Source: Candidatus Undinarchaeales archaeon
GTDB taxonomy: Archaea; SpSt-1190; JASMDC01
Reading direction: 5' to 3'
DNA: 64,000 nt
NCBI GenBank assembly: GCA_030753015.1
Contig: JASMDC010000006.1
Span: forward strand, 1 to 64,000
In this document: positions 1-64,000 of the stretch, piece after piece
Layout of the letters: each line of letters opens with the position of its first letter
How positions within the stretch are numbered: the first letter of the stretch is position 1
The notes under the pieces: generated by a model
Seen by the model: only the letters and a program-made list of their open reading frames with translations
Database searches by the model: none
Told to the model about the DNA's origin: nothing
Program-made: the position numbers and the translations under genes

Positions 1-336
1 GCACGCCTCCAGCACAGCACGAGTGCCCTCCACGTTGACACGGTGGGTGGCCGCGGGATCCCGCACCGAGAACCGCACACCGGGCTGAGCGGCGAGGTGG
101 TAGACAATATCGATCCCCTCCAGCGCCCGCTCTATGGTCGCCGGATCGAGGATGTCGCCCCTCACGAACTCGAATCCCTCCCTTCCATCCAGGTGGGCGA
201 TGTTGGCCTCCTTGCCGGTGTAGTCGGGAAAGAGGTTGTCCAGCACCCGCACGGGGCCGCGCTCGAGGAGCGCCTCTGCAAGGTGCGAGCCGATGAACCC
301 GGCGCCACCGGTTACGAGGAAGGATGGGGAACCCAT
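1..336 (-). CDS. NAD-dependent epimerase/dehydratase, partial (C-terminus off the left edge)
   Basis: Only the first 112 codons are present; the gene runs off the left edge. The protein starts MGSPSFLVTGGAGFIGS, the glycine-rich Rossmann motif (GxxGxxG) of extended short-chain dehydrogenases. It continues with an acidic residue after strand 2 (VLDNL), GDILD, and VYHLAAQPGV, as in GalE/RmlB-type nucleotide-sugar epimerases or dehydratases. The catalytic YxxxK lies beyond the edge, so the substrate cannot be called. It is divergent from the glycosyltransferase at 392 and sits among other nucleotide-sugar genes, so a role in surface glycan synthesis is inferred. The start is the ATG at 336, directly before the Rossmann strand. 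Confidence 0.85.
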   Translation of the reverse strand, partial: MGSPSFLVTGGAGFIGSHLAEALLERGPVRVLDNLFPDYTGKEANIAHLDGREGFEFVRGDILDPATIERALEGIDIVYHLAAQPGVRFSVRDPAATHRVNVEGTRAVLEAC

Positions 337-359
337 CGTGCCATGGGGGCTGGCGAAAA

Positions 360-367
360 CTATTAAA
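360..367 (+). promoter_or_regulatory. TATA element of the glycosyltransferase gene
   Basis: CTATTAAA lies about 28 nt before the GTG at 392, the spacing expected for a leaderless archaeal transcript. It supports the internal GTG over upstream in-frame starts that would overlap the divergent epimerase gene. Confidence 0.5.
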
Positions 368-391
368 CCTACCCCGCCAACCCCCTCGACC

Positions 392-1078
392 GTGCACGAC
401 GACGTCCTCGTCATCATCCCCGCCCTCGACGAGGCCGAGCGGATAGGCCCCGTGCTGAAGGCGGTCGGGCGGAGGTTCCCGAGCATCCTCGTGGTGGACG
501 ACTGCAGCACTGACGGCACCCGCGAGGTGGCACGGAGCCACGGCGCTCGCGTAGTCCGGCACCCCATCAACCGCGGCCTCGGGGGGGCCCTTGGGACCGG
601 GTTCGCCGTTGCCAGGAAGGAGGATTTTAGGTATGTGGCCACCTGCGACGCCGACGGACAGCACAGGATGGAGGACCTGGATCGGGTGGTCGCGCCGGTG
701 CTCGCGGGCGATGCGGACCTGGTCATCGGCTCGCGCTTCCTGGAACGCGAGGGGGAGATGCCCCCGGTCAAGAGCATCGGGAACACCTTCCTCACAGCGC
801 TTACCAACCTCCTGTTCGGCAGCCGCGTCTCCGACTCCCAGTCGGGGCTGCGCGCCCTGAACCGAAAAGCGCTCGACGTGATGGACATCTACTACGACGA
901 CTACGCCGTGTCCTCCGAGATCGTCAAGCTCGCCGCCCAGAACGGCCTGGCGATAAAGGAGGTGCCCATCGCCACCCTGTACGACGACTACAACATAGAG
1001 CGGGGGACGAAGGTGTGGCACGGCACCGCCATCGCCAGCGAGATGGTGGACGCCTTCGTGCGCGAGCGAAAGCGCTAG
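392..1078 (+). CDS. Family 2 glycosyltransferase (dolichol-phosphate mannosyltransferase type)
   Basis: A 228-residue cytoplasmic GT-A enzyme. It has the N-terminal strand VLVIIPALDE, then VVDDCSTDGT, NRGLGGALGTG, the metal-binding DADGQH, and DLVIGSRF. SDSQSGLRALNR is characteristic of the DPM1/GtrB group, which transfers a sugar from a nucleotide donor to a polyprenyl phosphate. No C-terminal membrane segments are present, so this is the soluble DPM1-like form. The reading frame stays open upstream, but that part overlaps the divergent gene and looks non-coding. The GTG at 392 directly precedes the first strand and has a TATA box at the right distance. Donor and acceptor are not known. Confidence 0.88.
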   Translation: MHDDVLVIIPALDEAERIGPVLKAVGRRFPSILVVDDCSTDGTREVARSHGARVVRHPINRGLGGALGTGFAVARKEDFRYVATCDADGQHRMEDLDRVVAPVLAGDADLVIGSRFLEREGEMPPVKSIGNTFLTALTNLLFGSRVSDSQSGLRALNRKALDVMDIYYDDYAVSSEIVKLAAQNGLAIKEVPIATLYDDYNIERGTKVWHGTAIASEMVDAFVRERKR

Positions 1079-1080
1079 CC

Positions 1081-1088
1081 TTTTTATA
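1081..1088 (+). promoter_or_regulatory. TATA element of the UXS-like gene
   Basis: TTTTTATA follows the stop of the upstream gene and lies about 26 nt before the ATG at 1111, a leaderless arrangement. Confidence 0.5.
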
Positions 1089-1110
1089 GCTTCCCGGCGT
1101 GGGCGGTTCC

Positions 1111-2142
1111 ATGGCCCTCCACCCGTCCATCGCATCAGGCGTCTCGGAGATACTCTCCCGCCTGGGAGACGCGAAGGTCTCCTTCGCTGGCCAGCGCGTG
1201 CTGGTCACCGGCGGCGCCGGGTTCCTTGGCTCCTGGGTATGCGACGTGCTCGTCGCCCAGGGCGCCGAGGTAGTGTGCCTCGACAACCTCTCCTCGGGCC
1301 TCGCGACCCACGTCGCCCACCTCCACGAGCGGGACGAATTCACCTTCATCGAGCACGACATCTCGCAGCCCTACTACCCCGAGGGCGGGCTAGACTGCGT
1401 GCTGCACCTGGCCAGTCGGGCATCACCCATGGAGTTCGACAAGCACCCAATCTCCATCCTCAAGGCCAACACCCTGGGCATCTGGATCGCGCTGGGCATC
1501 GCCAAGGCGAAGGACGCCCGCGTCATGTACGCGTCCACCAGCGAGGTGTACGGCGACCCCGACCCGCGGTTCGTACCCAGCCCCGAGACCTACAACGGCA
1601 ACGTCAATCCCGTGGGCGTCCGCGGGTGCTACGACGAGGCCAAGCGCTGCGGCGAGGCCTTCGTCATCGCCTACGTGCGTCAGCACGGGCTCAACGCCCG
1701 CATAGCCCGCATCTTCAACACCTACGGCCCCCGCATCCGCAGCGAGGGCATCTACGGCCGGGCGCTGCCGCGGTTCCTCGACCAGGCAATCTCCGGAAAG
1801 CCCATCACCATTTTCGGCACGGGTGAGCAGACGCGCTCGTTCACCTACGTCGTGGACGAGGTGGAGGGGCTGCTGCGCTTGGCCGCGACCGACAACGCCA
1901 AGGGCAAGGTTGTGAACATCGGCAACACCGTCGAGCGCTCCATCCTCGACCTGGCGAGGGCCGTCCAGGCGGCCTCCGGCACTGAGGTCGACCTCGTGTT
2001 CGAGCCGCTGCCCGACGACGATCCCCTGCGCCGCTGCCCCGACATAACCAAGGCCAAACAGATTCTGGGCTGGGAGCCGACCGTGACGCTGGAAGAGGGC
2101 CTAGTGCCCACGGTGGCGTGGTTCCGCGACCAGAGCGCGTGA
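1111..2142 (+). CDS. UDP-glucuronate decarboxylase-like NAD-dependent epimerase
   Basis: An extended SDR of 343 residues. The Rossmann motif VLVTGGAGFLGSW is near residue 33. VLHLASRASPMEF, the active-site block YASTSEVYGDP, and catalytic YDEAKRCGE (Tyr and Lys of YxxxK) follow, then RIFNTYGPR and RSFTYVVDEVEG. This motif set is typical of the UXS group, which makes UDP-xylose from UDP-glucuronate. The UDP-sugar dehydrogenase at 4978 could supply the UDP-uronate. A GTG at 1099 is in frame, but the ATG at 1111 matches the TATA spacing. Family assignment is firm; the exact reaction (decarboxylase or 4-epimerase) is inferred. Confidence 0.85.
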   Translation: MALHPSIASGVSEILSRLGDAKVSFAGQRVLVTGGAGFLGSWVCDVLVAQGAEVVCLDNLSSGLATHVAHLHERDEFTFIEHDISQPYYPEGGLDCVLHLASRASPMEFDKHPISILKANTLGIWIALGIAKAKDARVMYASTSEVYGDPDPRFVPSPETYNGNVNPVGVRGCYDEAKRCGEAFVIAYVRQHGLNARIARIFNTYGPRIRSEGIYGRALPRFLDQAISGKPITIFGTGEQTRSFTYVVDEVEGLLRLAATDNAKGKVVNIGNTVERSILDLARAVQAASGTEVDLVFEPLPDDDPLRRCPDITKAKQILGWEPTVTLEEGLVPTVAWFRDQSA

Positions 2143-2153
2143 GACCGGGCCGT

Positions 2154-2777
2154 TCAGCGACCTGTGTCTCGTTTCGAGACCTCATAGCAGAGGACCGTCG
2201 CGAACAGGGTGGCCGGGTGGTGGACGAAGCGTGGGCGGAAATGGGTCCCCGTTACGCGTTCCACCCTGAAACCGAGCTTATCCACCATCTCGATGAAATC
2301 GGTCCTCGTCCAGAACCGTATGTGACCGGGATCGGTGACCGGGAAGCGCCCCTTGATGAGAAGACGGAGCCTGTCGAGGATGAACCCTACGTTCGGGACG
2401 GTCACGACCACGCTCCGGGACGCGACGCGCACCATCTCCTTTAGAGCCGCCCGCGGATCGAAGAGGTGCTCGAGGACCTCCGAGCACACGACGTGGTCGA
2501 AGGAGTCGTCGACGAACGGCAACGGCTTTTCAATATCGACCTGGACGACAGGGAATCCCCGTTCCTTGACCCTTTCAAGGGCCACCTTGGAGAAGTCCGC
2601 CCCGCACACCGCACACCCGAGCTCCCCGTCCAGCAGCGAGCACAGGACGCCGTCCCCGCATCCAATATCGAGCACTCGGGAATCAGGGGTGAGCATCTCC
2701 ATGATCGCATCGAACCGCTCGTGCCGCTGCCCTTCCCGGCCGGACCATTCCCGGTCATAGTAACCGTCGAGCCTCAT
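2154..2777 (-). CDS. Class I SAM-dependent methyltransferase (UbiE/Methyltransf_11 type)
   Basis: A soluble enzyme of about 207 residues. It has SAM motif I (VLDIGCGDG), an acidic post-I position in GADFS, and motif II/III features DSFDHVVCSEVLEH and VVVTVPN. Such enzymes often methylate sugars, quinones or lipids; the substrate is not visible. The frame extends upstream into sequence that belongs to gene remnants, so the N-terminus must be short. ATGs at 2792 and 2777 are both possible. The TATA-like element at 2804-2809 favours 2777 by spacing. It converges on the UXS-like gene, with stop codons 11 nt apart. Confidence 0.8.
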   Translation of the reverse strand: MRLDGYYDREWSGREGQRHERFDAIMEMLTPDSRVLDIGCGDGVLCSLLDGELGCAVCGADFSKVALERVKERGFPVVQVDIEKPLPFVDDSFDHVVCSEVLEHLFDPRAALKEMVRVASRSVVVTVPNVGFILDRLRLLIKGRFPVTDPGHIRFWTRTDFIEMVDKLGFRVERVTGTHFRPRFVHHPATLFATVLCYEVSKRDTGR

Positions 2778-2868
2778 GATCGTCCGGTCCATTCCCGGTC
2801 CCACTTTAAGTAGGTTATTGACAACCTCCGCAGGTTCGATATTCCTGCTCTCATACTGAATCGGCGGT

Positions 2869-2957
2869 CTAGCTCTCACCTTTCCCCAGAACGACCAGCT
2901 CGGTCCCATCAAGTACCTTTCCAATGATGTTGCGACAGTCCACGATGACGGGCGTGC
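2869..2957 (-). pseudogene. 3' remnant of a second UDP-sugar dehydrogenase
   Basis: This fragment encodes only the last 29 residues of a UDP-glucose/GDP-mannose dehydrogenase: [13 protein letters not shown] through [10 protein letters not shown] and the stop. It matches the C-terminus of the intact gene at 4978-6312 in the same orientation, but with many substitutions, so it is not a recent copy. It ends abruptly at GCGTGCG, where the antisense tail of the nucleotidyltransferase-cupin gene begins. It has no start and no coding role. Confidence 0.8.
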
Positions 2958-3130
2958 GACTCTTACCCGCAACGACCAAGTGCGCATCGAGCCGGGGAAG
3001 GTCCACACCATCGTGGCCACTGAGAACCTCGTGCTGCACGAGTTCTCGACGCCCCACCCGACCGACACCGTGCGGAAGAAGGACTTCTACGGCGTCAGGG
3101 CGGAATAGGGGCAGCCCTGTCTGACCGCTG
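2952..3130 (+). pseudogene. Near-identical 3' remnant of the nucleotidyltransferase-cupin gene
   Basis: 179 bp match 7301-7479 with three visible mismatches. The block covers the last part of the cupin domain, the stop, and 22 bp beyond it. The fragment has no promoter or start and is fused head-on to the dehydrogenase remnant through the shared heptamer GCGTGCG. The high identity implies a recent duplication or gene conversion from the intact locus 4.3 kb away. Confidence 0.88.
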
Positions 3131-3513
3131 TCAACGTCAGGTGCAGATTTTCCAGACAGCGTCTGGAAAATCTCCGGGTAGGCGAGATAGAAGGCACGCA
3201 TCTGGAAAAGATTGCTCAGGCCGAAACCGCGTCCGAACCGGTGCGTCAGGTCCCGTGAGAGCCGGTCCATGAGCTTGTGCCCGTACTCCGCTCGTCCTCA
3301 TCCCCCCTGCTCCCACTCCACGATGCGCCGACCGATCTCCCAGTATGTCTCTGTCATGGCCGCGTTGACCGCCCGGGCCGAGTACCGACGCGCATCGTCG
3401 AGCAGGTCCACGACACCGGAGAGGACCGATTTGTATCCGGACAGCGTGCTACAGCGACCTGCGTGCCGCGGGGATGCATCGCCCTTCGGTCGCCCGGCCA
3501 CGGTGTCCGTCAC
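3131..3513 (-). pseudogene. DUF1016 (YhcG-type) N-terminal remnant with in-frame stop
   Basis: The frame begins at a GTG about 27 nt downstream of a TATA-like ATATAATC on this strand. It reads through SGYKSVLSGVV and TETYWEIGRRIVEWEQGG, which match the start of DUF1016/YhcG proteins (PDDEXK-nuclease relatives). A TGA at 3298-3300 then interrupts the frame. In the same frame follow RAEYGHKLMDRLSRDL, THRFGRGFGLSNLFQMR and FYLAYPEIFQTLSGK, also DUF1016. The rest is replaced by the cupin remnant at 3130. The C-terminal nuclease domain is missing, so the gene is dead. DUF1016 genes are commonly accessory or mobile. Confidence 0.8.
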
Positions 3514-3745
3514 GAACGGACGTAGGCTCTTGGGGATTATATGTATGCGTGACCCCCCGGCGGGGGGAAGGTCGGTACTGCTGACGGGGGCCGTCACAGC
3601 GACGCGGGGAACGCCCAAGCGGGGACGAGGTACTCGTTCATCGAATCGTAAACCACAGGTTAACGATTCACTTAACGAAATACCCGTCGACCTCGAAATC
3701 ATGCAACGCTCCGATCAGTGAGAGAGGAAGGGGCTGAGATGTGGG

Positions 3746-4189
3746 TCACGACGATAGTGAATCACGAAGCGCATCCAGGGCGACCTCGACCGTCCGCCGC
3801 GCTGAGCGCACTGCAAGAGCGGCGTTCTCCCCGCTGAACACCAGGCTGTAGTCCGCTTCGTGCCTGATGTCCATGCACAGCTCGAGGTCGTCGCCGATGC
3901 TGGCGTCGAGCTCCCCGGGCCCGACGAACAGCTCGCGCAGTGCGACGATGAGGCAGTAGTGGCCTTTCTCCCTGTATCCCTTCGAGAGCACCAGGGCCTT
4001 GGCCGCGTGGAACATGGCGTAGTACGCCTGCACGGAGGCCCACTTGAAGTCACCCTTTCCTAGGCTCTCCTCGGCGCGATGCAGGTCGTACTCAGCACTA
4101 CCGAGCTCCTTGGATACGAGCGCGGGGGACGGCTCAATCCTTACCAGCCGCCCCTCTTGCAGGCACCGCTGGAACTCGTTCATGCGCAC
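3746..4189 (-). CDS. HEPN-domain protein (toxin partner of an MNT/HEPN pair)
   Basis: A 147-residue all-helical protein. The segment from AYYAMFHAAKALVLSKGY through REKGHYCLIVALREL is diagnostic for HEPN proteins paired with minimal nucleotidyltransferases. HEPN proteins of such pairs are often RNA-targeting toxins neutralised by AMPylation by the MNT partner. The ATG at 4189 has a GGAGG about 7 nt upstream, inside the end of the MNT gene, and overlaps it by 56 nt, so translation is coupled. No typical C-terminal RxxxxH is obvious; the HEADY segment after residue 110 may be the local equivalent. Confidence 0.85.
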   Translation of the reverse strand: MRMNEFQRCLQEGRLVRIEPSPALVSKELGSAEYDLHRAEESLGKGDFKWASVQAYYAMFHAAKALVLSKGYREKGHYCLIVALRELFVGPGELDASIGDDLELCMDIRHEADYSLVFSGENAALAVRSARRTVEVALDALRDSLSS

Positions 4190-4748
4190 GCCTCCAGAGC
4201 ACGATGCCCGAGCTGGCGGCCTCGTGGAAGACGGGGTCGTTCTCCTTGAGCCTCATGAGATCGCTGGGAGCGAGGATGACCGCCCTCAGCGGCCTGCCTA
4301 CTGCGGACCGCCCGGAAAGCCTCCTTCTGACATCCTCCACATGCCCGGTGACAGCGAGGACATCGATGTCGCTCGTCGACGAGTCCTCTCCACGGGAACA
4401 GCTCCCGAAGAGGATTATCCTTGAGCACTGCTCCCTCACGTCCGCGACGAGGGCGTTGACCTCGAGGACGTTGACGAACACTTTGAAGTGGGTTACGGCG
4501 GCGTTCTGCTCGTTGATCCGGTAGTGGACGTTGCGGCCGCTCCTCCGGCTCGAAACGAGCTCCATGCGCGCGAGCCTGTCGAGGGCCTTGCTGCACCCGC
4601 TCGCGCTGACGCCGGCGTCGGCCGCGAGCTCCCGCACATAGGGCTCCCGTTGTGGTGATCGGGCGAGCAGCGTCAGGAGCACCGTCTCCACAGGGGTGAA
4701 CGTCACTTTTTCGCACAAATGTGCACTTTTTCGTACGATACATATCAC
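4134..4748 (-). CDS. MNT-type nucleotidyltransferase antitoxin with N-terminal winged helix
   Basis: 204 residues in two parts. Residues about 15-75 form a winged helix-turn-helix (VRELAADAGVSASGCSKAL, then a wing with RRSGRNVHYRI). Residues about 105-200 form a minimal nucleotidyltransferase with GSCSRGEDSSTSDIDVL, the GSx10DxD active site. The MNT partner would modify and silence the HEPN toxin; the fused winged helix probably binds the operator at its own promoter. GTG 4748 is the longest start. GTG 4706, inside the operator, is also possible, and the TATA element at about 4764-4772 predicts initiation near 4741. Confidence 0.85.
   Translation of the reverse strand: MICIVRKSAHLCEKVTFTPVETVLLTLLARSPQREPYVRELAADAGVSASGCSKALDRLARMELVSSRRSGRNVHYRINEQNAAVTHFKVFVNVLEVNALVADVREQCSRIILFGSCSRGEDSSTSDIDVLAVTGHVEDVRRRLSGRSAVGRPLRAVILAPSDLMRLKENDPVFHEAASSGIVLWRRAHERVPAVPARGAAGKD
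4704..4733. promoter_or_regulatory. Probable operator of the MNT/HEPN operon
   Basis: Two exact copies of CACTTTTTCG (4704-4713 and 4724-4733), 20 bp apart, flank the imperfect palindrome GCACAAATGTGC. The element sits just downstream of the TATA box and covers the predicted transcription start and first codons. Binding there would block initiation. The N-terminal winged helix of the MNT protein is the obvious candidate regulator. Confidence 0.5.
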
Positions 4749-4800
4749 TAGAGCTCTCCTGGTATAAATAAATGACCGAAGCCGTCCATGGGGCGAGCGG

Positions 4801-4896
4801 GGAGAGGACGGATGTGTAGCCTAGCTGGGCGATACGGCCGCCGTTTTCCCGCGGGTATGCACCGCTCTTCGGTTGCCCGGTCATGGAGTCCGCCAT
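4801..4896 (-). pseudogene. Second, older DUF1016 N-terminal fragment
   Basis: 32 codons from an ATG at 4896 resemble the start of the remnant at 3513: GQPKSGAYPR against GRPKGDASPR, and GYTSVLS against GYKSVLS. Both have a TATA element about 26 nt upstream and a GC hairpin beyond it. Similarity stops at the SVLS motif. This looks like a decayed duplicate of the same gene start on the other side of the MNT/HEPN operon. Confidence 0.55.
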
Positions 4897-4977
4897 GAAT
4901 GGAAATGGTGCGCCCGGGGATTAAATTGATCTATGACCCCTCGAAGGGGGGAAAGTACGGCGCGGTCGTTGATCGGG

Positions 4978-6312
4978 CTAGCCCTTACCCAGCACCACCA
5001 GCTCGACGCCTTCCGGTGCCTCACCGACGATATTTCGGCAGTCCACGATGACGGGCGTGCGCATCCCTTTGACGAGGGACGCCCAGTCCGCTTTACGGAA
5101 CACTGTATGGGGCGTGACGACGAGCGCACAGTCGCTGCCCTTGAGCGCATCCTCAAGATACCCTTCAGAGGTCACATCGCCCTTGTTCGTGCGGAGCGTC
5201 TTGGCCAACGGGTCGAACGTCCGCACTTCCGCACCCCGCTCGCGCAGCTCCTCTATGATGGTGGATGCAGGGCTCTCCCGTGTGTCGGCGATGTCGCCCT
5301 TGTAGGCAAGGCCGAGCACGGTGACTGTAGCTCCCCGCAGCTTGACGCCCTTCTTCTCCAGCGCGTTCTCGACGAGGTTGACCGCGTGCACGCGCATGAA
5401 CTCGTTGATCTCGCCGGCAAGTTCGATGAAGCGCGGGATGATGCCGTGGCGCTTTGCCTGGTAGGAGAGGTAGAACGGGTCCAGGGGGATGCAATGCCCG
5501 CCGATGCCGGGCCCCGGGTAGTGCGGCATGAACCCGAAGGGTTTGGTGGACGCAGCACGCACAACCTCCCAGGTGTCGATGCCCAGGCGCTCGAAGATGA
5601 GGGCCATCTCGTTGATCAGCGCGATGTTCACGCCACGGAAGATGTTCTCCAGCATCTTGGTGGCCTCGGCCGTCTTCGCGTCTGCGACCTCGACGATGCC
5701 GCCGGGGATGATTGGGGCGAGCAGGGACGACGCCAGCCCAGTGCCCATCGGTGTGAGGCCGCCCACGACCTTGGGCGTGTCAACGACGCCATGGCCCAGC
5801 GAGCCAGGGTCCACGCGCTCGGGCGAGAAAGCGACCGCCACGTCTGCTCCGCAACGCAGTCCCGATGTCTCGAGGATAGGGACGAGCACCTCCTCGGTAG
5901 TGCCTGGATAGGTGGTGCTCTCAAGGATGACCAGGGTGCCAGCACGAAGGACACCGGCGACGTTACGCCCGGCCCTTTCCACGAACGAGAGGTCGGGAAC
6001 ATGGGCCTCGCTCAGTGGCGTGGGAACACAGATGATGAACACGTCGCAGCATCCGAGGTCGGCGGAATCGGTGGTGATGGTGAGCCTGTCGCTCAGCGCC
6101 TTCCCGAGCACACCGTCAGGGACGTCGTCCACAGGTGAGCGCCCTGCGCGCATGGCCTCGACCTTTACTGCGTCGGTGTCGAACCCGACCACGCGGTACC
6201 GCTCGATCAGGGCGAGGGCGAGCGGGAGGCCCGTGTACCCCAGCCCCAGCACTCCAACCATGGCGGTGCCTGCGGCGATCCTCTCCCGAAGGTCCTTGAA
6301 GGCGTCGTCCAT
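4978..6312 (-). CDS. UDP-glucose/UDP-GlcNAc/GDP-mannose 6-dehydrogenase family
   Basis: 444 residues in three domains. The N-terminal Rossmann domain has [12 protein letters not shown] and [10 protein letters not shown]. The middle domain has the catalytic cysteine in [16 protein letters not shown] near residue 265. The C-terminal UDP-binding domain has [17 protein letters not shown]. The family makes UDP-uronic acids by two NAD-dependent oxidations. The WecC/VipA subgroup (UDP-GlcNAc or GalNAc dehydrogenase) is plausible but cannot be separated by eye. The start is the ATG at 6312; upstream codons enter the divergent promoter. It shares a divergent intergenic region with the nucleotidyltransferase gene. 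Confidence 0.92.
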
Positions 6313-6440
6313 ATGCGCTCCCGTACCGACCAAGGACCACAATCTTGAAAAGGGTATCGCGGCTGGCCTCGTGCCAACCTTTTTATTACTCATCCCCCTC
6401 CCCGTCCCCGGCCCCCCGCGGGCCGGACGGTGGTATCACG

Positions 6441-7457
6441 ATGATCGGCATGATCCTGTGCGGTGGCAAGGGCACGCGCCTGCGCCCCCTCACCGAGCAC
6501 ATCCCCAAGCCTTTGGTAGAGCTGAAGGAGGGCTACACCCTCCTCGACCGCCAGCTCTTCGACCTGGCAACGGCCGGGTGCGAGAAGGCGGTCCTGCTCA
6601 CCGGCTACCTGAGCGACAGGATCGAGGAGCGCTTTGGCAAGAAGGCCTACGGTATCAAGGTCGAGTACGCCGTGGAGGAGGAGCCTTTGGGCACCCTCAA
6701 CGCCATCCGTCTGGGAACGGAGCAGGTCAAGTGCAAGGGGAAGCCTCTCATCGTCCGCAACGGCGACGTCATCGCCGACCTCAACCTCAAGCGGATGGCC
6801 CGGGAAGCCTCCCCCGACGTGTGCGACCTGAGCATGTTCGTCACGCGCATGCGCTCGCCCTATGGCATCGTGGAGCTGGGCGACCGGCTGGTCCGGACAT
6901 TCCGGGAGAAGCCGCTGCTGGACGCTTACATCAATGGTGGTGTGTACGTTCTGCCGAAGTTCGATCCGGCCATCTTCAGCAGCCACCGGACGGGCAATAT
7001 CGAGACCACCGTGTTCCCCGAGGTCGCCCGGGCCAACCGGCTTGCGTACTACAAAGAGGACGGGCTGTTCTGGATCGCTGTGGACACCAGCAAGGAGCTG
7101 GACCAGGCGCGCAAGGAGTACGCAGCCCGCACCGACAAGCCCTGGGGCTACGAGAAGATTCTGGTGTCGACGGAGAAGTACCTCACCAAGGAGCTGTTCA
7201 TCCGCGACGGTTTCCAGACATCGCTGCACTTCCACGAGAAGAAGGACGAGACGATGTACGTCATCCAGGGGACGGGGTACGTGGAGTTCGACGACGGCGA
7301 GCGTGCGACTCTTACCCGCAACGACCAAGTGCGCATCGAGCCGGGGAAGGTCCACACCATCGTGGCCACCGAGAACCTCGTGCTGCACGAGTTCTCGACG
7401 CCCCACCCGACCGACACCGTGCGGAAGAAGGATTTCTACGGCGTCAGGGCGGAATAG
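6441..7457 (+). CDS. Sugar-phosphate nucleotidyltransferase fused to a cupin domain
   Basis: 338 residues. Residues 1-230 are a GT-A nucleotidyltransferase: [20 protein letters not shown] is the signature motif, with the GNDG-equivalent VRNGDVI and INGGVYVL. Residues about 240-330 are a cupin: KPWGYEKIL, then [17 protein letters not shown], and a second box with GKVHTI. This order recalls bacterial ManC (GDP-mannose pyrophosphorylase plus phosphomannose isomerase), but the first part is shorter and closer to glucose-1-phosphate transferases. It probably supplies an activated hexose for the neighbouring glycan genes. A TTTTTATTA element lies at about 6381. Its 3' end is duplicated at 2952-3130. 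Confidence 0.88.
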
Positions 7458-7479
7458 GGGCAGCCCCGTCTGACCGCTG
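7301..7479 (+). repeat. Donor copy of the 179-bp repeat (partner at 2952-3130)
   Basis: The last 157 bp of the nucleotidyltransferase-cupin gene and 22 bp of downstream DNA recur at 2952-3130 in the same orientation, with three differences. Similarity starts exactly at GCGTGCG and ends at CTGACCGCTG. Confidence 0.9.
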
Positions 7480-7521
7480 AACCGGTACATATATTTACCA
7501 GTAGCTACAATAATATATCAT

Positions 7522-8046
7522 ATGCTACATGAATATAGCAGGTATCGCGTCCTAAGAGCGTTCTTCGAACGACCCACTCGCAGTTTCCACATGCGTGAGC
7601 TTTCGCGCTTGGTCGGCCTTACACATCCCGCCCTCCTAAACCACCTTCGCGCACTGGTCACCGATTCCCTCCTCGTCAGGAGTGAGGAAGGCTTATATCC
7701 GACGTACGAGGGGAATATGTCGAGCGAGATGTTCAGGTTGCTGAAGGGCGATGATACGGTCCATAGGCTGGACGCCACAGGGATCGTGGACTACATCGAG
7801 GAGAGCCTGCGTCCCGACTGCATAGTGCTCTTCGGCTCGGCAGCACACGGCGAGGACACGGAGGAGAGCGATATCGACCTGTTCGTACAGGCGCGAGAGA
7901 GAGAACTCGACCTCGGTGCGTACGAGGGTCCGCTTTGCAGGCGTGTCCATGTGCTGTTCGAGCCCGAAGTGCGACAGCTCGCACCCGAGCTCCTTAACAA
8001 CATCGCCAACGGACGGGTGCTCCGCGGATATCTGAAGGTGGCATGA
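7522..8046 (+). CDS. MNT-type nucleotidyltransferase antitoxin with N-terminal HTH (second module)
   Basis: 174 residues. An N-terminal winged helix (SFHMRELSRLVGLTHPALLN) is followed by a minimal nucleotidyltransferase with LFGSAAHGEDTEESDIDLF, matching GSx10DxD. It has the same architecture as the protein at 4134 but little sequence in common, so it is not a recent duplicate. The TATA-like ATATATTTA at about 7488 places initiation near the ATG. The AT-rich leader holds the palindrome GTAGCTAC (7501-7508) and a further GCTAC, possible operator sites. It is coupled to the next gene through ATGA. Confidence 0.85.
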   Translation: MLHEYSRYRVLRAFFERPTRSFHMRELSRLVGLTHPALLNHLRALVTDSLLVRSEEGLYPTYEGNMSSEMFRLLKGDDTVHRLDATGIVDYIEESLRPDCIVLFGSAAHGEDTEESDIDLFVQARERELDLGAYEGPLCRRVHVLFEPEVRQLAPELLNNIANGRVLRGYLKVA

Positions 8047-8468
8047 TGCGGACATGGGACGACTGTTCGCGTAAGGTCCAGAGACGGCGTCCCGATCCGG
8101 AACAGGCTCGCGCTCTTCTCAAAATGGCCGCGTTGCGCAAGCGGGACGTGGAGTCCAAGGGTGACGAATTCTGTGTCCTCATCGTCGAGGGTTATTACGA
8201 GATCCTCAAGGAACTGATGACGGCACTCCTGACAGTTGACGGTCTCAAGACGACGAGCCACGAGTGCCTCATAGCGTACGTCGAACGGCACTGCACAGGG
8301 ATCACCGGCGCGGAGGTCCACCTACTCGACCAGCTGAGACGAATGCGGAACGACATATCCTACCGGGGCGTTATGGTGGATCCGGAATATCTGGAGCGGA
8401 ACCGCGACCGGATTCGTGTACTGATAGGGAAGCTGAGGTGTGTCGTCGAGACACGTCTGCCGACGTGA
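8043..8468 (+). CDS. HEPN-domain protein (second MNT/HEPN module)
   Basis: 141 residues, predicted all helical. The C-terminal RRMRNDISYRG resembles the conserved helix of HEPN proteins paired with MNT enzymes, but the catalytic histidine of RxxxxH is replaced (RNDISY). It could be an inactive or alternative-site HEPN protein. The ATG at 8043 overlaps the upstream stop as ATGA, so the pair is co-translated. ATG 8046 is a second option. The downstream gap (8469-8689) is AT-rich, holds a small hairpin at 8538-8555, and shows no gene. Confidence 0.8.
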   Translation: MMRTWDDCSRKVQRRRPDPEQARALLKMAALRKRDVESKGDEFCVLIVEGYYEILKELMTALLTVDGLKTTSHECLIAYVERHCTGITGAEVHLLDQLRRMRNDISYRGVMVDPEYLERNRDRIRVLIGKLRCVVETRLPT

Positions 8469-8689
8469 GCGCGGTACCGACGGCGTCCGAGGGGAGTGAT
8501 GTCAGGACAAAGTGAACGAGATTCGTTGGAAGAGAGATTATCTAATTATTGATAAGAAAAAGATACTGGTGTCGAAAAAAAGATAGTCCTGAATAGTCGT
8601 AACGAGCAATAATGCCCCGTACGCCGGTCCATGGATGTCAGTAGCAACTCCACGAAGCCCTTTTAAGCATTCCCTGCCCACGGCCGTCC

Positions 8690-9289
8690 ATGGACCCCGC
8701 CCGCCTCGAGGCCGTGCGTGACGAGCTAGTGTCATCCCTGGGTGCCTGGGAGCGCGACCGCGAGACCATGCTCGCAGCATCGCGTAAGTGTATCCGTGCA
8801 TGTTCGAAGGCCATCCAGGCCGTGCACGGTGGAAGGCTCGACGACGCCCAGGCAAGGCTCGGTGAGGCACGAAAGGCGCTGGACGAGGCGCTAGTGGTCC
8901 ACCCTGGCGAGGGACAGAGCGAAGGTCTGCGCCCGACAGCACAGCAGGAGTACGTGGAGGCGGCCCTTCTCATCGGGCTCGTGGAGCATGACCGGATCCT
9001 TACTCCGGCCGAGGTGGATGTCCCCGCGCTAGCCTACGCACTCGGTGTGGCCGATCTGGTCGGTGAGTTGCGACGGAGGACTTTGGACCTGCTGCGGGCC
9101 GGGGACCGCGCCGGGGCAGAGCGCACGTTCGAGGTAATGGGCGTGCTGTTCGAGTTCCTGCAGGCGCTGGAGTTCCAGGACGGAGTTACTCCCGGGCTGC
9201 GCCGGAAGCGGGACGTGGCACGCAACCTCGTAGAGCGCACAAGAGAAGTGCTCACCCAGGCCGCGGTCGCCCACGGCCCGGGTGCTTAG
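8690..9289 (+). CDS. Archaeal translin family protein
   Basis: 199 residues, helical. The block AQQEYVEAALLIGLVEHD and the C-terminal LRRKRDVARNLVE are signatures of translin/TRAX proteins, together with YALGVADLVGELRRR. Archaeal translins form oligomeric rings that bind single-stranded nucleic acid; the eukaryotic C3PO complex degrades RNA. The acidic residues of the QEYVEA and EVMG helices could support a TRAX-like nuclease site, but that is inference. A TTTTAAG element lies about 27 nt before the ATG. The gene stands alone and converges on the VIT/VWA gene. Confidence 0.8.
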   Translation: MDPARLEAVRDELVSSLGAWERDRETMLAASRKCIRACSKAIQAVHGGRLDDAQARLGEARKALDEALVVHPGEGQSEGLRPTAQQEYVEAALLIGLVEHDRILTPAEVDVPALAYALGVADLVGELRRRTLDLLRAGDRAGAERTFEVMGVLFEFLQALEFQDGVTPGLRRKRDVARNLVERTREVLTQAAVAHGPGA

Positions 9290-9292
9290 TCA

Positions 9293-11599
9293 CTACTCCT
9301 TCTTGTCGTCCTCTTCCTCATCGACGTCCTTGTCGTCGGTCTCTTCGTCGTCGTCCTGGGCGGACTTGTCCTTCTTCGGAGGCTCGTCCTTCTCTTCCTT
9401 GGACGCGGCCTTTTCCTCCACGACCTCCCCGCCGCTCCCGCTCCGGAGAGCGAGCCCGACGAGGACCACGATGGCGGCCAGCACGATGAGGGTGGGGAGG
9501 GTGGAGGAAGACGCTCTCCCCTCGGCGAGACCGATGTGACCGATGGATTGGGGCACAGCCCTACCCTCGCCCTTGGTCGAGGTCAGAACCCTCTCCCGCA
9601 TCGCCGAGTCGGACTCGGCCTGGACGCCGCCGAACATCCCGCCGATCGAGTCCATGATCCCGCCGCCGGACGACGGGGCCTCCTGGGGCGCGACCGCGCC
9701 CCTCGGGACGGCCTTGTCCTTGCGGACGGCGTACACCGTGTCCGTCGGGGGTGATACGGGAGCGGGCGGGGGCATGGGCGTGGCGGCCGGGGCCATAGTG
9801 GGTGCAGGCACAGCGCCAGAGCCGGTACTCCCGCCCGTGAGGGCCGTGGCTTCCTCCTCCGCGAGCTCGTCATCGTCCACCGTGACCGTCTCCGTCGGCT
9901 TCTCGATCTCCAGGAACAGGGACGTGTAGGGCGTGACGAAGTGGTACTGGACGGATGTGTTGACGATGTCACCGACGATCTCTTCGTTCTCACCCCACAC
10001 TTCGATGCGTTCCAGCAGTTCCTGTATGCTCATGAACGCCCAGAACCGGGGTATGAACCCGTTCGTCCGTCCGCCCGTGAACCGCAGTGTCTCGGTGAAT
10101 GTGACGCTCCCCTTGTGGGATCGGCCGGAGACCTGGACGGTGAGCTCGTCGCCGTCGCCCACGTACCGTCCGGCGAGCACGATCTCCGAGCCTGCGAACA
10201 GCCTCTGGACGGCGGTGGGGAACACGTCGACGACGCCGTCCCCGTACTCGAACTTGAGGTCCTTTAGTATGGGGGTGTCGATCGTCTTGTAGAATTCGGC
10301 GATCTGTTCTGACACGTCCTTGCACGAGTAGATGCGCACGGCGTGCCCGTAGTTCTCCATGGATAGCGCCTTGAGGAATGGGAAGTCCAGGTTGTCGCCG
10401 AGCCCAAGGCTGAAGATCGACACATCGGCCGTGTTCACTTTCTGTATGTTCTTGCGGATGGAGAAGGTGTTAGTTGTACCTGAACTGGGCTTTCCGTCGG
10501 TGAGCATTACCACGATGGGCACGCGTGCCTCGTCGACCTTGAGCATGGCCAGCGCCCGCTCGAGGCCCTCGTTGATGTCGGTGCCGCCGTTGGCCTGGAT
10601 GGACCGGATGCGCGCGATCGCCTCGTCGCGGTTGACCTGGTCCGCCGTCCTGAGCCCGTCCCAGAGCACGCGGACATCGGAGTCGAACTCGATGACGTTG
10701 AACCTGTCGCCCTCGCGCAGCTGTCCGACGATCGAGGCGAAAGCGTCGTTCATCTGTTCGATCTTCCGGTCGCCGCCGCACGCGGACTCGTCCATGGAGC
10801 CGGACTTGTCCAGCACGAACACGATGTCCTTGTCGAGCGGCTCACCGTACTCGTCCACGATTGGCGAGAACACGTGGAAGAAGTACCGCTTCCCGTCCAC
10901 GGCGTGGTCGAGGAGGAAGCCGGCCTTGGATGTGGCGGCTGTCGAGTAGGTGACGAGCATCTTCTCTGCAGTCGAGAGGTCCTTCCTCTCAAAGTGGAGC
11001 TTCGCAGTGTCGGCACCGGGATAGGCGATGTCGATGTCGGGATGGGTGGGCACCGAGAGGCCGGCGATGTCCTTGTAGGAGGACACGGTTATGTCCACGA
11101 CGAGGTCCTTGATGTGCTGGTCACCGCCGGGATTTATCTCCAGGGGGAACTCGTACTTGTCCAGCACCCGGCTTAGGTACATCTCGTAGGTCAGGCCGAC
11201 GACTATGGTCTGGCCCGGCGAGAACGAGACCGCGTAGCTGAACACGTCCTTGCCCGCCTGTTCCATGAGCCCAGCGTCCCTGCCAGCGGACACGGCCGCG
11301 TCGAACTTCTCCCGCGCCTCGTCCTTGGGGATGACGTCGGCCACGTGGAGCACGCCGTCGACCAGAAGGGTAAGGTTGGACACGAAGGCGCCGTCGGGCA
11401 CCTTGAACATAAAAGCAGCGTCGAGCTTGTAGTCGTTCTGATTGACGAGCACCTCTTCCACATGGGTGATGGCGTAGGAGTTTACCACCGTCCCAGTGAC
11501 AGTGAGGCGTTCGACAGCGGGGCCCTGGCCGACACCGAATACGGCAGTCAGCACCAGGGCGAGCGTGAGCATCCTAAGGGCATGTTCGTTCCTTCCCAT
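9293..11599 (-). CDS. VIT and von Willebrand A domain surface protein
   Basis: 768 residues. A signal peptide (about residues 8-24) leads into a VIT domain (residues about 28-150, with FMFKVPDGAFVSNLTL and YEMYLSRVLDKYEFPLEI). A VWA domain follows from about 255 with the MIDAS motif VLDKSGSMDES and the later threonine in NGGTDINEG. A Pro/Thr/Ala-rich stretch, a membrane helix (LPTLIVLAAIVVLVGLAL) and an acidic/lysine cytoplasmic tail complete it. The layout matches inter-alpha-trypsin inhibitor heavy-chain relatives, which bind ligands through a metal ion. It is probably a membrane-anchored adhesin or ligand-binding protein. The start is the ATG at 11599, with a TTTTTAAG element 26 nt upstream. 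Confidence 0.88.
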   Translation of the reverse strand: MGRNEHALRMLTLALVLTAVFGVGQGPAVERLTVTGTVVNSYAITHVEEVLVNQNDYKLDAAFMFKVPDGAFVSNLTLLVDGVLHVADVIPKDEAREKFDAAVSAGRDAGLMEQAGKDVFSYAVSFSPGQTIVVGLTYEMYLSRVLDKYEFPLEINPGGDQHIKDLVVDITVSSYKDIAGLSVPTHPDIDIAYPGADTAKLHFERKDLSTAEKMLVTYSTAATSKAGFLLDHAVDGKRYFFHVFSPIVDEYGEPLDKDIVFVLDKSGSMDESACGGDRKIEQMNDAFASIVGQLREGDRFNVIEFDSDVRVLWDGLRTADQVNRDEAIARIRSIQANGGTDINEGLERALAMLKVDEARVPIVVMLTDGKPSSGTTNTFSIRKNIQKVNTADVSIFSLGLGDNLDFPFLKALSMENYGHAVRIYSCKDVSEQIAEFYKTIDTPILKDLKFEYGDGVVDVFPTAVQRLFAGSEIVLAGRYVGDGDELTVQVSGRSHKGSVTFTETLRFTGGRTNGFIPRFWAFMSIQELLERIEVWGENEEIVGDIVNTSVQYHFVTPYTSLFLEIEKPTETVTVDDDELAEEEATALTGGSTGSGAVPAPTMAPAATPMPPPAPVSPPTDTVYAVRKDKAVPRGAVAPQEAPSSGGGIMDSIGGMFGGVQAESDSAMRERVLTSTKGEGRAVPQSIGHIGLAEGRASSSTLPTLIVLAAIVVLVGLALRSGSGGEVVEEKAASKEEKDEPPKKDKSAQDDDEETDDKDVDEEEDDKKE

Positions 11600-11807
11600 A
11601 CCAACCACTAGGTGATTCAGCCTTAAAAATGGAATCGAAATCTTAGGGCGGGTACCCAACGACCCTGAGAACGACCTTGGGACCATCCTCGTGCGGTCCG
11701 CGCTCCCGCCGAGCTCCGACCATACGATATTTGGGGGGACGTGTCGTCCCTCCGGCGTGACGTACAATGGGAAGGTATATAAAGCGGCCGAGCAGCCGGA
11801 CGCCATC

Positions 11808-13316
11808 ATGTTGGAGACGGAGTTAGAAGATATAGACATGGCGGTGGTGGGGTATGTCACCCGCGACACCATCGTGAACATCGACGAGAACGGTGAGCGC
11901 CATCCTTACCACTCTGTTGGCGGTGTATCGACGTACTTCTCCATGGTCTCCGCTTCTCTCGGCCACGCTACGGGTATCGTCTCCCCCGTAGGCGACGAGT
12001 TCAGGTCCGACTACCTCTCACCCGCTGACGCGCAGCGGTACGGGTTGTCCAATGATCAGGCCGCCGAGCTGCGTACCTATGTGGAAGCGAACCAGGGCGA
12101 CGCCGCCCGCCTGGAGACGGCGCTCGCCCCGAAGCTGGTAAAAGAGTACGGACTTGTCGAGGACGACGCGTCCGAGCTCGCACACCAGGCCGCATACGGC
12201 TCCATCTTCACTCCGCTCCATAACAAGGACAGCGTGGTCCTCGAGGGCTGCGAGAGGAAGGGCGATGATAACTCCGAGATCACGGTGCTGGTCCCCGTAA
12301 AGGGCTACACGATCGGCGTTGTGGAGCATCGCCTTCCCGAGATCAAGCCCGAGGACGTGCCGGACTCGTACCTCTCCGCCCGGGGCATCCACATCGGCCC
12401 CCTCTTCGGCGAGGTCCCCCTGGAGACGGTCAAGCATCTCCATGATAACACGAACGCCGTCATCACCCTGGACGCACAGGGCTACATCCGCCATCTCACG
12501 CCCTTCAGCAAGCTCGAGCAGGACGCTGTCGAGGGTCTGAAGGACAACGGTGCCACTCCCGAGGAGCGTGCCCGTTGGATGTCAAACGACTCCGAGCTCG
12601 TAACCCTTGCTCCGTGGGAGGAGATCGGCGAGTTCGCCAAATACGTCGACGTGCTCAAGATGAACGAGTTCGAGGCGGTCACCTGCGCCGGCATCGCCGA
12701 CGAGGGTGACTCGCGCGAGTCCGTGGAGAAGGCCATGGGACTGCTCGAGGAGAAGCTCGCTCCCAAGAACAAGGACCTCGTCCTCATGGTCACCATGGGC
12801 GGCGACGGCCTACTGCTCTCCTTCGAGAAGCACGGCCGGCGTGTGCGCGAGTACGTCCGACCCGCCCCCGCGACCGTCGTCGACACCACTGGCGCTGGCG
12901 ACACCACCGCCGCGGCCTTCCTGCGCGAGTACTCGAACACCCATGACGTGCAGTGGTCGTCGAGGTTCGCTGCCTCGGCAGGATCCCTGGCCGTGGAGGT
13001 GGAGGGCCCCTTTGCTTGCCCCGAGCCCGATGCCGTGTACAACCGCATGGCCGACACATATTCCACTATCGACCCGGTCGACCTCGAGACGGACAGCTGG
13101 TTGCAGTACATGGAGCAGGTGCATAACGCCAACGAGATCGGCGATGTCGGACTCACCGACGACTTCTCGCCCGAAGCGGCCGCTAAACACCTGGAGCGCA
13201 CCACGTCCTATCTGGAGAGCCTGGACGACGTCAACTGGAACGAAGAGGTCCGCGGTGAGTACCGCGAGGCGCTCGAGCGTTTCCGGGACCGGTTGGATGA
13301 AAGAGCGAACAGCTGA
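11808..13316 (+). CDS. Oversized PfkB-family kinase-like protein
   Basis: 502 residues, against about 300 for normal PfkB sugar or nucleoside kinases. The C-terminal half has VVDTTGAGDTTAAAFLREY, the catalytic and anion-hole motif (GAGD with the Asp base). LVLMVTMGGDGLLL and the substrate-side VGGVSTYFSMVSASLG are also present. Inserted between them is a segment of about 170 residues (about 60-230), and about 85 helical residues follow the kinase fold. The start is the ATG at 11808, 26 nt after TATATAAA. The substrate is unknown. No operon partner is seen. Confidence 0.8.
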   Translation: MLETELEDIDMAVVGYVTRDTIVNIDENGERHPYHSVGGVSTYFSMVSASLGHATGIVSPVGDEFRSDYLSPADAQRYGLSNDQAAELRTYVEANQGDAARLETALAPKLVKEYGLVEDDASELAHQAAYGSIFTPLHNKDSVVLEGCERKGDDNSEITVLVPVKGYTIGVVEHRLPEIKPEDVPDSYLSARGIHIGPLFGEVPLETVKHLHDNTNAVITLDAQGYIRHLTPFSKLEQDAVEGLKDNGATPEERARWMSNDSELVTLAPWEEIGEFAKYVDVLKMNEFEAVTCAGIADEGDSRESVEKAMGLLEEKLAPKNKDLVLMVTMGGDGLLLSFEKHGRRVREYVRPAPATVVDTTGAGDTTAAAFLREYSNTHDVQWSSRFAASAGSLAVEVEGPFACPEPDAVYNRMADTYSTIDPVDLETDSWLQYMEQVHNANEIGDVGLTDDFSPEAAAKHLERTTSYLESLDDVNWNEEVRGEYREALERFRDRLDERANS

Positions 13317-13352
13317 ACGTCCGACCGGAGCGCGCTGGAAGTCCCCTGCACA

Positions 13353-14408
13353 TCAGTCGGTCTTACGCTCGACACCCTCTCTCTTGAGGTCCCCGCGCAT
13401 CATGAGCTTCACTAGTTCCTCGAACCCGACCTTCGGCTGCCAGCCAAGGAGTTCCTTTGCCTTCGATGCATCGCCCAGGAGGTAGTCCACCTCAGCGGGC
13501 CGGAAGTACTTAGGGTCCACCTCGACGAGGACCTTCCCGGTCGCCGCGTCGACGCCCTTCTCGTCGACACCGCTCCCCTTCCACTCGATATCGATGCCCA
13601 CTTCCTTGAAGGCGAACTCGATGAACTCGCGCACGGAGTGGGCCTCGCCCGTGGCGATGACGAAATCGTCCGGCCCGTCCTGCTGGAGCATCAGCCACAT
13701 GGCCTCCACGAAATCGGGAGCATATCCCCAGTCCCTCTTGGCGTCGAGGTTCCCCAGGTGCAGCCGTTCCTGCTTGCCTGCGAGTATCTTTGCGATGCTC
13801 AGGGTGATCTTGCGGGTGACGAAGTTCTCTCCTCGCCGTGGAGACTCATGGTTGAAGAGGATCCCGTCACAGATGAACATATCGTATGCCTCGCGGTAGT
13901 TCTTAGCGATCCAGTGGGCGTAGAGCTTGGCCACGCCGTACGGGCTTCTCGGGTGGAAGGGGGTATCCTCGTTCTGGGGGAACACCTTGGCCTTGCCGAA
14001 GAGCTCGCTGGTGGATGCATGGTATATCCTCGTGTGCTTGTCCAGCCCCAGGAAACGGACCGCTTCAAGGAGACGGAGTGTACCGAGCCCGTCCACATTG
14101 GCGGTGTACTCTGGCACCTGGAAGGATATCTTCACGTGTGATTGTGCTGCAAGGTGGTAGATCTCGTGCGGTCGGATCTCGTTGACGAGCCTGATGAGGT
14201 TGGACGAATCGGTCATGTCGCCATAATGGAGGATGAAGTGCCGACGGGCCGGGTTCTCGAAGGAGTAGAGCTGCTCGATCCTTTCGCGGTTGAAAGTGCT
14301 CGCTCTCCGAATGACGCCATGGACCGTGTACCCCTTCTTCAGGAGGAGCTCTGCCAGGTACGAGCCGTCCTGACCGTTGATGCCGGTGATGAGAGCGACC
14401 TTGTCCAT
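13353..14408 (-). CDS. gmd: GDP-mannose 4,6-dehydratase
   Basis: 351 residues, the usual length. It has [19 protein letters not shown], the Gmd-specific Rossmann segment, then [15 protein letters not shown] and [11 protein letters not shown]. The catalytic region has [10 protein letters not shown] and the [19 protein letters not shown] block (Tyr/Lys), with [15 protein letters not shown] and [13 protein letters not shown]. It converts GDP-mannose to GDP-4-keto-6-deoxymannose, the precursor of GDP-fucose, GDP-rhamnose and GDP-perosamine. No GMER or RMD reductase is seen in the window. It has its own promoter (TTTTTATA, about 14433-14440). It converges on the PfkB-like gene. Confidence 0.95.
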
Positions 14409-14452
14409 GGGTCGGAGGTATGGGCTTTGTCTTTTTATACCCTACAGGTGGC

Positions 14453-15394
14453 CTATCCTTGCGACTCCTGACGCTCGGCTATGAACGCCTCGAGCTCGGC
14501 CCGCGCCCTGCGCACCAATGCGTCCTCTGGGTCCAGCCCGTACTCCCTGTGGAAGTACGCGGTGATGATATCGATGTCCCGGTCCAGGAGGAGGGATGCC
14601 TGCATGTACTCAACGGGCACGGCCTGGGGCCAGTCGATGTACACCGGGTAGCCCTCCTCGTGGACGAGGATGTTGAACTCCGAGAGGTCGCCGTGGACGA
14701 TGCCCGTTCTCGTCACCGCTTCCCGGTAGTCGTCCAGGATGACCTGGCGTGTGGATTTCGGGTCGGTGAGCGATACCCGGTGGAGGGGCGGGGCGGGCAG
14801 ACCCTCTCCTGCGGTCACCATCTCGGCGGCGACGACGTGGCGGTTCAGCCCGCGGGGGCGGGGGACCGAGACGCCCGCGTCCCAGCACCGTTCGAGAGCG
14901 GTCATCTCCACCTGTGCCTTTGCCCTCGGGACGTCAATCTCGCAGTGCCGCAGGTCAAGCTGTTGCCGGCGCCACTCGATGGCGGCGTAGGCAAGGGAGG
15001 AGCGGATGTCCTCGAACTCCAGCTGGTAGTACCGGTGGAGCTTGACCGCCACCCATGACCCGTCCGGGGCGGTGGCATTGAGCACGATCGCTTCCTTGCC
15101 CTTGCCCACGAGATCGCCCACCGTATCGATGGCGCCATGGTTCTTCAGCTCCCACAGGGCCAGGGTGTCCAGTCCGCGCCCGGTGATGCGCAGCACGGGC
15201 TCGTCCCTGTTCCGTGCCTGGATGAGCGCCATCCGATCCAGATCCCCCAGTGACCGGGTCACCTTCATCGTCGACCAGGGGAGCTTGCGGAGCACACGCT
15301 CTCGGGGCACCCACTCGAACCGGCCGCGCATCCCGTCGAGGAACCTGAGGACGGCGATGTCCTTGGTGTCCACGGTCCTGTGGAATCGGGCCAC
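14453..15394 (-). CDS. rio2: RIO-type serine/threonine kinase, Rio2 group
   Basis: About 313 residues. The N-terminal winged helix (DIAVLRFLDGMRGRFEWVP) is specific to Rio2. The kinase domain has a glycine-rich loop GKGKEAIVLNA, lysine in WVAVKLHRY, the catalytic GIVHGDLSEFNILV and the metal-binding YIDWPQAV in place of DFG. Rio2 acts as an ATPase/kinase in late small-subunit maturation. GTG 15394 lies 26 nt from a TTAAAT element and precedes the winged helix by seven residues; GTG 15373 is also possible. The upstream frame enters another gene. Confidence 0.92.
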   Translation of the reverse strand: MARFHRTVDTKDIAVLRFLDGMRGRFEWVPRERVLRKLPWSTMKVTRSLGDLDRMALIQARNRDEPVLRITGRGLDTLALWELKNHGAIDTVGDLVGKGKEAIVLNATAPDGSWVAVKLHRYYQLEFEDIRSSLAYAAIEWRRQQLDLRHCEIDVPRAKAQVEMTALERCWDAGVSVPRPRGLNRHVVAAEMVTAGEGLPAPPLHRVSLTDPKSTRQVILDDYREAVTRTGIVHGDLSEFNILVHEEGYPVYIDWPQAVPVEYMQASLLLDRDIDIITAYFHREYGLDPEDALVRRARAELEAFIAERQESQG

Positions 15395-15431
15395 GGGCCG
15401 ATGGGGCCGGGTCAGAGATTTAACTCTGCTG

Positions 15432-15623
15432 CTAGCCGCTTGCCAGTCCCCAGCCACCGACGCCCATGAGCACGATGCCAACGGTCGTCATGAGGGTGAC
15501 GAAGCACGCCTCGCCGAAACCCGGATCGGGGAGGGTGGAGACCACCATGGCGGTGAGCACCATTACACCAGCGCCAACGGTGGTCCGGAAGAACGCCATA
15601 TCGGTGTCGCCGGCCACGCCCAT
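15432..15623 (-). CDS. Small two-helix membrane protein
   Basis: 63 residues with two hydrophobic stretches, about 13-30 and 40-60, joined by a short acidic loop (PDPGFGEACF). It has no recognisable family. The ATG shares its A with the TGA stop of the upstream pilin-like gene (TGATG), so the two are almost certainly co-translated. A membrane partner of that exported protein is the simplest reading. Confidence 0.6.
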   Translation of the reverse strand: MGVAGDTDMAFFRTTVGAGVMVLTAMVVSTLPDPGFGEACFVTLMTTVGIVLMGVGGWGLASG

Positions 15624-16177
15624 CAGCCCGCGAAGATGACGTTGTACCGCTCGGCAGAGTACTCATCGAAGGATGTCGAGTTGAAGGCGAGGGTGATGCG
15701 CTTATTGGACCAGACGCCGGTGTGGTTGCCGCAGCGCGAGGTGCGCACGACCTCGGTATCGGTGACGTTGCAGCATAGGGGATACTCGTTGCCCTCTGCC
15801 TCCACCGGCTCGTCCGGAAAGTAGACATAGAGCTCGTACGGCAGGATGATTCGCTGCTTGGCGCTGTTCCCACTGATGAGTGTGATGCTCATGCGGGAGA
15901 GGTCGCGGATGGATATCGGGTCCGCACCCCTGTTGCTGATGGTGAGACAGAGGTCGTCCTCACTGCCACAAAGATTATCTTCACAGGAGAAGGGGTTGAC
16001 GATGTCGAAAGCGTACTTGAGGGGCGGAGGGGGAGGCGTGGTGGACGGAGGCACAGAGATGTAATGCCACAGCAGGCCCGCCATCATGATAGTGATCAGG
16101 ACCATGATGACGAGGATGACGGGCATGGACTGGCCGCGCGTTCTCTCGCCTTGGGGCCGACACAGTCCCATAATCAT
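15623..16177 (-). CDS. Exported protein with class III (pilin-like) signal peptide
   Basis: About 184 residues. A basic segment ending in RTRGQ precedes the hydrophobic helix from SMPVILVIMVLITIMMAGLL, which fits an archaeal class III signal peptide processed by a FlaK/PibD-type peptidase. A proline run follows, then a domain with seven cysteines and NxS/T sites. A GAGGAG lies about 6 nt before ATG 16177, and a TATATAC element lies further up. The layout resembles the family at 16386, 17132 and 17837. It is coupled to the small membrane protein downstream. A pilus or surface-filament subunit is inferred. Confidence 0.7.
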   Translation of the reverse strand: MIMGLCRPQGERTRGQSMPVILVIMVLITIMMAGLLWHYISVPPSTTPPPPPLKYAFDIVNPFSCEDNLCGSEDDLCLTISNRGADPISIRDLSRMSITLISGNSAKQRIILPYELYVYFPDEPVEAEGNEYPLCCNVTDTEVVRTSRCGNHTGVWSNKRITLAFNSTSFDEYSAERYNVIFAG

Positions 16178-16385
16178 GTATTCTCCTCGTGATAGTATAT
16201 AATACTGCCGCAGCCGGGCCACAGGCACCTCTTGGCATTAGAATTGGGGTAACACGGCTCGGTCGCGTGCTCGATCGGACCGGATCGAAGGCGAGGAGGA
16301 ACCTATTGGAATGCCTTGCCTGCCCAGCAATAGGCATGTTCATAGCAAACAATTTTTATAAATCTTTACGGGTCGATATCTCAGT

Positions 16386-16994
16386 ATGCCAATCGGAAGT
16401 GCTAAGAGAGGTCAAGCCGGGCCCATTCTACTTGTGCTCGTGCTCGTTATCGGCCTTATGGTGGTGGCCTTCGTGGGTAAGTACATCAAGGACACTGCCT
16501 CTGAGGCTATGACCAAGGGTAAGAAGGAAACGACAGCCATGGACAAGGAGCTGAGCACTCAGCTTGAGGTCACGGCTATCTATCCGACCGTTGACAACCT
16601 GAAGAACGGTTTCTGCGGCGATCCGAACTTGTGTGAGTTGTCGACCACGAACGTGAACGGCGCCAAGCTCATCCTCGAGGTGAAGAACGGGGGCAAGAAC
16701 CCCATTCGTGCCAACCAGCTGTGGGACATGAAGCTCTACGCGAACGACGTGCCCCTCGCTAACTCGACCGAGTGGGGCATCAGCGAGAATTTCGACAAGG
16801 CCTGGGCGGCCGGCGGCACCAAGAACTTCGTGCTGAAAAAGGGCTGCGGCGACCTCGCCAACCTCCCTGGTGGCTCGCTCAACCTCAAGGTTACGCCCCC
16901 TGTGGGCAGCGGTGCTACCGTCGAGATCACCTGCGAGAAGTGCTGCAACATGCAGCCTGATAAGCAGGAAGACTGCGCAGCTAAATGCAGTTAA
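16386..16994 (+). CDS. Pilin-like exported protein, paralog A
   Basis: 202 residues. SAKRGQAGPILLVLVLVIGL is a textbook class III signal: positively charged KRGQ just before a hydrophobic helix of about 20 residues. The exported part has paired cysteines (FCGDPNLCEL, CEKCCNMQP, and others) and ends in Cys-Ser. It is a close paralog of the next gene, with long shared runs such as TVDNLKNGFCGDPNLCEL. The ATG follows TTTTTATAAA by about 27 nt, and a strong hairpin terminator follows the stop, so the gene is monocistronic. Probable pilus or filament subunit; no assembly ATPase is in the window. Confidence 0.75.
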   Translation: MPIGSAKRGQAGPILLVLVLVIGLMVVAFVGKYIKDTASEAMTKGKKETTAMDKELSTQLEVTAIYPTVDNLKNGFCGDPNLCELSTTNVNGAKLILEVKNGGKNPIRANQLWDMKLYANDVPLANSTEWGISENFDKAWAAGGTKNFVLKKGCGDLANLPGGSLNLKVTPPVGSGATVEITCEKCCNMQPDKQEDCAAKCS

Positions 16995-17015
16995 GAATCT
17001 CGTAGGACAACAGGT

Positions 17016-17056
17016 AAAGGGCCCCTTTACTGGGGCCCTTTTTTCCTTTTTTTTTT
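17016..17056 (+). terminator. Hairpin plus oligo-T terminator after paralog A
   Basis: AAGGGCCCC (17017-17025) pairs with GGGGCCCTT (17032-17040) around a 6-nt loop and is followed by runs of T up to 17056. Confidence 0.8.
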
Positions 17057-17131
17057 AAATGAGGATAAGATGATATCTGATATTTCCTCGCCGGGGAGGG
17101 TAGGTTTAAATTTATGGCCTGTGAAAGTGGT

Positions 17132-17761
17132 ATGGGAATGGAATGCGTTTGGTGGCAAAAAAGGACGCGAGGTCAGAGCGTGGGAGCACCCATCCTTCTT
17201 GTGCTCGTGCTCGTAATAGGCCTCATGGTGGTGGCGTTCGTGGGGAAGTACGCCAAGGACACCACCTCTGATGCTATGACAAAGGGTAAGAAGGAATCCG
17301 CGAACCTGGACAAGGAACTGGGCACACATCTCACGATCACGGCCATCTTCCCTACTGTAGACAACCTGAAGAACGGCTTCTGCGGCGATCCCAACCTATG
17401 CGAGCTGACCTCCACCAACGTGAACGGGGCCAAGCTCGTGCTCGAGGTCAAGAACTCCGGCAAGAAACCGCTGCGCGCCAATCAGCTCTGGGATATGAAG
17501 GTCTACGCCAACGACGTTCCCCTCACCAACCAGACCGAGTGGGGTGTGACCCAGGGGCATGACTCTGTCTGGCAGCCTTCCACTACCAAGAACATCGTGA
17601 TCGACAGGTCCTGCTCCAACCTCATCGGGCTCCCCGAGGACGCGCTCACCATCGTCGTGAGACCTCAGGCGGGGACCTCCGGCATCATTGAACTCACCTG
17701 TGAGCAGTGCTGCGCCATGCAGCCCTCCCGCCAGCTCGATTGCGCTGAAAAGTGCGCGTGA
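17132..17761 (+). CDS. Pilin-like exported protein, paralog B
   Basis: 209 residues. KRTRGQSVGAPILLVLVLVI carries the class III signal and hydrophobic helix. The mature part matches paralog A across its length (GKKPLRANQLWDMKVYANDV against GKNPIRANQLWDMKLYANDV). Cysteine positions are conserved, including the C-terminal CEQCC and CAEKCA. The start is taken as ATG 17132, because the TTTAAATTTA element is 25 nt upstream; an in-frame ATG at 17114 lies next to that TATA box. Two near-copies with separate promoters suggest major and variant subunits, or alternative expression. Confidence 0.75.
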   Translation: MGMECVWWQKRTRGQSVGAPILLVLVLVIGLMVVAFVGKYAKDTTSDAMTKGKKESANLDKELGTHLTITAIFPTVDNLKNGFCGDPNLCELTSTNVNGAKLVLEVKNSGKKPLRANQLWDMKVYANDVPLTNQTEWGVTQGHDSVWQPSTTKNIVIDRSCSNLIGLPEDALTIVVRPQAGTSGIIELTCEQCCAMQPSRQLDCAEKCA

Positions 17762-17836
17762 GCCCGCCGTACGGCGGCATCAGCACGAGACGAACCTTTT
17801 TAAACCAGCACGGAGCAAACTTGTATAGGGGATACC

Positions 17837-18430
17837 ATGGCACTACCACGGCCCTGTGGGCTGGGACGACGCGGCCAGAGCCAGCCGATCATCATGGTCC
17901 TTCTCCTCGTCGTCGGCCTGATGGTCGCCGGCAGCGTCGGAGTGTACCTCAACCGCATGGCCTCAGACGACCTGAACGATGTGGAGAAGAGCAAGGACCA
18001 GTTCAAGGAGGCTCTTAACACCAAGATCGAGGTGATCGCGGCCTATGGTACAAAGGACACTACAGGACCGCGCGCCAACGTGTACTGTTCCGGGGGCTGT
18101 GAACCGGCAAAGGCCACCATGCGCGTAGTGCTGCTGATCAAGAACACCGGCGAGAACGCCATCTATCGCTCTCAATACGAGAACCTCAAGATCTACATGA
18201 ACAATAAGCCCCTGTCCAACGGTACCGAATACCGCCTGGACGAGAGCAAGGACCTCACACGTGGCGCCCAGATGAACGTCCCCCTCAATATCACCTGCTC
18301 ACAGATAGGTAATACGCTCGAGCACCGTGCGGAGTTCAAGGTGGGTCCGCCGAAAGGGACCCCTGGTGTCGGTATCGTTGACTGTACGGCATGCTGTGGT
18401 GAAGAGGAGCGGTGCCTCACCGCGTGCTGA
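17837..18430 (+). CDS. Pilin-like exported protein, paralog C (diverged)
   Basis: 197 residues. GRRGQSQPIIMVLLLVVGLM is a class III signal. The mature domain shares the plan of paralogs A and B (NTGENAIYRSQYENLKIYMN, N-terminal linker helix, C-terminal CTACCGEEERCLTAC) at much lower identity. A CTTTTTAAA element lies at about 17797, and AGGGG shortly before the ATG may be a ribosome site. The aminopeptidase gene begins 5 nt after its stop, so the two may form an operon. Confidence 0.72.
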   Translation: MALPRPCGLGRRGQSQPIIMVLLLVVGLMVAGSVGVYLNRMASDDLNDVEKSKDQFKEALNTKIEVIAAYGTKDTTGPRANVYCSGGCEPAKATMRVVLLIKNTGENAIYRSQYENLKIYMNNKPLSNGTEYRLDESKDLTRGAQMNVPLNITCSQIGNTLEHRAEFKVGPPKGTPGVGIVDCTACCGEEERCLTAC

Positions 18431-18435
18431 GGGCA

Positions 18436-19551
18436 ATGACACCGGACCTGTCCTCCATCGCCGCTCGTATCATCGGGACCTGCCTGGGCGTCGATGATGG
18501 CGATGCCGTCCTCATCCGATCGGGCCTGTACGCGCGCCCCCTGGCCGAAGCGCTCGGGCTCGCCTGCACTGGCCGCGGTGCACACCCGATGTTAAGCATG
18601 AGCTCCGATGAATACCGTGTTGAGAGCATCACCGCATCGCAGGATGCCGCTCTTGAGCGGACGCCACCACACCTACTGGCCGCAGTGGAAGCGTCGGACG
18701 TCGTCATCAACGTAGGCCATTACGAACTACTGCTCCGGGACCCGTCCCTCCTCGAGGGGATATCAGAGGTCCGTCTCTCGGCCTTGCGTCGGGCAGGTAT
18801 TCCGATCCGCGACGCATTGTTCGCTGGGGGCAAGCGCTCGGCACTGGTCGGCTATCCCTCTCCCCACCAGGCGAAGGTGTTCGGTATGACGCAGGAGGCG
18901 TACGAGGACCACTTCTGGGCCGCCCTAGACCTGGACTACGATGCCCTTGGCCGCTCCTGCCGCGTGCTACGAGATGCTCTTGATGGCACCTCCGAAGTGC
19001 ACATCACCAATCCCGACGGTACAGACATCCGTGTCAACATCACCGGCCGCCCTCTTCTCATGGATGATGGCGTCATCGACGACGAGGACCGGGAACGGGG
19101 CCTGAATATGCTCAACCTCCCCGCGGGCGAGGTATGCGTCGCGCCGGTCCTCAAGGGCACCGACGGTACTGCCGTGTTCTCACGCGTGCTCTACAAGGGC
19201 GCCGAAGTGCGTGACCTAGCGCTCACCTTTGCCGATGGCGTGCTGGTGGAGTGGCATGCGTCGGCAGGCGAAGATCTCTTTCGCGGTATGCTCGAGGGGG
19301 CGACGGGCCATCGGGACCGGCTGGGCGAACTGGGCATAGGCACGAATCCCGCGCTCACCCGGGCCATCGGCTCGCTCCACCTCGACGAGAAGGTGCGGGG
19401 GACCATCCATCTTGCTCTGGGCGAGAACCGCATGATGGGCGGGGAGAACGAGTCCTCGCTCCACTGGGACCTCATCATGGAGCACCCGACGCTGGAGGCT
19501 GACGGCCGGACCCTTATCCGCGAGGGTGTCCATCGGACGCCATCAATATAA
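18436..19551 (+). CDS. M29-family aminopeptidase (aminopeptidase T-like)
   Basis: 371 residues, the normal size. The C-terminal part has GENRMMGGENESSLHWDLIM, matching the metal-ligand block of M29 peptidases (Glu, His and Asp ligands). Upstream, VRVNI-like DIRVNITGRP and NLPAGEVCVAPVLKG fit the first domain boundary of the family. These cytosolic cocatalytic-metal enzymes remove N-terminal residues from peptides. The ATG at 18436 follows the upstream stop by 5 nt and has GAGGGC before it. A link to pilin processing is possible by context only. Confidence 0.85.
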   Translation: MTPDLSSIAARIIGTCLGVDDGDAVLIRSGLYARPLAEALGLACTGRGAHPMLSMSSDEYRVESITASQDAALERTPPHLLAAVEASDVVINVGHYELLLRDPSLLEGISEVRLSALRRAGIPIRDALFAGGKRSALVGYPSPHQAKVFGMTQEAYEDHFWAALDLDYDALGRSCRVLRDALDGTSEVHITNPDGTDIRVNITGRPLLMDDGVIDDEDRERGLNMLNLPAGEVCVAPVLKGTDGTAVFSRVLYKGAEVRDLALTFADGVLVEWHASAGEDLFRGMLEGATGHRDRLGELGIGTNPALTRAIGSLHLDEKVRGTIHLALGENRMMGGENESSLHWDLIMEHPTLEADGRTLIREGVHRTPSI

Positions 19552-19574
19552 CTGATAAGCTCCATGTACTTACT

Positions 19575-20567
19575 GTGGAGCGTGAGTCGTACGAGTCCAT
19601 GATCATCGGCGCCATCGTCGTCGTGGGCGTCATTCTCATCCTCCTAATCGGTGTCTTCCTCATCACGGGCTCGGTGTTCTCGGGATCGGGCGAGGACGTC
19701 TCGGCCAGGAGCGTCATCCATTCAATCGCCGAGGTCAAGGACGAGGTGGAAGTTATTCTCCTGGTAGGCTTCATCGTCACAACCGCCTACGTCATGGCCA
19801 AGCGCAGCCTCGTGGGCGAGGAGCGGGTCATGGTCCATCGCGAGCTCACCAAGGAGGGCGACGAGCTCAAGATCTCGTACCAGATCCTGAACAAATCGAC
19901 CTTCACGCTGCGTAACGTCACCCTCGAGGTACGGACGCCCCAGGACGTGGAGATCATCCAGGGTTCCAATACCATTGACGTCGGTGACATAGAGCGTGAT
20001 GAGGCCCGGAACGTGGTGCTGACGGTGCGGCCCAAGCATTTCACGACGGGGACCGTCACCGCTACTGTGGGCTATTTCCACAACAAGTGGCGCCAGGTCC
20101 CGATCCGGGCAGTCAGCCTCGGTGCCCTCTATCCCTTCATAGAGCCCGTGGACACCAAGGAGGCAGAAAGTATCTATGCGGCCGTGGGGGACATGTTTAT
20201 CGAGCGTCAGGTCTTTCGGTTCGAGGTCACACCGCAGACGATGTTCAACGCCCTCATCGGGCGCCTCCAGACGGCAAGCCCCATTCAGCTCTATGCCGCC
20301 ATCTCCAACGGCGTGTTCGCGGGCCAAGGTGTCTGGGTGGGGCGTGATCCACAGTCCCAGCACACCGTCTGTATCATCGCTGAGACCAAGGACTACCCGG
20401 GTATCAAGGGCGGCGAGGTCGAGCTCACCGTGTACTCGGACCTCGACCGTTTGACGTCCCGCTATTTGACTGAGCTCCACCGAACGATCCACGTGCGTGA
20501 GGAGGAGCCAATGAAGCGCGACTACCTCCGCGAGCTGGCGGGCCGTGCCCAGCGCTACAGCCTCTGA
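19575..20567 (+). CDS. Membrane protein of unknown function with two helices and beta-rich domain
   Basis: 330 residues, not recognised. Residues about 8-34 and 56-76 are hydrophobic helices. A segment of immunoglobulin-like strands follows (NKSTFTLRNVTLEVRTPQDV, then GDIERDEARNVVLTV), reminiscent of CARDB/NEW3-type domains. The last 150 residues hold a possibly separate alpha/beta domain (IERQVFRFEVTPQTMFNALI). The GTG start lies 27 nt after AATATAA, a leaderless spacing. No cysteine pattern is seen, unlike the surface proteins nearby, so this domain may face the cytoplasm. Confidence 0.6.
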   Translation: MERESYESMIIGAIVVVGVILILLIGVFLITGSVFSGSGEDVSARSVIHSIAEVKDEVEVILLVGFIVTTAYVMAKRSLVGEERVMVHRELTKEGDELKISYQILNKSTFTLRNVTLEVRTPQDVEIIQGSNTIDVGDIERDEARNVVLTVRPKHFTTGTVTATVGYFHNKWRQVPIRAVSLGALYPFIEPVDTKEAESIYAAVGDMFIERQVFRFEVTPQTMFNALIGRLQTASPIQLYAAISNGVFAGQGVWVGRDPQSQHTVCIIAETKDYPGIKGGEVELTVYSDLDRLTSRYLTELHRTIHVREEEPMKRDYLRELAGRAQRYSL

Positions 20568-20620
20568 TGGAGCTCGCCACCGCGCAGCGTATTTAAGCTT
20601 TCACCGCGGGCCTCACATCC

Positions 20621-22873
20621 ATGCCCGACAGGGGCTACGTGGAGAACCCGCTCATCAGACCGAAGGCCATCGAGCGCCGACTCTATCAGGAGACCCTCCT
20701 CGGTACCGCCGCGGGCGCCAACACACTTATCGTGGCCCCGACAGCCCTTGGGAAGACCGTCATCTCGGTCCTGCTCGCCACCCTCAAGCTCACCGCAGAG
20801 CCTGAGACGAGCGTCGTGGTTATGGCACCGACCCGGCCCCTCGTCCAGCAGCACGCCGAGAGCTTCCGCGCCATGACGACCCTGGAGGAGGATCGGATCG
20901 TGGCGCTCTCCGGCCTTACCTCGCCCGACGCGCGGGCCCGTTTATGGGAACGGGGGCGTGTGGTGTGCGCCACCCCGCAAACTGTCCAGAACGACATCCT
21001 CGCAGGTCGGGTACCACTGCGCACCATCGCGCTGATGGTCTTCGACGAGTGCCATCGGGCCGTGGGCGAGTATCCGTACGTATTCATCAGCGAGCGTTAC
21101 CGTCAGCTGGGTGCAGCGCCCCACATCCTCGCGCTCACGGCCTCTCCCGGGAATGATCGGGAGACCATCGATGAGGTGTGCGCCAACCTCGCCATCGAGA
21201 AGGTGGAGATCCGCACCGAGCGGGATCGTGATGTCGAGCCATACGTGAACCCAATCACCGTCGAATGGCGGCGGGTGGACCTACCTGACAGCTTCGTCAA
21301 GGTGAGGACCTATCTGGATGCCGTTATCAAGCGTCGGCTCGTCTGGCTCAAGGGCCAGGGACTTCTCCGGACGGCCGATCCCCGCGAGGTCCGACGAAAG
21401 GACCTAATCGCGCTCCAGGCACGGATACGGAAGCGGTTCGGTGAGGGCGCCGATCAGTCGGTCTACCGCGCAGCGTCGTACATAGCCGCTGGTCTAAAGC
21501 TCCTCCACGGTGTGGAGCTGCTGGAAAGCCAAGGGATGCGTCCACTCGAGCGCTATCTTCACAGGTTGGAGGGTCAGGCGGCCACGGTGAAGGGAGTGCG
21601 CATCCTCCTGGAGGAGCCTGAGATGCGTAATGCCATCGTTATCACCCGACACCTGGTCGAGGCCGGTATCAAGCACCCCAAGCTCGCAGAGCTCATCACC
21701 ATCTTAAAGGAGGCGCTGGGCTCTGGTGGGCGTGTCATCGTGTTCACACAGTACCGTGACTCGGTGAGCGCGGTCGTGGAGGCGCTGGCGGCCGCCGGGA
21801 TCGAGTCGGAGAGGTTTGTGGGCCAAGCGGGAGATACGGGCCTTACCCAGAAGAAACAGCTCGCGACGCTCGAGCGGTTCCGCGACGGGGCGTTCCCCGT
21901 ACTAGTGGCGACCTCGGTGGCCGAGGAGGGGCTCGACATCCCCGAGGTGGAGCTCGTTGTGTTCTACGAGCCGGTCCCCAGCGCAGTGCGGACCATCCAG
22001 CGGAGGGGAAGGACCGGACGCAAGCGGGCCGGGCGGATGATCGGGCTCATTACACGGGGGACCCGCGACGAGGGGATCTACTGGGCATCAGTGCACCGGG
22101 AGCGGCGGATGCGTGAGGAGCTCATCGTCGCACAGGCGGCCGGTACGGACCTTCCTGAGCAGGACCGTGCCCAAAGCACACTGGACCGGTTCGATCGGGC
22201 ATCACAGGAACAGCCATCCGTAGTGATCTACGTAGATACCCGCGAGTCGAGCGCCTCTCTGGTACGCGCGCTCACTAGGGATTCCGAGGTCGAGGTTCGT
22301 ACAAAGCGACTGGTGGTCGCCGACTTCCTGGTCTCCGAGAAGGTCGCAGTGGAGCGGAAGCGCACTGTGGACTTCCTCCAGTCGCTCATCGATGGCCGGC
22401 TGCTCTCCCAGGCCCAGCGCTTGGCCGAGGCCTACCCGATCCCTCTGATCGTGCTCGAGGGTGGTGATCTCTACGGACAACGCAACCTTCACCCCAACGC
22501 GATACGTGGGGTGATCGCCTCGCTCACCGTGGACTTCGGCATCGGGATCATCCCTACACGGGACGAGGCCGACACCGCAGCGTTCTTGCTGACCCTGGCC
22601 AAGCGGGAGCAATTGGACCATCCCCGTCGCGTGGCGGTGAAGGGCAAGCGCCGCGTCGATACCCTCGCCGAGCAGCAGGAGCTCGTTCTCTGCTCGTTCC
22701 CTCATATCAACATGACACTGGCCAAGCGGCTCCTTGAGCATTTCAGCACGGTCGCAGCGGTTCTCTCAGCATCCGAGGACGAGCTGAGGAAGGTGCATGG
22801 CATCGGCGAACGGCTCGCAAAGGAGATCGCTTCGGTGTCCGGTACCCGGTACGAGGCGCGTAAACGCCGGTGA
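20621..22873 (+). CDS. hef: Hef helicase/nuclease (XPF/FANCM family)
   Basis: 750 residues, the usual length of archaeal Hef. The N-terminal SF2 helicase has Walker A APTALGKT (residues 39-46), DECH (142-145), LTASPG, and the motif VI block RTIQRRGRTGR. The C-terminal ERCC4 nuclease has DTRES near 540 and ERKRTVDF near 578 (GDxnERKx3D type), followed by helix-hairpin-helix segments (LLEHFSTVAAVLSASEDEL, KVHGIG). Hef unwinds and cleaves stalled forks and flap structures. Both halves look intact. Leaderless: TATTTAAG about 28 nt before the ATG. Confidence 0.95.
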   Translation: MPDRGYVENPLIRPKAIERRLYQETLLGTAAGANTLIVAPTALGKTVISVLLATLKLTAEPETSVVVMAPTRPLVQQHAESFRAMTTLEEDRIVALSGLTSPDARARLWERGRVVCATPQTVQNDILAGRVPLRTIALMVFDECHRAVGEYPYVFISERYRQLGAAPHILALTASPGNDRETIDEVCANLAIEKVEIRTERDRDVEPYVNPITVEWRRVDLPDSFVKVRTYLDAVIKRRLVWLKGQGLLRTADPREVRRKDLIALQARIRKRFGEGADQSVYRAASYIAAGLKLLHGVELLESQGMRPLERYLHRLEGQAATVKGVRILLEEPEMRNAIVITRHLVEAGIKHPKLAELITILKEALGSGGRVIVFTQYRDSVSAVVEALAAAGIESERFVGQAGDTGLTQKKQLATLERFRDGAFPVLVATSVAEEGLDIPEVELVVFYEPVPSAVRTIQRRGRTGRKRAGRMIGLITRGTRDEGIYWASVHRERRMREELIVAQAAGTDLPEQDRAQSTLDRFDRASQEQPSVVIYVDTRESSASLVRALTRDSEVEVRTKRLVVADFLVSEKVAVERKRTVDFLQSLIDGRLLSQAQRLAEAYPIPLIVLEGGDLYGQRNLHPNAIRGVIASLTVDFGIGIIPTRDEADTAAFLLTLAKREQLDHPRRVAVKGKRRVDTLAEQQELVLCSFPHINMTLAKRLLEHFSTVAAVLSASEDELRKVHGIGERLAKEIASVSGTRYEARKRR

Positions 22874-22876
22874 ACC

Positions 22877-23524
22877 CTACACCTCTCCGACAGGTGCCTC
22901 GACGTCGGTCTCTTCCGCGACAACGACCTTCTCATCGACTGAGGGCTCGGCTATAGCTTCCCCCTCCACAGGGAGCCCCATCATGATGCGTCCTTTCTTC
23001 GATGAGACAAGGTAAGAGATCACCATGAAGCACCAGAAGAGCACGGGCACCAGGATGATGATGTAGATGATGATGAACGCCCGTCGTGCCCCCATAGAGA
23101 TGCGGAAGGACAGCGGCTCGAGCGTCGTTTCGATCTTCTTGTCGTCCTGACGCACAGTGGGCGGAGGGATCTCCACGTCTCCGTACTTCGTCGCCTCGAG
23201 GTCGATGGTAAAGGTCGTGCTCTTCTTCGGCTGAACGGGGACCTTTGGGAACATGATGGTGAGGACCGATGTCGTCGGTTCGAAGGATGTCCTGAAGTCG
23301 GGTTTGATACCGGTCACGTTGATCTTCGAAAGGGGGATGTCCTGGACCAGCTCTACCTTGATTGCGGCGGGATCGGGATTGGTTACCGTGTACGTGAGCT
23401 TGAGCCCCTCACCCTCGCGCGGCTCGTCCGTTGTAAGGGGGGCGCGCACCACTTCGACATCAGCGGCAGTGCACAGCATGCAGACTAGCATGAGGATTGC
23501 CAGAAGGTGACGCGCTGTGACCAT
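22877..23524 (-). CDS. Secreted, C-terminally membrane-anchored protein
   Basis: 215 residues. The N-terminal signal peptide (HLLAILMLVCMLCTA) is followed by a beta-rich extracytoplasmic domain with LKLTYTVTNPDPAAIKVELV, which looks like a CARDB or DUF11 type fold. A C-terminal membrane helix (AFIIIYIIILVPVLFWCFMV) ends with a charged cytoplasmic tail rich in Glu and Val. The ATG at 23524 lies 26 nt from TTTTTAAAG. It is just downstream of the radical-SAM gene but has its own promoter. Function unknown. Confidence 0.65.
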   Translation of the reverse strand: MVTARHLLAILMLVCMLCTAADVEVVRAPLTTDEPREGEGLKLTYTVTNPDPAAIKVELVQDIPLSKINVTGIKPDFRTSFEPTTSVLTIMFPKVPVQPKKSTTFTIDLEATKYGDVEIPPPTVRQDDKKIETTLEPLSFRISMGARRAFIIIYIIILVPVLFWCFMVISYLVSSKKGRIMMGLPVEGEAIAEPSVDEKVVVAEETDVEAPVGEV

Positions 23525-23540
23525 GTCGGGGGATCGTGCT

Positions 23541-24659
23541 CTAACCTTTAAAAAAACTCCGGATTCGGGCACGTAGCCCCTCGCTTTCGTACCAGCACTG
23601 TGGGTCCTCGGAAAGATGATCACCGGTCGCACCGTACGCGATGGCGCGGCAGCCGCCGCAGTGGAAACGATACAGACAGGGACCGCATCTTCCCCTCAAG
23701 CGGTCCCGATCACGCAGTTCCTCCAGTAGGGGCGCATTGTGCCACACATCCCCCAAGTCGTCCTCATGGAGGTTACCTATGGGGATGGGAAGGCGACGGC
23801 AGGCCAGCAGCGTTCCATCGGCCAGGAGTGCCAGACCCCCTGTCCCGATGGAGCACCCCCCGGCAGAGTGACGGGCCCGGGCGAGATAGCACGCGCCGAC
23901 AGGTACGCCGCGGGCAAGTTGCCACAGGGGATCACGGGGAGGGATGTCCATTTCGCCTTCAAGTTCACACCTATGGTGCAACAGGTCCGTGAAGAGCTCT
24001 TGCGTACCTTCTCGGTCCAGGAGCTCATCGACAAGGTCTTTTCCCCGGCCCCAGGGGACGAGCCGAGAGAAACCCACACGGTCGATCCCTTCCTGATGGC
24101 AAGACTTGAGCACCGCTTCGACCTCGTCCACGTTGAGCTTGCTCACGGTCATTGAGGCCGTCGTGCTCACACCGGCGTCACGGAGGTGGGCGAGACCGCG
24201 CATGGCATCGCACCAGGCACCCTCTCGTCCACGTAGCCGGTCATGGCTCGCTTCGGTACCGTCGATGCTCACCTGCACTGCTTGGACGCGCATGCGCGCG
24301 AGTGCGGAGGCGATCTCTGCCGTGATGAGCGTTCCGTTGGTAAGTACCTTGACACCGAGTCGGTGTTTCCGGGCCGCCTTGATGAGCGAAAGGAGGTCCT
24401 TGCGGAGGAAGGGCTCACCCCCGGTGAAGTGGATGCGTCCCCGTAATCCCTCATTCTGCAAGAACCGTGCATAACGGTCGATGATGGAGATGCACTCCTC
24501 GGTGTCGGATTCATCACCGCCCGCCCCATAGTCGCCGTAACAATGCTTGCATGAGAGGTTGCACCGTTTAGTTACATGCCACTGCAGGAAGAAAGGCTCC
24601 CGGTTACGCGGGCACCTAGTCGGCGCATCCACCACAGCTGTCACACGATCCGCAGTCAT
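23541..24659 (-). CDS. Radical SAM enzyme with C-terminal SPASM domain
   Basis: About 372 residues. The radical SAM core has WHVTKRCNLSCKHCYGDYG (CxxxCxxC, binding a 4Fe-4S cluster) and the GGEPFLRKD motif. The SPASM region has C, 12 residues, G, 4 residues, C; then CGPCLYRFHCGGCRA (CxxCx5CxxC) and a last Cys in DPQCWY, enough for two auxiliary clusters. Such enzymes modify peptides (PqqE, AnSME, RiPP maturases) or tetrapyrroles; the CGGCRA...GDHLSEDPQC part also resembles AhbD/NirJ haem enzymes. The 5' end overlaps the Cys-ladder peptide gene. Starts ATG 24659 or GTG 24644, 24635 or 24632 are possible. Confidence 0.88.
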   Translation of the reverse strand: MTADRVTAVVDAPTRCPRNREPFFLQWHVTKRCNLSCKHCYGDYGAGGDESDTEECISIIDRYARFLQNEGLRGRIHFTGGEPFLRKDLLSLIKAARKHRLGVKVLTNGTLITAEIASALARMRVQAVQVSIDGTEASHDRLRGREGAWCDAMRGLAHLRDAGVSTTASMTVSKLNVDEVEAVLKSCHQEGIDRVGFSRLVPWGRGKDLVDELLDREGTQELFTDLLHHRCELEGEMDIPPRDPLWQLARGVPVGACYLARARHSAGGCSIGTGGLALLADGTLLACRRLPIPIGNLHEDDLGDVWHNAPLLEELRDRDRLRGRCGPCLYRFHCGGCRAIAYGATGDHLSEDPQCWYESEGLRARIRSFFKG

Positions 24660-24771
24660 TGCAATCGCTGCAATCAGAGCAGCTCCCAGAGCCGTAGATC
24701 GCTGAGCGTATGATGATGAGAACAATGAGGATGACGAAGAGTATCGGTACGAGGAGGATGGTTAGAGCCAT
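24616..24771 (-). CDS. 51-residue membrane peptide with seven-cysteine ladder
   Basis: The ATG at 24771 opens a 51-codon frame. Residues 3-21 are one hydrophobic helix (LTILLVPILFVILIVLIII). After Arg-Ser-Ala-Ile-Tyr-Gly, the tail has cysteines at 31, 34, 37, 40, 43, 46 and 49, each separated by two small or acidic residues (SD, SD, ND, GS, DS, GG). GGAGGG lies 7 nt upstream, and a TATA element lies 28 nt upstream. The stop falls inside the radical-SAM gene, so the two are one operon with overlapping frames. It could be a substrate (RiPP precursor) or metal-binding partner of that enzyme. No known family is recognised. Confidence 0.7.
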   Translation of the reverse strand: MALTILLVPILFVILIVLIIIRSAIYGSGSCSDCSDCNDCGSCDSCGGCAD

Positions 24772-24793
24772 CGGTATTCCCTCCGGTGATAAT

Positions 24794-24805
24794 CTATTTA
24801 AATGT
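24794..24805. promoter_or_regulatory. Shared bidirectional TATA element
   Basis: The palindrome ATTTAAAT (24796-24803) lies about 28 nt from the ATG of the Cys-ladder peptide (24771, minus) and about 25 nt from the GTG of the Arg/Ser-tailed peptide (24825, plus). One TATA box could thus serve both divergent genes. Confidence 0.5.
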
Positions 24806-24824
24806 GTATCGACATGTATGGGCC

Positions 24825-25043
24825 GTGAAGTTCATCGACCTCCTCATTGTGCTGGTGGTCATCGCGCTCATTGTCGTCGTAATCTCCAATGCAACCGGGG
24901 GCAGTACCTACTACTATGGTTCAGGTCGTCGCCGAAGCCGCTGGTCCTCAGTGAACGTATTCCACTGGGGGAGCAGCAGATCGAGCGGTACCAGATCCCG
25001 GGGGTACAGTGCCACCAGATCCGGTGGTAGTGGGATTAAATGA
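24825..25043 (+). CDS. 72-residue single-helix membrane protein with Arg/Ser/Gly/Tyr tail
   Basis: The GTG start lies 25 nt after the shared TATA. Residues 3-20 form one hydrophobic helix (FIDLLIVLVVIALIVVVI). The tail of about 48 residues is low in complexity, with Tyr-Tyr-Tyr, many Arg-Ser pairs, and Gly-Ser steps, and is strongly basic. It mirrors the divergent Cys-ladder peptide in plan (short N-terminus, one helix, unusual tail) but not in composition. No family is recognised. It may be in one operon with the DUF350 gene 35 nt downstream. Confidence 0.5.
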   Translation: MKFIDLLIVLVVIALIVVVISNATGGSTYYYGSGRRRSRWSSVNVFHWGSSRSSGTRSRGYSATRSGGSGIK

Positions 25044-25078
25044 CGTATGTTATAATTGATACAAGGAGGATATGAATA

Positions 25079-25303
25079 ATGGCAAGCCCTGCACTAGAGG
25101 ACATCGCGATGACACTCATCTACAGCGTCGTTGCGGTACTGATCATGGCCTTCGCCCTTCCTATGGCGTTCAAGATCTTCGACTGGATCACCCCCATCGA
25201 TGAATGGGAGGAGATCAAGAACAAGAACATGGCCGTGGCCATGTACGTGTCGGCCGCTTTCATTAGCTTCGCCCTTGTTATCGTGGGCGTGCTCATCTCC
25301 TAG
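25079..25303 (+). CDS. DUF350-like membrane protein
   Basis: 74 residues. Two hydrophobic helices (about 10-33 and 54-74) flank KIFDWITPIDEWEEIKNKNMAVA; the D-x-x-T/P-x-x-E-I-x-x-x-N-x-A-V-A pattern is typical of one DUF350 (YjfL) repeat. In bacteria, DUF350 proteins occur with SPFH, DUF4178 and PspA-like genes; such genes lie at 34.1-36.7 kb here. A strong GGAGG stands 10 nt before the ATG. The region after the stop, to about 25600, shows no gene. Confidence 0.65.
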   Translation: MASPALEDIAMTLIYSVVAVLIMAFALPMAFKIFDWITPIDEWEEIKNKNMAVAMYVSAAFISFALVIVGVLIS

Positions 25304-25596
25304 AGGCGTCGACGGGACCATCGGGCACACACGCACCCTAGCGTGAGCTGCCCCTTGCATGACATCCCAACCAAGCATCACAACGAGACGCTAAGGAAGC
25401 CCCCCGATTCAACGGCGGAGGAATTGGCGGAGGGAAGGGAGCAGTATCCTCACTGTGGGTTCATCCCCGGTTACAAGCCCTCCTTGTGTATAGGTAGTGT
25501 GAGCCGACGGGATCATGGTCGTTACTCAGATCCATATTCAAATGTGCGAATTAGTAATATTCAGGCACAGGGACACTGCTCAGAAGAGATGATGGG
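25304..25596. other. Intergenic stretch without a recognised gene
   Basis: About 290 bp between DUF350 and the terminator of the coiled-coil gene. It contains no start with a plausible promoter, no tRNA cloverleaf I could fold, and no repeat. A short frame on the plus strand holds a Cys/His-like string (YPHCGFIPGYKPSLC) without family support. A small structured RNA is not excluded. Confidence 0.3.
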
Positions 25597-25637
25597 GGGA
25601 AAGAATAAAGGGTGGGGGCGCGGTTCTCCACGCCCCC
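25597..25637 (-). terminator. Hairpin terminator of the membrane coiled-coil gene
   Basis: GGGGGCG (25614-25620) pairs with CGCCCCC (25631-25637). Read on the minus strand, the hairpin follows the stop of the gene at 25654 and leads into a T-rich run. Confidence 0.6.
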
Positions 25638-25653
25638 GACCGGTCTATGCAAG

Positions 25654-26211
25654 CTACTTCTTCTTCTTGCCGTGGACTTCGTCCTCGAGCTTCCGCTCCC
25701 GGGCCTCGTCATCCTCGAGCTTCTTCTCGAGGCGCTTTTCCATCTCTTCGAGCTTCTTCTCTTTCATCTCCAAGCGCTTCTCACGCTCGGCGATCTCCTC
25801 GACCTCTTCCTCAAGGCGCTCTTCCTCTTCCTCCAGTTCCTCCTCCTCGCGAAGGAACTCCATCTCCATCTTGTGCACGTGCAGCATGACCTCGAAGATC
25901 ATGAGCAAGAGAGCAAGATCGATGAGCACGGACTCAAGGAACGCTTTCTTCTCAGCGGTCTCACCTACGGTCCGGAAGAGCTCCGCGAGCGACCACGTCT
26001 GCTTAGTGTGGAGCTTCGCGTTGACGAAGAGAGGGTTCGACGCGCTTTCCCCCTCGAAGGTCTGGGCCGCCGTAAAGCGGTAGATATCCTCCATGCTGAT
26101 GGACTGAATCAGGTAGAAGCAAAAGAAGATCACGAGCAAGCTAACGACGATTATCACGATGTCGTGCTTCTCCATCTCCTTGATCTCTCTGCGAAGATTA
26201 CGTAGCGGCAT
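25654..26211 (-). CDS. Membrane protein with long charged coiled coil
   Basis: 185 residues. Helix 1 (about 18-38, HDIVIIVVSLLVIFFCFYLI) and helix 2 (about 92-112, LIDLALLLMIFEVMLHVH) bracket an exported loop of about 50 residues. The last 70 residues are a very charged Glu/Lys/Arg coiled coil in the cytoplasm. GAGGAT precedes the ATG at 26211, and a TTTAAAG/TATATT element lies at about 26252-26263. No family is recognised. A scaffold for the divergently encoded surface apparatus is conceivable only from position. Confidence 0.65.
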   Translation of the reverse strand: MPLRNLRREIKEMEKHDIVIIVVSLLVIFFCFYLIQSISMEDIYRFTAAQTFEGESASNPLFVNAKLHTKQTWSLAELFRTVGETAEKKAFLESVLIDLALLLMIFEVMLHVHKMEMEFLREEEELEEEEERLEEEVEEIAEREKRLEMKEKKLEEMEKRLEKKLEDDEARERKLEDEVHGKKKK

Positions 26212-26319
26212 TGGAAATCATCCTCGAACGTTCTTTCTTTCCCTCGGAATCAATGCTTTAAATATATTCTTTCACGGAGTAGTGTCTTGAGGGGCCGCTA
26301 GGCTCGGAGATGAGACGTC

Positions 26320-26826
26320 TTGAGGAACATTGCACGTGACCAGCGGGGTGTAATCAACCAATTCTTCGTCATCATTATCGGTATCCTCCTCGTCGTAGTG
26401 CTGCTCCTTGTGGGAAACAAGGTCCTCTCGAACATGTTCTGCATGCACTCCGTATCCGCTGTCGCAAACGACGTAGAGCGGGTCCGCGAGACCCTGAGTC
26501 GGGTGTACGCGGGAGCAGAAGGGTCCGTGGACTCCATCGAGCTCCACGTTCCGGCTAAAGCCAAGTACTGCTTCATCCGCGGACAGATTTATATCGAGGG
26601 CACCTGTGTATCGGAGGGGTACAAGCTACCGAACCTCATCGTCCACAATCCTCAGATTGATAGCGAGATCCGGGCCAAGGTGGAGGAGATGGCGAGCCTC
26701 ATCGACGCCGCTGACGACGAAACCTCTACATCGACCCTCTGTCTCACTTCCGGTTTCTACTCGGTGAAGTTCGAGCGCACGGCAGGTCATGTGAACCTGT
26801 ACTCTGTGTTCGGTACACGGGAGTAG
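26320..26826 (+). CDS. Pilin-like membrane protein, first gene of the surface cluster
   Basis: 168 residues. RDQRGVINQFFVIIIGILLV gives an Arg-Gly just before the hydrophobic helix, as in type IV pilin-like proteins, without the canonical Gln. The outside domain has cysteines in KYCFIRGQ, GTCVSEG and TSTLCLTSG. The frame has no ATG: the TTG at 26320 is the best start, because the upstream frame closes quickly. Nine genes follow one direction from here to 34099 with small gaps. No family known. Confidence 0.65.
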   Translation: MRNIARDQRGVINQFFVIIIGILLVVVLLLVGNKVLSNMFCMHSVSAVANDVERVRETLSRVYAGAEGSVDSIELHVPAKAKYCFIRGQIYIEGTCVSEGYKLPNLIVHNPQIDSEIRAKVEEMASLIDAADDETSTSTLCLTSGFYSVKFERTAGHVNLYSVFGTRE

Positions 26827-26854
26827 ACACCGGACGACCGGAGGTTTTTTATTG

Positions 26855-27790
26855 ATGGGCCGCCATCAAGTTCCCGTGAAATGTGGCCGTATCTTCAAAG
26901 ACCGGCGAGGGGAGGGTGACGTTCCACAGCAAGTGAACATGGTCTTTGCGGCTATCATTGTCACCGGACTTGTGCTCAACATCGCACTGATGCCCGTTAT
27001 CGATGAAAAGGAGCCCTCTCCGGACCTCGTGGACGAGGAGCGACCAGAGGTCATGCGGAAGGTGGCGCGAAAGATGACGGGGAAGAAGACGGCCCGCATC
27101 CTTTCGGACAACCGTACTGGGGACCCTGCTCTTTCCGAACGCGAGCGCCTACGGGAGGATATGAGGACCACGAACAAACGTGTGGCCCTTTCCGTCCCAT
27201 CGCTTCTTTCTATAAGTAGATCGGGGCCTGAGCGGAGCGTCGTCGTGGCCATTATCAACGATGGCGACGACCGGCGGTGCTTTTGCGTCTATCCGCACCT
27301 TGTATCGCTCGACGGACCGGGCTCGTGGGGGTACACGATAGACCGCGACCTCGACTCACTCCACGAGGAGTGGTGGGAGGGTGTGGACGATCCCGACACC
27401 GTTAAGGCGCTCATGAGCGCATCTCCTCGCGAGTGTTGGGCTGGCGACGGCAAGTGCAGTCCGAACTTGTGGTTCGAAGGAAGGGCCGACATCACGGTAC
27501 CACCCGGGAGCCGGGCATCGCTCGGGATGCTCCTGGACATTTCCTCTTCCGCTCGTGAGGCCCCTGTGGGGCGATGGAGTTTCATCGTGGACGTTTGCGA
27601 GTACCGGCCCCCGTGCGAGGAATGGGACCCTACCGATCCGTCCATATGCGTGGAATGGATGGTGGGCTGCGAGGCCTGTATGCCGGAACTTTGCCGCCAG
27701 GAGCCCGTGTACGCTTGCGACGGGAGGACAAAAGACGACTGCTATTCGTGGTACGACAGTGAACGGTTCATCGTTAATCTGGAAGAATAG
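26855..27790 (+). CDS. Cys-rich membrane-anchored surface protein, paralog 1
   Basis: 311 residues. DRRGEGDVPQQVNMVFAAII has Arg-Gly before the helix, but with a longer spacer. The large exported domain shares a series of motifs with the next gene: RCFCVYPHLVSLDGPGS, the ECWAGDGKC block with a following NLWF, VGRWSFIVDVCEY, GCEACMPELCRQ, and DDCYSWYDSERF. At least ten cysteines are conserved between the two. GGAGG lies 11 nt before the ATG at 26855. Function unknown; surface or filament component inferred from the signal and neighbours. Confidence 0.7.
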   Translation: MGRHQVPVKCGRIFKDRRGEGDVPQQVNMVFAAIIVTGLVLNIALMPVIDEKEPSPDLVDEERPEVMRKVARKMTGKKTARILSDNRTGDPALSERERLREDMRTTNKRVALSVPSLLSISRSGPERSVVVAIINDGDDRRCFCVYPHLVSLDGPGSWGYTIDRDLDSLHEEWWEGVDDPDTVKALMSASPRECWAGDGKCSPNLWFEGRADITVPPGSRASLGMLLDISSSAREAPVGRWSFIVDVCEYRPPCEEWDPTDPSICVEWMVGCEACMPELCRQEPVYACDGRTKDDCYSWYDSERFIVNLEE

Positions 27791-27877
27791 CGGGGCCCCG
27801 GGGCACTATCTAACACACAGCCCTAACAAGAGCTTTTTAAACGGTAAGCGTGTTCACGGTCTATTAAGGTGAATACC

Positions 27878-28702
27878 ATGAGAAAAGGTTTCCTGAACAA
27901 GAGGGGTACCATCCAGATGTCTTTCACTTTCTTAGTGATGGTTATCCTGGGCGGTCTGATGCTGACCGTCGGTGTAAAGTACATCAGCAAGATGGCAAGC
28001 AGCATCATGGGGATGTCGGATGAGGTTTCGGACACAATGCGTGAGCGCATCCTTAACGATATCAAGACCAAGAACGAGAAGGTCATGTTGTCGATCCCCA
28101 CCTCGATCAAGATGACACGAAAAGAGCGGCGGCGTGACATCTCAGTGGTCATAAATAATATCAGCCCAGAGACCAAATGCTTCTGCGTATTCCCGCACCT
28201 GCTGGGCCTTGACGGCCCTGGCTCGTATAGCATTGAGGTCTCCAAGAGCTCCATGCAGGGATCGCTGTCAGCGGGGACCGACTGGACCTCCGTGACGGAT
28301 GAGGACCAGTTGAAGAAGAAGCTGAAGCGGTACACGCCCCAGGCGTGTTGGGCCGGTGCTGGTAAGTGTAAGCCCAACAACTGGTTCGTGGGCGAGGCCG
28401 GTATCCGCGCAGATGGCGAGCAGGCCAACGATGTCAAGGTCTCCCTTGAGCTCCCGCGCGACCCGCTCGAGGCCCCTAACGGCCGCTGGGCGTTCACGGT
28501 CGAAGTGTGCGAGTACAAGCCCTCCTGCCCTGGTGGCTTCGAGGACGGTATCTGCAAGGAATGGGGCGAGGGCTGCAACGCCTGTATCCCCGAGAACTGC
28601 CGTCAGAACCCCGTGGACAAGTGTCAGGGGAGCAACGCGCAGAGCTGCTACCTCTGGTACGACTCGGCGGCTTTCCACCTCCAGGTCCACAGCGAAGAGT
28701 AG
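27878..28702 (+). CDS. Cys-rich pilin-like surface protein, paralog 2
   Basis: 274 residues. NKRGTIQMSFTFLVMVILGG is a class III-like signal with helix. The exported domain matches the preceding protein: KCFCVFPHLLGLDGPGS, QACWAGAGKCKPNNWF, NGRWAFTVEVCEYKP, GCNACIPENCRQ and SCYLWYDSAAF. The ATG at 27878 has AAGGTG 7 nt upstream, and CTTTTTAAA at about 27834 gives it its own promoter. After the stop, a GC-rich inverted repeat (GGGTCG at 28733, CGACCC at 28756) may form a weak terminator. Confidence 0.72.
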   Translation: MRKGFLNKRGTIQMSFTFLVMVILGGLMLTVGVKYISKMASSIMGMSDEVSDTMRERILNDIKTKNEKVMLSIPTSIKMTRKERRRDISVVINNISPETKCFCVFPHLLGLDGPGSYSIEVSKSSMQGSLSAGTDWTSVTDEDQLKKKLKRYTPQACWAGAGKCKPNNWFVGEAGIRADGEQANDVKVSLELPRDPLEAPNGRWAFTVEVCEYKPSCPGGFEDGICKEWGEGCNACIPENCRQNPVDKCQGSNAQSCYLWYDSAAFHLQVHSEE

Positions 28703-28806
28703 GGAAAAGAGGGGAAGGATGTATCGGCCCGGGGGTCGTGCCGCGCGCGGCCCCCCGACCCTCATCATAATCAACTTAAAGATAGCCCGTTCTAAATCAC
28801 GCATCA

Positions 28807-29457
28807 ATGGGTGATACACTAGAGGACTACATCAAGGACTGTTTCAAGGACGGCTATACCGAGGACGAGGTTCGCGAGCGTCTGAAGGAGGCCGGCTATG
28901 AGCAGGATGAGGTGGAAGAAGCTTTCAACCACCTTCTCGGAGGCGCGTCAGAGGACACCGGAGAGAGCGTTGACGAGGTACCCGAGCCCGAGGCGCCACC
29001 GCCGCCAATTGCCAAGCATCGCGCTCGGCGGGGCAAACCGTCCATGCTCCCGGCCGTGCTCTTCCTCATCCTCTGCGGTCTTCTGCTGCTGGTGGCGGGA
29101 TACTACTACCTGTTCGTTATGGAGATGGACTGTACAGGTGATCCGGAGAGCTTCAGGACCAGGTTCGCTAACTGTCGCCCCGCCCGGACAGGTCTCGATG
29201 CAGGGGGCATGTCCGTGCAGTTACGGATCATCGATGGCAGCGGAGGGCGGTGCAATGTGGAAATGGTTGTCACAGGATACGCCGTGACGGAGGAGGCCCT
29301 CAAGGCCGAGGCAGAACTGCTACGCGGTAAGTCCATGGTATGTCGACTGACGACCATGCCTTCCTCGCTCGAGAGCGCCGCGGCCGCGGAGAACGAGTGT
29401 GAAGGGGACCTGCTTACTGCATTGAAGGAATCCGGGCGCCTTGACGGAGAGGCGTGA
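28807..29457 (+). CDS. Membrane protein with N-terminal helical-hairpin motif
   Basis: 216 residues. The first 40 residues read YIKDCFKDGYTEDEVRERLK and then GYEQDEVEEAF, a small helical motif also present at the C-terminus of the protein at 61284. A proline-rich linker, one membrane helix (about 80-100, LPAVLFLILCGLLLLVAGYY), and an exported domain of about 110 residues with four cysteines follow. The motif would be cytoplasmic here and could dock partners. The ATG is 26 nt after ACTTAAAG. No known family for the exported part. Confidence 0.65.
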   Translation: MGDTLEDYIKDCFKDGYTEDEVRERLKEAGYEQDEVEEAFNHLLGGASEDTGESVDEVPEPEAPPPPIAKHRARRGKPSMLPAVLFLILCGLLLLVAGYYYLFVMEMDCTGDPESFRTRFANCRPARTGLDAGGMSVQLRIIDGSGGRCNVEMVVTGYAVTEEALKAEAELLRGKSMVCRLTTMPSSLESAAAAENECEGDLLTALKESGRLDGEA

Positions 29458-29524
29458 CACCGAGCGCCAAGTTATAAAGCCTGGGAGGGACACGGTACAA
29501 TTGGGAGGATCGAGCCATCGGGAA

Positions 29525-30982
29525 ATGATGATGAACGTGTGGACTGGACGCCGCGGGAGCGTGGCCTGGTGGTTCACTGTCATCATGGGCATGATGGCGG
29601 GCGCTGTGTTCTTCATGCTCGCCTATAGGTTCATGGTCGGAGAGTCCGAGGTTCTCCATATCTCGACCGGCCAAGCGCTCATCTCAGGCATTAACAACTT
29701 CATCTCGATCGCTATCGGTTCCCCTTCCGAGATGGAGCAGGTATATTCCCTCCCCTCCTTCGGCAAGGAGAAGTACACGCTCTCGTTCGAGGACGAGATT
29801 GTGCCTCAGGCGACAGGCGAACCCCTTCTCAAGAAGAAGCTCTACATCGACCTGGGTGAGTCGAAGGTCGACCTAACCCTCTCGGCACGGAACATCGTCT
29901 CCTCAGAGATAAGGTACCCGCAGTTCAAGCAGCTCGCTATCAAGAAGTTCTCCATGGCCAATACGTTCTCATCAGTCTCCATGACCACGAACATCGTGCT
30001 CATATATCCTCCTCTGGAGATGATCATCATCCCGGACTGCGTTGGCGCCACGGGGCATGAGGACGAGTCCCAGCGACAGAAGGAGCTCATCTCGAAGATC
30101 ACTGATTCGCTTTCCAACTATGACGAGGTCATCATCCCGGGCGATAGGGAGTACATGTTCTTCACCAAGAAGAAGTCGCTGACCATATCGTATGCCTTCG
30201 ATCTGGACATGGTCCGCAAGCGAGCGGGGCTCGAGAGCGCATGTGATTACAACGTGATCGAGCACATACTCGCCACAAATGCCAAGGGCATATTCTTCCC
30301 CAACCAGAACGCCAAGAAGGTCGTGGTCGTCATCACCCAGTCCAACCAGCAACCAGACGCAATCAAGGCAGAGGTCGCAGCAGCCATCCCACGAGTGAAC
30401 GCCACCGACGTCATCGTGCTCCAGCGCTCAACCAACGACGCCCACCGAGACTGCCCCTATCGTACGCGGTTCGAGCTCAACGTGTTCAATCAGGAGACCT
30501 ACATCGAGCACGAGTTCGCCTACTACTTCTGCCCAACTCAGAACGCCTACCCGCTACTGCAGTACGTGGTTTCCCCCGACGGACCCTTTTACGCGGCAGC
30601 CTACCAATACAACCAGCTCTATTCCTACATCAACCGTACCAAGCGCAAGACTCAGGTCCTCAAGCGTATATTCTGTCCCAAGGGTCAGGACTGCCCATGT
30701 CCCCTCAGCGGTAGCTATGACAAGGACCAGAAGTTCTATCTCAATAAGGTTCAGGTGGAGCTCGAATCAATCCTGGCGGCGCTCGAGGGCTACCGTGATC
30801 CCCGAATCCTACTCGAGACCCTGGACGGGATGAGCGATCCCGTGCTCTACGATGATCAGTATTGCATCCACGCACCACCAGATGCGTCTGCTCTCTCCAA
30901 TTGCATTGTCACCCAGAGCATCGGCGGCCGACTCTCCTCTAAGCAATCGAAGCTGCTGGAATGCAGCCTTCCGAGGGTGTGA
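29525..30982 (+). CDS. Large pilin-like surface protein of the cluster
   Basis: 485 residues. WTGRRGSVAWWFTVIMGMMA has Arg-Arg-Gly-Ser before the helix. The mature part includes two alpha/beta-looking segments (YDEVIIPGDREYMFF, KKVVVVITQSNQQ, VNATDVIVLQRS) and a later Cys-rich stretch (FCPKGQDCPCPLSGS). This is the largest subunit of the cluster. Three ATGs in a row (29525, 29528, 29531) are possible starts. A TTATAAAG element lies at 29472. It is followed after 3 nt by the next gene. Not recognised. Confidence 0.65.
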   Translation: MMMNVWTGRRGSVAWWFTVIMGMMAGAVFFMLAYRFMVGESEVLHISTGQALISGINNFISIAIGSPSEMEQVYSLPSFGKEKYTLSFEDEIVPQATGEPLLKKKLYIDLGESKVDLTLSARNIVSSEIRYPQFKQLAIKKFSMANTFSSVSMTTNIVLIYPPLEMIIIPDCVGATGHEDESQRQKELISKITDSLSNYDEVIIPGDREYMFFTKKKSLTISYAFDLDMVRKRAGLESACDYNVIEHILATNAKGIFFPNQNAKKVVVVITQSNQQPDAIKAEVAAAIPRVNATDVIVLQRSTNDAHRDCPYRTRFELNVFNQETYIEHEFAYYFCPTQNAYPLLQYVVSPDGPFYAAAYQYNQLYSYINRTKRKTQVLKRIFCPKGQDCPCPLSGSYDKDQKFYLNKVQVELESILAALEGYRDPRILLETLDGMSDPVLYDDQYCIHAPPDASALSNCIVTQSIGGRLSSKQSKLLECSLPRV

Positions 30983-30985
30983 ACC

Positions 30986-31954
30986 ATGGCGCGACGTGAC
31001 CTGCTCAGGAACCGGCGCGGCCTGTCAATGAACTCCATCGAGATGTACATGACCATGTTCTTCCTGTTCTTCATGTTCTTCTTCTTCATCATGATGGTGG
31101 CCAAGGTCCAGCGCTCCATGAACATGAGCAAGTTCTCTGCGACCGCTCACGATATGGTATTCGAGATAGCAGAGCGCGTATCGTCCTCCGAGTTCCTTGT
31201 GGCATCGAGCCCGTCCGGTCAGAAGAAGACGGCCGTGTTCGATCCCATCAAGCTCTCCACTGCAAACTACGACGACCTAAAGGAGTACCTCCAAGAGAAC
31301 AGGATCGACTGGGAGATCGAAGTGTTCGATCTCGAGGGAGACTATCGCGAGAAGATAGACAAGTGCTACAAGGACTATGCTCAGGACATGGAGGATTGTG
31401 AGGATACCGCTTCGGAGTGCCGCTTGAGGGCCAATGAGGAGCCCACACGCAATGATCGCGAGCGGGAGATCCGGCGGTGCCAGAACGGAGCGGTGGATTG
31501 CCGCCTCGGCGACGCTACCAAAGGGGAGACCCGGCTGAGCAATTGTCGTAAGGAGGAGCGGCGACAGTTCGACTGCTCTCCTGGAACAGTCGACTGGGAT
31601 AAGACCGTCAACTCTGTGGGGACGACCGGACAGATGTGTGAGAACGCGGATGGGTGCGCCGCGGCGTACCCCGGGTGGCTCACGCCCAATCCAGATCCCG
31701 GTACCAACCTCATGGACCCCAGTGTTCACGTGAACATAGATTGCATGCGCTGTGCCTACTGGCGTATCGGCCCCTCCGACCGTAACCTCCAAGAGCTGCG
31801 AGAGGGGCGTCAGAAGAGGGTAATCAAGCGCAAGATCATCTACGAGTTCCCCGCGGCCATCTCATACTACTGTGACGGCCGACCGACCACCCTACGCACC
31901 AAGCCCGTGCACCTTGCCGTGCTACGGGTGGCGGCGATCGAGTACGACTGGTGA
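30986..31954 (+). CDS. Pilin-like membrane protein with Cys-rich exported domain
   Basis: 322 residues. RNRRGLSMNSIEMYMTMFFL resembles a type IV pilin start: Arg-Gly, then a helix with Glu at about +7. An extreme aromatic run (Phe/Met) follows. The exported part has a charged helical segment with evenly spaced cysteines (KCYKDYAQDMEDCEDTASEC) and further cysteines up to YCDGRP. It starts 3 nt after the previous stop, so the two are co-transcribed. No family recognised. Confidence 0.68.
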   Translation: MARRDLLRNRRGLSMNSIEMYMTMFFLFFMFFFFIMMVAKVQRSMNMSKFSATAHDMVFEIAERVSSSEFLVASSPSGQKKTAVFDPIKLSTANYDDLKEYLQENRIDWEIEVFDLEGDYREKIDKCYKDYAQDMEDCEDTASECRLRANEEPTRNDREREIRRCQNGAVDCRLGDATKGETRLSNCRKEERRQFDCSPGTVDWDKTVNSVGTTGQMCENADGCAAAYPGWLTPNPDPGTNLMDPSVHVNIDCMRCAYWRIGPSDRNLQELREGRQKRVIKRKIIYEFPAAISYYCDGRPTTLRTKPVHLAVLRVAAIEYDW

Positions 31955-31958
31955 TAAT

Positions 31959-32507
31959 ATGGCGATGAGAAGACGACTGTTCATCGGCTCCATTCGATCA
32001 CAAGCAGGCATGCTGGGAGTGGTGCTCATCGGTGCCGTCATCATGGTGGCCACGATCATGCTCGTGCGACAGTCGCTCACCTCGGGGGCATATGGCATCG
32101 AAAAGAAGTACTTCGACCGTACAGTGAACAACGCTCTCCTAGGCCTGCTGTCCGCCACCGATGACGACCTCGAGCAGCATATCACTATCTACGATCTCAT
32201 CAAGTCGGCCAAGGAGGATAAGAAGGTGGGCATCAAGGACGCCAAGACCTACACACCGCCGGTGATCCATAAGAAGATGCGGATGTTATCCAATCGCTTT
32301 CTAGAGCGATACAGCATGCACTACTATCTTTACGTGGGCTCCATCGACCGACCCATCCTCACTGCAGGTGACTACGAGAAGTACAACAAGTGCAAGACCG
32401 ATCCCAAGTGCCGGTTGCAGGTGTATACGGACCAGTTCGAGGATATCTATCTCTATATCTTCCGCACATGCTGGACAAGTGCCGACGGAAAGGGCCAGTG
32501 CACATGA
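31959..32507 (+). CDS. Membrane-anchored surface protein, paralog of the gene at 33503
   Basis: 182 residues. A basic start precedes the helix (GMLGVVLIGAVIMVATIMLV). The exported domain has TDDDLEQHITIYDLI, GIKDAKTYTPPVIHKKMRML, GSIDRPILTAGDYEKYNKC and DPKCRLQV. The gene at 33503 repeats this series with the same spacing, so the two are diverged paralogs. It starts 4 nt after the preceding gene. Role unknown. Confidence 0.68.
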   Translation: MAMRRRLFIGSIRSQAGMLGVVLIGAVIMVATIMLVRQSLTSGAYGIEKKYFDRTVNNALLGLLSATDDDLEQHITIYDLIKSAKEDKKVGIKDAKTYTPPVIHKKMRMLSNRFLERYSMHYYLYVGSIDRPILTAGDYEKYNKCKTDPKCRLQVYTDQFEDIYLYIFRTCWTSADGKGQCT

Positions 32508-32517
32508 GGTGAATGTC

Positions 32518-33489
32518 ATGTTACGGGCGTTCGCGGACTGGATGACACTCTATGGCCACATCATCCGCACTCAGCGCTCCGGCGACCTCCTGGCACAATT
32601 GAGCCTTGCAGTATCATGGTTCTGGATGCTGGTCTTCATCGCGCCGTACATCCCATTCGTCGAGCATATTCCCTGGCTGGACCGCATCGCATCATATGCC
32701 ACCCGGCGTGCGTTCGGTATCAGCCTGCGCTTCATGATACTCGTGCTACTTCCCCTGATCATGGGGTTCTTACACGGCGCGAACGATGCCTTCCGACGGC
32801 GCAACCGCTATTACCCGCGGACCTATGCCGAGATACGGAGGGGTGTCGACCAACTCCTCCTAGAGACAGGTACGGTAATGGACGCAATAGGGCTCGTGCT
32901 CATCTCTATCGGCAGGGGGTGGTTGGCAATGTTCCGGTGGCTCATCAACCACCTGTTCGTGTACGTGTCAGCGGCCCTGGACATCCTCGTTGAATGGTCG
33001 TCGGGTGCGGCGCTCGATTCATTCCTCGTCACGGGACGGCCTCAGGATCTACGGACGCTCGCCTCGTTCATCTCTCAGGAGCTGGAGGCCAGCGGTCAGC
33101 GCGTCACCTTCTGTGGCGTGGCCACGGACGAGCACGGGGCCCGGGGCGCGGCGCTGAAAGGGCTGGACCATGCCCTGGGGGTGCACGGTTTTATCCGCTC
33201 GCCTCGCTTATCCCTAATGGTGGGTGAAGCGGGGGTGGCTGGTGTAGGTGATCGTGAGGCCTTGGGCGCGTTCTATCTCAGGGTAAGGAACCGCCTCCTC
33301 CTACACCTTCTCCGCTGCTCCCACCCTGACGCGCTGGGACCCGAAGAGACGCTCAACGGCGGAGAGGCGCTGCCGCCCGGTACCGTGGAGGCTCTCGCCA
33401 GCGATGAGGACGTCACCATGGATGATCTGCAGGTGCTGGCGCTCAAGCGGGCGCTCGTTGAGGGGGGACCTTTCCTTCCAGGAGCTTAG
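32518..33489 (+). CDS. Multi-helix membrane protein of the surface cluster
   Basis: 323 residues and the only clear polytopic protein of the cluster. It has hydrophobic segments at about 25-45 (SLAVSWFWMLVFIAPYIPF), 62-85 and 115-160, then a cytoplasmic-looking alpha/beta domain (TLASFISQELEASGQRVTFC) and a helical C-terminus. This could be the membrane platform of the apparatus, as polytopic platform proteins are in archaeal pilus systems, but it does not resemble the known T2SF domain by eye. GAGGTGA lies 5 nt before ATG 32518. Confidence 0.6.
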   Translation: MLRAFADWMTLYGHIIRTQRSGDLLAQLSLAVSWFWMLVFIAPYIPFVEHIPWLDRIASYATRRAFGISLRFMILVLLPLIMGFLHGANDAFRRRNRYYPRTYAEIRRGVDQLLLETGTVMDAIGLVLISIGRGWLAMFRWLINHLFVYVSAALDILVEWSSGAALDSFLVTGRPQDLRTLASFISQELEASGQRVTFCGVATDEHGARGAALKGLDHALGVHGFIRSPRLSLMVGEAGVAGVGDREALGAFYLRVRNRLLLHLLRCSHPDALGPEETLNGGEALPPGTVEALASDEDVTMDDLQVLALKRALVEGGPFLPGA

Positions 33490-33502
33490 AGGGCCGAACG
33501 AT

Positions 33503-34099
33503 ATGTCAGGGAGTAGACCCGCCGTCGTCATCATCATCCTGCTTCTCGTTGCGTGCATCGTCCTCCTCGCCAAATGCGTCAGCCTCGTCCGGGACAAGAC
33601 CGAGCTCGAGCAAGAGCTGCAGGAGATCCGATGGGAAATGGATGACCGCTTGTCGTCCGTCAGAGACTTCGAGGGACACGCTCTCACCCTACTCGCCGAG
33701 CACATGCTCCCGATCCTGCTCTCAGGAACGGATGAGAACCTGGAAGGGAACATCACGGTCAGTGAGCTGGTCCAACACGCAGGCAGGGGCGGGAAGGTAG
33801 ATATCAAGGACGCGGTCAGCTACGTCCCCGTGGTAATCCACCGGAAGATGGGCCCCTTTGTCGAGAAAGACCTCAAATCCCACGGGATCGCGTACTACCT
33901 GACCGCGGGTCCTATCGGCCGGCCGTTCCTGGAAGCGGGCGATACGCGTGGTTACAACGCTTGCCTCTCGGACGTCCAATGCAGCCTCGTAACAGGGAAC
34001 GCCCGGGACGGGAACGTGATCCTGATGCTCTTCAGAGAGGAGTACGGGGTCCGGCCCAACTCACGATTGCCTCTGCCGCCGATGCCGCTCGTACCCTAG
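33503..34099 (+). CDS. Membrane-anchored surface protein, paralog of the gene at 31959
   Basis: 198 residues. The N-terminal helix (AVVIIILLLVACIVLLAKC) is followed by a short coiled coil and the conserved domain: TDENLEGNITVSELVQ, DIKDAVSYVPVVIHRKM, GPIGRPFLEAGDTRGYNAC, DVQCSLVTG. It matches the 31959 protein in order and spacing. It is the last gene of the plus-strand block and overlaps the convergent SPFH gene by 4 nt. Confidence 0.66.
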   Translation: MSGSRPAVVIIILLLVACIVLLAKCVSLVRDKTELEQELQEIRWEMDDRLSSVRDFEGHALTLLAEHMLPILLSGTDENLEGNITVSELVQHAGRGGKVDIKDAVSYVPVVIHRKMGPFVEKDLKSHGIAYYLTAGPIGRPFLEAGDTRGYNACLSDVQCSLVTGNARDGNVILMLFREEYGVRPNSRLPLPPMPLVP

Positions 34100-35154
34100 A
34101 AGTTTGACATCAGCTCCTGCTTCTTCTGGGCGTACTCCTGCTCGCTGATGAGTCCCTGCTCGAACAGACCCTTGAGCTTGTTGAGCTTGGACCCGATGTC
34201 GTCGCCCGCAGGTGCTGCAGCGGCCACGGGCTGTGGTGCGGCCTGCATGGGCTGCTGCTGCCACTGACGTGTCGCCATCTGTTGACGCTGCTGCTGCTGC
34301 ATCATCATCTGCTGCTGCCACATCTGCTGCTCGGGGGACATCTGCTGCTGCTGACCCGTTATGCCCACGTTGACGTTCGAGGTCCGCGAGGCCTGCATGG
34401 CCTCCTGGTACGATTCCTTCTCGTACTTCTTGCCGAGGATGTCGGGGCTCTTCTCAAGGATCTCCATCTCCTTGAGCTTTAGCGCGTCGATGCCCATCTC
34501 CTGGGCCATCTTCATCCTTTCCATCTCCACGGACATCTCCGACTTCTTCTTCATCATGGAGATCTCCTGGAGCTTCAGCGACTCCAGCGCCTCCTTGATG
34601 TTGTCGGGTACGTTCACGCCCTGGATCTCAAGACGCTTGTAGTCGATACCGCGGACGCTGAAGAGCTCCTGGAGCTTGGCGCGCACGACAGAGATGAGCA
34701 CATCCCGCTCGACGTAGATCTGCTTGACATCGAGGTTGGAGAGCTCTGAACGGATGACTCCCTGGATGTTGTCCATGAGCTGTGCTCGGAGCATCTGTGT
34801 GTTGTACAAAGGCTTGCCTGCCAGCACCTGGGTGTAGAACAGCTTGGAATCGCTGATCTGCAGTTCCATGGTACCGAAGGCCCCTACTCGAACATTGTCC
34901 TTGGAGAACGTCTCGGGCAGGCCCCACTTGAACTCGAAGGGTCGCAGACGCACGTACACGAACTGAGAGCTGCCCACGAGGGGCATGTTCGAGGTCACGT
35001 GACGTCCGGCACCGAATTCCTGATAGATCTTTCCGTCGCGGATGAACAGACAGCGCTCGTACTCATTGACGAGGAAGTGTGGGATGCGCCCCACGTCCAC
35101 TATCTTCGCGAGCTCTCCGGGCTGCCATTCTACAGTATAGGCTGATATCGGCAT
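34096..35154 (-). CDS. SPFH/band 7 protein with C-terminal SHOCT domain
   Basis: 352 residues. Residues about 15-210 have SPFH-like features (ELAKIVDVGRIPHFLVNEYE, GAGRHVTSNMPLVG, RGIDYKRLEIQGVNVPDN). A helical stalk follows, then a Gln/Met-rich low-complexity stretch of about 60 residues. The C-terminus has KLNKLKGLFEQGLISEQEY, a SHOCT motif. Such proteins lack a membrane helix and assemble on membranes in stress responses (YdjF/PspA-linked group). Last gene of a four-gene minus-strand operon, with AGAGGTGG before the ATG. Confidence 0.85.
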   Translation of the reverse strand: MPISAYTVEWQPGELAKIVDVGRIPHFLVNEYERCLFIRDGKIYQEFGAGRHVTSNMPLVGSSQFVYVRLRPFEFKWGLPETFSKDNVRVGAFGTMELQISDSKLFYTQVLAGKPLYNTQMLRAQLMDNIQGVIRSELSNLDVKQIYVERDVLISVVRAKLQELFSVRGIDYKRLEIQGVNVPDNIKEALESLKLQEISMMKKKSEMSVEMERMKMAQEMGIDALKLKEMEILEKSPDILGKKYEKESYQEAMQASRTSNVNVGITGQQQQMSPEQQMWQQQMMMQQQQRQQMATRQWQQQPMQAAPQPVAAAAPAGDDIGSKLNKLKGLFEQGLISEQEYAQKKQELMSNF

Positions 35155-35157
35155 TGA

Positions 35158-35574
35158 TTACCACCTCTGGATAATGTCCTCAAGTCGTTTGACGTCGCGC
35201 AGGAAATCGTCCTTCGTATCGTAGTTGGGCCTCTTCTTCACCCACTCGGCGAGGGAGTTCTGCACGTCGTTCCATTCGTCGCTGTGCTTCTCCTTGAAGG
35301 CGGCGATGTTCCAGTCGCCCTTCTCCTGAAGCTTTGCGAGCATCTGGTTCACGCGGATGAGGGATTCGTAGTCGCCCCCCTCCTGGAACGTCCACTGGAT
35401 GCGGCTGTCCATGTACTCGGCGGACCGCCGCAGGTCATTGATCATTTTACGGATGTCGTCATGGGCGGCGATGGCCGCCTGACGACGCTTGTCACGGAGC
35501 ATATAGATGTAGTAGATTATGCCGATGACCACGATGGCGCCCGCGATCTGGATGGCCATTTCTTCTTGGGTCAT
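35158..35574 (-). CDS. Single-helix membrane protein of the SPFH operon
   Basis: 138 residues. One N-terminal helix (QIAGAIVVIGIIYYIYML) is followed by a charged helical cytoplasmic part. Not recognised. TAGGTG precedes ATG 35574; a GTG at 35583 is also in frame. The stop is 3 nt from the SPFH start, so the two are translationally linked. It may anchor the SPFH assembly to the membrane. Confidence 0.65.
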   Translation of the reverse strand: MTQEEMAIQIAGAIVVIGIIYYIYMLRDKRRQAAIAAHDDIRKMINDLRRSAEYMDSRIQWTFQEGGDYESLIRVNQMLAKLQEKGDWNIAAFKEKHSDEWNDVQNSLAEWVKKRPNYDTKDDFLRDVKRLEDIIQRW

Positions 35575-35583
35575 GAGCAGCAC

Positions 35584-36120
35584 CTACGAGAGATCGACGT
35601 CGTCCTCGATGGTGACTACGCCGTTGATGACGTCCTTGCGTCGTTCGAAGTCCTTGCGGATAACCTCGATCTCCCGCTGGAGGTCGAGGATCTCCTTGAG
35701 CGCCGTGTCGGGGGCCCCCATGGCCTTGTCGGTGAGTTCCTCGCAATGACGCTGGAAGTTCTTCGACTTGATGATTATGCGGCCGTCGTAGTTAGCCAGA
35801 CCTTCCAGCGTGTTCTCCTTGACCTTGACCTGGTCGAAGAGGCCGCCGTAGCCGTACTCTGCCGAGCGGATGGTGGCCATCACGACATCGACCTGGCTGC
35901 GCAGCTTCTCCGCCATGGGGAGGCTGTTGCGCTGGCCCAGCTGAAGGAGCATTGCCTGGAGCTGGTCGACCGCTCCCTTGCCATGCTCGAGGAAGAGCAC
36001 TGCCTTGTCCCTAATGAGCCGGTCGGTCTCCCTTCGCCGCTCCTTGCTTGCATATCCGCCATACCCCGGTATGAGGTTGACGAGCTTGTCCTTGATACCG
36101 TGTTCGAACTCGATAGCCAT
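35584..36120 (-). CDS. Soluble helical protein of the SPFH operon
   Basis: 178 residues, mostly amphipathic helix, without signal or membrane segment. It has an early glycine/tyrosine cluster (NLIPGYGGYASKERRRETD). The N-terminal IKDKLVNLIPGYGGY stretch could be a membrane-surface helix, as in PspA-type proteins, but there is no real PspA/IM30 match. A strong GGAGGAG precedes the ATG. Context suggests a partner of the SPFH protein. Confidence 0.65.
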   Translation of the reverse strand: MAIEFEHGIKDKLVNLIPGYGGYASKERRRETDRLIRDKAVLFLEHGKGAVDQLQAMLLQLGQRNSLPMAEKLRSQVDVVMATIRSAEYGYGGLFDQVKVKENTLEGLANYDGRIIIKSKNFQRHCEELTDKAMGAPDTALKEILDLQREIEVIRKDFERRKDVINGVVTIEDDVDLS

Positions 36121-36132
36121 GTGATCTCCTCC

Positions 36133-36738
36133 TTATAATCCAAGCATCCGGCGGTTCACCTCACGACCGACGAAGAGCTCCACCTCGTCCTCGGCCATCT
36201 CGATGCTGATCGCCTTGTCATCCTCCGTCCATCCGTCGATGTAGTCGACCTCCTCTTCATAGTCAACTGCGAATGGGATCTGGCCTTCGACGTGGGTGAT
36301 GCGGGCGGTGCCCACCTCCTCCACTGTGACGGACATCCCGTTGATATTGATACGCGAGTTGGCCCGTACACCGGGCGGGACGGGGGTCTTCAGTCGCTTC
36401 TTGAAGTACATGGTCCAGTCCCCATCGTCGTACTGCAGCCACCCGAGGGTGCCGTCTGAGAACTCGCACATGTACTCGTACCACGTATCACCGTCCTCGG
36501 AATACTCGAGGATGCCTGAGACAGTGAAGGGCTGCTGCCCGCGGAAGTTACCCTGCATACCGACCTTGAGCGGACCAGCGGATGTTTTCTTGGGGACGAA
36601 CTTGCCCATCTTTGTCGGATTTTGCTCGATGTCGAGCTGGTTGATGACGTCGCAGAACTCGCACTTGATGGTCCTGACATCAGGATTAGTAAGCTGGAGC
36701 GGCGCCCCGCATTTCATGCATGTTATGGCCTTCGTCAT
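36133..36738 (-). CDS. Zinc-ribbon plus DUF4178-like protein
   Basis: 201 residues. The N-terminus has CMKCGAPLQL and IKCEFCDVI, a four-cysteine zinc ribbon. The remainder (KVGMQGNFRGQQPFTVSGIL, then EYMCEFSDGTLGWLQYDDGDW) matches the pattern of DUF4178, a beta-rich domain encoded in bacteria next to SPFH, DUF350 and PspA-like membrane-stress genes. It is the first gene of the operon; the ATG at 36738 lies about 28 nt from a CTAAAA TATA-like element. Divergent from rpl10e. Confidence 0.78.
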   Translation of the reverse strand: MTKAITCMKCGAPLQLTNPDVRTIKCEFCDVINQLDIEQNPTKMGKFVPKKTSAGPLKVGMQGNFRGQQPFTVSGILEYSEDGDTWYEYMCEFSDGTLGWLQYDDGDWTMYFKKRLKTPVPPGVRANSRININGMSVTVEEVGTARITHVEGQIPFAVDYEEEVDYIDGWTEDDKAISIEMAEDEVELFVGREVNRRMLGL

Positions 36739-36840
36739 GCGCTTCCCCCTCCATGTGCGCACCCCTAAAAGCAAGGACAAGATTTATATATCCCACGACG
36801 TTATCGCGGCGCATACCGGCTCAAAGGAGATGGATTGCAT

Positions 36841-37380
36841 ATGGGCCTTAGACCATCAAAATGCTACCGGGATGTTAAAAACCCGGCATACACGCGTTAT
36901 TCACGAAGACTCCCCCGGAAATCCTACATCAAGGGAATTCCGGGCTCAAAGGTCGTTATGTACGACATGGGCAATAAAACGGGTTCTTTTACCACGGAAG
37001 TCTCTCTGGTTACCGCGGAACGCAAACAACTGAGACATAACGCTCTGGAAGCGGCACGCGTCGCGACGAACAAGTATCTCACCAAACAGCTGGGAAAGCT
37101 TGCGTATCGTCTGAAGATCCGTGTCTGGCCTCACCACATCATGCGAGAGAACCCTATCGCTAGTGGTGCGGGGGCGGACCGGTTCCAGACCGGCATGAAG
37201 AAGTCTTTCGGCAAACCCATCGGCAGGACAGCCCGGGTGAAGGCCAACCAGAAGATCATGACCGTGTATACCGATGAGCTGAACATCGTCGCGGCGAAGG
37301 AGGCCCTGTACAGGGCCAAGATGAAGCTTCCGAACCGTTGCCTGATCCTAGTGGAGAAGGTGGTGACACCACATGCCTGA
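36841..37380 (+). CDS. rpl10e: Large-subunit ribosomal protein L10e
   Basis: 179 residues, the normal length for archaeal/eukaryotic L10e (uL16). It starts MGLRPSKCYRDVKNPAYTR and has FTTEVSLVTAERKQLRHNAL, WPHHIMRENPIASGAGADR and the FGKPIGRTARV loop. It sits on the large subunit near the tRNA acceptor region. A TTATATAT element lies at 36783-36790 and GGAGATG precedes the start. The last codons overlap the ppsA start by 8 nt. Confidence 0.97.
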   Translation: MGLRPSKCYRDVKNPAYTRYSRRLPRKSYIKGIPGSKVVMYDMGNKTGSFTTEVSLVTAERKQLRHNALEAARVATNKYLTKQLGKLAYRLKIRVWPHHIMRENPIASGAGADRFQTGMKKSFGKPIGRTARVKANQKIMTVYTDELNIVAAKEALYRAKMKLPNRCLILVEKVVTPHA

Positions 37381-39889
37381 AGATTTACCTAGAGAACAGA
37401 AGTTCGTACTGTGGTTCGATGAACTGCGCAACACAGACGTCCCCCTGGTGGGCGGCAAGTCCGCCTCGCTTGGGGAGATGACATCCCAGACCAAGGTTCC
37501 TGTCCCCTACGGGTTCGCGACCACAGCGGCCGCATATGAGGTCTTTCTCAAGAAGAGTGGCCTGCGGGAAACAATCGCCAAGATACTCTCGCAGCTCACG
37601 GATCCCGAGGACTCCCAGATGCTCCAGAAGGTGGGCGAGGAACTCCGCGAGACCGTGAAGTCCGCTGATATCCCCCCCGAACTGGCCGAGGCCTTCCGCA
37701 AGGCCTACCTCGAGCTCGCTGCCAAGTACCAGGCGCAGACCGGTACTACGGACCTTCCTTATGTGGCGGTCCGGTCGAGCGCCACCGCCGAGGACCTGCC
37801 TGACGCATCCTTTGCTGGACAGCAGGAGACCTATCTCAACGTCCTTGGCGCCGAGCAGGTCATCGAGCTTGTGAAGCACTGCTACGCGTCGCTCTTCACC
37901 GACCGCGCGATCTACTACCGCGTACAGAAGGGTTTCGAGCACATGGATGTGGCCCTCTCTGCAGTGGTCCAGCTCATGGTGTACTCAAAGTCCGCCGGTG
38001 TGATGTTCACCCTCAATGTGTCTAACGGCAACCGGGACCAAGTGGACATCGAGGCCGCTTACGGCCTGGGCGAGTACGTGGTCCAGGGCAAGGTATCCCC
38101 GGATAACTACACCGTGTCCAAGTCCACCGGTCAGATCGTGGACAGGGACGTCAACATCCAGAACGTCCAGCTCATCCGCAAGCCCGAAGGAGGCGTGCTG
38201 GAGGTCAAGGTGTCCCCGGAGGACAGTAAGTCTCAGGTGCTCACCGACGATCAGATCCTGGAGCTCGCCAGCTACGCCAGGAAGATCGAGGACCACTACG
38301 GTCGACATATGGACATCGAGTGGGGGCTTGACGAGCGCACCAACCAGCTCTTCATCCTCCAGGCGCGCCCCGAGACCGTGTGGTCCCAGATGCCCGCCCC
38401 AGAGGCGGCCGCTCCCGCCGAGGCCGGAGCCGCTGCTGGCGTTGCCACCACAAGCGAGCGCAACGTCATCGTGAAGGGGACCGCTGCCTCGCCGGGCATG
38501 GTGTTCGGCAAGGCCATGGTGTACCCCAAGGACGAGCTCGAGGAGCAGATGGAGAAGCTCCAGGCAGAGGGCAAGATCAAGGAGGCCGAGCAGCTCGAGA
38601 AGGAGTGGAAGGCCAACGTGCTCAACACCTTCGAGAAGGACACCATCCTCGTCACCGAGATGACCGACCCCGACTGGGTGCCGGCCATGAAGAAGGCGCT
38701 TGCCATCGTGACCAACTCCGGCGGCAAGACCTGCCACGCGGCCATCGTGTCCCGCGAGATGGGCATACCCTGCATCGTGGGAACCTCCAACAAGGGCACA
38801 CGCGTTACCGACATCCTCAAGAACGGCGACATGATAACTGTGGACGCCAGTGCTGGTGTCGTGTACGAGGGTGTTCTGGAAGAGGCCGTGAAGAAGGCCG
38901 AGGCCAAGGCCGCTCCCGCCACGGGTACCGTGGCGGCCGAGTTCTACCAGGCCACGGGCACCAAGGTGTACATGAACCTTGGTAATCCCGACATGGCCGA
39001 GGAGTATGCAAAGCTTCCGTGCGACGGCATCGGTCTAATGCGGGAGGAGTTCATCTGGGGCACCTTCATTGGCAAGCACCCTCTCCACCTCATCGAGATC
39101 GGCCAGGCCAATGTCGTGGTGGAGAAGCTGGCCGAGGGCATCCGCACCGTGGCACAGGCCATGAGCCCCCGCCCCGTGATCCTGCGGCTTGCTGATTTCA
39201 AGTCCAGCGAGTACAGGGATCTCGAGGGAGGCGAGAAGTACGAGCCCAGGGAGCCAGCGCCCCTCCTCGGCTGGCGTGGAGCCTCGCGGTACTACGACGA
39301 AAAGTACATCGAGGCCTTCAAGCTGGAGCTCGAGGCGATCAAGCAGGTGCGCAACGAGTACGGGCTCACCAACGTGCATGTGATGATCCCGTTCTGCCGC
39401 ACTGTCGAGGAGTGCCGCAAGACCGTGACCATCATGGAGGAAAACGGCCTCAAGCGCGGTCCGGACTTCCAGATCTGGGTGATGGCGGAGATCCCCTCCA
39501 ACATCATCCTGGCCGACAAGTTCAACAAGTACGTTGACGGGTACTCCATCGGCTCCAACGACCTGACCATGCTCCTCATGGGGCTGGACCGGGACTCGGA
39601 CACCATCGCCCACATTGCGGACGAGCGGAACCTGGTGGTCAAGCGCGCCATAAAGCACCTCATCGAGGTGGCCCACAAAGAGGGCAAGACCGTGTCCATC
39701 TGCGGGCAGGCGCCGAGCTTCTACCCGAACTTCACGAAGTTCTTGATTAAGTGCGGCATCGACAGCGTGTCGGTGAACCCGGACACCGTGAAGGCGACCA
39801 AGAACCTCGTTGCGGCCGTGGAGCAGCGAATCCTTCTGGACACTGCAACCGGCAAGGGCCTCGCGGACGATCCGGACCTTGTGTGGTAG
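37373..39889 (+). CDS. ppsA: Phosphoenolpyruvate synthase (pyruvate, water dikinase)
   Basis: 838 residues, full length. The N-terminal ATP-grasp domain has VGGKSASLGEM and VAVRSSATAEDLPDASFAGQ. The swivelling domain has the phospho-histidine in SGGKTCHAAIVSREMG near residue 450. The C-terminal TIM barrel has GIGLMREEF, the substrate-binding region GSNDLTML, and the catalytic cysteine in SICGQAPS. It makes PEP from pyruvate and ATP, a gluconeogenic step. An Ala/Pro linker at about residue 340-360 joins domains. It overlaps rpl10e and is followed by a strong terminator. Confidence 0.96.
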   Translation: MPEDLPREQKFVLWFDELRNTDVPLVGGKSASLGEMTSQTKVPVPYGFATTAAAYEVFLKKSGLRETIAKILSQLTDPEDSQMLQKVGEELRETVKSADIPPELAEAFRKAYLELAAKYQAQTGTTDLPYVAVRSSATAEDLPDASFAGQQETYLNVLGAEQVIELVKHCYASLFTDRAIYYRVQKGFEHMDVALSAVVQLMVYSKSAGVMFTLNVSNGNRDQVDIEAAYGLGEYVVQGKVSPDNYTVSKSTGQIVDRDVNIQNVQLIRKPEGGVLEVKVSPEDSKSQVLTDDQILELASYARKIEDHYGRHMDIEWGLDERTNQLFILQARPETVWSQMPAPEAAAPAEAGAAAGVATTSERNVIVKGTAASPGMVFGKAMVYPKDELEEQMEKLQAEGKIKEAEQLEKEWKANVLNTFEKDTILVTEMTDPDWVPAMKKALAIVTNSGGKTCHAAIVSREMGIPCIVGTSNKGTRVTDILKNGDMITVDASAGVVYEGVLEEAVKKAEAKAAPATGTVAAEFYQATGTKVYMNLGNPDMAEEYAKLPCDGIGLMREEFIWGTFIGKHPLHLIEIGQANVVVEKLAEGIRTVAQAMSPRPVILRLADFKSSEYRDLEGGEKYEPREPAPLLGWRGASRYYDEKYIEAFKLELEAIKQVRNEYGLTNVHVMIPFCRTVEECRKTVTIMEENGLKRGPDFQIWVMAEIPSNIILADKFNKYVDGYSIGSNDLTMLLMGLDRDSDTIAHIADERNLVVKRAIKHLIEVAHKEGKTVSICGQAPSFYPNFTKFLIKCGIDSVSVNPDTVKATKNLVAAVEQRILLDTATGKGLADDPDLVW

Positions 39890-39911
39890 ATCGAGCGTAG
39901 AACCTGAAGAA

Positions 39912-39949
39912 GGGGAGGGGCTTTGGCCCCTCCCCGACCTTTCTTTTTC
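39912..39949 (+). terminator. Terminator of rpl10e-ppsA
   Basis: GGGGAGGGGC (39912-39921) pairs with GCCCCTCCCC (39926-39935) around a 4-nt loop and is followed by TTTCTTTTT. Confidence 0.85.
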
Positions 39950-40003
39950 AAGTTGTTACAGGTTACGTAAAGCTTCTCTGTCGCTTGTGTGCGGCGTTAG
40001 TGC

Positions 40004-40891
40004 TCAAGCGGAGATGAGGGACCGGAACTCGTCGGGCGCGAGCTCACCCGTACTGTCTACCTCGCAGCGAGCGCGTTGCGTCACCTCGTTCGAGGCGTTG
40101 AACCAGTCCACATACGTCATGGTGAACTCGTGCTCGGCTGGATCCTCGGGGACGACCGTCGTCTCCGGAGCGGCGTACCCGAATCCCGCTGTGCGAAGGG
40201 AACGGTCGCTGCGCACCATGAAGTTGTTCGTAGTACCCGTATCGAGATAGACGCCTTCAGAGCGAAGGGAGTCGAAGAGCCCGACCGCCTTCCCGTCCCG
40301 TTCCACGCGCAGTCGCTTCCCGTCAATGACGGCATCATCGTTCCACATTTGCATGTGACCGCCGTGCTGCGGTGTGTACTCCTGGACGGCGATGTGAAGT
40401 GCGATGTCGTCGTTGTAAGCGACGGTGATGTGACCGTAGAACCGGGGGACGTCCACGCAATGACGGGCAAGAGTGTCCCGCATCGAGGGTGCCGTGGAGA
40501 GGGCATAGTTATTCGCCAGCTCCTCCTCCATGTGCTCGAGCTCGAATGGTGGGGCGTGCCGGTAGAGGTCCTTGAGAGCGCTCACGTGGGAGCTGTCCTC
40601 GTCGCTCTTGAGCCGTTCCTTCGCTTCCGGTGTCCACGATGCATAGACCTTCAGCACCTTCCCAGCGTCCTCGTTCACGAAGGCGCGGCAGTCCTTGCCG
40701 CCACCGAGAAAACGGTAGCTAGGTAAGCGCTCATCGACCAGTTCCTTGACCGCGTCCGAGATAGCGGGAGGTATCTCGTAAGGCAGCCAGGCTCCAGCAG
40801 TGAACTCGTAGTCATTCTGGGCAGCAGCCAACTCTTCAGTGTCCTTGGTACTGTAATCCCCTACAACGTCCTCCAGCGAATAGACGGTCAT
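40004..40891 (-). CDS. Divergent protein-kinase-fold protein (inferred)
   Basis: 295 residues, no firm family. YRFLGGGKDCRAFVNEDAGK followed by VLKVYASW looks like a glycine-rich loop plus the ATP-binding lysine. VQEYTP could be the hinge. SEGVYLDTGTTNNFMV could be a catalytic loop of the aminoglycoside-phosphotransferase type (Asp then Asn). AGFGY would stand for DFG, with Asp missing. The order and spacing fit a kinase-like fold, but catalytic competence is doubtful. Starts ATG 40891 or GTG 40903 both follow a GTTAAAAG element near 40940. Confidence 0.55.
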   Translation of the reverse strand: MTVYSLEDVVGDYSTKDTEELAAAQNDYEFTAGAWLPYEIPPAISDAVKELVDERLPSYRFLGGGKDCRAFVNEDAGKVLKVYASWTPEAKERLKSDEDSSHVSALKDLYRHAPPFELEHMEEELANNYALSTAPSMRDTLARHCVDVPRFYGHITVAYNDDIALHIAVQEYTPQHGGHMQMWNDDAVIDGKRLRVERDGKAVGLFDSLRSEGVYLDTGTTNNFMVRSDRSLRTAGFGYAAPETTVVPEDPAEHEFTMTYVDWFNASNEVTQRARCEVDSTGELAPDEFRSLISA

Positions 40892-41058
40892 GATGGTCGA
40901 CACCGGTCGTTACTGCGGGACGTGGATGAATCGCTCTTTTAACGTTTCTCATGGGGTGGGCGAGTGATAAACAAGCGCACGATGAGGGCGCCCCCCCCCT
41001 AACGCAGACCTTCGGCACCGCCGTCATCTTTTTAATACTTCCCGGCCAAACAACGCTC

Positions 41059-42234
41059 ATGAGGTCGGCAGTAATCACCTTGCTGCTCGTTGCACTGCTC
41101 CTTCAACCAGCCCTTGCCATCCCCAGGGCATTGTGGGAGGGTATGGACTGGGGTCGCATCCGACCCCTGTCGGAAGACCCGCAGGACGATCATCGATTCG
41201 GGGACGTGGACATCAAGGCTCTCTACATTACCCACGACAATGAGTACTTGTACATCAAGGTGGACCATCACACACCAGTGCAGCCGACCACCAACTACGA
41301 GTTCGCTCTTGACGTCTTCGAGCCAACGGACGACGTCGTGGGCTACGCAACTAATTTCTTCCCTCGCGGCACGCTGCTCTGGTACGAGACGAAGAACGTG
41401 AACGGGGAGTTCGCACGGGTGCAGGCCCGGCCCGGGGGAGCGGCGATCATGTACCGGGGAACCGAGGTCCAGATCAGGATCCCGCTCAACATCACCAACA
41501 GTAACTATAGATTCAAGGTACAGCTTACTGTTTGGCCCTCCGGCGACTTTGAGGAGGGCTCCGACAGGATGGACAATCCCGAGTGGACCGAGTATCCCCC
41601 GGGAGGAGGGGAAGCAACACCGGTGGCCGTTACGCTCCTTCCTACCGCGACCCCCGCCCCAACGCCCACGCCCGTCCCTGTGTGGCAGGGTGTGAGCTGG
41701 CAAGGGGTCGCCCCGCTGGCCACGGATGCCCAAGGGGACCACGACCTTGGGACCGACCTGCGCTCTCTCTCCATCAAGGAGGACACAGAGTACATCTACC
41801 TCAAGGTCGACCTCCATACCGACAGCAATAATCCGTTCCATATCTACGACATACTGTTCGATACCGACGGTGATGCGCGCGCCGACTACGCTGCTAACAT
41901 CAAGCTGAGCAAGGAGTACCACTTCTACCAGCACGCACCCTCGTTGCGGGAACTGCCCACCGAGGGAATGGCGGTGGTGTTCGGTCGCAATTGGATGCAG
42001 GCACGCATACCCAAGCTCTCGGACCTCAGCGAGTACCGGACAGCGGTGCGTGTATGGCCCGCAGGCACCAATTCACCCCAGGCGGGGGACATGCTATACG
42101 AGACGGGCTGGTCCGAACCTGGTGCCGGTGCTGACAGCGGGGGCGACTCGTCCACCGTCGTCATCATGGGCGTCGTTGTCCTGGTGCTCGCAGTGGCCAT
42201 CATGCTCGGACGCGGGGGCGCACAGCAAGCGTAG
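41059..42234 (+). CDS. Secreted two-repeat surface protein with membrane anchor
   Basis: 391 residues. A signal peptide (SAVITLLLVALLLQPALA) is followed by two related beta domains of about 150 residues each: WGRIRPLSEDPQDDH with DNEYLYIKVDHHT, and WQGVAPLATDAQGDH with DTEYIYLKVDLHT. They recall sugar-binding CBM9/DOMON-like folds. A Pro/Thr linker lies between them, and a C-terminal helix (VVIMGVVVLVLAVAIML) anchors the protein. The ATG is 25 nt after TTTTAATA. Probable cell-surface binding protein; ligand unknown. Confidence 0.7.
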   Translation: MRSAVITLLLVALLLQPALAIPRALWEGMDWGRIRPLSEDPQDDHRFGDVDIKALYITHDNEYLYIKVDHHTPVQPTTNYEFALDVFEPTDDVVGYATNFFPRGTLLWYETKNVNGEFARVQARPGGAAIMYRGTEVQIRIPLNITNSNYRFKVQLTVWPSGDFEEGSDRMDNPEWTEYPPGGGEATPVAVTLLPTATPAPTPTPVPVWQGVSWQGVAPLATDAQGDHDLGTDLRSLSIKEDTEYIYLKVDLHTDSNNPFHIYDILFDTDGDARADYAANIKLSKEYHFYQHAPSLRELPTEGMAVVFGRNWMQARIPKLSDLSEYRTAVRVWPAGTNSPQAGDMLYETGWSEPGAGADSGGDSSTVVIMGVVVLVLAVAIMLGRGGAQQA

Positions 42235-42243
42235 GGCAACCCC

Positions 42244-43935
42244 ATGGGAGCGCTCGATCCTCTCACGCTCGTCCCCGTCGTGCTCCATCTCCATATCTGG
42301 GCCCTCGCTCTCGTTCTTGTGCTGCTCGTTCGACGCCACCACCGCGATGTGCTCGACCTTCCTCGCGAGGTCCGTAACTGTCTCCTCCTGTTGGTCTTAG
42401 TAGCTGCGGGGCTCCGTCTCAGCAACCTCGAGGCAGCAGCGATAGTGTACTCGGACGAGTTCGAGGTACTGCTCTCGGCCCGCCACATGCTCGTATACAA
42501 TCGGGTGGGCTATCCTCTGAACCTTCGTCTCCTCCCGCCCGCCCACCGGTCAGGCTACCCCGCCCTAACAACTGTCCCCCTCGCTCTCCTGGGCGGGACC
42601 GACCGAGCGGCAGCCCTTGTATCGGCGATCGCGGGAATCCTGGCAGTTCCTCTGACATTTGCGCTTGTACACCTCCTCTTCCGTGATCCGTGGGGGGCGC
42701 TCGCGGCGGCGGCTCTTGTCGCTCTCAGTCCGGAGCACGTACGCTACTCGATCACAGGGTGGAGTGCAGCATCGTCCTTTACCTTAACGCTCCTGGCCCT
42801 GTTTCTTGCGGTCTATTCATCCCGCCGAGGCCGGATTCTTGCATGGACGGTGGCGGCCGCCATCGCGGCAGGTCTTGCCACTCAGGTGCGCACGGCCGAT
42901 ACCGTGGTCGTTCCCGTTATCGCTCTTTACCTCTGGTATGGGACGGGGGCTCGACGAGCGGCTCTCTTCACAGCAGTGGCGCTGGTGCCCTCTCTCCTCC
43001 TCCTCGCTGCTCTCCCGCCGGGTACAGCGCCAGAGGGTGGGCTCCCCTCTCCTTGGGCCGAGGGCGCCTTCGAGGAGTTCTCTTTCGACAAGGTCCTCCA
43101 AGAGGAATCGGACATCGGCACCAAGGGATCGTTGCCAGGTTACCTCCTCCATGTGTTCGCCGGGGTGCGCTACTGGACGCCCGGGCCGCCTGAGCCGTCG
43201 GCCGATCCCATAATCAGGGTGCTGGGGAACCAGCGGGGTGACGTAGATCCGCTGGTCGTGTGGGCCACCCTTCTGGCCGTCTCAGGTGTGGCAGCGCGAC
43301 CACGACGTGGTCATGTCCTTGTGCTGGGTTATGTACTGACGCTCATCGCAGCCAACAGCTTCTTCGCCTCTGATCCACGTCACGTTCTCAACGCAGTGTG
43401 CCTGCTCCCGGTGCTTACCGGGGCCGGTCTCGGTGCACTCGCGAGCTCGTTCCCGGGTGGTGGTCGGACGGCGGCGGCTCTGCTGGTGATACTGCTCCTC
43501 CGGTTCCATACCCAGGGCACGGCCGTGATGCTCCAGCTCCATGCCGGGAAGGCGGGAGCGGCAGCGGGCCCTCTCGACGACCTATTCTTCCAGAACGCAC
43601 GCATCGGCCGATGGCTGGCCGCATCGCCCTTCAGAGACTGCACCGTGATCTCCTCGATCCCGCTGGCCACTGCGTTCTATACCGGTAGCTCTGCTGTGGA
43701 TATCCGTGCGGCCGCCCGTGATGAAAAGCTACGCGATCGTCTCCGCGCGCTCGCGAGGAGCGAGTGCGTGCTCTATCTGGACACCTGCGCGGACTGGGTT
43801 CCGGCGCAGGAGACGGCGACGGTCAGCCGGACGCTGTCCCTCGAGTTGGCGGCCCGGACGGGTACGTGTCGCTCGTGGACCGATCTCGGTACTGAGCGGG
43901 ACGTCATGCTCTACCGGATGCAGTCTGCGTCCTGA
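42244..43935 (+). CDS. GT39/ArnT-like polytopic membrane glycosyltransferase
   Basis: 563 residues with 10 or more hydrophobic helices. The first external loop has an acidic pair in IVYSDEFEVLLSARHML, the usual catalytic or metal position of GT-C enzymes (PMT/ArnT/AglB superfamily), and HVRYSITGWS occurs in the second loop. The C-terminal 150 residues form a small external domain. Such enzymes transfer sugar from a polyprenyl phosphate to protein, lipid or glycan on the outside. It starts 9 nt after the surface protein gene, probably one transcript. A second such enzyme is at 46183. Confidence 0.75.
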   Translation: MGALDPLTLVPVVLHLHIWALALVLVLLVRRHHRDVLDLPREVRNCLLLLVLVAAGLRLSNLEAAAIVYSDEFEVLLSARHMLVYNRVGYPLNLRLLPPAHRSGYPALTTVPLALLGGTDRAAALVSAIAGILAVPLTFALVHLLFRDPWGALAAAALVALSPEHVRYSITGWSAASSFTLTLLALFLAVYSSRRGRILAWTVAAAIAAGLATQVRTADTVVVPVIALYLWYGTGARRAALFTAVALVPSLLLLAALPPGTAPEGGLPSPWAEGAFEEFSFDKVLQEESDIGTKGSLPGYLLHVFAGVRYWTPGPPEPSADPIIRVLGNQRGDVDPLVVWATLLAVSGVAARPRRGHVLVLGYVLTLIAANSFFASDPRHVLNAVCLLPVLTGAGLGALASSFPGGGRTAAALLVILLLRFHTQGTAVMLQLHAGKAGAAAGPLDDLFFQNARIGRWLAASPFRDCTVISSIPLATAFYTGSSAVDIRAAARDEKLRDRLRALARSECVLYLDTCADWVPAQETATVSRTLSLELAARTGTCRSWTDLGTERDVMLYRMQSAS

Positions 43936-44648
43936 CATCCCTCAGGAGGACGCCGGAGCACGGCCCACGCATCCACGCCGCCCCCGGCCCACCGCGCAAG
44001 CCGATCATCCAGGGTGAGCATGGAGCACAGGAGCCGGTCCGCGAGGTCACGGGACACCAGCGTGGTCACCCGGTGGATTGCCGCTGCCGCGAACGTGATG
44101 AGGTGTCCGCCGGTACCGGTGGCGATTGGCTCGAGGCCGGCCTCTCGGCTGGCCGCCATTAACTCGTCCACATCGAGGTGGGCCTGCCGTTGCCCCACGC
44201 GATCGAAGTGCCTGACGACGGGTCTGAGGGGCAGGATCACCCGCTCCGGCTGGCGTGACACCAGCACGTAGGCGCGTCCTCCGGGCCGGAGCACACGACG
44301 AACCTCGGTAAACAGAGCCACTGGATCCTTGGTGTATTCAAGCACGTGACTCGACACCGCAAACTGGAAGGAATCATCGGCGAAGGGTAGGCGGAGCATA
44401 TCCCCGAGGACTACCGATCCACCACGCCCGGCAAGCACGCGTGTGCCGGCAGGGGAACGGTCCACGCCCACGCACACCACACCCGTCCGCTCCAGGGCAG
44501 AGCAGAGATAGCCTGTCCCACATCCCACGTCCACGAGGGTGTCCCCCGGTCGCGGGTCGAGCCGGTGGCACACTCGCCACACGAGGGTCGCGTCCCATCG
44601 AGAGCGATGCCTCCATGCGGTGTACTTCTCCTCGAAAGGGCCGGCCAC
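43911..44648 (-). CDS. SAM-dependent methyltransferase (Methyltransf_11)
   Basis: 245 residues. It has SAM motif I LVDVGCGTGYLCSAL, VGVDRSPAGTRVL, ADDSFQFAVSSHVLEYTKDP and VRRVLRPGGRAYVLV, the standard class I series. The substrate is not visible; its place between glycosyltransferases suggests a glycan or lipid. The frame extends to an ATG at 44684, but those codons contain the TATA box itself; the GTG at 44648 lies 25 nt from it and is the better start. Convergent overlap of 25 nt with the GT39-like gene. Confidence 0.85.
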   Translation of the reverse strand: MAGPFEEKYTAWRHRSRWDATLVWRVCHRLDPRPGDTLVDVGCGTGYLCSALERTGVVCVGVDRSPAGTRVLAGRGGSVVLGDMLRLPFADDSFQFAVSSHVLEYTKDPVALFTEVRRVLRPGGRAYVLVSRQPERVILPLRPVVRHFDRVGQRQAHLDVDELMAASREAGLEPIATGTGGHLITFAAAAIHRVTTLVSRDLADRLLCSMLTLDDRLARWAGGGVDAWAVLRRPPEGCQDADCIR

Positions 44649-44661
44649 GTCAGGAGGGGAC

Positions 44662-44682
44662 GGAAATGCTTTATATGCCTTC
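44662..44682. promoter_or_regulatory. 21-bp promoter element shared with 46145-46165
   Basis: GGAAATGCTTTATATGCCTTC occurs identically here and at 46145-46165. Here its TATA core, read on the minus strand, serves the methyltransferase start at 44648, 25 nt away. Confidence 0.6.
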
Positions 44683-44764
44683 ATAGTCGGATTGCTTCAT
44701 GCCAGGGGTCCGGGCCGTTCGATCATCGCCAAGGTACGATGGCGGCGGCATCCTCCCTCCCATC

Positions 44765-45841
44765 TCACGAGCTTAGACGCCGCTCAATCCCCTCCCTCAG
44801 AGCATCGGCGACCATCTGGTGGGCCCTGGCGTTAGGATGGTGATCTAGGGGATGCACCCACAGCGTTGAGGCCGTACTGTTCTCGAACACAGGTAGCAGG
44901 TCGATTACCTCGATCCCACGCTCACGGCAGGATGAGGCAATCAGCTCGTGAACATCCCTGAACGGGTAATCATCGAGCTGATGAATGAGGGGAAAGATTA
45001 CGACCATGAACGTGATGTTCTGGCTTTTACTGTATCTTGCCATCTGGTCGATCGATCTCACCGTCCACTTCTTCCACCGCATATTTCTTTCTCCGAGGTA
45101 GAAGGAGCGGTACCATTCCTCGACGACATGTGTATCGCGACGGCTCTCACTCCTCTTTTGGATAAGGTCGTACAGCACGCTGCCCGGGCCTTCGCCCCCT
45201 TCTCCCTTTGGGATCGAGTAGATAAGGTCGTCACCTTTCATTAGGATGGACTCTCGGTTGGTGATGGGATCATCCAGCACAAAACCCAGGATGACCATGT
45301 TCGGCTTGATCAATGGCGCGAGCTTCATCAGCAGACCAGTCTTCTGGTAGACCGTGTATCCTGGGATGCCTGCATTGATCACCTGATTTATCCTACCTGG
45401 AGGGACATTCTCTTCTAGCCCCTCTTCAAGCCTTGCGGGAAAGCTCTCCTCTAACGCGACGCCCTCACCGAAGGTGAACGAGTCACCGATGACGAGAATC
45501 CTATAGGCATCCCCCCCATCGGCGAGGGTACGCTCGGGACCTCGCAATCCCCAGGAGTTGACAAGATAGGTTATCCGGAGGTCGGGTGGGAGGGTGTTAT
45601 AGGGATCGCTGTCGTATATATGAACGAAGCTGCTGTTTGGGATTAGTTCGTACCCGAGCCCGTATTTTGTGGTGCTCCGTAGTGATATGGTCTCCTGCTT
45701 GGGCTCGAGTGGAGCATTGAACAACCGGGCCCCGAGCTCAAGGACGAGGAGGGTGACCACGATGCTGGCCAGGGTCAGGATCAGACGGTTCAGGTACTTC
45801 TCACGGCCCAGCTGGTTCGAGGCGTTCCTTTCAGATTCCAT
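44765..45841 (-). CDS. Membrane-anchored SGNH/GDSL-type hydrolase
   Basis: 358 residues. After an N-terminal helix (LILTLASIVVTLLVLELGA) comes an exported SGNH fold. The nucleophile block is ILVIGDSFTFGEGV; asparagine is in INAGIPGYTV; the C-terminal catalytic pair is in HPLDHHPNARAHQ. Members add or remove acyl groups on polysaccharides or lipids. Neighbouring GT39-like enzymes suggest glycan acetylation or deacylation on the surface. The ATG at 45841 is preferred; the upstream frame opens with TTG inside the promoter area. Upstream DNA up to 46140 is lower in GC and shows no gene. Confidence 0.8.
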   Translation of the reverse strand: MESERNASNQLGREKYLNRLILTLASIVVTLLVLELGARLFNAPLEPKQETISLRSTTKYGLGYELIPNSSFVHIYDSDPYNTLPPDLRITYLVNSWGLRGPERTLADGGDAYRILVIGDSFTFGEGVALEESFPARLEEGLEENVPPGRINQVINAGIPGYTVYQKTGLLMKLAPLIKPNMVILGFVLDDPITNRESILMKGDDLIYSIPKGEGGEGPGSVLYDLIQKRSESRRDTHVVEEWYRSFYLGERNMRWKKWTVRSIDQMARYSKSQNITFMVVIFPLIHQLDDYPFRDVHELIASSCRERGIEVIDLLPVFENSTASTLWVHPLDHHPNARAHQMVADALREGIERRLSS

Positions 45842-46144
45842 CGGTGATCGGCTCCATGGGGGGGCCTGAAGGGACCTAGCGTCCCTGGAAGACGTACCAA
45901 TCAGGCCATATAACAAATGTTTTGCGGCATGCTATATATGGTTTTTCTTCCGAGGTGCTTCATCTCGAAACTCATCAATCGGTAGCCCGAGTTCGTCCTA
46001 ATAACCGATGGAACCACCACCGTAGTGCTTTGGTGATACCTCAACGGATAGACCAAAGAAGAGGATACGACCGAGGATAAAGAACCGAGTGAACCGGGGA
46101 AATCACAGCTCAAACACGGTACTTTAGGGATGAAGTCACGTGGT

Positions 46145-46165
46145 GGAAATGCTTTATATGCCTTC
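46145..46165 (+). promoter_or_regulatory. 21-bp promoter element, second copy
   Basis: Identical to 44662-44682. Its TTTATAT core is centred 27 nt before the GTG at 46183. The quasi-palindromic core works in opposite orientation at the two sites. Confidence 0.6.
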
Positions 46166-46182
46166 GCCGACAGGAGCAACCC

Positions 46183-48018
46183 GTGCGTCGAACAACCGTG
46201 TACCGCGGCCTTTGGGCAATGCTGTTTCTGGCAGCCCTGCTCCGTCTCCCGGCCCTCGACCACAGCCCTCCGGGCCTCACCTTCGACGAGGCCTCCATCG
46301 GGTACGACGCGTGGTCACTGCTCCTCACAGGTCGCGACCACCGCGGGAATCCATGGCCCGTGTACCTTGAGTCCTTCGGCGATTACAAAGACCCGGTGAA
46401 CGTTTATGCCACCATGCCGCTAGTAGCTGTGGTCGGGCTCTCCACGGCTTCGGTCCGCGCGGTCTCAGCACTGTTCGGGATCGCGGGAGTGGCGGCCACG
46501 TACCTGCTTGCGCGGCGTCTCCTAGGACCCCGGGAAGCACGTGTGGCGGCCCTGCTCCTGGCAGTGTGCCCATGGCACGTCCACTTCAGCCGCCTTGCAC
46601 TGGAGCCGGTGCTCCTGCCCTTCTGGACGGCGCTCTCATTGTACCTCCTCATGGGTAAAGGGCGGGAACTAGTGCTTGCAGGGCCAGCTCTGGCACTTGG
46701 GATGTACTCCTACGCTGTAGGGAAGGCCTTTCTCCCACTCCTCGCCTGCGCCGTGCTCGTACTCCGCCGCCGTGAGCTCGCGGGCCAAAAGCGCTATCTC
46801 ATGGCAGGTGTGTTGGCAGCGGCCCTGCTCCTTGCGCCGCTCGTCAGGCTTCACGTCACACATCCTGACCGGGCGGGCGCTCGAATAGGGATGCTATCGA
46901 TCGCATCCGACGAGGTCGTCAGGCTCGACATGGCGCGATTCGGTACGACCTCGCCGCTCGTGGCCACGACGTTCCGCTTCCTGCGTAATTATTCACTCCA
47001 TATAATGCCCTCATTCCTTTTCTTTTCAGGAGATCCCGATCCACTCAACGGCCTTCCCGGGCGTGGCCTCTTGGAACCGGTGACCGCTGTGCTTGCACTC
47101 CTGGGGCTCGGTATCGCCTTACGTGAGCGACGGTGGGCACTTGTGGCGTGGCTCATCATCTTCCCCGTGGCCGGCGCTGCCACGGACATAGAGGTGGCGC
47201 AGGCACGTAGAGCGATCGCCCTCCTACCTCTCCCCCATCTGCTCGCGGCCCATGCTCTCGGCGTATTACGGCGCCGCCATGGCGATAAAGTGGTACTCAT
47301 ACTTGCCTGTCTTCTAGCGCTCTCCTTCGCTACGGTCCAGGCCGAGCGGCTCGTCGACTACCCTGCCGACCCCGATGTGGCACTGGCCACAGGAGAGCCA
47401 CTCCGGAAGGCCCTGGCTGCCATTACACCGGGGACGTCCCTGGCCATTGATCCCGTTATCGAGAACGCCTATGTCCAAGTGCTCTTCCATCGACGCGTAC
47501 TGCCTGATCAGTACTTGTCTAGGGGATGGGATGGGGCCGGGCTCTCCTTCAAGCGGCCCCCACTACCCAAAGGGACCATGCTGCTCACAACCGGAGGCCC
47601 CTTTGCCGTAAGCATAACCGATGTGGACGTACTGGGCCGCACCTGTGGTACGCTCCCCGACGTGTCCCCTTTCGAAGTGGTCGCGGCCCCCGGCGAGCTC
47701 AATATGTCCGTTACTCTGGACCTCCCGGATATCTGTCGGGAGATGGGATTCGAGCTGGACCGGGGTACGACGGGGGTGCTCGAAGTGAGGTTCTTACCCG
47801 TGGAGGGCGGAACGTGCAAGCGACCCTGTGCTGGCCAGTATCGGTCCCTCATCAGTCTCAGCGTACCACCTGGCGAGTACCTTGTTAGAGCATTCTTTGG
47901 CGAAATCCGCCTTGGTGAACGACGGGTGACAGTACTCCCCGCACGACCTCGTGGTAGGACCAAGGTCGCGTTCACTCTGCCTGATGGCTCGGTCGCGCTT
48001 TGGCTCGTGCAACCCTAA
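46183..48018 (+). CDS. GT39/ArnT-like polytopic membrane glycosyltransferase
   Basis: 611 residues with about 11 hydrophobic segments and an external C-terminal beta domain with CKRPCAG. The first loop holds the catalytic-type acidic residue in LTFDEASIGYDAWSLL, with GNPWPVYLESFGDYKDP, a typical PMT/ArnT-like string. It differs strongly from the protein at 42244 apart from the fold. The GTG start agrees with the TATA spacing. It is probably a lipid-linked-sugar transferase of surface protein or lipid glycosylation. Confidence 0.78.
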   Translation: MRRTTVYRGLWAMLFLAALLRLPALDHSPPGLTFDEASIGYDAWSLLLTGRDHRGNPWPVYLESFGDYKDPVNVYATMPLVAVVGLSTASVRAVSALFGIAGVAATYLLARRLLGPREARVAALLLAVCPWHVHFSRLALEPVLLPFWTALSLYLLMGKGRELVLAGPALALGMYSYAVGKAFLPLLACAVLVLRRRELAGQKRYLMAGVLAAALLLAPLVRLHVTHPDRAGARIGMLSIASDEVVRLDMARFGTTSPLVATTFRFLRNYSLHIMPSFLFFSGDPDPLNGLPGRGLLEPVTAVLALLGLGIALRERRWALVAWLIIFPVAGAATDIEVAQARRAIALLPLPHLLAAHALGVLRRRHGDKVVLILACLLALSFATVQAERLVDYPADPDVALATGEPLRKALAAITPGTSLAIDPVIENAYVQVLFHRRVLPDQYLSRGWDGAGLSFKRPPLPKGTMLLTTGGPFAVSITDVDVLGRTCGTLPDVSPFEVVAAPGELNMSVTLDLPDICREMGFELDRGTTGVLEVRFLPVEGGTCKRPCAGQYRSLISLSVPPGEYLVRAFFGEIRLGERRVTVLPARPRGRTKVAFTLPDGSVALWLVQP

Positions 48019-48021
48019 GGC

Positions 48022-49473
48022 TCACTCGGGAACGAACCGACGCGCCAGCCGCCTCTCCCAAAGATGGTCGAAGTACATACGTCCCACCCTGGCGCGTGCC
48101 AGGGGCCGGTAGAGCCTGGCCAGCGCTGCCACCGCGGGATTCATGGCCAGCTGCCCGGAACCGACGTCCAGGAACATCGAGAGGAACGACAGCCCCTCGA
48201 GAACGTGGCGCTCATCCTCCCCCACCCACGGAACTACCACATGGTCGGCGGACACATCGGCCCAGTGGGCCAGGGAGTCGGGCGGATCGAAACCCCGGGA
48301 AACCGCCTCCTCGTAGAGGACCGTTCCCGGATAAGGGACGAAGATGAAGGCACCCGGTACACGAGCACGGGGATTGTCACCAAGGAGCTTGAACATGAGG
48401 TCGACAGTGGCACGTAGATCCTCAGTTCCCTCGTCCGGGAACCCGCACATGAAGTTGTACACAGGAGCTATATCAGAGCCAACCAGACGACGGTTCACGG
48501 CCATGACGTCCTCTACCCGGATGTCCTTGAGCACTCGGTCCAGCACCGGCTGGGAGCCTGATTCGACACCGAAGTTGAGCTGGCGGCATCCGCTTCGCTC
48601 CAGCAGACGCAGGTCCTCGTCGTTAAGGGCCATGATGGACTCCACCCGGATTCCCTGGGCCTCCCAGATGACGTCGAGCCCCTCGTCGGCCAGGAGGCGG
48701 GCGAAACGTCGGACGCGACCGAGGTTTGCGAACAGGTTCTCGTCCTCGAACCGTACGTTCCCGATGCCGAACCGTTCGGACACGTACCGCACCCGGTCCA
48801 CCATGCGCTCGGCGCTCTGGCCTCGCCAACGCCGACGGTTGTACACGGTGTTATAGCAGAATGCACATCGATGGGGGCAGCCTCGGGAGCTTTCCATGAT
48901 CATCGCGCGTCTTCCTAGGCGGATAGGTGCGTACCGCTCCACGTCCACAAGGTGATAGGGCAGCTCGGGCTGGGCATCGAGTACCACGAGAGGTCGGTCG
49001 GGGGCGTGTACGGGGCGTCCGTCCCTGACCGTCGACACACCCGCCACCCGTTGTACTGGACGGCCATCGCGGAGTGCAGCCAGGAGCGCAGGGAGGGTCT
49101 CTTCTCCCTCACCACGGACGACCATGTCGATGCGTGGATCGGCCAGGGCCAGCTCGGGGAGCATGGTCCCCAAGACACCGCCCAGGACGAAGGGCACGTC
49201 CGCCGCCTCCTTCTTGACAACGCTGGCGGCCTCCAGCATATGGGCCACGGGTCGCCCGGCCATGGCCGTAGAACCGACGAGCAGTGGTCCTGATGCAATC
49301 TCGCGTCGGAGAGTCTCCTCCCATCGCGGATCGGTGCGCTGGTCGATGATGGTCACGTCGAAATCGGCTACTGCACGGGAACAGGCATGGAGCAGGGCCA
49401 GGGGGAGGCTGAAGGGGGACACTACCTCGTCAACGAACCCGATGCGGGGCTGGACGAGGACTAGGTCGGCCAT
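48022..49473 (-). CDS. Radical SAM protein with N-terminal B12-binding-like domain
   Basis: 483 residues. The N-terminal 170 residues look like the cobalamin-binding fold of B12 radical SAM enzymes (PFVLGGVLGTMLPELALA, VVRGEGEETLPALL); no DxHxxG motif is visible, as in many family members. The core has SSRGCPHRCAFCYN (CxxxCxxC) and FEDENLFANL. Members methylate or rearrange unactivated carbons, often in lipid or cofactor pathways. The leaderless ATG at 49473 shares a TATA element with the divergent Tes-like gene. Confidence 0.85.
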   Translation of the reverse strand: MADLVLVQPRIGFVDEVVSPFSLPLALLHACSRAVADFDVTIIDQRTDPRWEETLRREIASGPLLVGSTAMAGRPVAHMLEAASVVKKEAADVPFVLGGVLGTMLPELALADPRIDMVVRGEGEETLPALLAALRDGRPVQRVAGVSTVRDGRPVHAPDRPLVVLDAQPELPYHLVDVERYAPIRLGRRAMIMESSRGCPHRCAFCYNTVYNRRRWRGQSAERMVDRVRYVSERFGIGNVRFEDENLFANLGRVRRFARLLADEGLDVIWEAQGIRVESIMALNDEDLRLLERSGCRQLNFGVESGSQPVLDRVLKDIRVEDVMAVNRRLVGSDIAPVYNFMCGFPDEGTEDLRATVDLMFKLLGDNPRARVPGAFIFVPYPGTVLYEEAVSRGFDPPDSLAHWADVSADHVVVPWVGEDERHVLEGLSFLSMFLDVGSGQLAMNPAVAALARLYRPLARARVGRMYFDHLWERRLARRFVPE

Positions 49474-49495
49474 CGCTCGAGGGTTATACCGTACC

Positions 49496-49504
49496 CTATT
49501 AATG
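49496..49504. promoter_or_regulatory. Shared bidirectional TATA element
   Basis: CTATTAATG has the palindromic core ATTAAT (49498-49503), 27 nt from the minus-strand ATG at 49473 and 25 nt from the plus-strand ATG at 49525. Confidence 0.5.
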
Positions 49505-49524
49505 TTTTCTGCGCAAGTCCATGG

Positions 49525-50898
49525 ATGATGCAGCGGGTCAAGGAGACCGAGTCCGTGTGTCCGCGGTGCTTGCACCGCATCCCTGCCGTCGTGGACGAGG
49601 AGGGCGGGCGGGTGCTCATGCGCAAGACATGCCCGGACCACGGGCCCATCACGGTCGTACTTTCCTCGCGCTCCTGGTACTATCTAGGCCTCGCTGATTT
49701 CTATCGAGGCCTTGCAATCGGCGGGAAGAAGGAAGAGCTGGAGTACAACTTCTACGTCACCATGCGCTGCAACATCAATTGTCCCATCTGCTTTACCAAT
49801 GCCAACGTCACAAAGTACGCTGATCCCTCTCTTGAGGATGTGGGGGCGATGATCAAGGACATGCATGGTGTCCGCCTATGCCTCTTCGGCGGTGAGCCCA
49901 CGGTGCGCAAGGACCTGCCGGACATCATCCGTCTCATCCTTCGATCGGGCAATATCCCCGTGCTCTATACCAACGGTATCAAACTAGAGGACTGTGCCTA
50001 TCTGGAGGAGCTCAGGGATGCGGGGCTTGAGGAGGTCCACCTCCAGTTCGACGGTTTTGAGGAGCGTGTCTACAAGGTGCTCCGCGGCAAGCCCATGGTC
50101 GCCTCCAAGACCAAGGCCCTGGAGAACCTCGAGGCCCTGGGGATCCCTACGGTGCTCGAGTACACCGTGGCCCACGACCTCAACGAGGACCAGATGGTGC
50201 CCACGTTCGAGTACTGCATCCCGCGACCGCACATTCGGGGGCTGTTCTTCCGCTCCTATGTTGTCATGGGCAAGGCCGGGCTCGAGCACGCCAGCTCGGT
50301 GGCAATCGAAGATATGATCGATCGGTTCGACGAATCCACGGGAGGGCGCATCTCGCTGAGGAGCGTGTTCGAGCTCCAACGGCTACTATATGCTTTCTAC
50401 AAGCTGGTGCACCTGCGACGATGTCACTACAGCCAGTACACGTTCATGTACCGCACACCTGGTGGTGGCTACAAACTGGTGAACGAGCTGTTCGACGTCC
50501 ATGGCATCCAGACGGCTTTGGACGCCTTCCGTCACAGGATCCGTGAGGGCTCGCTCCTGGCGATCCCGCTGTTCCTTGCACAGGTCGCGCGGCGCGCGGC
50601 CCATCCGCGCTCACTGAGGTTCATCCGTGATGCCCTGTCGGTGATGACGGGCAAGCTCGTCAAGCACGAGATGTTCTCCTATGGTGAGTCTGGAGTGTCG
50701 GACCGGCTCTTCATCGTTGGATTCGGCGCTATGTGCGAGCCCTACTCGTTCGATTTCCAAGTAGCCGATGCCTGTGATCGGCTCCAACTCACTGATGAAG
50801 GTACACAGATGATGCCCTACGCCCACCTTGAACTCGAGCGGCGAAGCCTTGAGGCCCGGGAGAATCCAGAGGAGGGGATATGGCTCTCCTGCGGGTGA
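49525..50898 (+). CDS. Tes-like radical SAM protein (tetraether synthase family), copy 1
   Basis: 457 residues. The N-terminus has VCPRCLHRIP and CPDHGPI, a rubredoxin-like cysteine site. The radical SAM core has TMRCNINCPICFTNAN (CxxxCxxC) and LFGGEPTVRKDLPD. Further motifs HLQFDGFEERVY, FFRSYVVMGKAGL, and a late cysteine in GAMCEPYSFDFQVADAC fit the MJ0619/Tes group, which joins lipid tails into tetraethers. Because related enzymes include MMP10-like and other methylases, Tes activity is not certain. It overlaps the next, paralogous gene by 19 nt. Confidence 0.78.
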   Translation: MMQRVKETESVCPRCLHRIPAVVDEEGGRVLMRKTCPDHGPITVVLSSRSWYYLGLADFYRGLAIGGKKEELEYNFYVTMRCNINCPICFTNANVTKYADPSLEDVGAMIKDMHGVRLCLFGGEPTVRKDLPDIIRLILRSGNIPVLYTNGIKLEDCAYLEELRDAGLEEVHLQFDGFEERVYKVLRGKPMVASKTKALENLEALGIPTVLEYTVAHDLNEDQMVPTFEYCIPRPHIRGLFFRSYVVMGKAGLEHASSVAIEDMIDRFDESTGGRISLRSVFELQRLLYAFYKLVHLRRCHYSQYTFMYRTPGGGYKLVNELFDVHGIQTALDAFRHRIREGSLLAIPLFLAQVARRAAHPRSLRFIRDALSVMTGKLVKHEMFSYGESGVSDRLFIVGFGAMCEPYSFDFQVADACDRLQLTDEGTQMMPYAHLELERRSLEARENPEEGIWLSCG

Positions 50899-52208
50899 CC
50901 CTGGGTACCTGCCCCACCTGCCTCGCGGCGGTGCCGGCATCGCTTGTGCTGGAGGACGGGATGGTGCATCTGGTCAAACACTGCCCGGAGCATGGGGATA
51001 CCAGCACTCTTGTGGCCAAGGACGGTCCCGCGTGGGCCGAACTGGCCGCCTTCTACGAGGAGATGATGGCGCCTCTGCCCGGTATAGGTGACAAGAACCT
51101 GAACCTTCCACTCACGGACCGGTGCAATCTTGCCTGTCCTATCTGCTTCACCCGCTCTGGACCACGTCGCGGGGATGAGCGGGAGCCTTCTCCCGGTGAC
51201 GTCGCGCGGCTGCTTGCGGGCGTCACCGGGGCCAAGGTCCAGCTCTATGGCGGTGAGCCCACGGTCCGCAACGACCTACCGGACATCGTGACCGCGGTCA
51301 TCGCCTCCGGGAACGTGCCCGTGCTGGCCACGAACGGCCTCCTCCTGGCCGAGGAGGGTGTGCTGGACGAACTGCGTGCAGCAGGCCTGGGTGAGGTCCA
51401 TATCCAGCTCGATGGTCTATCCGGGCAGGGTGACAATACCCTCCGGGGCAGGGACGTGTCAGCGGTAAAACGCAAGGCTCTGGAAGCTCTGGAGAAGGCT
51501 GGCATGCCCACAGGCCTGGAGTGCACGTTGGCCCGCGATGTGAACGACGGAGCAGTTGCAGAGCTTCTGACCTACGCGCTGGACCATCACTTCGTACGTG
51601 GTGTGTTCTTCCGCTCCTACGGCCATCTTGGGATTGCCGGGCTCGGTCCGACGGCGCGGCTACGGGTCGAGGAGGTCGTGTCCATGGTTGCGGACGCCTC
51701 TAACGGACGTATTACTCCCGCGGGCTGGACCACCGTCCAGAAGGCGCTCTACGCTGCGTTCAACCTCCTGGGTGTCCCCAGCTGCCTGTACAACCAGTTC
51801 TACCCTGTGCTCCGCCGTCCCGATGGCACGTGGACTGCTGCCGAAGAGCTTGTCGACGTGGAAGGGCTAGATGACGCGCTGGAAAGGTTCCGTGTCACCC
51901 GCCATCGCTTGAGATGGGGGGCCGCCGCTCAGCTGGCCACCGAGGTGTTGCCGCTTGTGCGGGAGCCGGGTCTCGTACGCACCCTCCTATCCGCTGCGGT
52001 CCAGCCACTGGCAGGAGTAGGACCCTTGGATACCCTGGCCACGCCCGGTCTATTGGTAGTTGGCGCTGGCTCGTTGTGTGATCCCGACACCTTCGATCTG
52101 ACCTATTCACTACGGTGCGATGCAGGGCTGGTGGTGCGCGATGGTGAGCCATGGCTCACCCAATCCCTGGACACCCTTCGGGAGGAGCGGCGGCATGGTG
52201 AGGGCTAG
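50880..52208 (+). CDS. Tes-like radical SAM protein, copy 2
   Basis: 442 residues, same architecture as copy 1: TCPTCLAAVP and CPEHGDT at the N-terminus, LTDRCNLACPICFTRSG, LYGGEPTVRNDLPDI, HIQLDGLSGQGD, FFRSYGHLGIAGL, GSLCDPDTFDLTYSLRCD. Sequence identity is moderate, so the duplication is old. Both appear catalytically complete. The ATG at 50880 lies in the end of copy 1, with GGAGGGG upstream, so the two are produced together. A division of labour on two substrates or steps is likely. Confidence 0.78.
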   Translation: MALLRVTLGTCPTCLAAVPASLVLEDGMVHLVKHCPEHGDTSTLVAKDGPAWAELAAFYEEMMAPLPGIGDKNLNLPLTDRCNLACPICFTRSGPRRGDEREPSPGDVARLLAGVTGAKVQLYGGEPTVRNDLPDIVTAVIASGNVPVLATNGLLLAEEGVLDELRAAGLGEVHIQLDGLSGQGDNTLRGRDVSAVKRKALEALEKAGMPTGLECTLARDVNDGAVAELLTYALDHHFVRGVFFRSYGHLGIAGLGPTARLRVEEVVSMVADASNGRITPAGWTTVQKALYAAFNLLGVPSCLYNQFYPVLRRPDGTWTAAEELVDVEGLDDALERFRVTRHRLRWGAAAQLATEVLPLVREPGLVRTLLSAAVQPLAGVGPLDTLATPGLLVVGAGSLCDPDTFDLTYSLRCDAGLVVRDGEPWLTQSLDTLREERRHGEG

Positions 52209-53022
52209 TAATAAAAGCGTGGTCCTCCGACCACGGCCTGTGCCCGGGACCGATCACCTCCATGCCGTGCTGCTCATCGCATCGCTCATCATCGTCGCGA
52301 CCGTGTTCCTTGGGCCGACCGTCGTTACAGTGGAGGACACTCGTCCTACCAGGGCCAAGGACCCAGGTGCTCGACTGTCGGTCGAGGGCCCGCCGTCTCC
52401 AGGTGTCGAGGTAGGGCCGCCCGCGCCCACGACCTCATCAGGCCCCGAGGGGCCACCCGTACCGATGCCTACGGTGGCTATAGCCACAACCACAGTTGAT
52501 CCAGATCTACCCGAGGTCATCGGACCGGTAGTGGCAGGATGGGCACCCGTCCCATCGGAGCAGGTGCCCCCGGCGCGACCCACCACCGTCCGGCTGCTTC
52601 CGCCCCGCGGCCCCGATTGGTTGATGGTCCTTGTAACTCGAGAGGCCGTGGAACCCTGCGATGAATGCCTGAGCGTTGACACCGTCAATATCGACGAGGA
52701 GTTCACCATCACGATAAAGGGTCCGGACGAGCCCGTGGTGCCCGAGTACAACCTCACGATCAACATCCCCATACCCCCGGGTTGGTGTGTGCGGACCCTC
52801 AAGGTGAAACTGTGCACCCTCCGCGACGACGGGACCGAGGGACGCTGCTCATCCTTCCAGAACGTCCCTGAGGAAATGGTGGATGGGAACATGTTGCAGT
52901 TCGACACAGAATTGCCTGCGACCATCAACACAGCCCTGGACTTCCGGTGTGATAAGAACGATGGCAGCACGACACAAGTGACCGTTGCAGTGCTACCCCG
53001 TTGGGGCGCGGACAACGCGTAG
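52195..53022 (+). CDS. Membrane-anchored extracytoplasmic protein, Pro/Thr-rich
   Basis: 275 residues, not recognised. One N-terminal helix (LHAVLLIASLIIVATVFL) is followed by about 100 residues rich in Pro, Thr and Gly, then a beta domain with six cysteines (EPCDECLSVDTVN, WCVRTLKVKLCTL, DFRCDKN). The ATG lies inside the end of copy 2 with GGAGGAG upstream, so it belongs to the same transcript. Its product could sit next to the lipid enzymes on the outside. Confidence 0.62.
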   Translation: MVRASNKSVVLRPRPVPGTDHLHAVLLIASLIIVATVFLGPTVVTVEDTRPTRAKDPGARLSVEGPPSPGVEVGPPAPTTSSGPEGPPVPMPTVAIATTTVDPDLPEVIGPVVAGWAPVPSEQVPPARPTTVRLLPPRGPDWLMVLVTREAVEPCDECLSVDTVNIDEEFTITIKGPDEPVVPEYNLTINIPIPPGWCVRTLKVKLCTLRDDGTEGRCSSFQNVPEEMVDGNMLQFDTELPATINTALDFRCDKNDGSTTQVTVAVLPRWGADNA

Positions 53023-53054
53023 GTTTTATTTAGGATGGGCACGACTCGGTATTC

Positions 53055-53588
53055 GTGGCGCCTCTCTCTTGGCTGATCGACCTCGTGCTGCGTACGATGT
53101 GGGTGTTCCTGCCTGCCATGATGGCCAACCAGATGCCTCTTCTTGCTCGCGGCATCCCTGTCCTGGACGTCCCCGTGGACGGTGGGAGGATGTGGCGTGA
53201 CGGTGGGCGGCTCCTTGGTGACCATAAGACCCTGAGGGGACTTATCTTGGGAGTGCTCGGTGGGGTGGTCACGGCCCTGGCCCAGGCGTCGGTCCCGGTC
53301 CCCTCACGTTATGTCATGGCGCTGGGGGTCAATCCTATCCTTGTCGGGGCAACGCTCGGGGCAGGGGCTCTGATCGGCGACATCATCGAGAGCTTCGTGA
53401 AACGAAGAAAGGGGGTACCTCCGGGCGAGGACTGGTTCCCATTCGACCAGCTGGACGCTGCGTTCGGAGCGTTGGCCGCCATCTGGCTGTTAGCTCCAAT
53501 CCCGTACGATGTGGCCGTGTGCTTCCTTGTCCTTGCGGTACCGCTGCACGTGGGGACCAACCGAGTGGCTATTAGACTCGGATGGTAG
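53055..53588 (+). CDS. carS: CDP-archaeol synthase
   Basis: 177 residues with four to five hydrophobic helices. MANQMPLLARGIPVLDVPVD, GDHKTLRG, GALIGDIIESFVKRRKG and DWFPFDQLDAAFGAL are the conserved motifs of CarS (DUF46). The enzyme activates the unsaturated archaetidic acid precursor with CTP in archaeal phospholipid synthesis. The GTG start is 26 nt after TTTTATTT, so the transcript is probably leaderless. Its neighbourhood with two Tes-like genes supports a lipid cluster. It converges on the DUF835 gene with a 17-nt overlap. Confidence 0.92.
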   Translation: MAPLSWLIDLVLRTMWVFLPAMMANQMPLLARGIPVLDVPVDGGRMWRDGGRLLGDHKTLRGLILGVLGGVVTALAQASVPVPSRYVMALGVNPILVGATLGAGALIGDIIESFVKRRKGVPPGEDWFPFDQLDAAFGALAAIWLLAPIPYDVAVCFLVLAVPLHVGTNRVAIRLGW

Positions 53589-54459
53589 GGGCGGGAGCTA
53601 ACTCCTCGTACCTGATCAGGTCCCGCGTGAGGAGATTGAACTCCAGATCGTTGAACGCCGACGGATTGAGAGAGATAATCAGCAACGCCTTGTGCAAGGC
53701 CACCTGGTCTACCAGATACTGAAGGAACTTGAGGACTGGACGGGAGCCCGCGTGGGTGCTCAGGTATTCAAGTCCGCTGAGGAGGATGATGCTCTGCTCG
53801 TACTTGCCGAAGATGTCGGTGCGTATCATGTCCGAAAGCATATGGAGGTTGTCCGTTGCGAGGATATCGTCGCTGTGCTCGGTATGGGTCAGCCACACAA
53901 GGGGGGTCTTTTGTAGGTTGAACTCCTCGCGTATGTGTTCGGGATAGATGCGGGTGATGGCCAGTCCGTGGAATCCGTGGTGGAGATGATCAGCAAAGAT
54001 ATTGAGCCCTAACTCGTTCCGACGCTCCTCGATGTAGTACGCTCGGCCGAGCTCCAGGGTGAAGGCCGGCTCCGTGGGCGTTTCCTCCTCCAAAGGGGCG
54101 TCCACATGGATCGGCGCTAGCTCGCTGGGTACGCCCAGCTCCTCGATGTGCCACGTGATCTCAATAATGCGGTGTGAACACTCATCGAGCCCGCAGCCTT
54201 TGAGTATCTCACTGATCATCCGCGTGATGAACTGGTCGATCTCAGCATAGCTTACCTTGTACTGGGGATAGAGATGGAGCACGAGGGTGCCGCTCTCATG
54301 CACGCTCTTCACGTCAACCACGATGCGCTCGTCGGCGCCTTCCCGGCTTTCGTACCCATCAAAACCGTTGACAAGGGAGAGGAGCTCTTCCCTGGTGAGA
54401 GGGTGCTTTCCCTCGATGGCGAGGGTCACGTCCATGGGGCTGGAGATGATGACGCTCAT
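53572..54459 (-). CDS. DUF835-domain protein
   Basis: 295 residues. The C-terminal 130 residues (VWLTHTEHSDDILATDNLHM, LLSGLEYLSTHAGSRPVLKF and SLNPSAFNDLE) match DUF835, a RecA/DICT-like archaeal domain often attached to signalling proteins. The N-terminal 150 residues are unlike known domains and may contain a divergent sensory part. GGAGTGA precedes ATG 54459, overlapping the end of the upstream gene; a GTG at 54468 overlaps the upstream stop as GTGA. Soluble, function unknown. Confidence 0.75.
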   Translation of the reverse strand: MSVIISSPMDVTLAIEGKHPLTREELLSLVNGFDGYESREGADERIVVDVKSVHESGTLVLHLYPQYKVSYAEIDQFITRMISEILKGCGLDECSHRIIEITWHIEELGVPSELAPIHVDAPLEEETPTEPAFTLELGRAYYIEERRNELGLNIFADHLHHGFHGLAITRIYPEHIREEFNLQKTPLVWLTHTEHSDDILATDNLHMLSDMIRTDIFGKYEQSIILLSGLEYLSTHAGSRPVLKFLQYLVDQVALHKALLIISLNPSAFNDLEFNLLTRDLIRYEELAPAPTIRV

Positions 54460-54464
54460 GATAC

Positions 54465-56204
54465 TCACTCCATCACGGGCATCACTAACGAGCCCTTTAT
54501 CTTACCGCATGCGGTGTGGTTGTGATCGAGAAGGATACACAGGTTCTTACGCAGCACCTCTATCTCCGCGACGACCCGATCCTTGTTGAACTTCGGATCA
54601 TCGGTGAAGAGGGTTTCAGGCCAGACGTACCGGCAGTTGAACACATATGCGGGGACATCACGTAGACCGAAGATGGCACGCAGCTGCTCGGCCTCCATGT
54701 AGCTCTCGGGATCTTCGGCAGCGCAGGTGGTGGCGTCACCCTCCTTGGTCTTGACACACTCTGTGCGGATATGAAGCTCGTCTTCGAACAGCTCTGTCAG
54801 GACCTGGCTGGCCAAAGCGACCCCCTCGGATGCCGCATCATTTGGCGTGTAGAACACGAAGAGGTATGCGTCGGTGGCGTTTCCGCAGGAGTTGTCTGCC
54901 CGGGCGTAGATGAGCGGGTAGATCACCAGCGGGGTGTTCGGGTCCGTCTCATCCAGGTTCGTGAAGCGCAATAGGCCCTTGTACTTGGTGAGAAGTGCCT
55001 GGATGGCGGGGTAGTTGGAGCGGACAACCTCCGCTTCGATATAGAGGCCCGGTGCGATGGGTCGCATCGTGGACTGATCACCCTCAACGATCCGGCCGCC
55101 TACCGATTGTATGTCCTTGATGACGCCGCCAAGAGGGGCTGCGGGGCATATCGGACAAGGCACCTCCACGAGCGTCGCCACCAGCTCCTGAGGTGGGATG
55201 AACACCCAGTGGTCCTCCAAGGCGGTATAGGTGATGCTGCCCATCTCTCCCATGATGAGGCTCTCGACGGTCTCGGACAGGCGCGTGTCGTAGTAGAGGA
55301 GTTCCTTGGGCATGAGGATGTAGGGGGGTTCGCGGCCCACCATCTGGGGGGCCGTTCCATCGACCAGTCGTGCACGGGGATTGGAGATGGCTGCGACCAA
55401 CTTGTCGAAGGACTCGCAGGTTGTGCAGCCTGGAGGGCGGGCGTAGCGGACGTCCACTACGCACCAGTCCGGTATGGGATCGGAGAGGGCACACACCAGC
55501 GTCTCCAGCTCAGCGTCCTCGGCCTTCTGGTTCAAGTGGGCAAAGGTTCCCGAGCGCAGGTAGCGGCACCCGATGAGCTCTGTGGGCACGCCGATGAAAG
55601 CTCCCGTTGCATTGAGCCGGCGGACCAGTCCCATTGTGCGGGCGAACACCTCAGCACCGTCGAGCTGCTCGCAATCGGCTGCGTCCTGGGGATTGAATCC
55701 GACACACGCCTCTGCGAAAGTGATGCGCTCGCCCATACGCTTCAGGGCGTCGCGCGCTTTTACCGAGTTGAGCGAACTCGGGGTATAGAAGAGCGTGATA
55801 TTGGGGCCACAGGAAGCATCTCCCAGGTCAGTGAGAGGGACACGAGCGCTGTCTAGCAGCGACGATGGGGTCAGGGTATCCAAGCTCGGGATCTCGCCCG
55901 GGCCCGCCGTGGGCATGACGCTCGGGACCGCCCGGCCCGCGGGCAGGGTGCCCCCCTGCTGGAAGTGGTATCCGATGGCACCGATGGTTATGATGATGCC
56001 CAGTACCACTACAAGGATGATCCAGATGTCCATGGCACGCTGCTCCTCCCTTAGCTGGTGGAGCTCGTTCTCGATGATGTGCTCCTCCTCCTCGATACGA
56101 TGCTCAACCTCCTCGATGCGATGCTCGGTCTCCTCTATCTCGTGGAGAGCCTCCATCACGTTCTCGTCTTTCTTCTTGGAGGGCTTCTTGTCCTTCTTCA
56201 CCAT
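54465..56204 (-). CDS. Coiled-coil membrane protein with thioredoxin-like exported domains (inferred)
   Basis: 579 residues. The cytoplasmic part (about 1-55) is a heptad coiled coil with repeats of HRIEEVEHRIEEEEH. One membrane helix (MDIWIILVVVLGIIITIG) follows. The exported part has three segments resembling thioredoxin folds: ITLFYTPSSLNSVKARDAL, VRYARPPGCTTCESFDKL and YLFVFYTPNDAASEGV. The middle one has a CxxC, as does CPICPAAP later. A role in handling the many disulfide-rich surface proteins here is an attractive inference. Overlaps the DUF835 gene start region. Confidence 0.6.
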   Translation of the reverse strand: MVKKDKKPSKKKDENVMEALHEIEETEHRIEEVEHRIEEEEHIIENELHQLREEQRAMDIWIILVVVLGIIITIGAIGYHFQQGGTLPAGRAVPSVMPTAGPGEIPSLDTLTPSSLLDSARVPLTDLGDASCGPNITLFYTPSSLNSVKARDALKRMGERITFAEACVGFNPQDAADCEQLDGAEVFARTMGLVRRLNATGAFIGVPTELIGCRYLRSGTFAHLNQKAEDAELETLVCALSDPIPDWCVVDVRYARPPGCTTCESFDKLVAAISNPRARLVDGTAPQMVGREPPYILMPKELLYYDTRLSETVESLIMGEMGSITYTALEDHWVFIPPQELVATLVEVPCPICPAAPLGGVIKDIQSVGGRIVEGDQSTMRPIAPGLYIEAEVVRSNYPAIQALLTKYKGLLRFTNLDETDPNTPLVIYPLIYARADNSCGNATDAYLFVFYTPNDAASEGVALASQVLTELFEDELHIRTECVKTKEGDATTCAAEDPESYMEAEQLRAIFGLRDVPAYVFNCRYVWPETLFTDDPKFNKDRVVAEIEVLRKNLCILLDHNHTACGKIKGSLVMPVME

Positions 56205-56356
56205 CGGTGGGACACCTGCGCGAAGGGAGCGCCGGGTTCTTTAATAAACCTATCCGCGGGCCGGCTCCGTGGACCGGATCATGACATAAGTCACCAGTCC
56301 ATACTTCGCGGGCCGGCTTCGGAAAGTTTGAAAAGCTTGGCCCTGTCCTTCGGGCC

Positions 56357-57676
56357 ATGGAGCTCAAGACGCCCCGGGGCACGCGTGATTTCCTTCCCGA
56401 CGTCATGATCGCCCGCAAGCACGTCATCCAGGTCATCGAGGGCATCTTCGCCCGCTATGGTTACTCACCCATCGAGACACCGGCGTTCGAGCACCTCGAG
56501 ACGCTGACCTGCAAGGGCGGCGATGAGGTCGACGAGCAGATCTACGCCTTCGAGGACAAGTCCGGTAGGAAGCTGGGATTGCGCTTCGATCTCACCACTC
56601 CACTGGCCCGGCTCGTGGCCCAGAATCCCAATATTCCGATGCCTTTCAAGCGTTACCATATCTCCAGGGTGTGGCGGTACGAGCGCCAGCAGAAAGGGCG
56701 CTACCGCGAGTTCTGGCAGGCCGACGTGGACGTCGTGGGCTCCCCGTTGATGGTCGCGGATGCAGAAGCGCTCACGGTCGCGGTGGAGTGCCTGCGTGCT
56801 CTCGGGTTCGTCAGTTTCCAGGTGAGGATCAATCATCGCAAGCTACTGGAGGCGCTGGCGGCCGTGTGTGGTATTCCAGATGACCTCATCCCGGCAGCCT
56901 TCCGCGCCATGGACAAGATCGACAAGATCGGTCGCAAGGGCGTGTGGGAGGAGATGGAGGGAAAGGGTATCGAGTTCGACGCTATCGAGTCCATCCTTGA
57001 CTTCATCGAGATAGCGGGACCCCCTGAGGAGGTGCTGTCCAAGGCCGAGGAGCTGGTGGGCGAGCACCCGCTCGGGAAACAAGGCATCGATGAGCTCCGC
57101 CAGATCGCAGGCCACCTAAAGGCCTTCGGCATCAGTGACGAGGTGGTTATCGACCTGTCCCTTGTACGGGGCCTCTCCTACTACACCGGACCGATCTTCG
57201 AGGCGAGTATCCCCGAGGGTGGTGTGGGGAGCGTCGCCGGTGGCGGACGCTACGACGGGCTCGTCGCCATGTACGGCGCCCAGCCGCGACCCGCCGTGGG
57301 CATCTCTCTCGGCATCGAGCGCATAATGGCCATCATGATCGAACGGAAGATGGTACCTGATATGCGGACCATGGCCCGGGTGCTCGTTGCTCCGGTGAAC
57401 GATAAGATGCGTGAGAAGGCCATCGAACTGGCCCAGGTGCTCCGGGACTCGGGTGTTGCGACCGACCTGGACCTCCGCGGCCGGAAGCTGGGTAAGCTAT
57501 TCGAGTACGCCGACATCATGCGCGTTCCCTACGTGCTCGTGGTGGGCCCTCGGGATCTGAAGGAGGGCGTGGTCGTGCTGCGGAACATGACCTCCGGTGA
57601 TGAGGAGCGGATTCCTTTGGACACGCTCGGGAAGAATGTGAACGATGTCATCCAGACCGGGAACCTCGAAGCCTGA
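56357..57676 (+). CDS. hisS: Histidyl-tRNA synthetase
   Basis: 439 residues, full length. Class II motifs: TPRGTRDFLPD at the N-terminus, motif 2 ISRVWRYERQQKGRYREFWQ, the HisA motif LVRGLSYYTGPIFE, and motif 3 in GISLGIERI. The C-terminal anticodon-binding domain has DLDLRGRKLGK. It charges tRNA-His. The ATG follows a weak A/T element (GAAAAG) by about 26 nt. It overlaps the start of the next gene by 32 nt. Confidence 0.97.
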   Translation: MELKTPRGTRDFLPDVMIARKHVIQVIEGIFARYGYSPIETPAFEHLETLTCKGGDEVDEQIYAFEDKSGRKLGLRFDLTTPLARLVAQNPNIPMPFKRYHISRVWRYERQQKGRYREFWQADVDVVGSPLMVADAEALTVAVECLRALGFVSFQVRINHRKLLEALAAVCGIPDDLIPAAFRAMDKIDKIGRKGVWEEMEGKGIEFDAIESILDFIEIAGPPEEVLSKAEELVGEHPLGKQGIDELRQIAGHLKAFGISDEVVIDLSLVRGLSYYTGPIFEASIPEGGVGSVAGGGRYDGLVAMYGAQPRPAVGISLGIERIMAIMIERKMVPDMRTMARVLVAPVNDKMREKAIELAQVLRDSGVATDLDLRGRKLGKLFEYADIMRVPYVLVVGPRDLKEGVVVLRNMTSGDEERIPLDTLGKNVNDVIQTGNLEA

Positions 57677-58313
57677 GATAGTACTCTCGTCGGCCATGAG
57701 CCTGGACGGGAGGATATCCACGCGAGCAGGCGATTCACGCATCTCGAGTCAGGACGATCTGGTCCGGGTGCACGCGCTCCGCGCCAGAATGGACGCCATC
57801 TTGGTGGGCTCGGGCACCGTGCTGGCCGACGATCCCTGCCTCACGACCCGGCTCGTGGACGGCCCAAGCCCCTTGCGTGTTGTTGTGGACGGCCGGGCCA
57901 GGACCCCTCCGGGCGCCCGCGTGCTCGATGATGGGGCACCCACTGTGATCTACGTATCACGAAAAGCACCTTCTGGTCGGGTCGCCGCTCTGCAAGAGAA
58001 GTGCGATGTGGTGGTGCTGGGCGAGGAGCACGTCGATCTTGCGGCCATGCTCGATGACCTGGACGCACGCGGTGTACGCACCGCGATGCTGGAGGGTGGT
58101 GGTGGACTTAACGCTGCTATGTTCGCTGCCGGGCTTGTGGACAAGGTCCATATCACGGTCGCACCCTTTGTCATAGGTGGGAAGGACTCGGTGCCGCTGG
58201 TCGGTGGAGATGGCGTGACGTCGGTTGACGATGCTCCGCATCTCGAGCTCGAGAACGTCGAGGTGATAGGGGCAGAGGTGCTCCTACGTTACCGGGTGCA
58301 GCGCTGCGACTAG
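57645..58313 (+). CDS. arfC: Riboflavin-pathway reductase, RibD C-terminal domain (archaeal ArfC type)
   Basis: 222 residues. SSAMSLDGRISTRAGDSRIS, DAILVGSGTVLADDPCLTTR, LRVVVDGRARTP and MLEGGGGLNAAMFAAGLVDK are the conserved strings of the 2,5-diamino-6-ribosylamino-pyrimidinone 5'-phosphate reductase. The stand-alone reductase without deaminase is the archaeal/fungal form. The ATG at 57645 gives about 17 residues before the first conserved strand, a normal length. Four other riboflavin genes follow on the opposite strand. Confidence 0.88.
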   Translation: MSSRPGTSKPEIVLSSAMSLDGRISTRAGDSRISSQDDLVRVHALRARMDAILVGSGTVLADDPCLTTRLVDGPSPLRVVVDGRARTPPGARVLDDGAPTVIYVSRKAPSGRVAALQEKCDVVVLGEEHVDLAAMLDDLDARGVRTAMLEGGGGLNAAMFAAGLVDKVHITVAPFVIGGKDSVPLVGGDGVTSVDDAPHLELENVEVIGAEVLLRYRVQRCD

Positions 58314-58819
58314 TCCTCCAGGAACACCGCCACGGCGACCGCCACGTTCCACACGCCAGCCTTAGCCCTTGTGACGCAGGAGATTGTGGGGGATGCCGCA
58401 CAGACCTCATAGGCGCGCGATGTATCGATGTCCAAGGACGTTACCAGCATGCCCTGTGCGAGTTCGCGTGCAGCGGCCTCGATATCTTCCGGTGTACGTC
58501 CGTTGCCAGCGCACTCACCGATATAGCCATGGCGTGATCCGTCCTTAGGAACGGCGATACATACTGAAGTCGACAGCGGAGCATCTTCACAATCGCTCTC
58601 GTCACGTGCCATGACGCAGAACGTGATGGCTCCCGGTACCAGGGCGGCGGTCCCCGCCTCACGGTCCACGATCCGACACCCTGGCGGGAGGACGCTGGAG
58701 ACAAGCACGAGGTTGCACTGTTCGATTCCCGCGTCCCGGAGTGCCAGCTCAAAAGCGTGGATGCGGTCGGGATGCTGCCCCTGGCCTGCTGTCAGGAACA
58801 CGCGTCGCGGGACGATCAT
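58310..58819 (-). CDS. pdaD: Pyruvoyl-dependent arginine decarboxylase
   Basis: 169 residues, usual length. RVFLTAGQGQHPDRIHAFEL, then LVLVSSVLPPGC contains the Ser-Ser self-cleavage site that makes the pyruvoyl group, and ITFCVMARDES is the family motif. It makes agmatine from arginine, which archaea use for polyamines and for tRNA-Ile modification. It has its own TTTAAAAG promoter near 58848 and lies between arfC and gch3 without being part of the riboflavin pathway. Convergent 4-nt overlap with arfC. Confidence 0.9.
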   Translation of the reverse strand: MIVPRRVFLTAGQGQHPDRIHAFELALRDAGIEQCNLVLVSSVLPPGCRIVDREAGTAALVPGAITFCVMARDESDCEDAPLSTSVCIAVPKDGSRHGYIGECAGNGRTPEDIEAAARELAQGMLVTSLDIDTSRAYEVCAASPTISCVTRAKAGVWNVAVAVAVFLED

Positions 58820-58846
58820 CGTCGGGGGATGAATCAGGAGGGGCTT

Positions 58847-59599
58847 TTAAACCTGATGCCTGCACGAGGCCGCGTCCCTGGCCGCACCGTTGAGCGACCT
58901 GATGTGCTCGAGCTCATGCTTTGCAGCAAGGTCCGCCTCATGGGCGTTGGAACCGGTGCCGAACCCGACCTTTAGGGGTACGTCCTCATGTTCCTTGAGC
59001 CGGGTGAGGAGCGCACAGATGTCCTTCCTGTCCACACCGTTAACAGGTGCGATAATGTTGTCCCCTCCAACGAAGAAGGCAGTGGCCCCAAGCTCACGTA
59101 GGCCCTGGGCCAGGATGAGGTAGGCCCGTTTCACAGCGAGGTAAGCATCGTAAGCGGAGAGAACGTCGGTGATCGTACCCGTGGCGTCATCGATGTCGAA
59201 GTGGCCGATGTCCACTCGGCCCGAATCCAGGAAGGTGCCCTCGACGACCGCAGTGCGTGAGGACTGGGCCGAGCCAGCCTGATGAATGTGACGTGTGGCC
59301 TCCTCCTGGGCTTCGAGCGCCGTTCGCCCGGTACCCACTCCGATGCTCAGGGTGAAAGGATAGCGAGCCTGGAGGCTCTGCTGGATACGACGGTGCGCAT
59401 CCTTGTCGATACCGTTGGAGATGGCCAGGATGTTGTCGAACCGGGTGGCGAAAGCGAGACCATCCCTGCTGGAGAACTGGTGTTGGACATCAGCGTAGAA
59501 TGAGGACTGGAGGATCTGGATGTCAGCCTCCCGTTTGGGAGCGGGATCCACCGTCCAGGGACCGTAGTTATCTATCTGGACCAGGCTCATCTGGATCAT
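58847..59599 (-). CDS. gch3: GTP cyclohydrolase III
   Basis: 250 residues. It aligns by eye to the Methanocaldococcus enzyme: [66 protein letters not shown] and [12 protein letters not shown]. It opens GTP to the formamidopyrimidine FAPy, the first riboflavin and F420 precursor in archaea. The start overlaps the ribB stop (ATGA). Last gene of the minus-strand riboflavin operon. Confidence 0.95.
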
Positions 59600-60273
59600 G
59601 GTCGCTCCTCCCGCCAGGCATCCATGATCTCATCGCAGCTGATGAAGGGGAGCCTGTGTCGCTCAGCGTATCCTTGCGCCTCACTGGGAGGAACGGCTTT
59701 CCCTGTATCAGCCATCATCTCGCAGATGGTAGTGACCTGTGGCAATCCTGCCATGTCCGCCATTGCGAGGGTGATCTCAGTATGTCCCTGACGGACATCG
59801 AGCAGCCCGTCCGCGCCCCGGAGAAGAGGCACGTGTCCCGGGGAGCGGAACAAGGACCCGAACTCGGCGAATCGTCGGTCAACGACCAGAGCGGCCAGTT
59901 CCTTGATGGTGAGCGCCCGGTCGTCGTCGGTGATGCCGGTGAAGGTCTTACGATGGTTCACGGTGATGGAGAAGGACGAGCGCTCATCGTACGGGATGTC
60001 ATGAGGACTGAGCGAAGGGAGCACAGGGAACCGTTGGGACGCCTCGGAGAGCACATCGGTCATGAAGGGGATTCCTATGGCCTTGCACTCCTCGTGGCCG
60101 AGAGCGGTGCATATGAGACCTCCTGCGTCCCTGCGCATGGTGCGCACGTGGGCAGGGGTGACGTGGAGCGAGGAGACGAGCATGTCAGTCTCCCCCTCCC
60201 TGTCGTCCCGGTCGAACACCAGCACGATTCGGCCCTCTCTGAGGGCCGCCAGCGCCTCATCAAGGGAACCCAT
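59596..60273 (-). CDS. ribB: 3,4-dihydroxy-2-butanone 4-phosphate synthase
   Basis: 225 residues, stand-alone archaeal form. [19 protein letters not shown] holds the metal-binding and catalytic acidic loop; [29 protein letters not shown] and [12 protein letters not shown] (second histidine) are all present. It makes the four-carbon unit for lumazine from ribulose 5-phosphate. Overlaps ribH by one base (TGATG) and gch3 by four. Confidence 0.95.
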
Positions 60274-60698
60274 CAGGCGTTCGCCTTCACGATGCGCGTC
60301 ATCTTCACCGCGGCCTCCACGGCGCGCTTGGCGTTGGCCACCCGCTGGGAGGCCTCAAGCCGGGACATTCCTGGTCCGGTGATCCCGAGCGCCACGGGCT
60401 TCTCGAACTCCAGGGACATATCAGCGATGAGACGGCTGGCATTGCTCGCCACGACCGTGTCGTGCTCGGTCGATCCCTCGATGACAGCACCGAGCGTGAC
60501 AACCGCGTCGATATCCTTCTTCTTCAGGAGCGTGCGCACTGCCAGTGGCATATCGAACACGCCGGGCACCTTGATGATATGGGTGACTTCGGCGTCAAGG
60601 AACGTTGCGTGCTCCTTGGCCAGCTCCATCATGGCGTACACGATGTCGTAGTTGAACTCCGCGGCAACGATGCCGAGACGAATTGATGCTTCTGTCAT
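60273..60698 (-). CDS. ribH: 6,7-dimethyl-8-ribityllumazine synthase
   Basis: 141 residues. [52 protein letters not shown] (with the histidine of the active site), and the C-terminal helix match lumazine synthase. It condenses the RibB product with the pyrimidine from the ArfC branch and forms capsids in many species. Coupled to ribB. Confidence 0.95.
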
Positions 60699-60710
60699 GA
60701 TAATCCCTCA

Positions 60711-61214
<504 letters not shown>

Positions 61215-61283
61215 TTAGTAATTACTCAATTTTCAGTAATACATGGACAACGATATAAAGAGCGTCACCTTCATGGATGAGCG

Positions 61284-61913
61284 ATGTCCTGCGTTCGCAC
61301 GCTCCTCACCATCTTCCTGCTCGTCGTTCTGGTCACAGCACAGGGAGTGGACGACTGTGCCCTGATCACTCCCGGACTGGAGCAGGAACACTGCTACCGT
61401 ATAAGGGCTCCGCCAGAGGGGCGAGTGGACATGTGTCTCACCCTTATTGACGATGTGTGGTTGGACGAGTGCCTGGCCGAGGTAGCTCCCGTGCTCGCGA
61501 GGACCAACATTCAGACAGCCACGGGCACCTGCCGGCTCATCAACGACACCTCATGGCGGCAGTGGTGCCATATCGACACGGCCGCTGTCGTGGCCGGGCG
61601 GGACACGGGCAAGGCATGGGGTCTGTGCTCATCTCTTCCATACATGTTCCCTTGGGGAATGTGCGTCGTCGTCGTGCTCGCGCCCCATGGGACCGTAATC
61701 GCCATCCTCATCACCCTCCTGGTGGTCGCGGTCGTGGCACTGCGCTGGCGCCGCCGCGGTGCGGGGGGGGATGACGAGTATGAGGACGGGTCCACGGATG
61801 AGGCACGCGAGTACGTGGAAGAATGCCGTGCTAAAGGACACACCGACGAGGAGATAGAAAGCACCATGAAGGAGTTCGGGTACACTCGTGAGGAGATCGA
61901 ACGGGTGCTCTGA
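61284..61913 (+). CDS. Cys-rich secreted protein with one membrane helix and cytoplasmic helical motif
   Basis: 209 residues. A signal peptide (TLLTIFLLVVLVTAQG) precedes an exported domain with ten cysteines (DDCALITPGLEQEHC, DMCLTLIDDVWLDEC, GTCRLIND). A helix at about 140-160 (VIAILITLLVVAVVALRW) leads to a cytoplasmic tail ending YVEECRAKGHTDEEIESTMK and GYTREEIERVL, the same motif as at the N-terminus of the 28807 protein. The ATG is about 27 nt after GATATAAAG. Function unknown; a cytoplasmic docking motif is inferred. Confidence 0.65.
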   Translation: MSCVRTLLTIFLLVVLVTAQGVDDCALITPGLEQEHCYRIRAPPEGRVDMCLTLIDDVWLDECLAEVAPVLARTNIQTATGTCRLINDTSWRQWCHIDTAAVVAGRDTGKAWGLCSSLPYMFPWGMCVVVVLAPHGTVIAILITLLVVAVVALRWRRRGAGGDDEYEDGSTDEAREYVEECRAKGHTDEEIESTMKEFGYTREEIERVL

Positions 61914-61952
61914 GGGTTCCTTTTATAAGGTTTTGACCGGAGTGAGACCTCC

Positions 61953-64000
61953 ATGGTCCCGGATCACCGGCTGTTTACTGTGATGGCCTTGGTGTGCATG
62001 CTCGCCCTGACGACCGCCATTGAGGTTACACCCGACGACTTTCTGCTGGAGGGTGCACGCGAGTGCGGACCCAAGACCACATGGAAGTGCCAGACCGGTG
62101 AATCGATGGGCAGCTTGATCTTCGCCTACGCTCTTCGCTACAAGGAGACGGGTGAAGAGGCATACCTCACCGCCTTGCAGGAACTGCATGCGATGGGAAC
62201 GTCGGACTGCGGACAGCACACCGGTTGGAACTGCGGTGCCGCCTGGCCTCAGACGTGGATGATGCTGGGATACGCGGCGGCCTACGAGGCCACAAACCTC
62301 ACCGAGTTCAAGGAGGGTCTGGAGGGTCTGGCCGATTCCGGCTCCATCGACTGCGGTGGTAAGTTCGGTGGTCGATGTCGCGACGGCAAGATGCAGGGCT
62401 TTACGATTCTTGCCTACACGACAGCCTACAAGGTCCTTGGCCGTGAGCAGGACCTCGCGATGGCCCGGGACCTCGGTGACAAGGGCTCGCTCGAGTGCGG
62501 CCCCCGAGCTGGCTGGCAATGCAAGTACGGCTACTCACAGGGACCCTACATGCTGGGCTACGCACGTCTGTACGAGCTCACCGGTGAGGCGAGCTACCTG
62601 GAGGCCCTGGAGGGGATGTTCCGCAAGGGCGCGTCCGAGTGCGGGCCGACCACGGGCTGGCGGTGCAACGATGCCGCCTCGGCAGCCTGGCTCACATATG
62701 GTTACGTTCACGTGGTTGAACACCTGCACAACGAGACCCTCTTGACCATGGTGGACGAGCTGGTCCGCACCGGTTCGCGGGACTGTGGTCCCGACACTGG
62801 ATGGAAGTGCGGGCTCGGCCAGAACCAGGCCATTTTCATCCAGGCATACATCAAGGCTGGCGAGCGCGAGCGCGAGTTCCTTGGATATGCTGACCAGATG
62901 CGTGCGAAGGGCTCGTGGGACTGTGGTCCTGAGACAGGGACGCGGTGCGAGTTCGGTATAGATTGTGCTCTCATGAGCATCTCGTACGGGAACGCCACGA
63001 TCTTCGATGAGCTCTACACGTGCGAACCCGGTCGCGTGCTCTGTAATGAACAATGCGTAGAAGGTCTTCACATCCTCGGCGAGGGCGAATCCTGTGTGTG
63101 CAACGAGCAGTGTGACCACCTCGTATGCGTGGAGGGCACATGCTGTCCGGGCGACCGGTTCTGGTGCGCCGAGGCCGCAGCATGCGTGCTCCCCGCCCAG
63201 CCTGACGGCGCCTCTTGTTCCTGCGAGCGTCAGTGCGCAAGCGGTCTGTGCGTAGGCACCTGCGTCCAGCCGGCCACCGTTCAACGGGGCGAGGAGTGCA
63301 CTGTGGACGATGAGTGTGTTGATGGGCTCAAGTGCGTCGGTGGTACTTGCTACATCCCCGGTACATTGAAGACCAGCGATGAGTGCTTGGCGCATGCCGA
63401 GTGCCCTGGCATATGTGCCGATGGCCACTGCTGCGGTAAGGGGCAGACGTGGTGTGCTGATGAGGTTGCCTGTTATGACACCTGTCCGACGCCCACACCC
63501 CCACCTCCCACACCAACACCCGTCGAGCCCATCGAGGCCACGCCCGAGCCCACTCCTGAAGCGCCTACAAGCACACCGACCACGACGGACGCTGACGACA
63601 CGAAGCTCCCCACACAGACACCTGCCCCCTCTGCTGAACCCGAACCCCCGACCGACCAGGGGGATTCGTCGGTGGTGCTCCTTGGGATCCTTGCCCTTAT
63701 CCTTATCATCACCTACACCCAGCTCTCTGGTGGCCCCGAACGGCGCGCAGAGGAGGCGCCCGGCTCAGAGGTCGTGGTCGTCGCTCCCTCCGAGACGTTC
63801 GAACCCAAGGTCAAGATTAAGACCATGGGGGAATCGGCCGAAGAAGAATCGGAAGCGCTCCCGTCAGAGGAGAAAGAGGCACCCGAGATCGAACCTGAGA
63901 AGGTGTTTGAGAAGGAGACCAAGCCCCTACCGACACCTTCCGTCAAGGAGGAAGCGCCTGCCGCAAAGAAGAAGGCCCCCCAAAAGAAACCCACCAAGAA
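61953..64000 (+). CDS. Large Cys-repeat surface protein, incomplete at the right edge
   Basis: The ATG at 61953 lies about 28 nt after CTTTTATAAG, and the frame stays open to the window end (682 codons seen). A signal peptide is followed by tandem helical repeats of about 48-52 residues, each starting with a loop such as ECGPKTTWKC, DCGQHTGWNC, ECGPRAGWQC or DCGPDTGWKC (seven loops, residues about 37 to 350). A Cys-rich region of about 150 residues comes next, then a Pro/Thr stalk, a membrane helix (VVLLGILALILIITY) and an acidic/lysine tail. The repeats resemble alpha-hairpin solenoids, each pinned by a Cys-x7-Cys pair. Family not recognised. Confidence 0.75.
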   Translation, partial: MVPDHRLFTVMALVCMLALTTAIEVTPDDFLLEGARECGPKTTWKCQTGESMGSLIFAYALRYKETGEEAYLTALQELHAMGTSDCGQHTGWNCGAAWPQTWMMLGYAAAYEATNLTEFKEGLEGLADSGSIDCGGKFGGRCRDGKMQGFTILAYTTAYKVLGREQDLAMARDLGDKGSLECGPRAGWQCKYGYSQGPYMLGYARLYELTGEASYLEALEGMFRKGASECGPTTGWRCNDAASAAWLTYGYVHVVEHLHNETLLTMVDELVRTGSRDCGPDTGWKCGLGQNQAIFIQAYIKAGEREREFLGYADQMRAKGSWDCGPETGTRCEFGIDCALMSISYGNATIFDELYTCEPGRVLCNEQCVEGLHILGEGESCVCNEQCDHLVCVEGTCCPGDRFWCAEAAACVLPAQPDGASCSCERQCASGLCVGTCVQPATVQRGEECTVDDECVDGLKCVGGTCYIPGTLKTSDECLAHAECPGICADGHCCGKGQTWCADEVACYDTCPTPTPPPPTPTPVEPIEATPEPTPEAPTSTPTTTDADDTKLPTQTPAPSAEPEPPTDQGDSSVVLLGILALILIITYTQLSGGPERRAEEAPGSEVVVVAPSETFEPKVKIKTMGESAEEESEALPSEEKEAPEIEPEKVFEKETKPLPTPSVKEEAPAAKKKAPQKKPTK

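Follow-up and report, generated by a model that had tools for sequence, protein, structure and literature searches.

A seven-cysteine ladder peptide paired with a SPASM radical-SAM enzyme in an Undinarchaeales archaeon, and its putative selenopeptide counterparts in bacteria

The window analyzed here, a stretch of 64,000 nt from a Candidatus Undinarchaeales archaeon, contains a short gene for a cysteine-rich membrane peptide whose end overlaps the start of a gene for a radical-SAM enzyme with a SPASM domain. This arrangement raises the question of whether the enzyme acts on the peptide. The initial annotation took the peptide to be the substrate or a membrane metal-binding partner of the enzyme, and it named the resemblance of the enzyme to the haem enzymes AhbD and NirJ as a reason for doubt.

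The ladder peptide and the overlapping enzyme

The annotated frame of 51 codons, with one membrane helix and a perfect three-residue ladder of seven cysteines, was confirmed from the sequence and its translation (Table 1). The cysteines occupy exactly positions 31, 34, 37, 40, 43, 46 and 49, and residues 1-19 average 3.3 in hydropathy. The GGAGGG and TATA-like elements described before the frame are present, as is the overlap with the start of a complete SPASM radical-SAM gene. The overlap probably couples translation of peptide and enzyme, and the same arrangement was found at a bacterial (L036) and an archaeal (L189) locus.

Table 1. Coordinates of the ladder peptide, the enzyme and their signals in the window, and of a second archaeal ladder system
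Feature	Position	Strand	Remarks
Probable ladder-peptide maturase: SPASM radical-SAM enzyme of 372 aa	23541-24659	-	Pfam, NCBIfam, trees, structure model
SPASM auxiliary-cluster cysteines C269, C287, C325, C328, C334, C337, C355	23595-23855	-	alignment, invariant
Radical-SAM motif CxxxCxxC, C33/C37/C40	24540-24563	-	alignment, invariant
Overlap of ladder peptide end and enzyme start	24616-24659	-	44 nt
Ladder peptide gene, MALTILLVPILFVILIVLIIIRSAIYGSGSCSDCSDCNDCGSCDSCGGCAD	24616-24771	-	51 aa; single N-terminal membrane helix and seven-Cys tail
Seven-step CxxC ladder, residues 31-49	24625-24681	-	synonymous codon variation
Predicted membrane helix, residues 2-21 of ladder peptide	24709-24768	-	hydropathy 2.0-3.6 (19-residue windows)
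GGAGGG, Shine-Dalgarno-like, 5' of peptide ATG	24779-24784	-	read from sequence
TATA-like element, TTTAAATA	24795-24802	-	by eye
Ladder peptides and PapB-like enzyme of archaeon G369	L133: 1444-1840 and 1876-3057	+	

A pattern search for the seven-step ladder of TGY codons returned a single occurrence in the 3.85-Mb genome; for a five-step ladder, three of the four matches lay at the window ladder itself. None of 100 simulated windows contained a seven-step ladder. Since the ladder codons differ synonymously (GAT/GAC, TGC/TGT and TCT/AGC/TCG), the ladder is not a DNA repeat, and this variation, together with the uniqueness of the ladder in the genome and its absence from the simulated windows, argues for selection on the protein. 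Comparison of the peptide with NCBIfam gave zero matches at E ≤ 10.

Pfam matches of the enzyme (Radical_SAM, 5e-25; SPASM, 3e-7) agree with the presence of the CxxxCxxC motif and the seven-cysteine SPASM set, which place it in the Radical SAM/SPASM superfamily and are invariant in an alignment of 12-15 relatives. The gene is complete, as annotated. Its frame extends upstream as far as a TTG at 24725; because homology begins at about residue 19-23 of the form starting at ATG 24659, this ATG is the most plausible start. An AF2 model of moderate quality (pLDDT 70, pTM 0.75) had SkfB, a RiPP maturase, PqqE, anSME and SuiB as its nearest solved folds, matches which at this model quality back no more than the general fold. 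An RRE/PqqD domain was not detected, and no transporter or peptidase gene adjoins it.

Divergently from the module, a 72-aa single-helix peptide with a Ser/Arg-rich tail is encoded at 24825-25043 (+), ending at the upper bound of the annotated region, and is followed by a DUF350 gene (25079-25303, +; Pfam 1.5e-13). Both were weighed as parts of the module, and no link was found. Elsewhere in the window, a series of paralogues that look secreted or pilin-like (16386-18427, +; also at 26320 and 27869) have N-termini of the type GQxxPILLVLVLVIGLMVVAFVGKY; those tested had no Pfam match.

The enzyme clade and its separation from haem enzymes

The best matches to the enzyme in GTDB genomes were enzymes from Chloroflexota and Desulfobacterota that share the motif FF[IL]QWH[LV]T[EK]RCNL, with 35-41% identity between query and clade members. 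Profile searches of these genomes left a clear gap, with values of 1e-92 to 1e-186 for clade members and of 1e-65 or weaker for the remaining SPASM enzymes. With a profile built from the bacterial members only, the query reached 323 bits and the archaeal enzyme of L189 282 bits, while every outgroup remained at or below 255. In a maximum-likelihood tree, the query grouped with the bacterial clade (support 100/98). After addition of L189, a group of 25 bacterial enzymes together with the query and that of one DPANN-like archaeon was separated with 99/98 from 23 AhbC/AhbD/NirJ-like and other enzymes; a tree with AhbD and NirJ was among the checks that the initial annotation had proposed. In a further tree, a wider clade was obtained (100/98) in which the query is basal. 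In the best tree of this wider clade the strict set of ladder enzymes was not monophyletic, and its monophyly was not rejected (AU p 0.125).

AhbD (TIGR04545) gave the enzyme its best NCBIfam score, 204.9 bits against a cut-off of 500, followed by NirJ2 (199 bits, cut-off 500) and TIGR04053 (183 bits); all curated cut-offs were missed by far. By comparison, a true archaeal AhbD (L013) scored 452.5 bits with the AhbD profile. On contig C62 of the same genome, an AhbC-type enzyme (L030, 528.6 bits), an AhbA/B-like gene and an AhbD-type enzyme (416.5 bits) are encoded side by side. With AhbC and AhbD of its own, the genome covers the haem role at another locus. No haem gene was found near the window enzyme, and the enzyme did not group with AhbD in the trees. 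It shares the broad SPASM branch and a generic similarity with AhbD/NirJ, whereas tree, scores and genome context exclude it from membership, and an AhbD/NirJ identity was rejected. The doubt raised at the outset is thereby removed. Nor did the enzyme's relatives lack a peptide and fall with AhbD/NirJ beside haem genes, an outcome named beforehand as contrary to the proposal: its bacterial relatives and five archaeal ones carry peptides, as follows.

Companion peptides in bacteria and archaea

The bacterial set comprised 26 loci (L031-L042, L174-L187, L212) from Desulfobacterota and Chloroflexota. Unbiased clustering of flanking frames at 11 of them yielded a single conserved companion, a frame of 32-38 aa just upstream of the enzyme. 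A short peptide upstream of the enzyme was present in all 26 loci and ends in C-x-x-[U/C]-K-x-U-K-x, where U denotes an in-frame TGA; read through, these frames end C-x-x-U-K-x-U-K-x-(K)-stop. Their leaders are of the type KEAxFWxxxKKxL. Two of the peptides (L037, L187) read C-x-x-C-x-x-U; thus, one step of the ladder can hold either Cys or Sec. In an automated test for a C..[CU]..[CU] tail, 22/26 bacterial loci were positive, compared to 0/43 outgroup loci and 0/10 loci of intermediate enzymes inside the wider clade. L179 was counted among the 22 through a chance frame, and its real peptide was seen separately; in L174, L180, L185 and L186 the peptide is present and fails the length, position or ladder rule of the test. 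The window locus likewise has a short peptide with a C-terminal [C/U]xx[C/U]xx[C/U] tail at the enzyme start. In L176-L186 the enzyme starts further downstream, so coding for the enzyme does not account for the conservation of UKxUK. The bacterial peptides are apparently absent from NCBIfam. At L178 and similar loci, a terminator-like hairpin (GGGCAGATATGGC...GCCATATCTGC, then a T run) lies between selenopeptide and enzyme and could set an excess of peptide over enzyme.

TGA is normally read as a stop, so bacterial selenopeptides of this kind would be annotated as truncated or missed. A SECIS-like hairpin of the type GTTGCCGGTTCGGCAAC follows the peptide reading frame. Its loop lies 16-21 nt from the last TGA in loci with two TGA codons. 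The two C-x-x-C-x-x-U loci have Cys at the site of the earlier Sec, and there the loop is 18 nt from the sole TGA; L174, with a single TGA, has a distance of 27 nt. Because an Rfam scan at gathering thresholds gave no SECIS, the hairpin was tested by covariation. Pairing was retained in 96.8% of cells, and five of the seven pairs showed changes on both sides. Cells with such changes numbered 15, compared to a mean of 3.9 after shuffling; the score was reached in 0/500 shuffles, and slid controls were much lower. A tRNA-Sec of at least 69 bits was detected in 19/24 carrier genomes, with none in G000 and G212. As a tRNA-Sec (at least 65 bits) was also found in 5/6 control genomes of the same phylum, where it is common, this test is permissive. 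The reading of the in-frame TGA as Sec in the bacterial peptides has strong computational support, short of proof.

Five archaeal relatives of the enzyme (L189, L198, L199, L201, L204) are directly preceded by Cys-rich peptides, and all of these except that of L204 contain CxxCxxC. The L189 peptide (ECNTCKQCPGCGCMCNND) overlaps the enzyme ATG by 8 nt. For the enzyme of L204, the nearest named family is ACGX (293.7 bits). CxxCxxC alone is common to the ladder peptides compared, including that of the window. The window peptide has no leader conserved with the other peptides and bears a membrane helix in its place, which is unique to the window among the peptides compared.

A search for frames combining a helix with a CxxC ladder had been suggested as a further check, and it yielded no close counterpart of the window form among 394 archaeal genomes; matches to the seven-step pattern in these genomes were mostly of low complexity or in other frames. 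Those in G002 and G003, two relatives from the same class, were dismissed as lying in wrong frames or at contig edges, and among the 10 genomes of the source's class that were examined, the enzyme was absent from the other nine. A ladder frame (CTGCTGCEDCTNCIDCKDCDGCIGCTNCKGC; L142) was seen close to a contig edge in archaeon G360 (contig C23). One viral-contig scan gave weak generic matches and nothing more.

A separate system was found in archaeon G369 (contig C146), where two near-perfect CxxC-ladder peptides lie directly 5' of a PapB-like SPASM enzyme (230 bits of 340). This enzyme itself begins with a CxxC ladder. As it belongs to a different branch (27% identity), the association of ladders with SPASM enzymes has come about repeatedly. 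Other archaeal loci showed different arrangements. In L190-L193 (archaea G235, G072, G164, G324), a protein with a PqqD-like N-terminus, a SPASM enzyme, a further Cys-rich protein and a methyltransferase form a conserved cluster, which looks like another peptide-modification system. In L200, L202 and L203, a PqqD-like frame of about 64-70 aa stands directly 5' of a SPASM enzyme of the wider clade, and a second conserved enzyme follows.

Function of the module and comparison with known systems

Pairing of the enzyme family with peptides carrying a C-terminal three-residue Cys/Sec ladder is well supported. The pairing supports the annotated role of the peptide as substrate or partner, since relatives of the enzyme in bacteria and archaea follow short peptides with C-terminal CxxC/CxxU. 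As between the two roles, that of substrate is likely, at roughly two chances in three or slightly better, and the locus as a whole is probably a two-gene RiPP-type module in which the SPASM enzyme binds and modifies the short Cys-ladder peptide. The peptide would offer a C-terminal ladder of thiols, one at every third residue, to the overlapping downstream enzyme, which is expected to hold three Fe-S clusters and would modify the ladder region. Because Arg22 follows the helix, the positive-inside rule would leave the tail facing the cytoplasm, within reach of the enzyme. Sactipeptide and ranthipeptide maturases cross-link Cys thiols; by analogy, the likeliest chemistry would be carbon-sulfur cross-links from ladder cysteines to neighbouring residues and, in the bacterial relatives, carbon-selenium cross-links from Sec. 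As to bond type and use, cross-links of thioether or selenoether type, a metal site or a new cofactor may tentatively be considered. The pairing, the overlap and the structural neighbours SkfB, PqqE, anSME and SuiB favour a maturase whose target is the ladder. Since no transporter or peptidase gene adjoins the module, the product probably stays in or at the membrane for a redox or metal function and is not exported as an antibiotic.

The strongest competitor, although unlikely, is an unmodified, membrane-anchored peptide that binds metal or Fe-S and serves this enzyme or something else as electron donor, chaperone or metal buffer, with the enzyme acting on a different substrate. A CxxC ladder interspersed with Asp, Ser, Asn and Gly is a plausible set of metal ligands, the anchor and the lack of an adjoining transporter or peptidase suit such a role, and Sec would also fit redox use. 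However, the pairing recurs across phyla while the sequence outside the ladder does not, as for a precursor and its maturase, and the SPASM enzymes of this branch appear, from structure models, to match peptide maturases. Less probable still is a redox-cofactor module like those of PQQ and mycofactocin, in which the enzyme rearranges the peptide C-terminus and a small piece is excised. It would account for the C-terminal position of the conserved core, the single enzyme, the conserved short leader in bacteria, the lack of export genes and the methyltransferase gene 3' of the enzyme in L189, L198, L199 and L201 (TehB match in Pfam for L198); against it, the flanks of the 11 bacterial loci showed neither a peptidase nor a dehydrogenase as a conserved partner, and seven ladder steps exceed the need of a small cofactor. 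A haem-pathway enzyme of AhbD/NirJ type beside an incidental ladder frame is highly improbable, being largely refuted by the scores, the tree separation and the lack of haem genes nearby, despite AhbD being the top-scoring family.

Among the closest known systems is ACGX (TIGR04340), with a SPASM enzyme of similar length and, by its name, a short Cys-periodic target; the window enzyme differs in scoring 167.2 bits of 400, and its ladder has period 3, not 4, and no ACGX repeats. The thio(seleno)oxazole/selenobacteriocin system SbtA-SbtM (TIGR04081/TIGR04082) also combines a radical-SAM/SPASM maturase with a short Sec-containing peptide, but the SbtM profile spans 516 aa and the window enzyme scored 154.7 bits of 350. 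Ranthipeptide maturases (SCIFF, TIGR03974; PapB, NF047865) are likewise SPASM enzymes that cross-link Cys-rich peptides. The window enzyme, however, reached 88 bits of 340 with PapB, the SCIFF maturase was not among its 25 best families, and no SCIFF peptide (TIGR03973) was found, so that assignment to SCIFF or a named ranthipeptide family is not upheld. The CXXX-repeat (TIGR04115) and Cys-every-fifth CefB (NF038107) systems share, by their names, a fixed Cys spacing in the SPASM target, but this is 4 or 5 instead of 3, and neither is among the 25 best families. The table of the 2026 prokaryotic selenoprotein catalogue, in the portion consulted (PMC13188914), includes a selenobacteriocin with the motif SGUG, that of SbtA, as opposed to CxxUxxU in the bacterial ladder peptides, and no short CxxUxxU peptide among its motifs; related selenopeptides may already be described by Haft and Tolstoy (2025; PMC12013261). 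A SPASM maturase with a Cys-periodic peptide is already known, while the period of 3, the Cys/Sec exchange and the membrane anchor appear to be new.

It is conceivable, at somewhat less than even chances, that these loci represent a new class of RiPP type, united by a single SPASM maturase family working on Cys/Sec ladders of period three. Its products would be selenopeptides with C-x-x-U-K-x-U in anaerobic bacteria and Cys-ladder peptides in archaea, that of the window being membrane-anchored, with a modified ladder that stays at the membrane as a redox or metal device. The archaeal Cys-ladder peptide is tied through one enzyme clade to an uncatalogued bacterial selenopeptide family. This would provide a compact enzyme-substrate pair that lends itself to testing. 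Because either Cys or Sec can occupy the same position, reactions of thiols and selenols within one family of maturases would be directly comparable.
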